Of a DNA stretch of 42,326 bases, positions 1-42,326 are shown piece after piece. Below the pieces are notes generated by a model that saw nothing but the letters and a program-made list of their open reading frames with translations, made no database searches and was not told where the DNA came from. Origin of the DNA: Caldilineaceae bacterium SB0661_bin_34 (lineage in GTDB: Bacteria; Chloroflexota; Anaerolineae; Caldilineales; Caldilineaceae); the NCBI GenBank assembly GCA_009841145.1, contig VXMJ01000022.1:1-42326 (forward strand), in the 5' to 3' direction. Both the position numbers and the translations under genes were made by a program. Position 1 is the first letter of the stretch; each line of letters starts with the position of its first letter.

Positions 1-110
1 ACAGCCTCTATCAACCGCGATCCATAGTTGACAACATTACACAGTTGCTGTTCACTGTAACCTGCCATTTCTTGGCACTTCCGGTTACGGTCTGCGATGC
101 CGCATGGGTG

Positions 111-171
111 TACAATGTTGAAGGCGGCCGGGGATGCCGACCGCCTTCCATCCGCCGGTGTAGGAGCACCG
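111..171 (+). promoter_or_regulatory. Leader of first tnpB: -10 box, hairpin and hairpin-held Shine-Dalgarno
   Basis: TACAAT at 111-116 resembles a -10 box; no good -35 is visible. It is followed three bases later by an 8-bp stem (120-127 pairing with 141-148). A second small hairpin has the stem CGGTG (156-160) / CACCG (167-171) with the loop TAGGAG (161-166), which is the Shine-Dalgarno for the ATG at 176. The other tnpB leaders in the window share the box-then-hairpin order, and the second also has its Shine-Dalgarno in a hexaloop. Either a translational control element or an element-end structure would fit. Confidence 0.45.
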
Positions 172-175
172 ACTG

Positions 176-1576
176 ATGCCCAAGTCTGCCACATCCCACC
201 TAAAGGGGCTGGCCAAGTCCCACCGCGTCGCCTTGTCCCCTACGGACAGGCAGGCAACACTGATGATGGAGCATGCCGGATGGGCGCGGGTGGCTGCCAA
301 CTGGGCGCGCGGCAGGTTCCAGTTGGCTTGGTTCGGGCGGACCGACGAGCGCAATGCCGGCGAGTGGTATGCCCATGTGGATGTGAACCCGGACGGCGGC
401 CAGTGGATGTCGGACATGGACCTGCGCAAGGACTTCAACGCCATCAAGTCCGATCTGTTCGAGTGGTCCTGCCCCTTGTCCCAGTACGTGTCCAAGAACG
501 CCATCGCTCACATGGGCAGGGGGCTGGACTCCTGGAGCGAGTACTGCAAGGAGCGGAAGCGCGGCAAGCCCCGCCGCAAGGTCGGCTTCCCGCCGCTCCG
601 CAAACGCCGCCGCAAGATCGCGTTCACACCGTCCAACGGCCGCAACAGCATCCAGGTGGAGGGCCCCAACGTGCGCCTGCCCAAAATCGGCTGGGTGCGG
701 ATGCGCGAGGAACTGCGGTTCGAGGGCGACATCATGGGCGTGACCGTCAGCAGGAAGGGCGGCCGCTGGTTCGCTTCGTTCACGGTGGACACATGCCTGC
801 CCGCGCCGGCAGCCCGTCCTGGTCCCGACACCGGCATCGACATGGGCGTAAGTACGCTGGCCACGCTGTGGGACGGCGAGGAAGTGGAGGAGATCGCCAC
901 CCCCCAGGCCCTGGCACCCGCCTTGAAGTCCCTGCGCCGTCTGGACAAGGCCATCGCCCGCAGTATCCACACGCACGGCAAGCACAACCCATCCCAGCGC
1001 AGGGACATCCTGTACGCCAAGCGCAACCGGTTGCACTTCGACATTGCCAATCTGAGAGCCGACCACCATCACAAGGCCACCACGCAGATCGCCAAACGCG
1101 GCGGCACGGTGAAGGTGGAAACGCTCAACGTCGACGGCATGAAGAAGAACCGCAGGCTGGCCCGCGCCCTCAGCGATGCCGGCATGGCCGAGTTTGTGCG
1201 GCAGCTGGAGTACAAGTGCCATTGGTACGGAACGGAGTTCCGGCGCGTCGACCGCTGGTACCCGTCCTCGAAGACGTGCAGCCATTGCGGGGCCGTGAAG
1301 CAGTCCCTGCTGTTGTCGGAGCGCACCTACCGCTGCAACCTGTGCGGCTTCGAGTGCGACCGGGACGAGAACGCCGCCCGCAATATCCAGGCGTACACGG
1401 GTCACAAGGAGCCGGCCCGAACCCTGAACGCGCTCCCCGGGCCGGCGAGGTCCGTCGGCGAAGAAATGGACGTGGAGGCCCGTAGGACGCGTCGCCGAGA
1501 GGCATGCGCAAGGCCGGGGAAGCGTCTACCGGACAACCCATCTGCAATACCGACAGGTAGTGGCGGACAGGTATAG
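176..1576 (+). CDS. tnpB: TnpB-family RNA-guided endonuclease
   Basis: Transposon-encoded RNA-guided DNA nuclease (OrfB/IS1341 type) of 466 residues. The RuvC-like catalytic residues are all visible: Asp222 in GIDMGVS, Glu315 in VETLNVDG and Asp397 in DRDENAARNI. A zinc ribbon lies between the second and third motifs (Cys368, Cys371, Cys387, Cys390). The N-terminal half is basic, as expected for RNA and DNA binding, with the cluster LRKRRRKIAF around 141-150. ATG 176 is chosen because AGGAGC lies nine to ten bases upstream. No tnpA (Y1 transposase) is nearby. It is only distantly similar to the other tnpB genes here, and no terminal inverted repeats were found for it; its left end may lie outside the window. 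The 250 bp after the stop codon hold no recognisable gene and would be where its guide RNA ends. Confidence 0.88.
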   Translation: MPKSATSHLKGLAKSHRVALSPTDRQATLMMEHAGWARVAANWARGRFQLAWFGRTDERNAGEWYAHVDVNPDGGQWMSDMDLRKDFNAIKSDLFEWSCPLSQYVSKNAIAHMGRGLDSWSEYCKERKRGKPRRKVGFPPLRKRRRKIAFTPSNGRNSIQVEGPNVRLPKIGWVRMREELRFEGDIMGVTVSRKGGRWFASFTVDTCLPAPAARPGPDTGIDMGVSTLATLWDGEEVEEIATPQALAPALKSLRRLDKAIARSIHTHGKHNPSQRRDILYAKRNRLHFDIANLRADHHHKATTQIAKRGGTVKVETLNVDGMKKNRRLARALSDAGMAEFVRQLEYKCHWYGTEFRRVDRWYPSSKTCSHCGAVKQSLLLSERTYRCNLCGFECDRDENAARNIQAYTGHKEPARTLNALPGPARSVGEEMDVEARRTRRREACARPGKRLPDNPSAIPTGSGGQV

Positions 1577-1825
1577 GTTCTGGAGACCGGATCAAGGCCA
1601 CGCAGCCGGAACGGAAGGTACTGGGCATCCATCTCGGGTATCTGCCGATCTACAGCCCCGGGCTGAACACCAGCGAACGGGTCTTCAGACGGATCCAAGC
1701 ATCAGGCCATGTCCTGCCGCACCTGCACCGCCACCGGTCAGTTGACGGCCGCTGCGGACCACGCCTTCCGGCAGGTCAAAGCACAACCGACACCTCCAAA
1801 CTTATTGGGACCAGACGCTTGGTCG

Positions 1826-2983
1826 TTAGTTGTCAACCGCCAAGTTGAGGATCAATTCCGAAATCAACCACGTTCGTGGAATCAATTGGTCCGTCTCAAT
1901 GTGTTCGTGGATCGCGTGAGCTCCTGCACCAGGTACACCCAGACCATCCAGTGTTGGCACACCCAGGGCACCAGTCAAATTCCCATCACTACCCCCACCG
2001 GTACGCCCCCTGGCCAGATCGATACCCAGATGTGAGGCTATCTCCCTGGCCTTGTCGAACACTGGCAGCGTGACTGATTCTTCCAGTGGAGGTCGCCCTC
2101 GCTTGCTGCCAACTTGAATGGTGGTACCTTGCAGCTTGGGTGAAAGGTTCTGTATTCGGGTTACTGCGGATGCAAGGTCTTCCCGAGTCCAGGCACGTAC
2201 ATCGACTTGCATGTCTACATACGGCGCAACCACATTGGAGTTGGTTCCGCCCTGAATTATGCCGGTATTGACGGTCAATCCAGCTTCGAGATTGGTCATC
2301 GCCTGAAGGGTCAGGATTTGGTGGGCAGCTTCTTCGATGGCTGAAACCCCCTTCTCGATTTCGAGTCCGGAGTGTGCAGGGATGCCGCCAATGTGAATGT
2401 CCATCATCCGACTGCCCTTGCGTGCAGTCTTGATCACGCCCCCAGGTAACGGGGGTTCTGGAACCAGGACGCAGTTTGCTCTCTTTGCCTCGTATTCCAA
2501 CAATGGCATTGAAGTAGTGCTGCCCACCTCCTCGTCCGCGGTTGCCAACAGCACCACATGTCGATTTGGTTCCAGATTCAGGTCCTTGAAGGCTCTAAAG
2601 ATGTGCTCCATCATGGCAATGCTGCTCTTCATGTCAAAGATGGCCGGACCATAGGTCTTGCCATCCTCATCCTGCCGAAATGGCATTTGTTCAAGAGTAC
2701 CGACAGGCCACACCGTGTCGAAGTGGGTAAGGACCAAAATCGGAGGCAGCTTCGGGGACTTGGCGTGCAACTGTACCCGGACATGGTTGCCGCCGGTGGG
2801 AACCTGGATGATCTCGGCCTGATCAGCGATCGGCGCAAACATGGTGCAAAGGTACTCGGCAAACGAGTCCAACCGGCCAACATCCGTACTCGGTGTTTCC
2901 TGTTCAACCAGACTTTCGATGGACGAGAGAATCGCGTCTTCCGCCTGAAGAAAATACTGTTGCAGGGCCTCGCTTCGAACCAT
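1826..2983 (-). CDS. M20 family metallopeptidase (carboxypeptidase G2-like)
   Basis: Zinc-dependent amidohydrolase/peptidase of 385 residues, a usual M20 length. The motif order fits the family: THFDTVWP (first metal His and the Asp after it), FDMKSS (bridging Asp), ATADEEVGS (catalytic Glu-Glu pair), VPEP (metal carboxylate) and a late metal His in AHAIHEH. The central IGGIPAHSG and GGTNSNVVA stretches match the dimerisation domain. The reading frame continues upstream into the neighbouring tnpB, but M20 homology begins only at MVRSEAL. ATG 2983, with CAGGAA about ten bases upstream, is therefore the start. The substrate (folate-type glutamate, peptide or aminoacyl conjugate) cannot be told. 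The inserted tnpB element begins only 31 bp upstream, between this gene and whatever promoter it once had. No clear terminator follows; a weak 5-bp hairpin sits at 1809-1824. Confidence 0.85.
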   Translation of the reverse strand: MVRSEALQQYFLQAEDAILSSIESLVEQETPSTDVGRLDSFAEYLCTMFAPIADQAEIIQVPTGGNHVRVQLHAKSPKLPPILVLTHFDTVWPVGTLEQMPFRQDEDGKTYGPAIFDMKSSIAMMEHIFRAFKDLNLEPNRHVVLLATADEEVGSTTSMPLLEYEAKRANCVLVPEPPLPGGVIKTARKGSRMMDIHIGGIPAHSGLEIEKGVSAIEEAAHQILTLQAMTNLEAGLTVNTGIIQGGTNSNVVAPYVDMQVDVRAWTREDLASAVTRIQNLSPKLQGTTIQVGSKRGRPPLEESVTLPVFDKAREIASHLGIDLARGRTGGGSDGNLTGALGVPTLDGLGVPGAGAHAIHEHIETDQLIPRTWLISELILNLAVDN

Positions 2984-3013
2984 GGTGTTTATTCCTGAAA
3001 ACCAACAATGGTG

Positions 3014-3045
3014 TGATCTTTGGGGCTTATATACGATGGTTGACA
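3014..3045. repeat. 8-bp target duplication plus left terminal inverted repeat of tnpB element A
   Basis: TGATCTTT at 3014-3021 recurs exactly at 4482-4489. The 24 bp at 3022-3045, starting GGGGCTTATAT and ending GTTGACA, match the reverse complement of 4458-4481 at 20 of 24 positions. The tnpB stop codon (TAA, read on the minus strand) lies inside this repeat. Confidence 0.8.
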
Positions 3046-4373
3046 CCACGCATATCCGGTTCACGGGTCGCGGGAGTCCCTTTGGCTGGCCTTGCGACCG
3101 ACCAGGGAGGGAGCGCTCCTCGCCGTGCAGCAGCCCCAGTCCCGCGGGCCGAAACGGGTGCGGGCGGAAGTCCCGCCCGCACCAGGATGTTGATCGCCGC
3201 ATTGTGGTCGGCGTTCGCCCGGAACCCGCAGGCCCCGCATCGGAACACCGCCTGCGACGGTCGGTTTGACTTGGCGGTGTACCCGCATTGGCTGCAGGCT
3301 TGCGAAGTGTAGGCCGGCTCGACGAACCGCAACTCGCTGGCCTTGTAATCGAACTTGCGCTCCAGCTGTCCCCAGCCGGAGGCCAGGATGGCACGGTTGA
3401 GTCCCGCTTTCTGCTTCACGTTCTTGCCGGGGTTCTCGACCGTGCCCTTCGCACTCTTCGTCATGGCCTTGGTGTTCAGGTCCTCGAGCACGACGGTGTG
3501 GGCCGTGTCCGCCACCTTGCGGCTGATTTGGTGTGTGGCGTTGTCCCGGCGTCGGGCGCGCTTGCGCTGGAGTTTGCGCAGTTTCCCGCCAGTCCCGCGG
3601 CGGCGTTGGGAGCCCTTCTGCTGCCGGGCCATCCTGCGCTGGTACCGCTTGATCTTCGCGTCCTCGACGGTCGTGTCGGGGAGGGCATGGACTTCGCCCG
3701 TGCTGTCCGTGGCCTGCCCCACGTTGCGGTCAACGCCGACCGCTCCGGACTCCGCGGGTTGGCACACATCGGGGTGGTCGACCGGCACCTCAAACACGAT
3801 GTAGGCGTACCACTTTGGCTGCTTGCCCTCCGATTCCTGCCGTACGCGGACGGTCAGCGGCTGGCCGTCGGCATACCGGTGGATGGGACCGAGACGCGTC
3901 CAGCCCATCTTGGGGATGTACAGGCGGCCGTCCTCGATGCGCACGCGGGACGGGAGGGTGAAGGCGGGCTTGGTGTAGTGCCTGGCCTTGTACTGCGGAC
4001 GCCCATGGTCCGGACGGTCCGGGTCGAAGAACGCGGCGTAGGCATCGCCCAGGTACTTGCAGGTGTAGCGAACGATTTCGTAGCTGTAGTCCTGCAGCCA
4101 TTCGTTGCCGGGTGCGTTCCGCAACTGCGTGAACCGCTGGCCCAGCGTAAAGAAGGTCGGACTGCCGGGACCATCCCCCAGCTTGCCGAACGCCTTCCAT
4201 GTGCGGTAGTCACGCTCGTGCCCGGCCAGCACGTGGTTCCAGGCGAACCGGCAGGCTCCGGCCAGTTGTTCGAGGTACCGGCCGTTCGTGGCCGTACCGG
4301 GGTACAGACGCACGCGCAGGGTCCGTATGACGGTCGGGGGCTCCTGCGTTGTAGACTTGGGGATGCTGGCCAT
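3027..4373 (-). CDS. tnpB: TnpB-family RNA-guided endonuclease (element A)
   Basis: RNA-guided nuclease of 448 residues from ATG 4373 (MASIPKST). The RuvC-like triad is present: Asp215 in GVDRNVG, Glu297 in VLEDLNT and Asp389 in NADHNAAINIL. The zinc ribbon has CSQCG and CGACG. An arginine/lysine-rich segment precedes the Glu motif. The reading frame opens further upstream inside the terminal repeat, but the later start has a Shine-Dalgarno (AGAGG) and matches where similarity to the copy at 19501-21009 begins. After the last catalytic motif there is an odd tail of about 50 residues rich in Ala, Arg and Pro. It ends in the terminal repeat and covers the DNA block expected to encode the guide-RNA scaffold. 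All catalytic residues are kept, so the nuclease is probably functional. Confidence 0.88.
   Translation of the reverse strand: MASIPKSTTQEPPTVIRTLRVRLYPGTATNGRYLEQLAGACRFAWNHVLAGHERDYRTWKAFGKLGDGPGSPTFFTLGQRFTQLRNAPGNEWLQDYSYEIVRYTCKYLGDAYAAFFDPDRPDHGRPQYKARHYTKPAFTLPSRVRIEDGRLYIPKMGWTRLGPIHRYADGQPLTVRVRQESEGKQPKWYAYIVFEVPVDHPDVCQPAESGAVGVDRNVGQATDSTGEVHALPDTTVEDAKIKRYQRRMARQQKGSQRRRGTGGKLRKLQRKRARRRDNATHQISRKVADTAHTVVLEDLNTKAMTKSAKGTVENPGKNVKQKAGLNRAILASGWGQLERKFDYKASELRFVEPAYTSQACSQCGYTAKSNRPSQAVFRCGACGFRANADHNAAINILVRAGLPPAPVSARGTGAAARRGALPPWSVARPAKGTPATREPDMRGVNHRI
3061..3190 (-). ncRNA. Candidate omega (guide) RNA scaffold of element A
   Basis: TnpB proteins work with an RNA made from the 3' part of tnpB and the element end. 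Here the 3' end of the gene shares a conserved nucleotide block with element B, including CGCCGTGCAG, AGCCCCA and TCCCGCGGGCC. Both blocks end at the identical TCACGGGTC (3061-3069 here). An 11-bp stem (3157-3167 pairing with 3173-3183) lies within it. The true 3' end is uncertain: it could be at TCACGGGTC or at the terminal repeat. Small-RNA sequencing would decide. Confidence 0.4.
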
Positions 4374-4463
4374 GGTGCCTCTACACCGTGTCCGGTTGAG
4401 GGCCCGGTTCGCAGTCGGGTCCTCTCTTTCGCAGTAATTGTAGCACAAGAGTTCGACTGTCAA
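4374..4463 (-). promoter_or_regulatory. Promoter and structured leader of tnpB in element A
   Basis: Reading on the minus strand, TTGACA (4463-4458) inside the right terminal repeat is followed after 15 bp by TACAAT (4442-4437), an extended -10 preceded by TGC. A hairpin follows (4416-4424 pairing with 4398-4406, one mismatch). Next to the start codon, GGTG/CACC (4384-4387 and 4374-4377) encloses a loop TAGAGG holding the Shine-Dalgarno. The terminal repeat therefore probably supplies the -35 box of tnpB. The 15-bp spacing is short of the ideal. Confidence 0.45.
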
Positions 4464-4489
4464 CTATTCGATATAAGCCCCTGATCTTT
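4458..4489. repeat. Right terminal inverted repeat of tnpB element A plus 8-bp target duplication
   Basis: The inverted repeat 4458-4481 reads, in reverse complement, GGGGCTTATAT at its outer end and TTGACA at its inner end. It is followed by TGATCTTT (4482-4489), identical to 3014-3021. Confidence 0.8.
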
Positions 4490-4740
4490 CGATGTTACGC
4501 GCCGGCAGAGGTTCTCGATTGTGCCGGCACGACCCGTCCTGCGAGGAGGGCTGACCGCAGTTGCCGCTGTGCCGGGGAAGTTGTCGCCGCCGATCGGCGT
4601 TCTCCTCCCGCAGGGAGGCCAGCTCGGTCACGACTGCCACCCTCCGGTTCTCCGTTCCCTTCGACCTCGGTGGTCAGACGGGTGATGCGGTTGACCAGGG
4701 ACAGGGTGGACATGGCGGTGGGCAACTCGGATACACCCAT
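4490..4740 (-). pseudogene. Remnant of IS66-type transposase N-terminus (frameshifted)
   Basis: On the minus strand, two frames together look like the start of an IS66-family transposase. From ATG 4740 or 4713, MSTLSLVNRITRLTTEVE runs until about 4655. A shift of frame then gives VTELASLREENADRRRQL followed by RHSGNCGQPSSQDG, which resembles the coiled coil and the NSSKPPSSDG motif at the front of IS66 TnpC. The rest of the transposase is absent. The 8-bp duplication of element A abuts the end of the remnant, so element A landed in or next to already decayed IS DNA. The remaining 4741-5010 stretch shows no gene. Confidence 0.5.
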
Positions 4741-4998
4741 GTTGTAGCACACGCCACCCCGGCGCACGTCAGACCGTAGGCAGGCCAAACCCGACGTCAA
4801 GTTGTACACAGTCCAGCTCAAGCATGATCGCCAACGGCAGCGGTCCTCAGCGGCCGCCGAGTGCAAGAGCGCTCCCATCTGACAGGATCCGTGACTTGCG
4901 CCGGATGCGGAGATCGGAGAGATGAGCAAAGGCTTCCGGCAACGGTTGCTGAGAGGTACCCAAACATGGAGTCCAGCTGGGATAGGTGTGCGATAGCC

Positions 4999-5042
4999 TA
5001 TTATGCTGGCTACAAAGCCTGTTCCGGCACCAGCCGGAACAG
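4999..5042 (+). promoter_or_regulatory. Possible promoter and perfect 10-bp leader hairpin before epimerase gene
   Basis: TATTAT at 4999-5004 could be a -10 box, without a clear -35. Shortly after it, CTGTTCCGGC (5019-5028) pairs perfectly with GCCGGAACAG (5033-5042) across a four-base loop, ending 37 bp before the epimerase start. No T-run follows directly, so this looks more like a leader structure or operator than a terminator. Confidence 0.35.
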
Positions 5043-5079
5043 CGGTTGGCCCTTCAGCATTTTGTTTGGAATCCCTGCC

Positions 5080-6171
5080 ATGAACATATTGATAACGGGC
5101 GGCACAGGCCGCGTTGGAGCGAACCTGGCTCGTCGCCTGCTGGCGGCCGGACACAACGTGCGCGCCTTTGTGTATCCGGGCGATGCCGGCCGCGCCGGCA
5201 AGCTGGCGGGATTCGAGCGGGTGGAGACGATCGAGGGGGATCTGCGCAGCTTTGCCGACTGCCAACAGGCCGTGGACGGCATGGACGCCATCTACCACTT
5301 GGCCGCGGCCTTCGGCGGTCCGTTCGACAACCGCGACTACCTGGCCATCAACGGTGGCGGGACCCTGAACCTCCTGGAAGCGGTGCGCGACCAGTGCCCC
5401 AACCTGCACCGCTTCGTCTACGCCTGCACCGAGGCCATCTACTGGCATCTGACGGATCGCAGCCCCCACCTCGAGGGACGCGAGAGCCGCTACTTTGCCA
5501 ACGCCATCCGCGAGACGGATGTCTCCCCGTACCTGCAGATGCCCTATTTTCTGACCAAGTACGTCGGCGAACAGCTGGCCATGTCCTACCACCACCAGTA
5601 CGGTGTGCCATCGGTCTCCTTTCGCTTCACAACCATCATCGAACCGTCGGAGTTCCTGAACGCGGACGGCCTTCCGCCCCTGTTCCTGTTAAGTTCAGCC
5701 CATCAGGATTGGAGCGACCAGCACAGCCCGGACCCGGCGGAGCAGGCCATGCTGGACCACATCCGCAGCCTCTGGACGGGGGAGGAAAAGCTCCTGCTTT
5801 CCCTGAATCCCAACGGCGTGCCCTTCCGACAGCACTACACCGACGTGCGCGACATCGCCCTGGGCCTGTCGCTGGCACTGGATGCGGAGGCGGCAGTGGG
5901 ACAGGAAATGAACCTGGGAGGGGCCGCCATCCTGGACTGGGCGGAGCTCGTCCCGTGGCTGGCGGAACGGCACGACATGGAGTACGTGACCGCCAAAATC
6001 CCGTCGCCCAACTACTTCGAGCTGGATCTGGGCAAGACCCGTTCCATCCTGGGCTACGAGCCGGAGCACGACTTCCACAGCATCCTAGCCACGGCCGAAG
6101 CCATGGCCCGCGGAGAGCAGACCGATGTAATTCCGACCGGCGTGCGCTGGCAGGCCAGGTCGGAGGCATAG
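5080..6171 (+). CDS. NAD(P)-dependent epimerase/dehydratase family protein (extended SDR)
   Basis: Extended short-chain dehydrogenase/reductase of 363 residues, probably cytosolic, acting on a nucleotide sugar or related substrate. The Rossmann motif TGGTGRVGANLA lies at residues 6-17. The sequence GMDAIYHLAAAFGG fits the NNAG-like strand, and PYFLTKYVGEQL gives the catalytic YxxxK pair. A Thr/Ser-containing FVYACTEAIYW strand precedes it. The frame is open upstream from 4861, but the Rossmann fold starts at MNILITGG, so ATG 5080 is chosen. The Shine-Dalgarno is weak. The gene stands alone, with a convergent membrane-protein gene 13 bp after it. The substrate cannot be assigned from the sequence. 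Confidence 0.85.
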   Translation: MNILITGGTGRVGANLARRLLAAGHNVRAFVYPGDAGRAGKLAGFERVETIEGDLRSFADCQQAVDGMDAIYHLAAAFGGPFDNRDYLAINGGGTLNLLEAVRDQCPNLHRFVYACTEAIYWHLTDRSPHLEGRESRYFANAIRETDVSPYLQMPYFLTKYVGEQLAMSYHHQYGVPSVSFRFTTIIEPSEFLNADGLPPLFLLSSAHQDWSDQHSPDPAEQAMLDHIRSLWTGEEKLLLSLNPNGVPFRQHYTDVRDIALGLSLALDAEAAVGQEMNLGGAAILDWAELVPWLAERHDMEYVTAKIPSPNYFELDLGKTRSILGYEPEHDFHSILATAEAMARGEQTDVIPTGVRWQARSEA

Positions 6172-6184
6172 GCCAGGGCGGTGG

Positions 6185-6802
6185 TCAATCGCCCTCGGGC
6201 GAGCCGCCGCTCAGTTTTCTGGCACCGCTGATCGCCCAGAACAGCAGGGCACAGCAGGCGATGGCAAGGGCCAGGGTCGGCACGAACGGCAGGCTGAAGG
6301 TGGCCTGCAGCGGAATGAGCGCCAGAATCAGGCCTACCCCCAACACGGCGCCCAGACGGAGGAGGTGCCTGGTCAAGTAGGCATCCGGATCGATTGATTC
6401 GGTCAGGCTGAGCATCCGCCAAGCCAGGTGGTGGAGATCCCAAGTGGCCAGCAGCAGGACGATGCACACCAAGCCTGTCAGCGGAGTCATGTGTCCCAGA
6501 GTGGCACCGGCCAGACAACACAGGCTGACCAGGATGAACATCGGAGAACCAAAGCCGTCCCGCCGCTGCTGCAGGGCCGCCAGCCAGACCGTTACCGCAG
6601 CCGTCACGCCGCCGAACAGCACCCAGCTTTCGGCAGTCGCCAACTGCGTGCCGGCCACGATCGCGACCGCCGTCAGGAGGACGGCGGCAATGATCCGCGC
6701 CAGGTAGCGGTCAATCAGGGCCAGGCAGTATTCAAACAGCGAGTCGGCTGCTCGGGCTTCCTGGTTGCTGTCCGGATCGGACCCGGGTTGTATTTCGGTC
6801 AT
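6185..6802 (-). CDS. Multi-pass membrane protein of unknown function
   Basis: Predicted protein of 205 residues. After a hydrophilic, acidic N-terminus of about 30 residues, hydrophobic stretches suggest about six membrane segments: around IIAAVLLTAVAIVAG, WVLFGGVTAAVTVWLAA, MFILVSLCCLAGATLG, LTGLVCIVLLLATW, LLRLGAVLGVGLILALI and FVPTLALAIACCALLFWAI. A short charged tail follows. I do not recognise a family or any catalytic motif. It lies between the epimerase (convergent, 13 bp away) and the isomerase gene (same strand, about 100 bp downstream of that gene's end), so it could be the last gene of a transcript from the isomerase. Confidence 0.6.
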   Translation of the reverse strand: MTEIQPGSDPDSNQEARAADSLFEYCLALIDRYLARIIAAVLLTAVAIVAGTQLATAESWVLFGGVTAAVTVWLAALQQRRDGFGSPMFILVSLCCLAGATLGHMTPLTGLVCIVLLLATWDLHHLAWRMLSLTESIDPDAYLTRHLLRLGAVLGVGLILALIPLQATFSLPFVPTLALAIACCALLFWAISGARKLSGGSPEGD

Positions 6803-6906
6803 GCTGAAGATTGTGCTTGGGAATTCCGTCCTGATGCATGCTCCACTGGGAACAACAGCCTACAGCTTTGCTGGCGGCAATTGTCGTTGTTGATGCCCTT
6901 ACGGTC

Positions 6907-8550
6907 TCAGGACAGCAGGCGCGCCAAGGCCGCGGCCGGATCGGATCCCAGTTCCAGGGTCAGCAACCTGCGTCCACCGTTGCGGAGGGCCTCTCCGTCG
7001 CCTAGGGCCTGGGCGCGCTGCAGGGTGCCGAAGGTCATGCCGTCCGAGCCCCCCGAAGATCCCGGGATGGGCAGGTCCGTGGTCGGGTCCACCCGGCGCA
7101 CCAACTGCAGGTTCAGGCCATTGGCGGCACCCCCCTTGTGTAGCTGCCCGGTGGAATGGAGGAAACGCGGGCCGAATCCAACGGTGACCGGAATATCAAG
7201 GCGGTGGGCGACACTGCGGCGCAAGGCCTCCAAGCTCTGCCGATGGTCCGGACTGGCCGGCAGATAGGCCTGGATGGCCAAGTAGTCCCCCTGTGCAGCC
7301 AACGCCAGGAAATCGGCCAGGGCCCGCGGCGAAGCCTCCACGGTCTGTCCTTCCGGCAAGACGCCGCAGCGCTCATAGGCAGCGACAAACGTCCGTGCAG
7401 CGACCTTGGCCGATTCGACATCCGGCTGATCAAACGGGTGGACGTCCAAGGCGTGGCCGGCCACGGCAGTCGCGAACTCCCAGAAAAAGAAGTGGCCGCC
7501 CAAGTCCTCGGGCCCGGCAAAGGGCATCACGGCGACCGGATGCCCAGCCTCCACACAACGGTCCGCCAACGCGGCCATGGCCGCGTCCAGGCTCCCGTCC
7601 GGTGCGCAGGGCACGACCGCTACGCAAAAACGATCGTTACCGAAATAAGCCACATCGTCGGCACCCTCGCCCAACACAGGCACGATACCTCGGCCGGACT
7701 TGCCTAGGCTTTCGGCAATCAACTGTTCGATCCAGTCCCCCACGGAAGCCAGGGCCGGAGGAAGCAGGATGGTCAATTTGTCCCTGCCTGCCAGGGCCAA
7801 GCGGCCCATCAACATCCCGAACCGGGCCGCATCATTGTCGGCAACCGGACGCTCTGCCAATTGGGCAAAGGATTCGGTTTGGGCCAACAGACTGCCGACA
7901 TCGCCTCCGGCCAGAGCCAGCGGCACTAGCCCGAACAGCGACAGCGCGGAGTACCGACCACCGATGTTGGGATCGTTCTCGAAAATTCGGCGGAACCCCG
8001 CCTCCCGGGCCAAGTTGACCAGACTGCTGCCAGGATCCGTGATCGCAACAAAGTGTTCGCCCGGTGGCCGGCCCCCTTCCTGTTCTGCGAGCCTGGCCCG
8101 AAAGTACTGGTAACCGGAGAGCGTTTCGACAGTACCGCCCGACTTGGTCGCCACCACGAACAGGGTCGCGGCCAAGTCCAGCCGTTCCTCCAGCAAGGCG
8201 ATCTGTTCGGGATCCGTGGTGTCCAGGATGAGCAGTTCGAGTCCCCGCTCCGAGCACCCGCACAGCCCGCTAAATACCTCCGGGGCCAGACTGGACCCCC
8301 CCATCCCAATCAGGACAGCCTGACGAAAGCCCTCCTCCACCAAGGCTCGGGCCCATTCCGTCAATTCCGCGGCTCGACCAGCCATGCGGCGGTGAATGTC
8401 CAGCCATCCCAAGCGGTCTGCGATCTCGACATCGTTATCGGCCCAGACGGTGTGGTCCCAAGCCCAGATACGGGGAACAATCCGCTCCCTTTGGAGATGG
8501 ACCTCGGCTTCTGCCAATGTCGGTTCCAGGGATCCAAGTCTAAAGTTCAT
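6907..8550 (-). CDS. pgi: Glucose-6-phosphate isomerase
   Basis: Interconverts glucose 6-phosphate and fructose 6-phosphate in the cytosol (glycolysis/gluconeogenesis). The 547-residue product has the SIS-domain phosphate-binding signatures IGMGGSSLAP (about 92-101) and TKSGGTVET (about 145-153). It also has NIGGRYSALSLFG with the conserved Arg, and the C-terminal FLHSTGQLHKGG with the base-supplying Lys. The N-terminus (ARIWAWDHTVW-like, DRLGWLDI) and C-terminus (DLPIPGSSGG, FGTLQRAQALGD) resemble the isomerase half of the bifunctional transaldolase-isomerase proteins of cyanobacteria and Chloroflexota. Here no transaldolase domain is attached. ATG 8550 begins the recognisable MNFRLGSLEP start; the frame opens 87 bp earlier without homology. 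Confidence 0.9.
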   Translation of the reverse strand: MNFRLGSLEPTLAEAEVHLQRERIVPRIWAWDHTVWADNDVEIADRLGWLDIHRRMAGRAAELTEWARALVEEGFRQAVLIGMGGSSLAPEVFSGLCGCSERGLELLILDTTDPEQIALLEERLDLAATLFVVATKSGGTVETLSGYQYFRARLAEQEGGRPPGEHFVAITDPGSSLVNLAREAGFRRIFENDPNIGGRYSALSLFGLVPLALAGGDVGSLLAQTESFAQLAERPVADNDAARFGMLMGRLALAGRDKLTILLPPALASVGDWIEQLIAESLGKSGRGIVPVLGEGADDVAYFGNDRFCVAVVPCAPDGSLDAAMAALADRCVEAGHPVAVMPFAGPEDLGGHFFFWEFATAVAGHALDVHPFDQPDVESAKVAARTFVAAYERCGVLPEGQTVEASPRALADFLALAAQGDYLAIQAYLPASPDHRQSLEALRRSVAHRLDIPVTVGFGPRFLHSTGQLHKGGAANGLNLQLVRRVDPTTDLPIPGSSGGSDGMTFGTLQRAQALGDGEALRNGGRRLLTLELGSDPAAALARLLS

Positions 8551-8809
8551 ACGTTCTCTATTTCCATGTGGGAGGGCACCGCCCATGTTTGGGCTGGAAC
8601 TGCAACCGCCCTCCCAGCCGGCCCGGTCACTGGGCAAGTGGCATCCAGAGAGTGTGTCCCGGTCTCAAGTTCGAGGCTTTTGGCTGTCGGCGGCAATCGC
8701 CGACGAGTCTCCACACAATCAATCGACAGGGCCAACCGGAGACGCAGGAGCCGAAGCGTCCAACAGCGAGCGAACACCCACATGCAATGGGCGACCCGCA
8801 AGCACCCGG

Positions 8810-9949
8810 CTATCGCATCCGTTCAGACCCGATGTCATCATCCGGGATCTGCAGCAGGAAACGCCACTCGTCGGGTGTCCGTTGCACGACCCGGATGCGC
8901 CGGAAGGCATCCATCGGCGGGCCGTCCTTGCGCCAGACCGCCTCGATCAGGTCCAAGTGTGCCGGAGCCAGCCTCGATTCCAGGAACTCGCGCATCACGC
9001 TGACGGCCGCTGCAACCCGTTCCGCTTCTCGACCTTCCGCCCGGATCCTGTGCTGTTCGTCGGTTTCGCGGTCGCGCCAGCGGCCCTGAACAGGGTCGTA
9101 CCACTGGAACCGCGGGCGCCACCGGTCCGGCTGCATGCGAATGTGCGTGCCGAACACGTCGCTCCAGTACGCGTCACCTCCATCCGATTTGGACATCGCC
9201 GGGTCGGGATTCAGCCTCCGGTACGCTCCGTCCGTCAGCCGAAACACCAGCAACTCCACTTTCGAACCGGATGTGCGCTTGCCGCCCAAGTCGTACACCA
9301 AATACTCGACAACCCCCAGATCCGCGTACAACCGCAGCTTCTCGTCCAGGTCCCGTTGTGCGCCGCCCTCCGACAATATCTCCAGCACCAGTTCCGGAGG
9401 AGGGTCCCCCTCGTGGAGCCGCAGCGCACGGTCCGGCTTGTCGTCCGGGTCCAGGTCTTCCTCCGGCGGCAACTCAAGGGCCGACGGCAGCACCATCAGG
9501 TCCGGCCGCACCCTCTTCACCCGCCGTCGTCGTCCCCCGTGCCCGGCACCCGGCAGCCGGTAGTGGACATGCGTCTCAATTTCCACGCGGTTGCCCAGTG
9601 CGTCGCAGGCCGTGTCGCACATGCGGTACTGGATTCGCCCCGCCCGGGGGTCGGGCAGGATGATCACGCCGTCCTCGTCGAACTCGCAGAGGTCAACCCC
9701 CACCACGCCGTAGTCGGGGTCGGTTGTCCAGTCGTCCTCGTACTCATGGGCAACGTCGTACTCGTACTCCGGATCATGGTGGTCCAGTTCCTCAAGGCCG
9801 CGGAACCACGCGTCAAGGTGTTCCAACCGCCAGGTGGTCCGCTTCTCCCGCGCCGCGCGCGTCATGGTCGGGTCGGCATCGGGAGGCAACTCCCCTACGC
9901 GCCCGTTGGGCACCACTTGCGCCCGCTCCCGAATTACAGCCGCATCCAT
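8810..9949 (-). CDS. Uma2 family restriction-endonuclease-like protein (DUF820)
   Basis: Protein of 379 residues with a PD-(D/E)xK-like core of the Uma2/DUF820 family, common in cyanobacteria and Chloroflexota and of unknown cellular role. Core motifs are RPDLMVLP (catalytic Asp), PPELVLEILS (Glu), and RDLDEKLRLYADLGVVEYLVYD, which contains the conserved Lys and the EYW-like strand. Around this core are a long acidic N-terminal region (HDPEYEYDVAHEYEDDW) and a C-terminal extension of about 150 residues with WYDPVQGRWRDRETDEQHRIRAEGREAE, likely helical. It is longer than the typical Uma2 protein of about 190 residues. ATG 9949 is preceded by a GGGGACGG purine stretch. The gene is divergent from the sugar transporter operon. 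Confidence 0.75.
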   Translation of the reverse strand: MDAAVIRERAQVVPNGRVGELPPDADPTMTRAAREKRTTWRLEHLDAWFRGLEELDHHDPEYEYDVAHEYEDDWTTDPDYGVVGVDLCEFDEDGVIILPDPRAGRIQYRMCDTACDALGNRVEIETHVHYRLPGAGHGGRRRRVKRVRPDLMVLPSALELPPEEDLDPDDKPDRALRLHEGDPPPELVLEILSEGGAQRDLDEKLRLYADLGVVEYLVYDLGGKRTSGSKVELLVFRLTDGAYRRLNPDPAMSKSDGGDAYWSDVFGTHIRMQPDRWRPRFQWYDPVQGRWRDRETDEQHRIRAEGREAERVAAAVSVMREFLESRLAPAHLDLIEAVWRKDGPPMDAFRRIRVVQRTPDEWRFLLQIPDDDIGSERMR

Positions 9950-10186
9950 TTCCGTCCCCTGCTTGTCGAAGCTCCATTCTACATCCCGCTTCCTCGCCGA
10001 ATCATGCCGGGCAGCCACTCTCTGTACTCGACCGAAGCGAACATTCCTGCCATGGAAACGGGAAGCCGCCGCTTGAGATGGCACCGTCACCGGCTACTGT
10101 CAAATTCGGCCGCACTGTCCTGTCGCCAACGGCTGCTCCGCACGCAATTTGCTGACCCTGCAGCGACACCCGGCAAGTGTGAGTTC

Positions 10187-10215
10187 TTGGACCTGTTGGA
10201 CGGCCGGGCTATCAT
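10187..10215 (+). promoter_or_regulatory. Possible promoter of first sugar ABC operon
   Basis: TTGGAC (10187-10192) and TATCAT (10210-10215) are spaced by 17 bp and lie 41 bp before the binding-protein start. The -35 match is partial. The rest of 9950-10255 shows no gene. Confidence 0.35.
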
Positions 10216-10255
10216 GTTCATCCAACCAAATCTCAATTGAATAGGAGGAAACCTC

Positions 10256-11593
10256 ATGGCTTCCACGACTTTGAGCCGACGGCGATTCTTGGCATTCAGC
10301 GGTGTGGCGGCGGGCGCGGCAGCCTTGGCAGCCTGCGCACCACCGACGGCGCCTGCGGGCGATGCGGGCGGCATGTCCGCCGAGTCGGTCACCGTTTCCA
10401 CAGCCCTGACCTGGGAGGCCGCCTTCCAGACCACACAGCAGGAATTCGATGCCAACTTCATGGAGGAGAATCCCGACATCGTTCTGGAACCGGTCTACAA
10501 CACCTGGTCCGACCACAACCAGGTCGTACCAACGTGGGCCGCGGCGGATACGCTGCCGGACATCATTTATGTCCACGGCAGCCGCGCCTTCCCTTGGGCT
10601 TTCGAGGGCATCACGGTTTCGATGCAGTCCCACATTGATGCCGATCCCGGTTTCAACGTTGCCGGCGTCTGGGAGGAAGCCCTGCGCCTGTATCGGTTTG
10701 AGGGTGAGCAGCACGGCATTCCCTATGACCACGGTCCCATCATCCTGGGCTACAACAAGGACATCTTTGATGCGGCGGGGGTGGACTATCCCTCCGAGGA
10801 CTGGACCATTGAAGACCTGGTCGAGACCTCAATTGCCCTGACCAACACCGAGGGTGACGTCCCGATCTGGGGGTGGCGCGGAGACATGCCGAACTTCGGA
10901 AACGGCACCAACCGCAACATGCTCAACACCTACGGGGCCAACCTGTACAACGATGAGGAAACCGCCATCGAGCTGGATACGCCGGAAGCGCGCGTGGCAG
11001 TCCAGATCTGGGTTGATTTGATTCACAAGCACGGTGCAGCCCCGACCCCGGCCGAATCCGAGGCCTTCGAGCAGAATGCCTGGATCGCGGGCCAGTGCGG
11101 TATGTCGCTATTTGCCTCCTGGAGCACTCCAACACAATATGCATTCGCCAACTATGCCTGGGACGTGGCGCCGTGGCCGGCCGGACCCGCCGGGCAGAGT
11201 TGCGGTTCCTTCGGCTCCGGTTTCAGTATCACCAAGAACAGCGGCAACCCGGCCGCGGCCTGGCGATTCCTCAGCTCCTACTTGAGCACGGAGGGCATGG
11301 AGTTCATGTGGGGCAGTTCCGGACGCGGCAGCCCGGCCCGCGCCGACGCCTACCAGTCCTGGCTGGATTCGGAACCGGCCTCCGACAATGCCCACTACTT
11401 CCTGCACGCCCTAGAGAACTACGCCGTGACCGGACGTCCGTACCAGACGCTGGCCGCACCCCAGCTGCTGGACATCACGGGCCGCTACCAGACGCTCCTG
11501 AGGAGCGGCGAAATCGATGTGGACTCCGCCATCACCGGCATTGTGGAGGAGGCCAATGCGGCCTTCGCGGATGCTGCTGAGCGCATGTCCTGA
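10256..11593 (+). CDS. Carbohydrate ABC transporter substrate-binding lipoprotein (CUT1, family 1)
   Basis: Extracytoplasmic sugar-binding protein of 445 residues. The N-terminus SRRRFLAFSGVAAGAAALAAC combines a twin-arginine motif (residues 8-10) with a lipobox ending at Cys27, so it is likely exported folded and lipid-anchored. The body fits SBP_bac_1: the early PDIIYVHGSRAFPWA, HGIPYDHGPIILGYNKDIFDAAGVD, the CGMSLFASWS ligand-site strand and the C-terminal EEANAAFADAAE helix. The start is secured by a perfect AGGAGG seven bases before ATG. The two permease genes follow, but no ATPase gene does. Such CUT1 systems commonly share an MsmX/UgpC-type ATPase encoded elsewhere. The sugar is unknown. 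Confidence 0.9.
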   Translation: MASTTLSRRRFLAFSGVAAGAAALAACAPPTAPAGDAGGMSAESVTVSTALTWEAAFQTTQQEFDANFMEENPDIVLEPVYNTWSDHNQVVPTWAAADTLPDIIYVHGSRAFPWAFEGITVSMQSHIDADPGFNVAGVWEEALRLYRFEGEQHGIPYDHGPIILGYNKDIFDAAGVDYPSEDWTIEDLVETSIALTNTEGDVPIWGWRGDMPNFGNGTNRNMLNTYGANLYNDEETAIELDTPEARVAVQIWVDLIHKHGAAPTPAESEAFEQNAWIAGQCGMSLFASWSTPTQYAFANYAWDVAPWPAGPAGQSCGSFGSGFSITKNSGNPAAAWRFLSSYLSTEGMEFMWGSSGRGSPARADAYQSWLDSEPASDNAHYFLHALENYAVTGRPYQTLAAPQLLDITGRYQTLLRSGEIDVDSAITGIVEEANAAFADAAERMS

Positions 11594-11672
11594 TTTGTGA
11601 TTTGATTGTGGGGATGCCGTGTGGGCACAAGCCTGCACGGCATCCCAAGCCGGTGGTGCAACCGCATTTGCC

Positions 11673-12602
11673 ATGACTGCCAGCGTACCGGCGCGCCCGG
11701 CCAAGCGCCTGCGGACGCTGCAACAGCGCGAGGAGCGGGATTTCTGGATCGCGATCCTGCCCTGGTTCCTCGGCCTGTTCCTGTTCACGGGCGGCCCCGT
11801 CATCGCGTCGCTGGTCTTCAGCTTTACGGACTGGACCGGCCTCAACCTGTCGGGCTTCATCGGCTTCAAGAACTACCGGGATCTGCTGGTTGAGGATCTG
11901 GTCTTCTGGGAGACCGTCTACAACACCTTCTACTACACCTTCGGCTCCGTTCTCCTGGGAACCCTGGGCGCCCTGTTCGTGGCCCTGCTCCTGAACCAGA
12001 ACCTGCCGGGTACCTATTTTCTGCGACTCATCTACTACCTGCCGTCGATCGCCAGCGGGGTGGCCATCTCCATCCTCTGGATCTGGCTCTTCAACCCCAA
12101 CGTGGGTCTGGTTAACTACCTGCTGGTCAAGCTTCTGCCGATTGACGCCGGACCGGCTTGGCTGTCCAGTCAAACCTGGTCCAAGCCGGCCCTGATCCTC
12201 AAGAGCACCTGGGGCATCGGCGCCAACATGATCATCATCCTGGCAGGGCTGCAGGGCGTGCCCCAGTCGCTCTACGAGGCCGCTCGCATTGATGGTGCGA
12301 ACGCCTTCGACGAGTTCCGCAACGTCACGCTCCCGATGCTGTCCCCGGTGCTCTTCTTTGTGATCGTGATATCCACGATCAACGCCTTCCAGATCCTGAC
12401 GGACATTCTCGTCATGACCCAGGGCGGACCGGGGACCTCGACCTACATGCTGGTCTACTACATCTACCAGAACGCATTCCAGTACCTGAAGATGGGCTAC
12501 GCCTCGGCCCTGGCCTGGATCCTGTTCACGATCATCCTGGCCCTGACGCTGCTGCAATTGTGGGGCAGCCGCCGCTGGGTCTACTACGAGGGCGAGACGT
12601 AG
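11673..12602 (+). CDS. Sugar ABC transporter permease (MalF/UgpA type)
   Basis: Inner-membrane permease of 309 residues with about six membrane segments. The first is WIAILPWFLGLFLFTGGPVIASLVF. The EAA loop that docks the ATPase is EAARIDGANAFDEFRNVTLP, followed by SPVLFFVIVISTINAFQ. The TQGGPGTSTYMLVYYIYQNAF stretch is typical of MalF-type permeases. ATG 11673 is preferred; a GTG at 11619 would add 18 residues with no membrane or family character. It lies 79 bp after the binding-protein gene, and its stop is 3 bp before the next permease start, so the two are almost certainly co-translated. Confidence 0.9.
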   Translation: MTASVPARPAKRLRTLQQREERDFWIAILPWFLGLFLFTGGPVIASLVFSFTDWTGLNLSGFIGFKNYRDLLVEDLVFWETVYNTFYYTFGSVLLGTLGALFVALLLNQNLPGTYFLRLIYYLPSIASGVAISILWIWLFNPNVGLVNYLLVKLLPIDAGPAWLSSQTWSKPALILKSTWGIGANMIIILAGLQGVPQSLYEAARIDGANAFDEFRNVTLPMLSPVLFFVIVISTINAFQILTDILVMTQGGPGTSTYMLVYYIYQNAFQYLKMGYASALAWILFTIILALTLLQLWGSRRWVYYEGET

Positions 12603-12605
12603 GTC

Positions 12606-13568
12606 ATGGCCCAGATGCAGGACACCGTGGATCCGGGGGCCATCCCCGTTCGTCCGGTCACGCCCTGGTGGCAGCGCGCCTCGAAGCGGCGCATCCTCAA
12701 TATGGCCATCATCTATCTGCTGGTCCTGCCGGGCGCGGTGATGTTCCTAATCCCGCTGCTGTGGATGCTGTCGACGTCCCTGAAGGAGTCGAGGCAGATT
12801 TTCGTGAATCCACCCGTCTGGATCCCCAACCCGGTTGTTTGGCAGAACTTTACCGACGGATGGAGCGCCTACCTGCCGTTCAACACCCTCTTTGTCAACT
12901 CGACTCTGATCACGCTGAACAACATCGTGGGCAACCTCTTCTCCTGCTGCCTGGCTGCCTTCGGGTTCGCCCGGCTGCGGGCCCGCGGCCGCAACGTGCT
13001 GTTCGGACTGGTGCTGGCCACCATGCTCCTGCCCAACGAAGTATTGATCATTCCGCAGTACGTGCTCTTCACCAAGATCACGCAGTTTCTCAAGCCCTGG
13101 TGGGACTACTACACGCCGGGCGGCATCCTGTGGATGCGCTACCTGTCCTGGCTGCCCCTGATGGTGCCGCCCTGGTTCGGCTTCCCCTTCTTCATCTTCC
13201 TGCTGCGCCAGTTCTTCCTGACCATCCCACTGGACCTGGACGAGGCCGCCCGGCTGGACGGCGCCTCCTCCTGGCGCATCCTGATGCAGATTTTGGTCCC
13301 CCTGACCAAGCCTGCCCTGGCCACGGTCGTGATCTTCGCCTTCATCGGCAACTGGAACAACTTCCTGATGCCGCTCATCTACATTCGGGCGCAGAAGGAG
13401 CAGGTACTGGCCGTGGGTCTCAACCAGTTCCGGGGCCAGTTCGGCCACGTGGACTTCCACTACATGATGGCGGTCTCCCTGATCGTGCTTCTGCCCGTGC
13501 TTCTCATCTTTTTCTTTGGACAGCGCATCTTCGTGCAGGGCATCGCCCTGACCGGCATCAAGGGGTAG
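12606..13568 (+). CDS. Carbohydrate ABC transporter permease (MalG/UgpE type)
   Basis: Second permease subunit, 320 residues, about six membrane segments starting with ILNMAIIYLLVLPGAVMFLIPLLWML. The EAA motif is DEAARLDGASSWRILMQILVPLTKPALATV. The segment WNNFLMPLIYI and the C-terminal FFGQRIFVQGIALTGIKG are typical of MalG-like proteins. It pairs with the upstream permease to form the translocation pore. The ATPase must come from elsewhere, as none is encoded nearby. A large lipoprotein gene follows 55 bp downstream and may be in the same transcript. Confidence 0.9.
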   Translation: MAQMQDTVDPGAIPVRPVTPWWQRASKRRILNMAIIYLLVLPGAVMFLIPLLWMLSTSLKESRQIFVNPPVWIPNPVVWQNFTDGWSAYLPFNTLFVNSTLITLNNIVGNLFSCCLAAFGFARLRARGRNVLFGLVLATMLLPNEVLIIPQYVLFTKITQFLKPWWDYYTPGGILWMRYLSWLPLMVPPWFGFPFFIFLLRQFFLTIPLDLDEAARLDGASSWRILMQILVPLTKPALATVVIFAFIGNWNNFLMPLIYIRAQKEQVLAVGLNQFRGQFGHVDFHYMMAVSLIVLLPVLLIFFFGQRIFVQGIALTGIKG

Positions 13569-13623
13569 AGCGCCCCTTGCCGTGCACGCGCCGGCCCTTC
13601 CAACACAACCCGAGGCCCTCGCC

Positions 13624-16600
13624 ATGGCAATTTCAGGCATCGCCGACCTGCGCCGCGTGCTGCCACTCCTGGCGGCCGTGCTGCTCGCAGCCTGTGCACC
13701 CGTCATCCCACCGCGGGAAGCCCCTGCGGTCCCGCCCCGCGGACCGGCCGACGAAATTCCCCTGTTCCTGAATGTCTCGGCGCGGGCCGGCATCGATGCC
13801 CAACATGCGGCCACCTGGAACCAGTTCGGCGAAGAAGGGGAGGATGCCCCGTTCGACACCGGCTACATGGCCATGGGCCAGGCCTGGGGCGACTTCGACA
13901 ACGATGGCTGGCCGGATCTCTACGTCACCGGCAACCAGGCCCCCAACGCCCTGTTCCGCAACCGGGGCGACGGCACCTTTGAACGGTCGGTATTCAACGA
14001 CCAGACGGCCCTGACCGCCGCCGAGTCCGGCGGCGCCATGTGGGTGGACTTCGACAACGACGGCTGGAAGGACCTCTATGTGCTGGTGCATGGACCCAAC
14101 GTCCTGTTCCGCAACCTGGAGGGCCGGGGATTTGCCGACGTGGCGGCGGCCGCCGGAGTTGACAATCCGGGCAAGGGCGAGGGGGCGGCCTGGGCCGACT
14201 TCGACCGCGACGGCCTATTGGACCTGTACGTGGTCAACTGGTCCTGCTGGCCGGACTGCGATCCCATCGATCCGGTACTGGCACAGGATGCCCTGTTCCG
14301 CAACCGGGGCGACGGCACCTTTGAACCGGTCTCCCACCTGCTCGTGCCCGAACTGCTCAGGGGCGCCGGCTTCGCGGCCAGCTTCCTGGACTTCGACGGG
14401 GACGGCGACAGCGACCTGTACGTGGTCAACGACCGCATGCAGAATCCGGTGGGCAACGTCCTGTGGCGCAACGACGGGCCCGGCTGCGGCGGCTGGTGCT
14501 GGACCGACGCCTCCCGCGATACCAACTCCTTCCTCCTGATCCACGGCATGGGCCTGGCCGTCGGCGACTACGACAACGACCTGGACCTGGACATGTACTT
14601 CTCGGACATGGTCAATCCCATGATCCTGCTGGCCAACGAGGAGGGCCAAACCTTTGCCAACCGATCGCGCACGGCCGGTGTGGGTGTAGGCCCCAGCCCG
14701 GCCACCGGCTGGGGCACGGCGTTCCTGGACTACAACAACGACGGCTGGCAGGACCTCTACCTTGCGACCACCGAGTTCCGGCAGGAAACCGCCGAACTGG
14801 GGCCGGAAGGCATGTTCCTGGCCTGGCCCGACACCCTGTTCCGCAACGAAGGGGATGGCACCTTCACCGACGTGACCCCGACAGCCTGGATTGACGAGCC
14901 CTGGCCAGCCTTGGGCTTTGCCCACGCCGACTTCGATCGCGACGGCTGGACTGACTATGTGGTGGGCGAGTGGCGACGCGGCTATGCCCTCTACCGCAAC
15001 CAGGCGGTGGAAGGCCGGGGCCACCGCTGGCTCAAGGTGCGGCTGGAGGGTCGGGGTTCGGTCAACCGCGATGCCGTGGGCGCCCGCGTACTGATTGAGA
15101 CCGACGGCGACCTGCGGATGATGCAGGAAGTGAAGATTGGTTCCAGCCTGGGTTCCGGCAACGACACGGCCCTGCACTTCGGCTTTGGTCCCTTCCGCGT
15201 GCCGGAGGCGATCACCGTCCAGTGGCCGGACGGAACGGTGCAGCGGTTTGAGGACGACCTGCCACTCAACGCGGAGGTGCTGATCCGGCACGGAGACGCA
15301 CCCGTGGACATCACTCCGGCTACCGGCGCTGCGGCCCTCGATCCCTTCGCGGACGTGACCGCGGCGGTCGGCCTGGATGCCCGGCACGAGGGCTTCTGGG
15401 ACATGTTCAACCCGGACTTCGCCAGCGGCTATCTGGGGGTGGGCCAGGCCTGGGGCGACTTCGACAACGACGGTTGGCTGGACCTGTTCTTCACCGGCAA
15501 CATCGCCGACAACGTGCTCTTCCGCAACGACGGGGGCGTCTTTTCCCGCTCCGCCCTGACCGCGGATGTGGCCATGCCCGGAGAATTGACGGGGGGTGCC
15601 GTCTTTGCCGACTACGACAATGACGGCTGGTCGGACCTCTACGTAATCGCTCAGGGCCCCAACCGCCTCTTCCGCAACCGGGAGGGAACCGGCTTTGAGG
15701 ACGTGACGGCAACCGCCGGAGTCGGCGATACCGGGAAGGGTTCCGGAGCCGCCTGGGGGGACTTCGACGGCGATGCCCTGCTCGATCTGTACGTGGCCAA
15801 CTGGTCCTGCTACCCCGAATGTAAGGAGGTGGACCATGAACTGGCCGCCGACCGCCTGTACCGAAACCGGGGTGACGGGACCTTCGAGGATGTTTCGCAC
15901 CTGCTGGTGCATGCCAAGCGGCTGGGGGCCGGATTCGCCGCGACCTTCCTGGACTTCGACAACGACGGGGACAGCGACATCTACGTTGTCAACGACGAAC
16001 TCCACAACCCCATCGGCAACGTTCTGTGGCGCAATGACGGCCCGGGCTGCAGTGGATGGTGCTGGGACGATGCATCCGAGGAAACCGGCGCCAACGTGCG
16101 GCTGGCCGGCATGGGCATCGCCGCCGGCGACCTGGACAACGATCAGGACCTGGACCTCTACTTCTCCAACATGGTGAACGCCATGGCCCTGCTGGAAAAC
16201 CGCGGCGGCGAGTTCGTCTCCCGCGCCCGGCTGGCCGGCGTGGCCGTGGGCCCCAGCCCGGCGGTGGGCTGGGGCACCGCCTTCCTGGACATCGACAACG
16301 ATGGCTGGCTGGACCTGCATCTCGCCACGACCAAGTTCGTGCAGGAAACGGCCGCGGCCGGTCCCGAAGGCATGCACGATCCCTATCCGGACATTCTCTT
16401 CCACAACGAGGGCAACGGGCGCTTCATCGAGGTCACGCCCACCAGCTGGGAGCGCAACGGCAGGCCCACGATGGGCAGTGCCTACGCCGACTATGATCTC
16501 GACGGCTTCGTCGACATCGTGGCCACCCGGTGGAACGAGGGGTTGCAGCTGTACCGCAACACCGGCCTGTGGGGCGGCGACAACCGCTCCCTGACGGTTC

Positions 16601-16857
16601 GGCTTGAGGGCGACGGCCTGCGTGTCAGCAGGGACGCCGCCGGAGCCCGGGTTTATCTGACCCGGGACGACGGTCAAGTTCTCATGCGGGAAGTGAAGCT
16701 CGGATCATCACTGGGCGCCGGCAACGACGCCGCGGTGCGCTTCGGCCTGGGCCAATCCCGGATTACCGATCTGGAGATCGTCTGGCCCGACGGCTCCCGG
16801 CAATCCGTCACGCCTCCGGAGTCCCCGTTTCTGGTCGTGGCCTATGAGCGACAATAG
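13624..16857 (+). CDS. Large lipoprotein with two tandem CRTAC1-like modules (FG-GAP/VCBS repeats plus ASPIC/UnbV)
   Basis: Secreted lipid-anchored protein of 1077 residues. The N-terminus RVLPLLAAVLLAAC is a lipoprotein signal. It contains two homologous modules of about 500 residues (DNA about 13760-15290 and 15340-16850). Each has many calcium-binding-like FG-GAP repeats (DFDNDGWPDLYV, DFDGDGDSDLYVVN, DNDLDLDMYFSDM), then a conserved NDGPGC-GWCW segment, and ends with an ASPIC/UnbV domain. The two endings are GARVLIETDG with KIGSSLGSGNDTALHFGFG, and GARVYLTRDDG with KLGSSLGAGNDAAVRFGLG. These beta-propeller families are thought to bind partners or glycans; no enzyme activity can be assigned. 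ATG 13624 is chosen because the signal peptide starts there; a GTG at 13582 is possible. Its place 55 bp after a sugar permease suggests co-expression with sugar uptake. Confidence 0.88.
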   Translation: MAISGIADLRRVLPLLAAVLLAACAPVIPPREAPAVPPRGPADEIPLFLNVSARAGIDAQHAATWNQFGEEGEDAPFDTGYMAMGQAWGDFDNDGWPDLYVTGNQAPNALFRNRGDGTFERSVFNDQTALTAAESGGAMWVDFDNDGWKDLYVLVHGPNVLFRNLEGRGFADVAAAAGVDNPGKGEGAAWADFDRDGLLDLYVVNWSCWPDCDPIDPVLAQDALFRNRGDGTFEPVSHLLVPELLRGAGFAASFLDFDGDGDSDLYVVNDRMQNPVGNVLWRNDGPGCGGWCWTDASRDTNSFLLIHGMGLAVGDYDNDLDLDMYFSDMVNPMILLANEEGQTFANRSRTAGVGVGPSPATGWGTAFLDYNNDGWQDLYLATTEFRQETAELGPEGMFLAWPDTLFRNEGDGTFTDVTPTAWIDEPWPALGFAHADFDRDGWTDYVVGEWRRGYALYRNQAVEGRGHRWLKVRLEGRGSVNRDAVGARVLIETDGDLRMMQEVKIGSSLGSGNDTALHFGFGPFRVPEAITVQWPDGTVQRFEDDLPLNAEVLIRHGDAPVDITPATGAAALDPFADVTAAVGLDARHEGFWDMFNPDFASGYLGVGQAWGDFDNDGWLDLFFTGNIADNVLFRNDGGVFSRSALTADVAMPGELTGGAVFADYDNDGWSDLYVIAQGPNRLFRNREGTGFEDVTATAGVGDTGKGSGAAWGDFDGDALLDLYVANWSCYPECKEVDHELAADRLYRNRGDGTFEDVSHLLVHAKRLGAGFAATFLDFDNDGDSDIYVVNDELHNPIGNVLWRNDGPGCSGWCWDDASEETGANVRLAGMGIAAGDLDNDQDLDLYFSNMVNAMALLENRGGEFVSRARLAGVAVGPSPAVGWGTAFLDIDNDGWLDLHLATTKFVQETAAAGPEGMHDPYPDILFHNEGNGRFIEVTPTSWERNGRPTMGSAYADYDLDGFVDIVATRWNEGLQLYRNTGLWGGDNRSLTVRLEGDGLRVSRDAAGARVYLTRDDGQVLMREVKLGSSLGAGNDAAVRFGLGQSRITDLEIVWPDGSRQSVTPPESPFLVVAYERQ

Positions 16858-16974
16858 ATAATCGGAACTGAGGGTTGCGACCATGGCGAACGCCGGCTCC
16901 CTCTGGCCGGTGCCCCCAAGCGGGAGGGTTTTGTCCGCCGCCCCTTCATCCATCAGGAACTGCCAGGGAACTTC

Positions 16975-18225
16975 ATGACTTCGCTCCGAATCTGTCTTTG
17001 GCTTGTCCTCCTGGCCCTTTGGACTCTTCTGGCTGCCGGCTGTGCGGCACTTCCCGAGGGTACAGGGTCACAGGATGCCCTGACGTGCACGGACGAACTC
17101 GGCTGCGTTGCCGTGGCGGCCGACGAACCGGTGACGATTGGATCGATGGTGGTACTGTCGGGTCCCAATGCCAACCTGGGACAGGACGCGGCCAATGCCA
17201 TTGCGATCGCGCTGGCCGAATTCGGAGAGATCCACGGTCATCCCGTGAACCTCATTTCCGAGGACTCGCTGTGCAGTGCCGAAGGTGGCCAGACCGCCGC
17301 CACCAGGCTGATGGCCAATCCGGCCGTGGTCGGCGTGCTGGGCACCTCCTGTTCCAGTGCCGCGACCGCGGCCATCCCCATCGTCACGTCCGCCGGGCGC
17401 AGCATGATCGCGGCTTCTACCACGTCGCCTTCGTTGACGAATCCCGATCGCGACACCGGTGGCGTCTGGCAGCACGGCTACTACCGTACGGCCCACAACG
17501 ACCGCATGCTGGGCCGGTTGGCGGCCGATTACGCCTTCAACCAGCTGGGCGCACGCACCCTGGCCACGATTCACGATGGCAGCATATATGCGGACCTGAA
17601 CCAAGCCATGACCGCCGCGGCCTTCGAGGACCTGGGCGGCGAGGTCGTGTTCCAGGGCGCGGTCAATGTCGGAGACCTGGACATGCGGCCCGTGTTAATC
17701 GAGGTCGCAACGCACGAGCCGGACATCCTGCTCTTTCCGATCTTCCAGCCGGAGGGCAACCTGATCGTCGCCCAGGCACGCGACATTCCGGGCTTGGAAA
17801 ACACGGAACTGATGGGAGGCAACGCCCTCTTCTCGGAAGACTTCCTGCCCAATACGGGCGAAGCGGCCGTGGGCATGTATATGACGGGGCCCCGGATCGT
17901 GAATGCCCGTTACGATGAACTGCGCCGCAAATATGTGGAGATGCACGGCATCCCGCCAACCAGCGGCTACCACGCCCACATGTACGATGCCGTGCGCATG
18001 CTGCTGCATGCCATTACGGCAGCCACCCAAGTGGATGACGACGGCAACCTGTTGATCGGCCTTCAGGCCATCAGGGACACACTGGACAGTCTTGAACAGT
18101 TCGACGGAATCACGGGCTCTCTGACGTGTAGCGCAACAGGAGACTGCGCGACCGGGGAAGCACTGGCCATGTTCCATATTCAGGATCTGGACAGCTGGCC
18201 CCCGGCGGTAGCTCCCCAGCCATGA
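16975..18225 (+). CDS. Branched-chain amino acid-type ABC transporter substrate-binding lipoprotein (family 6)
   Basis: Periplasmic-binding-protein-like lipoprotein of 416 residues. The signal CLWLVLLALWTLLAAGC ends in a lipobox Cys. The Peripla_BP_6/LivJ fold is indicated by VTIGSMVVLSGPNANLGQDAANAIAIALAEF, NLISEDSLCSAEGGQTAATRLMANPAVVGVLGTSCSS at the ligand hinge, RTAHNDRMLGRLAADYAFN, EPDILLFPIFQPEGNLIVAQA and SGYHAHMYDAVRMLLHAI. No Liv permease or ATPase genes accompany it, so it is an orphan binding protein that either feeds a system elsewhere or acts in sensing. The ligand is unknown. It follows the tandem CRTAC1 gene by 117 bp on the same strand. Confidence 0.85.
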   Translation: MTSLRICLWLVLLALWTLLAAGCAALPEGTGSQDALTCTDELGCVAVAADEPVTIGSMVVLSGPNANLGQDAANAIAIALAEFGEIHGHPVNLISEDSLCSAEGGQTAATRLMANPAVVGVLGTSCSSAATAAIPIVTSAGRSMIAASTTSPSLTNPDRDTGGVWQHGYYRTAHNDRMLGRLAADYAFNQLGARTLATIHDGSIYADLNQAMTAAAFEDLGGEVVFQGAVNVGDLDMRPVLIEVATHEPDILLFPIFQPEGNLIVAQARDIPGLENTELMGGNALFSEDFLPNTGEAAVGMYMTGPRIVNARYDELRRKYVEMHGIPPTSGYHAHMYDAVRMLLHAITAATQVDDDGNLLIGLQAIRDTLDSLEQFDGITGSLTCSATGDCATGEALAMFHIQDLDSWPPAVAPQP

Positions 18226-18295
18226 TGACCGGACGGCGGCTCTGCCCCGGTACAGCCGTTCTGCATCCCCGAAACTGAATCCCATTAGGAGTTGC

Positions 18296-18315
18296 ACAGG
18301 GCACCGTTGCCCTGT
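18296..18315 (+). terminator. Hairpin after Liv-type binding protein, possible weak terminator
   Basis: An 8-bp perfect stem (18296-18303 with 18308-18315; ACAGGGCA and its complement) with a four-base loop lies 70 bp after the stop codon. It is followed by TTGACTG rather than a T-run, so termination would be weak. The rest of 18316-18550 contains no gene I can support. Confidence 0.35.
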
Positions 18316-18550
18316 TGACTGCCAAGAAGAACGCGCGGCACACCGTCCTGCGGACACGGCGAACCGACCCGGTACGCCGCCTGTGTGGCTAGTCCTGGAT
18401 CCGGGAGGCCCCAGCACTGCCGACTGTGCAGGCAACAGAGAGCGTGGTCAACGTGTACTCCGGTTCCAGTCTGGCTCACAAGAGCCCGGGCCAAGTGCAG
18501 CAAGGCAATGTGCCGAGAAATGGCAGTGGTCTTAAGCCAACAAGGCTTGC

Positions 18551-19495
18551 TTGATGTTTACATACTTTGATCTCCATGCGAACTCCCGGCGCCTAGCCGT
18601 CCGTAAGGCCGACCTTCAAGGAAGCGTGTACCTGGAGTTACGGATCGCTCAGGGAGAAATCGCCGGCGAGATCAACAACGCCTTGTTGCCCAACGCTCCT
18701 CGGTGGTCACCTGACGGGTCACGGATTGCCTTCGGTAGCAACGACGGCCTTCTGTACGTATACACGGTGGGGGACGCTGCTCCGGAGATTGTCTTTCAAC
18801 GCGAGTCTCTGCAAGCCGGGTTCCCCGAATGGTCCCCTGGGGGTGGCTCGTTGGCATTTTCGGCCTGGGAGCAGGCTTCCCATGGTCCCCCAAACATCCA
18901 TCTTCTTGACCTCCGGACGGGATTGACAACCCAACTGACGGACGATGTCAACACGGTGGACCGCTTTCCTGTATGGTCACCTTCCGGCCGCTGGGTTGCG
19001 TTCCAGCGCCAATACCTTGACGAGGTGGAGAGGACACCGTGGATCTGTGTCGTCGATGTCGAGTCCGATAACTGTCGCGCCGTGGGCCGCGGGGAACTTC
19101 AACGGTTCGGATGGAGTCCAAACTCTTCCCTCCTGCTGGTCAAGGATGGACAAGGTGACTCCACGAGGCTTCGAGCCATTCGCATGGTGGACTCTGTGGT
19201 GGTCTGGACCCACGAAGACGCACTCATTCACGGCGGGGCGTTCTCCGCCAACGGTGACAGCATCCTGCGCATCAGGGAAACCGATCTTTCCTGGATCGCA
19301 TTCCCTGCCGGCGAGCTCAACGACTGCCTGCCTCTGCCGGCCCCTGTTGCAGGATACTTCACCGGCCCGAACATCAACCTTGGCACCGAGGACTCCGTCT
19401 ACTTCCTTGATGAATGCTCGTCCATCAATCGGTGGCAAGCCGGTGGTCAGGTCGCCACCGTTCTACGGGAAGAGCCGGAACCCAAGCCATCGTTT
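18551..19495 (+). pseudogene. N-terminal part of interrupted S9 family peptidase (beta-propeller)
   Basis: First 315 codons (TTG 18551 or ATG 18554) of a prolyl-oligopeptidase/acylaminoacyl-peptidase-type protein. WD40-like PD40 repeats are visible: APRWSPDGSRIAFGSNDG, GFPEWSPGGGSLAFSAW, RFPVWSPSGRWVAFQRQ, QRFGWSPNSSLLLVKDGQ, GGAFSANGDSIL. The propeller normally gates access to the hydrolase domain. The reading frame is cut after KPSF by a tnpB element and runs on through it to a stop at 19807, giving a chimeric tail. The hydrolase half continues in the same frame at 21116. No signal peptide is visible, and the start has no good Shine-Dalgarno, so the N-terminus may itself be incomplete. Confidence 0.8.
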
Positions 19496-19520
19496 GGGAA
19501 TTACATACTTGACCAGGCAC
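19488..19520. repeat. 8-bp target duplication plus left terminal inverted repeat of tnpB element B
   Basis: CATCGTTT (19488-19495) recurs exactly at 21108-21115. The 25 bp at 19496-19520 start GGGAATTACATAC and match the reverse complement of 21083-21107 at 22 positions. The stop codon of tnpB (minus strand TAA) falls inside this repeat, as in element A. Confidence 0.88.
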
Positions 19521-21009
19521 CGGAACCCGGAGGTCCCTGCGCAGTCGGCATGCCTTGTTCACGGGTCACCGAGGTCGATTTGTCCATTGCCAAAGGCAAC
19601 AAACAGGGACCGAGCGCCTCTCGCCGTGCAGAAGCCCCATTCCCGCGGGCCTTCGGGAGCAGGGCCAGACCCCGCGCCAGGATGTTGAGGGCGGCGTTGT
19701 GGTCGGCGTTCGCCTTGTATCCACATGCCACGCACTTGAATGTTGCCTGTGTCCTGCGATTTTCCTGGCCGACATGTCCGCACGATGAGCAGGTTTGGGA
19801 CGTGTAGGCCGCGTCCACATTCACGACATTGCCCGCCTTGTAATCCAGATTTCGTTCCAGCTGACCCCAACCCGTATTGAGGATCCCGCGGTTGAGTCCG
19901 GCCTTCGGCTTCACATTCTTGCCGGGCTCTTCAACCGTGCCCTTGGCACTCCTGGTCATGGCCTTGGTGTTCAGGTCCTCAAGGACCACGGTGTGCGCCG
20001 TGTCGGCCAGCTTGCGGCTCGCCTGGTGGTTGGCGTTCTCCCGGCGCCGCTTCTTCTTGCGTTGCCGCTTCTTCAACTGCCCGCAGATCCGCCGTCCCCG
20101 GTTGGACATGGGCTGGCCGTTGGCCTTGGAGCGCGCCCGCGCCTTGGCCGCACTGCGCTGCTTGCGCTTGATGTTCGCGTCCAGCTTCGGGTCGTCCGGC
20201 ACTTCGTACACTTCGCCTTCGCTGTCCGTGGCCTGGCCGACGTTGCGGTCGACGCCCACGGCACCGGTCCAGGCAGGTTGTTTCAGCCGGTCCGCCGGCA
20301 CTTCATGGAACACGTAGGCGTACCACTTCGGATGTTCCTCGGTCCCTTCCTTGCGGATGCGCACCTGCTTGGCCTTGCAGCCCCGGTACAACCCGCTCCC
20401 TTCCAGACGCACCCATCCCACCTTGGGGATGTGCAATCGGTCGCCGTCCATGCGCACGCCGTCGGGAATGGTGAAGCCGTCGTCCCTGTCGAACTTGGCC
20501 TTGTACTTCGGGAACCCCTTGGGCTTGCCGTCCGACTTGCGCACGCCCAGGGATTGGCCCTGGAACTTGGCCGCGGCCCATGCCTCGAAGAAGCGTGTAT
20601 ACGCGTCGGCCAGGTACTTGGCCGTGTAGCGGAGCGGTGCATAGGGCAGGTCTCCCAACCAGGACAGATCCATATCGCGGTACCGCCGTCCCCAGGGAGA
20701 ACCCAGGAACGCCCGTACCCAGGCGGCATCGGGCCTGCTGCGCAGGTCCGTGAACCGCTTGCCCAGCGTGAAGAACGAGACGGACTTGTCGACGGGCACC
20801 GCACCTTCAATGGCAGCCCCCTTGCCATATTCCTTGTGCAACCGATACCGCCGCTCGCAATCGGCCAGCAGGAGGTTCCACACCAGCCGACAGGCACCTG
20901 CGATCTGCGCGCACAGGGCGGCTTGGGCGCGGCGGTCGAAGCGGATGCGATACCGCTCGCTGCGGACTTCGGTTGTTTTAGACTTGGGGGCAGCAGTCCG
21001 GGTTGGCAT
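19501..21009 (-). CDS. tnpB: TnpB-family RNA-guided endonuclease (element B)
   Basis: RNA-guided nuclease of 502 residues from ATG 21009 (MPTRTAAPKSK). The catalytic triad is intact: Asp254 in GVDRNVG, Glu344 in VLEDLNT and Asp436 in NADHNAALNIL. Zinc ribbon motifs are CSSCG and CVACG. A strongly basic region (KKRQRKKKRRREN) precedes the Glu motif. It shares long stretches with the element A protein, such as SAKGTVE-PGKNVK and LNR-IL--GWGQLER, but it has insertions and many substitutions. As in element A, the C-terminal tail after the last motif is low-complexity and ends in the terminal repeat. The gene runs antisense to the S9 peptidase it interrupts. Confidence 0.88.
   Translation of the reverse strand: MPTRTAAPKSKTTEVRSERYRIRFDRRAQAALCAQIAGACRLVWNLLLADCERRYRLHKEYGKGAAIEGAVPVDKSVSFFTLGKRFTDLRSRPDAAWVRAFLGSPWGRRYRDMDLSWLGDLPYAPLRYTAKYLADAYTRFFEAWAAAKFQGQSLGVRKSDGKPKGFPKYKAKFDRDDGFTIPDGVRMDGDRLHIPKVGWVRLEGSGLYRGCKAKQVRIRKEGTEEHPKWYAYVFHEVPADRLKQPAWTGAVGVDRNVGQATDSEGEVYEVPDDPKLDANIKRKQRSAAKARARSKANGQPMSNRGRRICGQLKKRQRKKKRRRENANHQASRKLADTAHTVVLEDLNTKAMTRSAKGTVEEPGKNVKPKAGLNRGILNTGWGQLERNLDYKAGNVVNVDAAYTSQTCSSCGHVGQENRRTQATFKCVACGYKANADHNAALNILARGLALLPKARGNGASARREALGPCLLPLAMDKSTSVTREQGMPTAQGPPGSGAWSSM
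19559..19690 (-). ncRNA. Candidate omega (guide) RNA scaffold of element B
   Basis: The 3' part of tnpB contains nucleotide blocks conserved with element A (CGCCGTGCAG, AGCCCCA, TCCCGCGGGCC) and ends at TCACGGGTC (19559-19567). Between that motif and the element end lie another 63 bp here but only 39 bp in element A, so the scaffold end relative to the terminus is unclear. If the RNA ran to the element edge, the guide would be the flanking S9 peptidase sequence. Confidence 0.4.
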
Positions 21010-21029
21010 CTTCAACCTGCCTGTCAGGG

Positions 21030-21094
21030 AGCCGCGCGGTGTTGCCAGCACCCGCGGCTTCCGTTCATTATGGCACCCATCCGTGCTTAGTCAT
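21030..21094 (-). promoter_or_regulatory. Promoter and leader hairpin of tnpB in element B
   Basis: On the minus strand, ATGACT (21094-21089) inside the terminal repeat and CATAAT (21072-21067, preceded by TGC) are spaced by 16 bp. A hairpin follows at once: a 7-bp perfect stem AGCCGCG/CGCGGCT (21053-21059 with 21030-21036), partly extended inside. The same box-then-hairpin order precedes the other two complete tnpB genes in this window. Confidence 0.4.
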
Positions 21095-21115
21095 GTATGT
21101 AATTCCCCATCGTTT
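21083..21115. repeat. Right terminal inverted repeat of tnpB element B plus 8-bp target duplication
   Basis: The inverted repeat 21083-21107 (outer end AATTCCC on the plus strand) is followed by CATCGTTT at 21108-21115, identical to 19488-19495. Confidence 0.88.
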
Positions 21116-21844
21116 CTTCACGAAGAGTACTCGGTCGTTTCCGGCGACGGACTCTCGGTACCCGTTCAGCGGTTCATCCCTCCCAACGCCAAGGCTCCAG
21201 CGGTCCTGTATGTTCACGGTGGCCCGGGCACACCGATCAATCCGGACGATGCCACCATGCTTCATCTTCTGGGGGAGGGATACGAGTTTGTCTGCGCGGC
21301 GTACCGGGGCAGCGCGGGGTATGGGCCAAGGCATCGGGGCGCCAACCGCGGAGAGTACGGAAGAGCCGATGTCTGGGATGTTTTGGCCTGTGCCCAGGAC
21401 TGGAAGGAGCGGACGGACGGCTCCCGCCCGTTGATCTTGGCCGGCTACAGCTATGGTGGGTTTCTCGGTCTCCTCGCTCTGTCTCGGGCCAAGGACTTAC
21501 TGGCTGGCGGGATCATCATGTGGCCTGTGACGGGGCTCCATCGCTTCCCCAGCCATGCTCACCGAGCCTTTCCCGAGGAGCGTGAGGATCGGTACCAAGC
21601 ACTGACCGAGCGGTCCCCCGTGGAAAGGGCCAGCCATATTCGAGTCCCGGTCCAGATTTTCCATGGAGCCCTGGATTCTGCCGGCAATATTGAGGAGCTG
21701 TCGGTCATTCAGCAACGCATTCAGACAGCTGGAGGGGATTGCACGTTGAAACTGTTCGATGACGATACACACGCACTGCGCCGGCATCTGGACGAGATCC
21801 ATGCCGACATACTTCGCTTCCTGGGCAGGTTTGAACAAGGGTGA
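21116..21844 (+). pseudogene. C-terminal alpha/beta-hydrolase part of interrupted S9 family peptidase
   Basis: The last 242 codons of the peptidase started at 18551. Joined to the first part, the protein is 557 residues with the complete triad: Ser427 in GYSYGGF, Asp502 in FHGALDSAGN and His534 in DDDTHALRR. The oxyanion-region motif LYVHGGPG and the AAYRGSAGYG strand are typical of S9 prolyl oligopeptidase-like enzymes. On its own it lacks a start codon with Shine-Dalgarno, so it is probably not translated. No disabling mutation is visible in either half, which points to a recent insertion. Precise loss of the element would restore the enzyme. Confidence 0.85.
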
Positions 21845-21959
21845 CACGATTTCGGTCGGACAGTGCGATTTCTGCCCTCCACGAAAATTCCAAGGATCTG
21901 TGGACATGGGTGGCGAACACGTTGACTGGCCAACACGTTCCCTCGGCTGTTAAATGACA

Positions 21960-22000
21960 GACCGCCGGATTCATGGCTCACAACCATGAATCCGGCGGTC
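21960..22000. terminator. Strong 17-bp hairpin between convergent genes, bidirectional terminator
   Basis: Bases 21960-21976 pair perfectly with 21984-22000 around a seven-base loop. The stem starts GACCGCCGGATTCATGG. It sits between the end of the S9 peptidase (+) and the end of the family 5 binding-protein gene (-). It is followed by CTTTC on the plus strand and TGTCATTT on the minus strand, so it may stop transcription in both directions. Confidence 0.7.
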
Positions 22001-22086
22001 CTTTCAGATCGATCCGCTATCTGTGAGGAGTCGGTGATGCCACCGGGCGATCCGCCACAGATAAAGGGCCATAGGGCCCCGCGGGT

Positions 22087-24036
22087 CTAGTTCATTTCAC
22101 ATCCTTCCTTCACATACAGCAGCTTGTGGTTCGTCCACGAACCGTGATGGTACACGGGACCTGTCACCACATTGCCCAGACAGTTGGTGAACAGGTGGTA
22201 GATCCCGGGCTGTTCCACAAAGGTGAAAAAGGGATTGTTGTCGTAAATCCACTGGTTCCGCACCTGTTCCCATTCCATGAACTCGGGTGTCCCGAACACA
22301 TGCTGCGCAAGGTTCTCATGGATGGTCAGGAACTCCTTTATCCAATCAGGCGGCTCCTCTCCCCGTTCGCCGTCCGACTGGTACCAGGCCTGATACAGGG
22401 GACCGGTATTCGTTGTGGGCAGATACTCGGGATAGGAAGGATTGTGGGAGTGCCACAACGGGGCCGTGTTCCAGGTGATGCCCGACTTGTGCTCGTTGGC
22501 GGCCCGGGTCTGGTTGTTGATGCCGGACTCGAATTGCTGGTAGTCGGTGCGCAGGCCCACGGCCTCGAAATAGTCCTTGAGGAATGGCGCCTGTTCAAAA
22601 TAGCCGCCCCACTGATCCAGGTGAATGAAGATTTCGAACTCCTCACCGTCCGGACCCAACCGGAAACCATCGGCATCCCTTTCCGCCATGCCCATTTCGT
22701 CCAGCAGCGCATTCGCTCCGTCGGGGTCGTACACAGCCGTCTGGGTGGCGGGCAGGGATCCCTGTGCGAAGTAGAGTTCGTCCAGCAGTTCCTGGCTGTC
22801 GATGGCCAGCTGGAGCGCCTCCCGGAATCTCCCGTCATTCACCGCGGCCCTCCAACCTGGATCGGCGTGGCTCAGGTTGAGGTAGAACATCCGCGAGTCC
22901 TTGTTCGGGTAGATGAGGGTGATGTAATTGCCTTCCTCCTGCCTCTCCATCAACAAGGGCAGCACCGTCAAGTCGGTTTGCCAATGGTAGTGGGCCTGCC
23001 GCGAGAACATGAGGAGCTCGGCCTGTTCCTTGGCCGAGAATCCGATATTGACGTACTTGCGGTAGTCGGGGTAGGGCAACTGGTTCCCGGCCGTGTCCAC
23101 TGCGTGATAGTAGGGATTGCGCACGAGGGTGAACCGGTCGCCTTCGTGTTCCGTCAGGAGATAGGTGTTGAGCTGTGGGAATCCGATGGAATGATCCGCG
23201 GTGTTCTGCCACATCCGCATATCCGTCTGATTGAACAGATCAACCCAGGTCTCCAACCCTTCCTCCGCCACCATGGCGGCGAGAGCATCCTCCTCGGCGT
23301 AGGCCGGGTGGTAGCGGGACATGTGGTGCTTGGGCTTGAGCAGGTCGTAATACCCGGTACCCAAGGCAGTGATGTTGTATTCCCAGGCCTTGTAGGGTTC
23401 GGGGTAGACCAGCTTGAAGGTGAAATCGTCCACTACCTCCAACGTTGGCTCCGCACCCCCCGTAAGACCGCCGGTCAGGAGATAGTTGGGCATGGAGGGA
23501 TAGAGATCGTCGTTCTGAAGCACATCCTCCACCGCAAACGCCACGTCTTCGGTGGTCAAGGGTGCTCCATCGGACCACTTGTGGCCGGCACGCAACGTCA
23601 GCGTCACTTCCGTGTAGTCGTCGCTGATGTCCCAGTCCCGGTAGACGCCGCCAGCCTGGATCTTCGGTTCGCGGTTGTCCGTGATGAACGGAGGCTCCTT
23701 CATTTCAACGTGCACGACGGTGTAGATAATCTCGCCACCGTAATCGCCAATCTGGATATCGACCCAGTCCGGGTTGACGGCCAGTCCTTCGCCCAACACC
23801 AGGGGTTCGACGGGCAATCGTTCACAGACGCCCGGCAAGGTCCCGGCCGCCACCTGTTCCGCCAACATCGGAGCCTCGTTGTAGGGGCAGCCGTCGTCTG
23901 CGACGTCGGCCATCTCCTCGGCCTCGGGTTCGGCCATTTCCGCCGGCGCCTCGGCCGGGCCACAGGCTGCCAACACCAGCATCAGACACGCAACAAGCCC
24001 GACCAACAAATAGCGGGCTCCCATCAATCTATACAT
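22087..24036 (-). CDS. ABC transporter substrate-binding lipoprotein, family 5 (Opp/Dpp type), likely oligosaccharide-binding
   Basis: Extracytoplasmic binding protein of 649 residues. The signal YLLVGLVACLMLVLAAC ends in a lipobox Cys, followed by a Glu/Ala-rich linker. SBP_bac_5 features include LTLRAGHKWSDGAPLTTEDVAFAVEDVL, FKLVYPEP, RNPYYHAVDTAGNQLPYPD and FREALQLAIDSQELLDELYFAQG. It is longer than peptide-binding OppA (about 540), like binding proteins of oligosaccharide-importing Opp systems. ATG 24036 is fixed by CAGGAGC seven bases upstream. It is the last gene of the cluster with GH29, GH2 and Opp-type transporter genes, so an oligosaccharide ligand containing mannose or fucose is the best guess. 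A strong hairpin terminator follows 86 bp downstream. Confidence 0.88.
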   Translation of the reverse strand: MYRLMGARYLLVGLVACLMLVLAACGPAEAPAEMAEPEAEEMADVADDGCPYNEAPMLAEQVAAGTLPGVCERLPVEPLVLGEGLAVNPDWVDIQIGDYGGEIIYTVVHVEMKEPPFITDNREPKIQAGGVYRDWDISDDYTEVTLTLRAGHKWSDGAPLTTEDVAFAVEDVLQNDDLYPSMPNYLLTGGLTGGAEPTLEVVDDFTFKLVYPEPYKAWEYNITALGTGYYDLLKPKHHMSRYHPAYAEEDALAAMVAEEGLETWVDLFNQTDMRMWQNTADHSIGFPQLNTYLLTEHEGDRFTLVRNPYYHAVDTAGNQLPYPDYRKYVNIGFSAKEQAELLMFSRQAHYHWQTDLTVLPLLMERQEEGNYITLIYPNKDSRMFYLNLSHADPGWRAAVNDGRFREALQLAIDSQELLDELYFAQGSLPATQTAVYDPDGANALLDEMGMAERDADGFRLGPDGEEFEIFIHLDQWGGYFEQAPFLKDYFEAVGLRTDYQQFESGINNQTRAANEHKSGITWNTAPLWHSHNPSYPEYLPTTNTGPLYQAWYQSDGERGEEPPDWIKEFLTIHENLAQHVFGTPEFMEWEQVRNQWIYDNNPFFTFVEQPGIYHLFTNCLGNVVTGPVYHHGSWTNHKLLYVKEGCEMN

Positions 24037-24442
24037 CTCGTAGCTCCTGGATGATGTCAAGGACTTCCGTACCACTCCGCCAGGAAACATGCACCAGGCA
24101 CCCGGAAACGTCCGGGATCTTGCGAATCAGCGTGTCAGGGGATCAAGGCTCTCCTTGAAATGTCAACGACCAAGTGGCATTGGCATTGTAGGAAGGCCGT
24201 TGCAGGGAGTCAAACCGGCAAAATTTACCGGCGCCAAGAGTTTTCGTACTGGCACAACCTCGTCCGCTTGCATCGCAGGGCAGGCGGCGTACCTGGACGA
24301 TGACAACGCCATCCTGGCCCGTTGGCAACAGCCGCTGCGATCAGCAGAACGAAGGCTTCTGCGCGACGAAAGTGGTCCTGACAAGGCCCTCGTCGACCTG
24401 TGAACGCGAAACGCCGACTGCCCCGACCAGAGCTTGAGTTCT
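24037..24442. other. Intergenic gap between permease and binding-protein genes
   Basis: This 406-bp gap lies inside an otherwise tight minus-strand cluster. No convincing reading frame, hairpin or repeat was seen. It is long enough to hold a separate promoter for the binding-protein gene, which is often made in excess over permeases. Confidence 0.4.
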
Positions 24443-25552
24443 CTAGAGAGAGTAGGGATCCGCAGCGTCCCGGAGACCGTCTCCCAGGAAATTGAACATC
24501 AACACGGTCACAATGATGAACAGCAGCGGGATCAACTTCCAGGTGTGATGCGCCAGCGCGGCGAAATTCTGGGTTTCCTGCAGCAGAACCCCCCAGCTCA
24601 CCCCGGGATCCTGCATTCCGATGCCAATGAAGCTCAAGGCTGTCTCACCCAAGATCATGCCGGGAATGGCCAGCGTGATCGACACAATGAGATAGCTGGC
24701 GAAATTGGGCAGGAGATGGGTCAGGATCGTGTTCAGATCGGAACTGCCTCCAATCTTGGCCGCCGTCACGAAGTCCAGATCACGCAATGACAGCAACTTG
24801 CCCCGCACCACGCGAGCCAGACCCGGCCAGCCGAACAGGGACAGCACGACGGTAATGGCCAGGAAGGTGGCTTCCACACTCCAGTCGGTGGGGATGGCTG
24901 CCGACAGGGTGATCCACAGCGGCAACGTGGGGATGCTGATCATCAGGTCGATGAAACGCTGGACGACCTCGTCGACCATGCCTCCGAAATATCCCGACAA
25001 CCCGCCAATCACGCAGCCAAGCAGGAAGGAGATGAGCACGCCGGCAAACCCGATGAAGAGTGAAATGCGCGCACCTTTCAGCGTGCGCGAAAAAAGGTCG
25101 CGGCTGATGCTGTCGGTTCCAAACAGGAAGATGTAACGGTTTTCACCGGACACACCGAACAAATGACGGTCGGAGTCAACGAGACCCATAAATTTGTAGG
25201 GGTCGCCGCGTACAATGAATTCGATGGGGACAATCTCATCCGTGACCTCGGTATAGATCTCGCGGAACGTCTCGGGGTGGCGCCCGCGTTCGATGCCGTA
25301 GATGAACGGCCGCTGCCACGTTCCGTTTGTGTCGCGCACACGAATGCGGGACGGCGGTACATCCCTGAAGCCCTTGAGCCGCGTGTTGGCATCGTAGGGT
25401 GCGAGATAGTCCGACAGCAAGGCCAGGGCATAGAGCACGATAAGCACTGTGCCGCCGATACGGGCCAGGCGGTGTTTGCGAAAGCGGCGCCACATCAGCT
25501 GGTTGACCGATGTGTACTCGTAGGCCTTGGCGGCGGAAAGATCCTGGGCCAT
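24443..25552 (-). CDS. ABC transporter permease, OppC/DppC type
   Basis: Inner-membrane permease of 369 residues. The N-terminal segment MWRRFRKHRLARIGGTVLIVLYALALLSDYLAPYD is the OppC_N signature. A long extracytoplasmic region of about 120 residues follows, ending in FLFGTDSISRDLFSRTLKGARISLFIGFAGV, typical of DppC-type proteins. The EAA-like loop is FVTAAKIGGSSDLNTILTHLLPN, and PGVSWGVLLQE plus FNFLGDGLRDAADP close the protein as usual. It forms the pore with the OppB-type permease encoded 30 bp upstream. Confidence 0.9.
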   Translation of the reverse strand: MAQDLSAAKAYEYTSVNQLMWRRFRKHRLARIGGTVLIVLYALALLSDYLAPYDANTRLKGFRDVPPSRIRVRDTNGTWQRPFIYGIERGRHPETFREIYTEVTDEIVPIEFIVRGDPYKFMGLVDSDRHLFGVSGENRYIFLFGTDSISRDLFSRTLKGARISLFIGFAGVLISFLLGCVIGGLSGYFGGMVDEVVQRFIDLMISIPTLPLWITLSAAIPTDWSVEATFLAITVVLSLFGWPGLARVVRGKLLSLRDLDFVTAAKIGGSSDLNTILTHLLPNFASYLIVSITLAIPGMILGETALSFIGIGMQDPGVSWGVLLQETQNFAALAHHTWKLIPLLFIIVTVLMFNFLGDGLRDAADPYSL

Positions 25553-25582
25553 GGTGCTGATTCCCGAGATGCGTCGCCCAAC

Positions 25583-26578
25583 CTATGCGTCGTAACGGAT
25601 CCTGGGATCCAGCCAGACCAATCCCAAGTCCGAAATCAGCGTGCCGATCACGGTCAACACGCTCAGGATCATCAGGATGCTGCCTGCGAGTTGCATGTCC
25701 TGTGACAGCACGGCTTCCAGCAGGATCGGTCCCACCGTCTCAAGGTTGAGCACGATCGCGACCAGCACCTCGCCCCCCACCATGCCCGGCAGCATCCAAC
25801 CAATGGTGCTGACAATGGGGTTGAAGGTAATGCGGATTGGGTATTTCCACAGCAGACGTCGTTCCGACAGTCCCTTGGCGCGGGCCGTCTCGACATAGGG
25901 CTGATAGAGTTCATCGAGCAGATTCCCCCGCACGACGCGGATCATGCCGGCGGTGCCCGCAGTCGCCAGCACCAACAGCGGCACCCACACGTTCTTGAGC
26001 AGGTCTGCCAGTTTGGCCAGGGACCAGGGCGCGTCGTGGTACTTGAGCGAAAACAGGCCGGTGATGCCAAAGCCCGTAAATTCATAGACGAACCACATGA
26101 GGACAATGGCGAACAGGAAGTTCGGAACCGCCAGGCCGAAAAACCCCATGAAGGTAAAGAAGTAATCCGCGGCGGAATACTGATGCGTGGCGGAATGGAT
26201 GCCGATGGGCACGGCGACGGCCCACACCAGGATGGTACTCACGAGCGCAATGCCCATGGTGAGGGGAACTCTCTCCGCCAGGATGTCCGTTACCGGTTTG
26301 CCTGCGTACTCGGTGGCCATCGCCCGCCCCAAGTCCCCGCGCAGAAACCCGCTTATCCAACGGACGTAGCGCACGTACATCGGTCGATCAAGCGCGTAGA
26401 GGCGCTGAATCCGGGAGATTTCAGCTTCGTCCGCCTGCAGGCCCCGACTCTCCATGGCCGCAATGTAGGTGGTCAGGTAGTCGCCGGGTGGCAGTTCAAT
26501 CACGGCAAAGATGATCACCGACAGCGCAAACAGCATCGGAATCAAAATCATGATGCGGCGTGCCAGGACGTGGATCAT
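25583..26578 (-). CDS. ABC transporter permease, OppB/DppB type
   Basis: Permease of 331 residues with an N-terminal membrane segment (RRIMILIPMLFALSVIIFAVIELPPGDY) followed by a periplasmic loop and five further membrane segments. Typical OppB features are the LYALDRPMYVRYVRWISGFLRGDLGRA stretch, the EAA loop YVETARAKGLSERRLLWKYPIR, and the C-terminal DLGLVWLDPRIRYDA. The upstream 104-codon open frame ends in an ATGA overlap with this start. It pairs with the OppC-type permease downstream. Confidence 0.9.
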   Translation of the reverse strand: MIHVLARRIMILIPMLFALSVIIFAVIELPPGDYLTTYIAAMESRGLQADEAEISRIQRLYALDRPMYVRYVRWISGFLRGDLGRAMATEYAGKPVTDILAERVPLTMGIALVSTILVWAVAVPIGIHSATHQYSAADYFFTFMGFFGLAVPNFLFAIVLMWFVYEFTGFGITGLFSLKYHDAPWSLAKLADLLKNVWVPLLVLATAGTAGMIRVVRGNLLDELYQPYVETARAKGLSERRLLWKYPIRITFNPIVSTIGWMLPGMVGGEVLVAIVLNLETVGPILLEAVLSQDMQLAGSILMILSVLTVIGTLISDLGLVWLDPRIRYDA

Positions 26579-26889
26579 GTCCGGATCCTCAGAGACATGG
26601 ATCGGTTCCTATGGACCAAGGCGGAGTGCGATCCTGCTACAACCCTGCGCGACCCGGGTATGACCAACAGCTTGACTTCGGAGGCCGCGCTCTTGTCCCA
26701 ATCATAGACCAGGGAAAAATCTCCGGGATTTCGTTCCCAGTGTCGAAGGGCTGTCCTCTCGGCAGATGAATCCTTCGATGCAGACATCGATCCGCTGCTG
26801 TTGACAATCGCATGGAAACAGCCGGAATCCGGCAGCACCACAGCAGTTGCATCCCCAATCAACTCACAAGGCACGCTGCCTGATCTCAC
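26575..26889 (-). CDS. Possible small protein of unknown function between GH2 and permease genes
   Basis: A 104-codon open frame fills almost exactly the gap between two cluster genes. It starts 8 bp after the GH2 stop, and its stop overlaps the permease start as ATGA. That spacing is what a co-translated gene would show. Against it, there is no clear Shine-Dalgarno, third-position GC looks lower than in neighbours, and the sequence (SSGSMSASKDSSAERTALRHWE...) recalls no family. It may equally be a chance open frame in a noncoding spacer. Confidence 0.25.
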   Translation of the reverse strand: MRSGSVPCELIGDATAVVLPDSGCFHAIVNSSGSMSASKDSSAERTALRHWERNPGDFSLVYDWDKSAASEVKLLVIPGSRRVVAGSHSALVHRNRSMSLRIRT

Positions 26890-26897
26890 AAACTGCC

Positions 26898-29438
26898 TCA
26901 GGCCGGATCCGCATTCCAGGCCATCGCCTTCACCGACTCGTCCAAGTGGGAAACCTTGATCGGACGCCGCTCGCCGGGATCAAGCCATATGAACGATTCG
27001 GCACAGCTGAACACATCCGTGATGCCGGGTGTCTGGAAATGGACACCGACCGCGGGCAGGTCGCCGGTGTTGGTGACGACGATGGAATCACCGTGCCGGC
27101 GCGTGTCCAGCGATGTACGCGGCAACGAGAAGAGGGACCCCTGGATCTGGGTGTAGTTGATCCAGTAGAACGTGCGATCCGCCAGCCGATTGCCCTTGAT
27201 TACGTCCGCGACCACCAGCAGGGGAATATTGAAGGTCTGATCGGCGTTCAGGGACAGGACACCCAAGTCCCGGACTTGCTGCCATGGTTCCGCCACGCCC
27301 CTGAACTCCTGCACCGCGACCGGTGCCAGGTGCTGGCCGAAGGCGCGTATGCGCACCTTCCAGTCGCTTCGCTCAAGGTCAAAGGCATCGTCAAGCAGGA
27401 ATACCGGCAGCTCCACCGGTTCCCCGGCCACGGACATGCGCGGAAACAGCACGCAGGCGTGCAGGGGCGCATAGGCCTGCTGCAGGATGTGATAGGCAAT
27501 CTTGGGGGCACCGTACCAATCGACCGTCGACCAAGACGAAGCCGGATTGTTGTCGTTGATCTTGTAGTAGCAGATGCCGGTGGCGTGCGGCCAACGCGCG
27601 CGATTCAGTTCCACCACGTGCCGCATGCCGGTGGCCTGGGTCATCTGAATGCCGAGAATGAAGTTCTCAAGGCTGTTGTTGGGCACCCAGTCACCGACGT
27701 ACTGGGCATGGATCGACATGCCGGCCTTCTTGTTGAACACCGGCATGCGATGAGCCAGTGTGCCATCCGCTCTGGGCGGCCAGGCATCATGCTCCTCAAC
27801 CGGCAGAAACTTCAGTGTCGACTCCAACGAGGGCATGGAGGCCACTCCAAACTCCCCAATGAAGGTCTCCTTCATGGACAGCCACTTGTCCAACGGCTGC
27901 CGTCCCCAGTACACATCGTAGTTGTGCATGCTGCCGCCCCAGGGTTCGGCCCGATGGAAGGGGCGCGTGCCGTCCAGTTCGATGCTGTGGCGGCCCATCA
28001 TGTTGATGCTGGGTCCGAACGGCTTGCTGGATTCGTTGCCGGCGCCGTACATGACCAGGGACGGATGGTTCCGGATGCGCAACGTGGTGTGGCGCACCGT
28101 CTCGTCCAGCAGATCCAGGGGCTGGACGTCATGGGAGTTCCAGGCCGTGGGCCACTCCTGCAGAATCATTACCCCGTGACGGTCGGCCAGGTCGAAGAAA
28201 TCGTCCGTCTCCGGCATGCCGGAGCCCCAGGCCCTCAGCATATGGATATGGGAATCGCGCGCCATCTGGAAAAAGCGGGCGTACAGGTTCCGGTCAAAGC
28301 GCATCAGCGCGTCCATGGTGCACCAGTTGGCCCCCTTGATGAACAGCGGCCGGCCATTGATGACGAAGGTCCAGTTGTACAGCTCCGGGTCGGGGCCATC
28401 CGGCAAGGGACGCATTTCGACCGTGCGCAGTCCGAAAGTGGTTTCCACCCTGTCGGTACTGACGGGGGAATCGCCTTCAAGGCCAAGGCAAAGGCGATAG
28501 AAGTCCGGATCGCCGTGATCCACCGGCCACCAGAGGTGGGGATCGGGAATGGTCAGTTCCAGCCGCACCTCGCTGGTTCCGCCGGTGCCTTCGACAGCAT
28601 GGTCAAAATGGAAACTGCGGCCCGCAAAATTCTCGGGAGCCACAACCCCCGACAGCCTTCCCTGCCAGGCGCTGTCGGGACCCTCGATCTGGACGGTCAG
28701 AAGCACCTTGCCCGCCTCCGTATCCAGGGTGGCAACGAACGGATTCCGCAGGCGCAGCGGAGAGCGGGCCTCCAGGAACACCGGCCGCCAAATGCCGACC
28801 GTGGGCAGATTGATGTAGTGCCAACCATAGGAATTGTTGAAGGTGGTGGTGTCCATCCAGCCAAGGTTCATCCCCTTGAAGAAGCGCCAGTCCTCTCCTT
28901 CGCGGAGGTGAAAGGGAGCCGGCTGCAACCTCACCACCAGTTCGTTGTCCTCCAGCAGAAGTTCGTCCACCGGAAACTCGAACTCCCCGAACATGCCCCG
29001 GTGCGAGCCCAGATGGTGACCGTTGAGCCAGACGTCGCAAGCGTCGAACACACCCTGGAAACACAGGTGCGTGGCATCACCCAGATGCCTGAACCGCCTG
29101 CGCAACCACCAGGTGCGGAATCCCTCCGGATAAGCAACTTCGTCGTTCAGGCCCACGTAGGGATCGGGGATGCGGCCCGCTTCCAGCAGGGCGGTATGCA
29201 CGCTGCACGGCACGTTGGCAGTAATGGCATCGGACCAGTCCGATCCAAGGCGTTCGTCCGGAGACATTTCCGCCGCCATTTCCCACTCGCCGCTGAGATC
29301 GATGTGGCCGGGAGAATCCAAGGGATTTCCGTCACCCGGCAGGAGGGCAATCGGCTGGCCGGGTCCGTCGAGCGGGGAGTGACGGGGCGCGAATTCATCC
29401 CTGTCAATCTGATCCAGGCTTTGAGGCAAGGGGTTCAT
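26898..29438 (-). CDS. Glycoside hydrolase family 2 protein, beta-mannosidase-like
   Basis: Retaining exo-glycosidase of 846 residues; the likely reaction is release of terminal beta-mannose from oligosaccharides. Order of domains: a galactose-binding-like N-terminal domain (IDLSGEWEM near 47, VPCSVHTALLEAGRIPDPYVGLND, and DACDVWLNGHHLGSHRGMF at 132-150), an Ig-like GH2 domain (about 225-350), then the TIM barrel (GLRTVEMRP...NGRPLFIKGANW from about 336). The acid/base is Glu469 in YGAGNESS and the nucleophile Glu529 in FIGEFGVASMPS. The pattern PCSVHTALLEAG-IPDPY and IGEFG favour beta-mannosidase over beta-galactosidase. No signal peptide is visible, so it probably acts in the cytoplasm on imported sugars. 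It is encoded 58 bp after the GH29 gene in the same cluster. Confidence 0.85.
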   Translation of the reverse strand: MNPLPQSLDQIDRDEFAPRHSPLDGPGQPIALLPGDGNPLDSPGHIDLSGEWEMAAEMSPDERLGSDWSDAITANVPCSVHTALLEAGRIPDPYVGLNDEVAYPEGFRTWWLRRRFRHLGDATHLCFQGVFDACDVWLNGHHLGSHRGMFGEFEFPVDELLLEDNELVVRLQPAPFHLREGEDWRFFKGMNLGWMDTTTFNNSYGWHYINLPTVGIWRPVFLEARSPLRLRNPFVATLDTEAGKVLLTVQIEGPDSAWQGRLSGVVAPENFAGRSFHFDHAVEGTGGTSEVRLELTIPDPHLWWPVDHGDPDFYRLCLGLEGDSPVSTDRVETTFGLRTVEMRPLPDGPDPELYNWTFVINGRPLFIKGANWCTMDALMRFDRNLYARFFQMARDSHIHMLRAWGSGMPETDDFFDLADRHGVMILQEWPTAWNSHDVQPLDLLDETVRHTTLRIRNHPSLVMYGAGNESSKPFGPSINMMGRHSIELDGTRPFHRAEPWGGSMHNYDVYWGRQPLDKWLSMKETFIGEFGVASMPSLESTLKFLPVEEHDAWPPRADGTLAHRMPVFNKKAGMSIHAQYVGDWVPNNSLENFILGIQMTQATGMRHVVELNRARWPHATGICYYKINDNNPASSWSTVDWYGAPKIAYHILQQAYAPLHACVLFPRMSVAGEPVELPVFLLDDAFDLERSDWKVRIRAFGQHLAPVAVQEFRGVAEPWQQVRDLGVLSLNADQTFNIPLLVVADVIKGNRLADRTFYWINYTQIQGSLFSLPRTSLDTRRHGDSIVVTNTGDLPAVGVHFQTPGITDVFSCAESFIWLDPGERRPIKVSHLDESVKAMAWNADPA

Positions 29439-29496
29439 GGTGATTTGTCCCGTGAAGGTGAATTGGAGGAACTGGACCTGATGGGAAGAGGCAGGG

Positions 29497-30795
29497 TCAA
29501 CCTGCGACCACGCCGTCGAACTTGAGAGTGACCGGGTTGGGCCAGCGCAAGTCGTTGTACAGGCGCTGGGTGCGGCAATAGGTCACGGCCACCCCCGTGG
29601 GCGTGGCAAACCAGCGTGGCCGCGGATCGAAGTCGGGCCGATATTCGAGGGTTAGGCCCGAGGCACCCAGTACGTCCACACGGGCATCGGCCTGCAGGTG
29701 CAATCCGTCGACGGCGACTGTGCGCCAGATGCCCAACGGCAGCGGCGGTCCCAAATCGATCGCATAGACCGCGGTGCCGTCGCGGCTTTGCGTGAAGGCC
29801 AGATCGCCCTGCCGGGAATGGAGCCAGGGACGGGTGGCCTGCATGGCCTCCCCGTTGACGAACATCCAAAGGCCCAGCTCCCGGACCCTGTCGTCCTTGT
29901 CCCGAGGCAGCACCCCGTCCGCGTCCGGGCCGCCGATGGCCAGCAACAGCGTGCCGCCGCGCGAACGGCAGTCCACAAGCAGTTCGATCAGCTCCCGGCC
30001 CGTCTTGTTGCGGTCGTTGCCGGCCCGATACTGCCATTGGCGGCCAATGGTGTAGTGGGACTCGAAAGGCCCCTGAACATCCTGGCGGGCTTCCTGTTCA
30101 GGCGTGGTGATCCCGCCCCGCGTCACCATCAGTTCCGGCTTCAGGTCCCAGGCGAACTCAACCAGCGAGGCAGTCGCCGCCTGATACCCGTCAACGCACA
30201 GGATGTCGGGATCGTAGACGGTGATAAGTTCCTCCAGCTGACGCTGGTCATAGGCCAGCAATTCCGGATTGAATTCCGGATTGCAGTAGTCCCGGCTGCG
30301 CGTGACCTCCCGACCCCGGCGCCACTGGAACCAGGCGTCGTCCGGGGAAAAATAGAACCCAACCGGGATGTCCCTGGCGCGCAGGGCCTGGGTGTACTGG
30401 TGCAGGATGTCCCTGCCGTACGCCGTGTTGGTCACCTTGAAATCCGTAGTGGCGGTGTCCCACATGCAAAAGCCGTTGTGGTTCTTGGCGGTGACCGTGA
30501 CATAGTCGAATCCACAGGTCGCCGCCAGGCGCGCATACCAGGCTGCATCGAATTGCTGCGGGTTGAACCAGAGCGGCAGCTGGCGGAAATAGCGATCGAG
30601 ATAGGTCGGGGATGCACCTACCACGGAATGGGCGTTGACCATTCCGAAGACGGCATCGACCGTCCAGTACAGGTACATGCCCAAGGCCAGATCCTGGTAC
30701 CAGGCCAGTGTCTCCGGAGTATTGGCCCGTTGGGTATACACCTCCTGCGAGGCGCGGTCCTGGTCGTGTGCGTGCGCCGGTTGGTTCAAGGCCAT
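29497..30795 (-). CDS. Glycoside hydrolase family 29 protein, alpha-L-fucosidase-like
   Basis: Protein of 432 residues with a GH29 TIM-barrel. The usual KHHDGF is AKNHNGFCMWDT (103-114), and GRDILHQYTQALRARDIPVGFYFSPDDAW (127-155) matches the family strand-helix. The likely nucleophile is Asp202 in DPDILCVDGYQ. WQYRAGNDRNKTGRELIELLVDCRSRGGTLLLAIGGPDADG matches the LL-NIGP-GDG region. Departures from typical enzymes are LGMYLYWTVDAVFG in place of the FGIFIHWG start, and Asn for His/Asp in the KHHDG motif, so the specificity may differ from plain fucosidase. No signal peptide. It lies 12 bp after the OppF-type ATPase gene, so it is co-transcribed with the importer. Confidence 0.75.
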   Translation of the reverse strand: MALNQPAHAHDQDRASQEVYTQRANTPETLAWYQDLALGMYLYWTVDAVFGMVNAHSVVGASPTYLDRYFRQLPLWFNPQQFDAAWYARLAATCGFDYVTVTAKNHNGFCMWDTATTDFKVTNTAYGRDILHQYTQALRARDIPVGFYFSPDDAWFQWRRGREVTRSRDYCNPEFNPELLAYDQRQLEELITVYDPDILCVDGYQAATASLVEFAWDLKPELMVTRGGITTPEQEARQDVQGPFESHYTIGRQWQYRAGNDRNKTGRELIELLVDCRSRGGTLLLAIGGPDADGVLPRDKDDRVRELGLWMFVNGEAMQATRPWLHSRQGDLAFTQSRDGTAVYAIDLGPPLPLGIWRTVAVDGLHLQADARVDVLGASGLTLEYRPDFDPRPRWFATPTGVAVTYCRTQRLYNDLRWPNPVTLKFDGVVAG

Positions 30796-30807
30796 AACGG
30801 TCCTGGT

Positions 30808-31833
30808 CTACACACCCTGCAGTTCGATTTCCTCGGAGAAATGACAGGCCGCGCCATGATCTTCCTGCCAGTCGACATAGGGCGGATCTTCCGACCGGCA
30901 GATGTCCTGGGCATAGCTGCAGCGGGGGTGGAAATGGCAACCGGCAGGGGGATTGGCAGGATTGGCGACCTCGCCAGGCAGAATGATGCGGTCGGACCGT
31001 CGATCGGGATCCGGCTGGGGCACCGCCGAGAGCAGGGCTTCCGTGTAGGGATGCAAAGGCTGGTGGAACAGCCGGCGGGTGGGACCGCTTTCCACAACCC
31101 GGCCGCAATACATGACGGCGACGCGGTCGGAGATGTGCTCGACTACGCTCAAGTCGTGCGCAATGAACAGATAGGTCAGGCTGAATTCCTGCTGGAGATC
31201 CTTGAGGGTGTTCAGGATTTGGGCCTGGATGGACACATCCAGGGCCGACACCGGTTCATCGGCCACGATCAGTTTGGGATTGGTGGCCAGGGCGCGGGCG
31301 ATGCCGATCCGCTGCCTCTGTCCACCGGAGAAGGCATGGGGATATCGATGCAGGTGCTGGGCTTCCAGCCCCACCACCTCAACCAAGGAGCGGACCCGGT
31401 CTTCGGTTTCCCCGGCCTTGACGATCTGAAGCTTGCGCAGCGGTTCACTGACGATATCCAGCACGGTCCAGCGGGGATCCAGCGACAGGAAGGGATCCTG
31501 GAAGATCATGGACATGTGCTGGCGGTAGGTTCGCAACTCGTTTTGGCTGGCCACTGCCAGATCGATGGAGTCGCGTCCTTCAATGTCCAGGCGAATGGCT
31601 CCACTGGTGGGCTTCTGGGCTCGCACCACACAGCGTCCCAGAGTGGTCTTGCCCGAGCCGGATTCGCCAACCAGGCCAAGGGTCTCTCCGGGCGCCAGCT
31701 CCAGATCCACACCATCCACTGCCCGTACCTGCCCCACCACACGACGCAGCAACCCTTTCTGCACGGGAAAATATTTGCGTAGCGACTCGATTTGCAGCAA
31801 CGGAGCCGGGGTCGAAGCCCTTTCGTCTGTCAT
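30808..31833 (-). CDS. Oligopeptide/oligosaccharide ABC transporter ATP-binding protein, OppF/DppF type
   Basis: ATPase of 341 residues. Walker A is GESGSGKTT, the Q-loop is in [14 protein letters not shown], the signature is [15 protein letters not shown] and Walker B is [14 protein letters not shown]. The switch His is in [14 protein letters not shown]. The C-terminal Cys-containing oligo_HPY segment ([21 protein letters not shown]) is typical of Opp/Dpp ATPases. Its start overlaps the OppD-type stop by four bases (ATGA), showing translational coupling. It energises the OppBC-type permeases encoded 5 kb further along the cluster. Confidence 0.92.
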
Positions 31834-32876
31834 GGACCTTCCACTTCCTGGCTGTGCAAAAAACAGCGAACGGAGTGGTGTGGATGCAACTGTACGAGGG
31901 CCGGCATCGCCTGGTCGCAGACTCCCTCCATCTGATCGGGACAGCGGTCCAGAAAACTGCAGATGGCAGGCGGGTCCAGGGGAATGGGAACCGTACCCGC
32001 GATCGCATTCAGCCGCGAGCGCTCCTCACCAAGACGGGGGATGGATTCCATCAGGCGGATCGTGTAGGGGTGCCGGGGGTTGTGGAAAATCTCCCGCACG
32101 GGTCCCGCCTCCACAATCCGGCCCAGGTACATGACGGCAACGTGGTCGCAGGTTTCGGCAATGACACCCAGATCGTGGGTGATGAACAGCACGGCCATCT
32201 GGTGTTCGGCCTGCAGTTCCCGGATCAATTCCAGAATCTGGGCCTGCACGGTTACATCCAGTGCCGTGGTCGGTTCGTCCGCAATCAGCAGCGATGGCCT
32301 GCATGACAACGCCATCGCAATCATCACCCGCTGTCGCATGCCACCGGAAAGGTGGTGGGGAAATTCCTGCAAGCGCTGGCCGGGATCCGGAATGCCAACC
32401 CGGTCCAGCAACTCGTGCGATCGTTCCATGGCTTCCCGGCGGTCCACGGACATATGCAGCAGAATGGTTTCACTGAGCTGATTGCCAATCGAGTGCACCG
32501 GACTCAGGGAACTCATCGGTTCTTGGAAAATCATGGTGATCTCGCGTCCCCGGATGGAACGGATCTCCCGGCCGGTCGGGTCCATGGCCGTCAGTTCCAC
32601 GGATCCCTGCTCCTGTGACTGGAACGTGATCGTGCCGGCTTCGATGCGCCCCGGCCGCGGCACTATGCCCAGAATGGATCGGGCTGTGACACTTTTGCCA
32701 CAGCCGCTCTCGCCAATCAGTCCCAGGGTCGAACAGGCGGGCACCGAGAAATCCACACCGTCGACAGCCTTGAGGATCCCGTCGTCGGTATGGAACCAGG
32801 TCTTCAGTCCCTGTACGGTCAACAGGGCCTCTGCGGTATTTGGCCCCGCTTGGGGCGCGCTCCCGGATGTGGTCAT
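31830..32876 (-). CDS. Oligopeptide/oligosaccharide ABC transporter ATP-binding protein, OppD/DppD type
   Basis: ATPase of 348 residues from ATG 32876 (MTTSGSAP). Walker A is GESGCGKS, the Q-loop [17 protein letters not shown], the signature [15 protein letters not shown] and Walker [15 protein letters not shown]. The switch His is in [14 protein letters not shown]. The C-terminus has the four-Cys-like pattern [17 protein letters not shown]. The frame is open 132 bp further upstream but without homology. It is the first gene of the glycan cluster, and a possible promoter lies about 100 bp upstream. Confidence 0.92.
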
Positions 32877-32979
32877 GAACTGCCTGCAAACCTGACCTGT
32901 CGGTCGTGCCGCTTCACCTTCAGCGACAGGGCCTGTCCAAAGGCTCTGTGGGCGCTGTTCTGTCAGTACGGAGCACTCT

Positions 32980-33008
32980 ATTATTGAGCAGCCGACGAAT
33001 TGCAGCAA
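32980..33008 (-). promoter_or_regulatory. Possible promoter of Opp-type glycan cluster
   Basis: On the minus strand, TTGCTG (33008-33003) and AATAAT (32985-32980) are spaced by 17 bp, about 100 bp before the OppD-type start. The -10 matches consensus at five of six positions, the -35 at three. Confidence 0.35.
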
Positions 33009-33345
33009 CTCGATTTGACAGCGGCCTCTCTACACCGAGTCGGGTTTGGGAGCCATGCACGGTCCGGACAGGGTCAGCCCAGTGATGCTGCTGGTCATGT
33101 TTTGCATTCCGGACGGCTGATCCCCGGTGGTCGGGGTACAGGAGGCAGCGGTCCCGATGCAGAGAACATCAATGGAACCTAAACTATCCCAATTTGTCCC
33201 ATGCAGGTGCCAGTCACCGGTGGTACGTGACGGTTCTGGAATCCGAAACCGGCGGACAAAACACCTCACCCCCCTTCGACGTGTAGGCAAGCCAAAACCC
33301 CCCATATCCCGGTTTCAACCGATCGCCTCCGCATCCCTCCATCGG

Positions 33346-33363
33346 CGAATGGCATGCCATTCG
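33346..33363. promoter_or_regulatory. 18-bp perfect palindrome, possible operator
   Basis: CGAATGGCATGCCATTCG is its own reverse complement. It lies in the 600-bp region between the glycan cluster (-) and the AAA ATPase gene (+), 112 bp before the latter. The size suits a dimeric repressor such as a LacI-family protein, but no regulator gene is present in the window. The rest of 33009-33425 shows no gene. Confidence 0.4.
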
Positions 33364-33425
33364 GTACCTGCCTGTGCACTTGGTCCTCCTGTCGGAACCG
33401 ATCACATGTATACTCAAGTTACCTA

Positions 33426-33474
33426 AAGTTATCAAAATCAGATAAGACAGGATAACTTAGATATAATTCTGTCC
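33426..33474 (+). promoter_or_regulatory. Promoter and inverted repeat directly before AAA ATPase gene
   Basis: TATAAT at 33462-33467 is a perfect -10 box only seven bases before the ATG at 33475, so the transcript would be leaderless or nearly so. An 8-bp inverted repeat, AAGTTATC (33426-33433) and GATAACTT (33451-33458), spans the -35 region and could be an operator that blocks polymerase. The stretch is clearly AT-richer than its surroundings. Confidence 0.5.
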
Positions 33475-34656
33475 ATGGATCCCGTTCGCAACCCATTCGC
33501 ACCCGGTGCCGGCACTCCGCCGCCGGAACTGGCCGGGCGCGACGAGGTACTTGAAGCCGCGCGCATCGCACTGGAACGATCCCGATTGGGTCGGCCGACC
33601 AAGAACATGGTGTTGATCGGCTTGCGCGGCGTGGGCAAGACCGTGTTGTTGGACACCATACGCGAACAGGCCGAGACAATGGGCCTGTACACCTTGGATC
33701 TGGAAGCCGCCGAAAGTCGATCCCTGCCTTCCGTTTTGGCCCCCCGATTGCATGTGGCCCTGTTGCAACTTTCCCGCTGGGAGTCTGCAAAGCAATTGGC
33801 GCACCAGGCGCTGAAGGGCCTCGCCGGGTTTACCAAAGCCCTGAAGGTGACATACCAGGACATTGCAGTAAGCTTGGAGCACGAACCAGAGTTCGGACTG
33901 GCCGACAGTGGCAACCTGGAAATCGACTTGCAGGCACTGTTTGAGGTCGCTGGCGAAGCCGCCAAGAAAGGTTCAACCGCCTTGGTGCTGTTGACTGACG
34001 AGCTTCAGTATGTGCCGAAGGATCAGCTGGGGGCGTTGATTGCCGCGTTGCACCGCACCGCGCAACGGCGTCTTCCGGTGGTCATGGTCGGTGCCGGACT
34101 ACCGCAGCTGCGGGGACAGATGGGAAACGCGAAGTCATATGCTGAACGCCTGTTTGATTTCCCGGAGATTGGGCCGCTTTCCCGGGACGATGCCGGGATC
34201 GCCATCGCCAAGCCCACCCTCAACGAAGGGGTGTTGATAGATTCCGACGCGCTTGATGGGATTGTTGCCCGGACCCAAGGCTACCCGTACTTCCTGCAGG
34301 AGTGGGGCAAGCACGTGTGGGACATCGCGGAAACATCTCCCATTACGCCATCGGACGTAGTCACGGCAAGCCGGCAAGTCACAGCCGCCCTTGATGCAAG
34401 CTTCTTTCTTGTTAGGTTCGACCGGTTGACTCCATCCGAAAAACGATACCTTCGTGCCATGGCCCAACTTGGTGCCGGGCCACACCGTTCCGGGGAAATC
34501 GCCCAAGAGTTGAACCGTCAGGTGCAGTCCTTGGCTCCCACACGCAGCAAACTGATCGGCAAAGGCATGATTTGGAGTCCCGGCCATGGGGACACCGCCT
34601 TCACCGTTCCGATGTTTGATGAGTTCATGCGGCGCATCATGCCCGACGACGAGTGA
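33475..34656 (+). CDS. AAA-type ATP-binding protein (archaeal-type ATPase_2-like, STAND/ORC-like)
   Basis: P-loop protein of 393 residues. The layout is AGRDEVLEAARIALERSRLGRPTKN at the N-terminus, Walker A GLRGVGKT (49-56), and Walker B ALVLLTDELQYV with Asp175-Glu176. VVMVGAGLPQL (sensor 1 area), FDFPEIGPLSRDDA and a C-terminal winged-helix-like region (LTPSEKRYLRAMAQLGAGPHRSGEIAQELNR) follow. Proteins of this kind are frequent in bacterial accessory DNA, next to mobile elements or toxin-antitoxin genes. A DNA-binding role is plausible but unproven. There is no Shine-Dalgarno; a -10 box sits so close to the ATG that leaderless translation is likely. A truncated second copy lies at 38614-39074. 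Confidence 0.8.
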   Translation: MDPVRNPFAPGAGTPPPELAGRDEVLEAARIALERSRLGRPTKNMVLIGLRGVGKTVLLDTIREQAETMGLYTLDLEAAESRSLPSVLAPRLHVALLQLSRWESAKQLAHQALKGLAGFTKALKVTYQDIAVSLEHEPEFGLADSGNLEIDLQALFEVAGEAAKKGSTALVLLTDELQYVPKDQLGALIAALHRTAQRRLPVVMVGAGLPQLRGQMGNAKSYAERLFDFPEIGPLSRDDAGIAIAKPTLNEGVLIDSDALDGIVARTQGYPYFLQEWGKHVWDIAETSPITPSDVVTASRQVTAALDASFFLVRFDRLTPSEKRYLRAMAQLGAGPHRSGEIAQELNRQVQSLAPTRSKLIGKGMIWSPGHGDTAFTVPMFDEFMRRIMPDDE

Positions 34657-35064
34657 AGACTGCTGCTTGAGTCCTCTGGAACCTTCGCAGCCCAATGGCA
34701 ACGCAGGTCTTCGGCTTCGGGCTTCGTCGGAGAGGGTGCACTTCCTGACCGCCGGGGCAGTTTGGCCAATTGCCCGGCACGCTCGATTTCACTTGGAGCA
34801 TGTCGCCGATGGTTGCCGTGGCACTTCCCGCGCCTAGTCGCTCCCCCCGAACCTGACTAGTTGGATAGAACTCGGATCCACGCAAACGCTGACCTCATCG
34901 GTTGCACAGGACAAGAGGGCCACTCGGTCACCGTATCTACTCTGTCAATCCCAATGACCTATGCGCTGGTTGGGCGCGATTCAATTCACTGCGCTGGGTT
35001 GGGTTCACGCGCAAGGGCTGCCCAACTCGACTTGGGGGATGCTCCCTCGGATTCGTTCTCGCCC
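34657..35064. other. Intergenic region between convergent AAA and permease genes
   Basis: No gene recognised. The first part (about 34676-34725) resembles the sequence after the truncated AAA copy at about 39070-39115 (shared GCAGGTCTTC), showing that the duplication once extended past the gene. No clear terminator was seen. Confidence 0.4.
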
Positions 35065-35901
35065 CTATTTCAGGCCACCTTGTGTCAGCCCCTCTACGAA
35101 TCGGCGCTGCAAACCCATGAATATGATCAACACGGGCAGGATCATCATGATGGCGCCGGCTGCCGTCAAACTCCAATCCCTCGAGAAACGACGCATGAAG
35201 TTGAAATAGGAGGTTGTGAGGGGCATCTTTTCATCTTCCTGCATGAAGATGAGGGCGATTTGGAACTCCCCCCAAACCCCAAGGGCAACAACCAGGGCCA
35301 CCGTTAGAAGGCCCGGCCACATGATTGGCAGCACTACCTTGGTTAGCACTTGTACCTCTGTTGCCCCGTCCACCCGAGCCGCGTCCTCAAAATCTGGCGG
35401 GAATTTCACCAGAAAGGAACGCAGCAGAAAGATGGCGAACGGTGAGTTCAGCGCGATATAGATGACGATCAAACCAAACCGGGTGTTCAACAGACTCAGG
35501 TTTTTCCATAGAATGAAGAGTGGCACGGCATAGAGCCAGAAGGGGATGGTTGACAGCGACAACATGTAAATCATGTACAAGTTGCTACCGCGGGGATTGA
35601 GTCGGGCCAGGGCATAGGCGGCCATGCCACCCAGCACCACCACCCCGGTGACCGTGCCGACCACGAAGATGACGCTGTTGGTCATGGTGACGGCAAATCC
35701 GCCCTGTTCCCAGGCATCGGGGTAGTTGGACCATTGGAACTGGCGAGGAAAACCAACCGAGTTCTCGCCCAGTTCCAGGTTGGACTTCAGGGAGTTGAAA
35801 CCCAGGATCAGAATCGGGATCACTGCAAAGGCACAAAGCAGCCCCAGAATGATGTAGTTGGGAGCCAGATTCTCTCGTTGACCAAATAGGCGATGGATCA
35901 T
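35065..35901 (-). CDS. Carbohydrate ABC transporter permease (MalG/UgpE type)
   Basis: Permease of 278 residues. Membrane segments begin with IILGLLCAFAVIPILILGF. The EAA loop is EDAARVDGATEVQVLTKVVLPIMWPGLLTV, and the end MILPVLIIFMGLQRRFVEGLTQGGLK is typical of MalG proteins. ATG 35901 overlaps the upstream permease stop as ATGA, which decides the start over an upstream one at 35949. It is the last gene of the second CUT1 importer. As in the first importer, no ATPase gene is present. Confidence 0.9.
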   Translation of the reverse strand: MIHRLFGQRENLAPNYIILGLLCAFAVIPILILGFNSLKSNLELGENSVGFPRQFQWSNYPDAWEQGGFAVTMTNSVIFVVGTVTGVVVLGGMAAYALARLNPRGSNLYMIYMLSLSTIPFWLYAVPLFILWKNLSLLNTRFGLIVIYIALNSPFAIFLLRSFLVKFPPDFEDAARVDGATEVQVLTKVVLPIMWPGLLTVALVVALGVWGEFQIALIFMQEDEKMPLTTSYFNFMRRFSRDWSLTAAGAIMMILPVLIIFMGLQRRFVEGLTQGGLK

Positions 35902-36833
35902 ATTTCCCACCCTCGCCTTCTCAAAATCGTGAAACCTCCCACAATGCAACCCGCCATGAGTGAAACCGTCAAGCCTATGGCCGCCGCGTATCCCGCCTCG
36001 AAGCGCAGGAACGCCTGCTTGTAGAGGTGGGACGATACCAACTCCGACGCGCCCGACGGTCCACCCTGGGTCAGGATCCAGACATAGTCAAAAGAGAGGA
36101 AGGACCAGATTGCAGTCATGAGCAACATGAACAGAATGGTGGGCCGAATCCCGGGCAAGGTGACATTGCGAAACTGCTGCCAACGATTGGCGCCGTCAAT
36201 TTTGGCCGCATCGTAGAGGTCAACAGGGATGGCTTGCATGGCGGTCAGGAACAAGATGGAGAGGAAACCCCACCAATGCCAGTTGTCCGCGAAGGCAATT
36301 GAAGCCAGGGCGGTTCGAAAATCTCCGAGCCAAGGATGATCCAGCCCCTTAATGCCGATCTTGTCCAGCGCCGCGCCGATACCCAGGGATGGATTCAGCA
36401 ACATTGACCAGGTAAAGGCTGAGACGATGGAGGGCAGTACATAGGGCAGATAGAACATGGACCGAATCACCATGGCCCCTCGCCGAATCTGCGCCAGCAG
36501 ACTAGCCGCACTCAAAGCCATAATCATGGGAATGGTCAGAAAGAACGCCATCCAGAACAGATTGTGACGAAACGCGGCCCGGAAATTCAGGTCTTCTGTG
36601 AACAGTTCCACGAAATTGCCCAAGCCAATGAACTCTGCCTTGCCAATGCCTGACCAATCCGTCAGCGCATAATAAAGACCGGAAATTCCCGGGCCCACCA
36701 CCACGACAAGGTGAACCAGCGTAATCGGGACGATAAAGGCCCAAGCCAATAATCCCCGGCGCACTTCCACACCCTTGCCCAGAAAGGAAGTACGCCGGGA
36801 CGAGGTGTCTTGGATGGATGGACTTGCGGTCAC
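35898..36833 (-). CDS. Sugar ABC transporter permease (MalF/UgpA type)
   Basis: Permease of 311 residues. After a polar N-terminus, membrane segments start with LLAWAFIVPITLVHLVVVVGPGISGLYYAL. The EAA loop is DAAKIDGANRWQQFRNVTLPGIRPTILF. The TQGGPSGASELVSSHLYKQAF region is typical of MalF-like subunits. It is encoded 36 bp after the binding-protein gene and is translationally coupled to the next permease by a 4-bp overlap. Confidence 0.9.
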   Translation of the reverse strand: MTASPSIQDTSSRRTSFLGKGVEVRRGLLAWAFIVPITLVHLVVVVGPGISGLYYALTDWSGIGKAEFIGLGNFVELFTEDLNFRAAFRHNLFWMAFFLTIPMIMALSAASLLAQIRRGAMVIRSMFYLPYVLPSIVSAFTWSMLLNPSLGIGAALDKIGIKGLDHPWLGDFRTALASIAFADNWHWWGFLSILFLTAMQAIPVDLYDAAKIDGANRWQQFRNVTLPGIRPTILFMLLMTAIWSFLSFDYVWILTQGGPSGASELVSSHLYKQAFLRFEAGYAAAIGLTVSLMAGCIVGGFTILRRRGWEI

Positions 36834-36869
36834 ACCGTGTCCTCAACCCTCAGTTGCCAATTCGTCGGT

Positions 36870-38225
36870 CTAGCGGCTGGGCGTGGGAGGTACTTCCCCG
36901 GCAGCCAGTTCCTCCTGGAAAATTTCGTTGGCTCGCGTCAGATATTCCTGAGCTGTCATGTGACCGGACCAGACCTTCTCCAGTTCTTCATACAGGTAGA
37001 GGTCTGTCTTTGGTGGGAAGAACGTCCAAAGGGTGTAACCATATCCGCCGGCTTCAAAGGCGTCGTTCATAGCAGCATAGATGGCCTGCATACGGGGATC
37101 CACACCTTCCATGAACTCGTCCACTCCCCGCACAGGAGCCGTGCCGTAGTTGCATACACTCACGAGCCGTCCCTGCACTTCGGGTGAGAAGTAGTGGGAA
37201 AGGTACATGGCCGCTTCGCGAGGATTGGCGGAACTCTTGCTAATGGACTGTGTACCACCAAGTCCAATCGAGAAAATAGGTGTACCGTCGACGGAAGGAT
37301 TGGGCACCCAGTCCCAATCGTTGCCATGGGTTGTACCTTCGCCGAAGTAGTCCCCTTCGCGGCCATAGAACCACGTGCCTTCCATGTTCATGACCGCTTC
37401 ACCAGTTGCAAAAGCGGTCGTGAATTCTTCAAAGTTGGCGGCTTGGAAGCGTTCCAGGCTACCCATGTAGTAGCCCTTCTGCATCATATCATTATGAATC
37501 TCGATGGCACGCACGAAATCGGGATGGTCAAATGGGACTTCACCGGTTAGGGCCTGGTAGACCAATTCCGGACCCGCTACCTGGTTCATGAATTCCCCTA
37601 CATACCATTCATTGCACACATTGCATTGGCTTGACTGGCCGGCGAAGGGAATGAGGCCGTCGTTCTGTATGACTTCGGCCAGAGAGATCATTTCTTCCAG
37701 GTTGGAGGGAGGTTGCCAACCCTTTTCCTCAAACACGGTCTTGTTGTAGAACAACACGAGTGTTTCCAATTCCTGCGGCAGGCTGAACAGTTCGCCTTCG
37801 ACCACACCAATGTTGAAGGCCCAGTCATGAAACAGTTCCGCCCATCCGAATTCATCCGCGTAGGCATCCATGGGCAGTAGCTGACCGGCCAAGGCCAATT
37901 CAGCGGCAAACACCGGGCCGCCCAGTTGTACTACGTCTGGACCAGAACCCGCGGCCAGTGCAGGACGCAAGGAATCGGTCGTGGCCTTGCGCTCGACATT
38001 GACAACGACTTCATCCTGTTTGGCATTGAAGGTGTCAACTGACTCCGCCACAATGCAATCCGATTGAGCAGTTTGGCTCAGCCATACGGTGATTTCCACT
38101 GGCTCCGTGGCGGCTTCGCCACTCTCGCCCTGAGTTGCAGGCACCGGCGCGCAACCAGCCAATACCAAGGCCAACAAACACAACAAGACTCCGCCAAAAC
38201 GCATCCGTGTCAACCAATGTCGCAT
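36870..38225 (-). CDS. Carbohydrate ABC transporter substrate-binding lipoprotein (family 1)
   Basis: Sugar-binding lipoprotein of 451 residues. The signal RFGGVLLCLLALVLAGC ends in a lipobox Cys, followed by a short acidic linker. SBP_bac_1 features are EITVWLSQTAQSD, AGSGPDVVQLGGPVFAAELALAGQLLPMDAYA, LPQELETLVLFYNKTVFEEKGWQPPSNLEEMISLAEVIQNDGLIPF, and FATGEAVMNMEGTWFYG. ATG 38225 begins the signal peptide; the frame is open further upstream without signal features. It is the first gene of a three-gene importer operon on the minus strand. Confidence 0.9.
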   Translation of the reverse strand: MRHWLTRMRFGGVLLCLLALVLAGCAPVPATQGESGEAATEPVEITVWLSQTAQSDCIVAESVDTFNAKQDEVVVNVERKATTDSLRPALAAGSGPDVVQLGGPVFAAELALAGQLLPMDAYADEFGWAELFHDWAFNIGVVEGELFSLPQELETLVLFYNKTVFEEKGWQPPSNLEEMISLAEVIQNDGLIPFAGQSSQCNVCNEWYVGEFMNQVAGPELVYQALTGEVPFDHPDFVRAIEIHNDMMQKGYYMGSLERFQAANFEEFTTAFATGEAVMNMEGTWFYGREGDYFGEGTTHGNDWDWVPNPSVDGTPIFSIGLGGTQSISKSSANPREAAMYLSHYFSPEVQGRLVSVCNYGTAPVRGVDEFMEGVDPRMQAIYAAMNDAFEAGGYGYTLWTFFPPKTDLYLYEELEKVWSGHMTAQEYLTRANEIFQEELAAGEVPPTPSR

Positions 38226-38388
38226 GATGATTCGACCCCTCGTGTGGAACAGCAGGATTCGAGCCAGTGTACCCCATGCGGTGACAGCGGTTGAGCTGCA
38301 CTGAGATCTGGGCACTGTTTCAATCTCGTTGATATTGGTGCGGGCGGTCAGGGGCATCCTCTCCACAAGTGGGGTTCTGCGCATCGGT

Positions 38389-38614
38389 TCAGGCCATGCT
38401 GCGGGCCATCAGGGGCACGAAGTTGAGGGTGCCGGTTTTCGGTCTTCAGCCCCCGTGTCAGGCGAGCCCGGGTCTTGAAGCGCGCCCAGAGGGTACCCGA
38501 CCAGCCCTTGAGCCGGTTGGTGGAAGCGGACACCTTGGGGTTCCCTTGGCTGCGCACCAGATCGTGCCAGCGTTCCACGAGGTGCCACAGCGGGTCTCGT
38601 ACCTCCGGCTGCAT
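38389..38614 (-). pseudogene. C-terminal remnant of a transposase (frameshifted)
   Basis: The minus strand encodes LWHLVERWHDLVRSQGNPKVSASTNRLKGW, then FKTRARLTRGLKTEN. After a frame change it reads GTLNFVPLMARSMA and stops at 38389. The pattern (V-x-STNRLEGW, R-RLTRGLKTE-G-LNFV) is that of the last segment of a DDE-type transposase whose family I cannot name. An extra break is likely around GWSGTLWARFK. It joins the AAA gene fragment exactly at about 38614, so the transposase DNA probably took part in creating that partial copy. Confidence 0.5.
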
Positions 38615-39074
38615 GGTAGGTGCCGGACTGCCGCAGCTATGGGGACGGATGGGAAACGCGAAGTCGTATGCCGAACACCTGTTTGATTTCCCGGAGATTG
38701 GGCCGCTTTCCCGGGACGATGTCGGGATCGCCATTGCCAAACCCACCCTCAACGAAGGGGTATTGATAGATTCCAACGCGCTTGATGGGATTGTTGCCCA
38801 GACCCAAGGCTACCCGTACTTCCTGCAGGAGTGGGGCAAGCACGTATGGGACATCGCGGAAGCATCCCCCATTGGGCCATCGGACGTAGTCACGGCAAGC
38901 CGGCAAGCTACAGCCGCCCTTGATGCAAGCTTCTTTCTTGTTGGGTTCGACCGGTTGACTCCATCCGAAAAACGATACCTTCGTGCCATGGCCCAACTTG
39001 GTGCCGGGCCACACCGTTCCGGGGAAATCGCCCAGGAGTTGAGCCGTCAGGTGCAGTCCCTGGCACCTTCTTAA
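38614..39074 (+). pseudogene. Truncated second copy of AAA ATPase gene (3' part)
   Basis: The stretch from about 38614 to 39068 is nearly identical to 34084-34541 of the intact AAA gene, with scattered substitutions. The encoded segment runs from VGAGLPQL to RQVQSLAPS. It lacks Walker A and B at the front and the last 38 or so residues at the end. Homology resumes after the break with the sequence that follows the intact gene (about 34676 onward), so about 135 bp were deleted. It has no promoter of its own and no functional ATPase core. Confidence 0.8.
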
Positions 39075-39113
39075 CCTGATTGCAATGCAGGTCTTCTGCT
39101 TTGAGCTTGTTTG

Positions 39114-39156
39114 ATGCATCGGACTCATTCGAAGCATCCCTCGAATGAAGATGCAT
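39114..39156. repeat. Two-part inverted repeat before toxin-antitoxin genes
   Basis: TCATTCGA (39125-39132) pairs perfectly with TCGAATGA (39141-39148) around eight bases. An outer pair, ATGCAT (39114-39119) and ATGCAT (39151-39156), extends the fold. No T-run follows. It lies about 160 bp before the antitoxin start and could be a regulatory site or an old element end. Confidence 0.4.
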
Positions 39157-39317
39157 TGGGCTCTCGCGAAGAAGCTGAAGCGGCCGGTCAAACGCGCATG
39201 CAGGGAACCATGGCTAGCCTCTGGGTGAGAGCACAATGAAGGTCTTGTCCAGTTGACTTTGGGACCAAAGTGACGGACAATGATTTCCGTACAAATCGCA
39301 CCGTACAGAAGGTCGAT

Positions 39318-39569
39318 ATGACGAACCGGTTGGACGTACGACTGAACGACAAACACCGGCAGCGACTGGAAGAGTTGGCCCGGGAGAAAGGAGTGGGGAT
39401 CTCCGATGTGGTGCGCTGCATGATCGATTCTGCCTATGAGGACATTCTGCGCAGGCGCCGCGAGCAGGCGGTTGAACGGCTAATCGGGTTGAACTTGGAA
39501 AATCCGCCAGATCCTGAGACCGTCTCCCGTGAGTTGGAGGCAGCCCATGAGCCCGGCGGTCTTTATTGA
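39318..39569 (+). CDS. Ribbon-helix-helix antitoxin (VapB-like)
   Basis: Small protein of 83 residues. RLDVRLNDKHRQRLEELAREKGVGISDVVRCMIDSAYEDIL has the strand-helix-helix layout of CopG/Arc-type DNA-binding antitoxins. The charged C-terminal part (RRRREQAVERL...PDPETVSRELEAAHEP) would bind and block the toxin. ATG 39318 has AGAAGG just upstream; an earlier ATG at 39270 is less likely. Its end overlaps the toxin start by 23 bp, the usual coupled arrangement. Such pairs normally repress their own promoter. Confidence 0.75.
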   Translation: MTNRLDVRLNDKHRQRLEELAREKGVGISDVVRCMIDSAYEDILRRRREQAVERLIGLNLENPPDPETVSRELEAAHEPGGLY

Positions 39570-40005
39570 TGCCAACATTCCCATCTATGCCGCCGGCCGC
39601 GGCCATCCCTTGAAGGAACCGTGCGCTCGGATTCTCCGCATGGTGGCCAAGGAGCCGCAAACGTTCGTAACCAACTCCGAGGTCCTTCAGGAACTGATGC
39701 ACCACTACTTGGCTTCGGATCGCTGGGTACCGGGATGGGAGGTTCTGCGAGCCTTTGCCGAAGCCATGCATGACCGCATTGAGCCAGTCGATGCGGAAGA
39801 CATTCTTGTGGCATCGGTACTGGCGGACCGCCACTCTGGTGTCAGTGCCCGGGACCTAGTCCACGCGGCGGTGATGCAGCGGCTGGGAGCAGATCACATC
39901 ATCTCAGCAGACGCCGACTTCGATCGCCTGGAGGGAATTGTCAGACTGAATCCTGCCCGCGTCATGGAATGGGAACGCTCCATTCCCTCCGCCGGAACAG
40001 GGTAA
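39547..40005 (+). CDS. PIN-domain ribonuclease toxin (VapC-like)
   Basis: PIN-domain protein of 152 residues, probably a Mg-dependent endoribonuclease. Acidic active-site residues are in FIDANIPIY (Asp8), TNSEVLQEL (Glu), SARDLVHAAVM (Asp) and ISADADFDRLEG (Asp), the full PIN set. ATG 39547 begins MSPAVFIDANI and lies inside the antitoxin gene. The pair sits beside duplicated and decayed mobile DNA, typical of horizontally acquired modules. Confidence 0.85.
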   Translation: MSPAVFIDANIPIYAAGRGHPLKEPCARILRMVAKEPQTFVTNSEVLQELMHHYLASDRWVPGWEVLRAFAEAMHDRIEPVDAEDILVASVLADRHSGVSARDLVHAAVMQRLGADHIISADADFDRLEGIVRLNPARVMEWERSIPSAGTG

Positions 40006-40207
40006 TCACGGCTGTTCGGCATCCGGAAATCCCAGCGAACCGGGAACTGCCGTGGGTATCCACATTTCCAACGATGCCCCCTGATACCACAGTCCCACAG
40101 AAGTTGCACTCCGCCTTATGGTCGGGTGAGGATTGAATCCGCCACGTCCAGTATCCTGAGACCGTCATCCGGTGCTCAGGCGACGCTCAAGGGCAATTGA
40201 CTCGCTC

Positions 40208-41167
40208 TCAGGGCTGTTCCTTGCCTACCGTCATCACGCACAGCAGTTCGAACATCACGGTGGCGCCGATCAGGGCCGTGCCACCAGACGGGTCGAAGGG
40301 AGGCGACACCTCCACCATGTCGGCACCAATGATGTTTGTACCCGTTAGTCCCCGAACCGCCTGCAGAGCCTGAAAAGAAGTCGGTCCTCCAATCTCCGGC
40401 GTACCGGTGCCGGGCGCATAGGCCGGATCCACAAAGTCGATGTCGAAGCTGACGTAGATCGGCGCTGTGCCCACAATCGTCCTGGCCTCCTCCATGACAT
40501 CCGGCACACCGCGCTCCATAAGCTCTTCGACCATCACCATCCTGACCCCTTGGGATCGGCCGAAGTCGATGTCCTCAGTGTCGTACATGGAACCCCGCAG
40601 GCCGATCTGGACCGTCCGCCGGGGATCCAGCAGACCCTCTTCCACGGCCCTGCGAAACGGCGTGCCGTGGGTGTACCGGTAGCCACCGAAGTAGCCTCTG
40701 TACAAATCGGTGTGCGAGTCGAACTGGATCATGCCCACGGGCTCTTGCACAAGTCCACGCAGGATGGGCAGCGTGATGAGGTGGTCGCCCCCTGCCGTAA
40801 CCGGCACGATGCCGTCCCTGCTCAGTTTCCGGTAGAACGCCTCGACTCGCTTCAGGGAGTCATCCAGGTCGGCCGGATTGACGGGCACGTCTCCCAGATC
40901 GGCACAGTTGCAATCAGCATATGGCGACCGCCGCCGAATGGGATGGACACTGCGGATCATGGCTGAGGAATCCCGAACCTGCCGGGGACCGTGGCGCGCG
41001 CCGGGCCGGTTGGTGGTGCCCCCGTCCCAGGGAACTCCTACATATCCAAAGTCTAGTTCAGACCAGTGCTCGTGTCCGGGCGGTACGTACGGCAGCCGCA
41101 TGAAGGTGGACAAGCCCGCGAACCGGGGCGTTTCCAGACCGGAAATCGGCTGAAAGAACTCGTTCAT
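40208..41167 (-). CDS. Agmatinase-family ureohydrolase
   Basis: Dinuclear manganese ureohydrolase of 319 residues; the probable reaction is agmatine (or another guanidino compound) plus water to the amine plus urea. Metal-binding motifs are GGDH (His129), FDSHTD (Asp150, His152, Asp154) and SFDIDFVDPAYAPGTGTPE (Asp242, Asp244). The second motif has Ser where most arginases and agmatinases have Ala (DAHxD). The N-terminal YVGVPWDGGTTNRPGARHGPRQVRD loop is typical of agmatinase and guanidinobutyrase groups. The substrate cannot be fixed from sequence. The gene stands alone. Confidence 0.85.
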   Translation of the reverse strand: MNEFFQPISGLETPRFAGLSTFMRLPYVPPGHEHWSELDFGYVGVPWDGGTTNRPGARHGPRQVRDSSAMIRSVHPIRRRSPYADCNCADLGDVPVNPADLDDSLKRVEAFYRKLSRDGIVPVTAGGDHLITLPILRGLVQEPVGMIQFDSHTDLYRGYFGGYRYTHGTPFRRAVEEGLLDPRRTVQIGLRGSMYDTEDIDFGRSQGVRMVMVEELMERGVPDVMEEARTIVGTAPIYVSFDIDFVDPAYAPGTGTPEIGGPTSFQALQAVRGLTGTNIIGADMVEVSPPFDPSGGTALIGATVMFELLCVMTVGKEQP

Positions 41168-41542
41168 GGATTACCGTTGGGTTGTGGCTTCAGGCTTATG
41201 TAACTCAAGCAAACAGGCCTGTACATTGTCGGTGCAATGACAGCGATACACATTGACCGGGATGGACAGGACAGCGTCAGTCTGTTCCCAAGCAAGTCCC
41301 GAGACCGGAACCCACAGCTTGCGATTGGGCCTGTAGCCGGGAGGAAAACCGTTCCATCACCTTGGCGGATGATGGATCCGCCTGCACCTTGATTGACAAT
41401 CAGCGGATCATAAACAGATCGGAGGACTTCTCCCCGGACGAAGCATGTGGCCGAGTATCCTCCGGACGCGGATGTTTACTCAAGGTGGAGTGTATACGGC
41501 AGTACGACGAACTTTTCAGTGGAAGGTTCAATACACGACTTG
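41168..41542. other. Intergenic region upstream of agmatinase-like gene
   Basis: No reading frame with family features and no clear promoter or repeat was seen in these 375 bp. It should contain the promoter of the agmatinase-like gene, and its right part follows the end of a broken DUF1801 gene. Confidence 0.35.
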
Positions 41543-41745
41543 TCAGAACCCGCGCCAGCCGGGCAGGGTTGCCGCCTGCTGGATCCATGTCGCCATCCGC
41601 TCCTTGTCGAATCCGCCCTCGTAGATATCGACCCAACGCGAGTCCAGATCCTTTCCCGAGCCGGGCGGCACAGGACACAGCGTCGCTCCCTTGAGGAAGG
41701 TTACCTTCACGTAGCGGGTGAACACGTGGTAGCTCACAAACCAGT
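41543..41745 (-). pseudogene. C-terminal remnant of DUF1801 family gene
   Basis: The minus strand encodes NWFVSYHVFTRYVKVTFLKG, then PVPPGSGKDLDSRWVDIYEG and MATWIQQAATLPGWRGF, followed by a stop. This matches the end of DUF1801 proteins (YdhG-like fold; typical pattern VKVTFFKG...PVPPG-SK--D-R--DIHE, W--QA--LPG). Everything upstream of this is replaced by the fourth tnpB element, whose end hairpin begins two bases away. The few residues before NWF come from that hairpin. Confidence 0.65.
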
Positions 41746-41746
41746 T

Positions 41747-41769
41747 CCCCAAACCCATAAGGTTTGGGG
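41747..41769. repeat. 9-bp perfect hairpin at probable right end of fourth tnpB element
   Basis: CCCCAAACC (41747-41755) pairs with GGTTTGGGG (41761-41769) around CATAA. It lies 17 bp after the tnpB stop and next to the point where DUF1801 homology ends, matching the subterminal hairpins of IS200/IS605-type right ends. It could also terminate tnpB transcription. Confidence 0.55.
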
Positions 41770-41786
41770 TAATTCGCTCTCGGCCG

Positions 41787-42326
41787 TCAGGCGACGTGGG
41801 CCGCGTGGGCGGACTCGAGTCCGGGTGGAGCCGTCCCCACCGTTGTCCCGCTTCGATCCCGGAGCAGTCGTTTGACCTCTGGGAAGGGCGTGTACAGCGT
41901 GATCTCGTCGTCGTACAGGCGCGCCAGGATGTTGCGGGCGGCGTTGGTGTCCGCGTCCAACACGACTCCGTCCAGGCCGTAAAACCGATCCCAGCGCCGT
42001 TTTCCCTGCAGGAGTCCGGTGCGGGAGTCGATTTGCGACGTGTAGGCGGGGTTCACCAACACCAACGCAGTGCCTCTGCGTCGAGATATCGAGATTAGGG
42101 TGTCGGCCATCACGCCCTTGACCCAGCCGCTCAGACGGCGTTGGGTGTCGCGGTGCATGACCTTGGCCGACGTCATGGATGCCGTCAGATCCTCGCAGGC
42201 GATGGTGCCGGCGCGGTCGACGACGCTGTGGGCGGCCCGGCACAGGAAGTCCCTGACCCGTGCGTTGTGTTGCTTTTGGCGGCGGTCCCACTTTTGGTTG
42301 CCGAGGTTGTGGCGGAGGATATTGTC
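41787..42326 (-). CDS. tnpB: TnpB-family protein, C-terminal part (cut by window edge), lacking zinc-ribbon cysteines
   Basis: The frame is open from the window edge to the stop at 41787 (179 codons). The visible catalytic residues are Glu in IACEDLTA and Asp in VLDADTNAARNIL. Between them, where TnpB usually has two CxxC pairs, it reads AYTSQIDSRTGLLQGKRRWDRFYGLDG, with no Cys. This marks a TnpB subgroup without the zinc ribbon, distinct from the other three copies. The preceding DRRQKQHNARVRDFLCRAAHSVVDRAGT fits the RuvC insertion helix. The N-terminal half and the Asp of the first motif lie outside the window. The protein ends in LLRDRSGTTVGTAPPGL plus a short Ala-rich tail, followed by the end hairpin. 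Confidence 0.8.
   Translation of the reverse strand, partial: DNILRHNLGNQKWDRRQKQHNARVRDFLCRAAHSVVDRAGTIACEDLTASMTSAKVMHRDTQRRLSGWVKGVMADTLISISRRRGTALVLVNPAYTSQIDSRTGLLQGKRRWDRFYGLDGVVLDADTNAARNILARLYDDEITLYTPFPEVKRLLRDRSGTTVGTAPPGLESAHAAHVA

What the first reader, a model, noticed from the sequence alone, without database searches (positions are those of the whole stretch)
18551..21844. S9 peptidase gene split by a tnpB element; exact excision restores the frame
Codons 1-315 (18551-19495) end at CATCGTTT, and the same eight bases at 21108-21115 precede the remaining 242 codons in the same frame. The joined 557-residue protein has a beta-propeller plus the Ser427/Asp502/His534 triad. This fixes the element ends to the base and suggests a recent, possibly reversible insertion, since neither half shows other damage.
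Basis: seen in the sequence. Interest (0 to 1): 0.85.

Follow-up and report, generated by a model that had tools for sequence, protein, structure and literature searches.

The report
RNA-guided nuclease riding an IS1595 transposon
The split peptidase gene is real, and the inserted DNA is a cut-and-paste (IS1595-type) transposon carrying only a TnpB RNA-guided nuclease; each genome of this group of uncultured bacteria holds about 40 tnpB copies, and the insertion sites carry a one-sided G exactly where such a nuclease would need its recognition motif.

Summary
A congeneric genome (G002, Caldilineales MAG) carries the same syntenic locus with the empty site.

The insert is not an IS200/IS605-type tnpB element. 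It has terminal inverted repeats (GGGAATTACATACwTGAC) and an 8-bp target duplication, like IS1595-family (DDE) transposons. In four genomes of the genus, 15 intact tnpB elements show exact 8-bp duplications. Intact IS1595 transposases with similar ends occur in the genus; a truncated one with the identical 18-bp end sits in this genome. These are non-autonomous IS1595-type elements whose only gene is tnpB.

TnpB looks functional: invariant RuvC residues in nine aligned copies, dN/dS about 0.2, and a strongly covarying RNA structure ending at the element's 3' end. The base flanking the duplication is G at 45/50 tnpB-upstream ends, 14/51 downstream ends (p = 8e-11) and 7/20 ends without tnpB. 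That is where a TnpB TAM must lie in the empty site. I read this as RNA-guided retention of a DDE transposon (inferred). I found no report of this bacterial combination in the papers I could search.

The parts
18551..19495 (+). S9 peptidase, codons 1-315 (beta-propeller part; ATG at 18554)
   Evidence: Pfam PD40; joined frame
19488..19495 (+). target site duplication, left copy CATCGTTT; on the minus strand AAACGATG, the first 8 nt of the predicted TnpB guide
19476..19495 (-). predicted guide region, read out of the element's 3' end (AAACGATGGCTTGGGTTCCG)
   Evidence: position only; inferred from known TnpB systems (PMC8612924)
19496..21107 (-). whole element: non-autonomous IS1595-type transposon carrying tnpB, 1612 bp
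   Evidence: TIR + 8-bp TSD, 15 elements with exact TSD in the genus
19496..19513 (+). terminal inverted repeat at the tnpB 3' side, GGGAATTACATACTTGAC
   Evidence: identical 18 bp beside an IS1595 transposase remnant in L029
19496..19635 (-). predicted omega-RNA scaffold; covarying helices between about 19624-19628/19560-19564, 19617-19620/19571-19574 and 19610-19613/19575-19578
   Evidence: 27-sequence alignment, 99.1% of cells paired, 8 pairs with double-sided changes
19501..21009 (-). tnpB, RNA-guided nuclease, 502 aa
   Evidence: NCBIfam guided_TnpB 188.8 bits vs cutoff 100; Pfam Cas12f1-like_TNB; RuvC D254/E344/D436 invariant in nine copies
21090..21107 (-). terminal inverted repeat at the tnpB 5' side, GGGAATTACATACATGAC
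21108..21115 (+). target site duplication, right copy CATCGTTT
21116..21116 (-). G (minus strand) just outside the TSD on the tnpB-upstream side: putative TAM base
   Evidence: G at 45/50 such ends vs 14/51 at the other ends
21116..21844 (+). S9 peptidase, last 242 codons (catalytic domain)
   Evidence: Pfam Peptidase_S9, E 5e-19; acylaminoacyl peptidase matches
3022..4481 (-). second element of the same kind in the window (another subfamily), with TSD TGATCTTT/AAAGATCA and CG outside the TSD

Best explanation
The insert is a non-autonomous IS1595-type DDE transposon whose only gene is tnpB. An IS1595 transposase supplied in trans recognises the GGG..TTAYATA.. inverted repeats, inserts the element and duplicates 8 bp (anatomy shown; the transposase step is inferred). 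TnpB works with an omega-RNA whose scaffold is the tnpB 3' end plus the downstream TIR and whose guide is the TSD and the following flank (RNA structure shown by covariation; expression inferred). In an empty site the guide target is preceded by G (CG in one subfamily); at the occupied junction it is preceded by the element's own C. TnpB therefore cuts empty alleles only, and repair from an occupied copy restores the element. Insertions without the G on the correct side are unprotected and are lost over time, which leaves the one-sided G (cutting and loss are inferred).
For: TIR and 8-bp TSD at this copy, 15 elements with exact TSD in four species. Intact IS1595 transposases in elements with matching TIRs and an 8-bp TSD in the same genus; truncated one beside the identical 18-bp TIR in this genome. 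Purifying selection on TnpB, dN/dS 0.18-0.36. Covarying RNA structure at the 3' end. G outside the TSD 45/50 at tnpB-upstream ends vs 14/51 at downstream ends (p 7.7e-11) and 7/20 at ends without tnpB (p 7.5e-6). TSD edges are A/T-rich on both sides, so the symmetric part of the target preference is separate from the G. CG is subfamily-specific.
Against: No experiment. About a dozen copies with both ends lack a TSD, from recombination, deletion or misassembly. The non-tnpB control set is small, and only one complete IS1595 element was read in detail. Intact transposase was found in G001 but not in G000. Five of 50 ends lack the G.
Confidence: 0.72

Rival explanations
1. Same IS1595-type tnpB element, but the one-sided G is an intrinsic preference of the transposase (the two element ends are presented differently to the target), and TnpB is passive cargo or only modulates transposition.
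For: The G is found in all subfamilies, and one transposase lineage could impose it. Some DDE systems treat their two ends differently (general knowledge).
Against: The two TIRs of an element are nearly identical, the rest of the target preference is symmetric, and ends of IS1595-type elements without tnpB show G at 7/20. tnpB is under purifying selection.
Confidence: 0.2
2. Ordinary IS200/IS605 or IS1341-type tnpB element, inserted without duplication; the 8-bp repeat is chance.
For: Isolated tnpB elements without transposase are common (IS1341 group; PMC9956272).
Against: Exact 8-bp duplication in 15 elements, never 7 or 9, with TIRs. TnpB scores far below the IS200/IS605 and IS607 model cutoffs. 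Distant TnpB relatives elsewhere show no TIR/TSD.
Confidence: 0.01
3. A classical tnpB element jumped into IS1595-type elements by chance and the two parts have no functional link (nested insertion).
For: Such nesting must have happened at least once to create the combination.
Against: Several diverged subfamilies (down to about 53% TnpB identity) in four species keep tnpB at a short distance inside the TIRs, each with its own TSDs and the tnpB-side G. The composite moves and diversifies as one unit, and the RNA scaffold runs to the TIR.
Confidence: 0.05

Closest known systems
TnpB of IS200/IS605 elements (ISDra2; PMC8612924)
   Same: TnpB family protein, RNA from the tnpB-downstream end, guide read from the flank, motif required in the empty site, proposed restoration of the element by repair
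   Different: There the element is moved by a Y1 transposase, has no TIR or TSD, and the TAM is the transposase's own insertion motif. Here TIR + 8-bp TSD of a DDE transposon, and a G (or CG) that the transposase does not seem to choose
IS1595 family (PMC8101967; Siguier 2009 cited therein)
   Same: Terminal GG, TIRs, 8-bp TSD; transposases of this family with matching ends in the same genus
   Different: The element carries tnpB and no transposase
Fanzor1 and Fanzor2* in eukaryotic DNA transposons (PMC3627910, PMC10711439)
   Same: A TnpB homologue captured by TIR/TSD cut-and-paste transposons
   Different: Eukaryotic, other transposase families; here bacterial, with an IS1595-type element
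TnpB gene drive of insertion sequences in plasmids (PMC11870625)
   Same: Cutting copies that lack the insertion favours copies that have it
   Different: Shown experimentally there for IS200/IS605; inferred here from insertion-site statistics

Membership tests
IS1595-type transposon (ends) | Terminal GG.. inverted repeats and 8-bp target duplication | tested here: met
   family features from PMC8101967
IS1595-type transposon (ends) | IS1595 transposase associated with the same ends | tested here: met
   L308/L138 transposase NF033547 E 7e-53 inside 23-bp TIR of the same pattern; L029 remnant beside the identical 18-bp TIR
IS1595 insertion sequence (autonomous) | Transposase gene within the element | tested here: not met
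   the only long gene in the window element is tnpB; hence non-autonomous
IS200/IS605 (incl. IS1341 group) | No TIR and no target duplication | tested here: not met
   TIR and 8-bp TSD present
IS200/IS605 (incl. IS1341 group) | TnpB of the IS200/IS605 model | tested here: not met
   113 bits vs cutoff 425; the general guided_TnpB model is met
IS607 | Serine recombinase, no TIR or TSD, TnpB of the IS607 model | tested here: not met
   TIR/TSD present; 92 bits vs cutoff 350
TnpB RNA-guided nuclease | TnpB fold with RuvC DED residues and zinc ribbon | tested here: met
TnpB RNA-guided nuclease | Structured RNA at the 3' end of the element | tested here: met
   covariation
TnpB RNA-guided nuclease | RNA-guided cleavage next to a TAM | not testable with these tools
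   one-sided G is indirect evidence only
S9 peptidase (host gene) | Propeller plus alpha/beta hydrolase with Ser-Asp-His in one protein | tested here: met
   orthologue continuous across the junction

The most novel reading that the evidence does not exclude
A bacterial DDE (IS1595-type) transposon lineage has captured a TnpB/omega-RNA system that works as a homing and retention device, and the one-sided G at its insertion sites is a footprint of RNA-guided retention acting on insertions that the transposase places without regard to that motif.
Probability: 0.6. Interest if true: 0.86.

Novelty: new variant of a known kind. Interest (0 to 1): 0.74.

Why it matters
In bacteria TnpB is normally described with Y1 or serine transposases. 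In the IS200/IS605 case the transposase itself uses the TAM as its insertion motif, so the effects of nuclease and transposase cannot be told apart. Here the transposase type duplicates 8 bp and shows a symmetric preference, so an orientation-specific motif separates the two. If true, TnpB can be captured by DDE transposons in bacteria as Fanzor was in eukaryotes, nature offers direct evidence that TnpB decides which insertions survive, and these TnpBs may have a very short TAM.

Tried and rejected
Rfam search of the locus: no match. Distant TnpB relatives (Gluconacetobacter, Asaia, Methylobacterium, Gemmobacter and others) scanned for TIR + TSD: only noise. IS1595-type transposases from 74 Chloroflexota loci as a target-site control: only two had a clear TIR and exact 8-bp TSD, too few, so TIR ends without tnpB in the same genus were used instead. 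TSD-less copies as a separate mechanism were not pursued: one shares its 3' TSD with the 5' TSD of another locus, so it is a recombinant or misjoin, and recombination and adjacent deletion are known causes (PMC11708052). Papers on TnpB with IS1595 or with other bacterial DDE elements: none relevant found; many subscription papers, including large TnpB surveys, are not in the library.

Full report
Observation. Joining 18551-19495 to 21116-21844 gives 557 codons without a stop, with S427 in GYSYG, D502 and H534. The two parts match propeller (PD40) and Peptidase_S9 models, and the catalytic part aligns to acylaminoacyl peptidases of 562-582 residues at nearly the same position, so the joined protein is of normal length. 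There the same locus, with flanks about 93% identical on both sides, lacks the element and aligns through the junction without a gap. That orthologue has lost its first ~170 codons and carries a frameshift, so the gene looks dispensable.

Element anatomy. Left of the element the host reads ..GCCATCGTTT and right of it CATCGTTTCTTC... The ends are GGGAATTACATACTTGAC and, inverted, GGGAATTACATACATGAC (17 of 18 identical). The genome holds many copies; TnpB searches give 37-42 matches in each of four genomes of the genus and only distant ones elsewhere. Among the copies with both ends, 15 have an exact duplication of 8 bp and others 6-7 of 8. In further cases the two halves of one element lie on different contigs and share the same 8 bp. 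Subfamilies with quite different TnpBs (down to about 53% identity) and different TIRs (for example GGGGCTTATATCCAATAGTTGAC) all obey this. Distant TnpB relatives in other phyla do not.

Which transposase. IS1595-family members usually have 8-bp duplications, and the related Merlin elements end in GG (PMC8101967). In the same genus, intact transposases that match NF033547 transpos_IS1595 (E 7e-53) and PF12762 have ends such as GGGGATTATATCGAGGGGTTGAC, and one complete element shows an 8-bp TSD TATGGTTT by eye, with a small insertion in its left TIR (L308). In this very genome a truncated, related ORF starts 186 bp inside an end that is identical over 18 bp to the window element (L029:2512 and 2698). 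The transposase matches found in G000 are broken or partial. The tnpB elements, most of them 1.4-1.9 kb, have no room for a second gene of that size; they are non-autonomous and were moved in trans (inferred).

TnpB and its RNA. The window protein is above the cutoff for guided_TnpB (188.8 vs 100 bits) and far below those for the IS200/IS605 and IS607 TnpB models. RuvC residues and zinc ligands are conserved. Between copies dN/dS is 0.18-0.36, so the protein has been kept although it is not the transposase. The last 140 bases of 27 elements from all subfamilies share three helices and an invariant GAAC motif. 99.1% of cells pair, 8 of 13 pairs have double-sided changes, 52 cells are compensatory against 16.7 in shuffles, and slid controls fall to 22-54% paired. 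This is what an omega-RNA scaffold should look like, and it ends at the element boundary.

Footprint. If the guide starts at the element boundary, it reads the TSD and the following flank, and the TAM is the base or bases just upstream of the TSD on the tnpB-upstream side. That base is G at 45 of 50 tnpB-upstream ends and at 14 of 51 downstream ends (Fisher p = 7.7e-11). At ends of IS1595-type elements without tnpB it is G at 10 of 23, or 7 of 20 after I removed three recognisable fragments of tnpB 5' ends (p = 7.5e-6 on the 20). The TSD itself is A/T-rich at both edges, as expected of a transposase preference. In one subfamily the motif is CG (14 of 16 G-bearing ends vs 9 of 29 in the others, p = 4e-4). 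At the occupied junction the base before the guide sequence is always the C of the TIR, so self and empty site differ. The empty allele of G002 has A at this position and changes in the first guide-matching bases, so it would not be a target.

Mechanism and limits. The best reading is RNA-guided retention of a DDE transposon: the transposase inserts broadly, TnpB protects only insertions with G on the correct side, and unprotected ones are lost. Shown: anatomy, shared ends, RNA structure, purifying selection, the one-sided G. Inferred: transposition in trans, RNA expression, cleavage, repair. The main rival is an intrinsic asymmetry of the transposase. The named relatives are MAGs with contig breaks at these repeats, so some TSD-less copies may be misjoins; the 3' TSD of L168 matches the 5' TSD of L300. 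The control set without tnpB is small.

Novelty. TnpB homologues in DDE transposons are known from eukaryotes (Fanzor1, Fanzor2*; PMC3627910, PMC10711439). For bacteria the papers I could read describe IS200/IS605, IS607 and IS1341 elements (PMC9956272, PMC10711439). I found no paper joining TnpB with IS1595, but surveys in subscription journals could not be searched. I therefore rate it a new variant of a known kind.

Noticed in passing
window 176-1576 (+): A third, unrelated-looking TnpB gene (about 32% identical to the window's), not shown to lie in a TIR/TSD element.
   Followed up: no
window 3022-4481: A second IS1595-type tnpB element of another subfamily, with TSD AAAGATCA preceded by CG, inserted just upstream of an M20-type peptidase gene.
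   Followed up: partly
L311 (G003:C76:57479-58898): An element with the same type of ends and a 7/8 TSD but other cargo genes, neither tnpB nor transposase, so these ends seem able to carry other genes too.
   Followed up: partly
L080 (G000:C33:11564-11807) and L322 (G001:C36:18504-18607): Short (244 and 104 bp) MITE-like elements with the same type of TIR and near-matching 8-bp flanks.
   Followed up: no
G000-G003 contig ends: Many contigs end inside tnpB elements; matching 8-bp TSDs at contig ends could be used to join contigs (for example L026 with L030).
   Followed up: partly
L103 (G002:C56): The orthologous S9 gene is a pseudogene: first ~170 codons replaced and a frameshift near codon 502.
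   Followed up: yes
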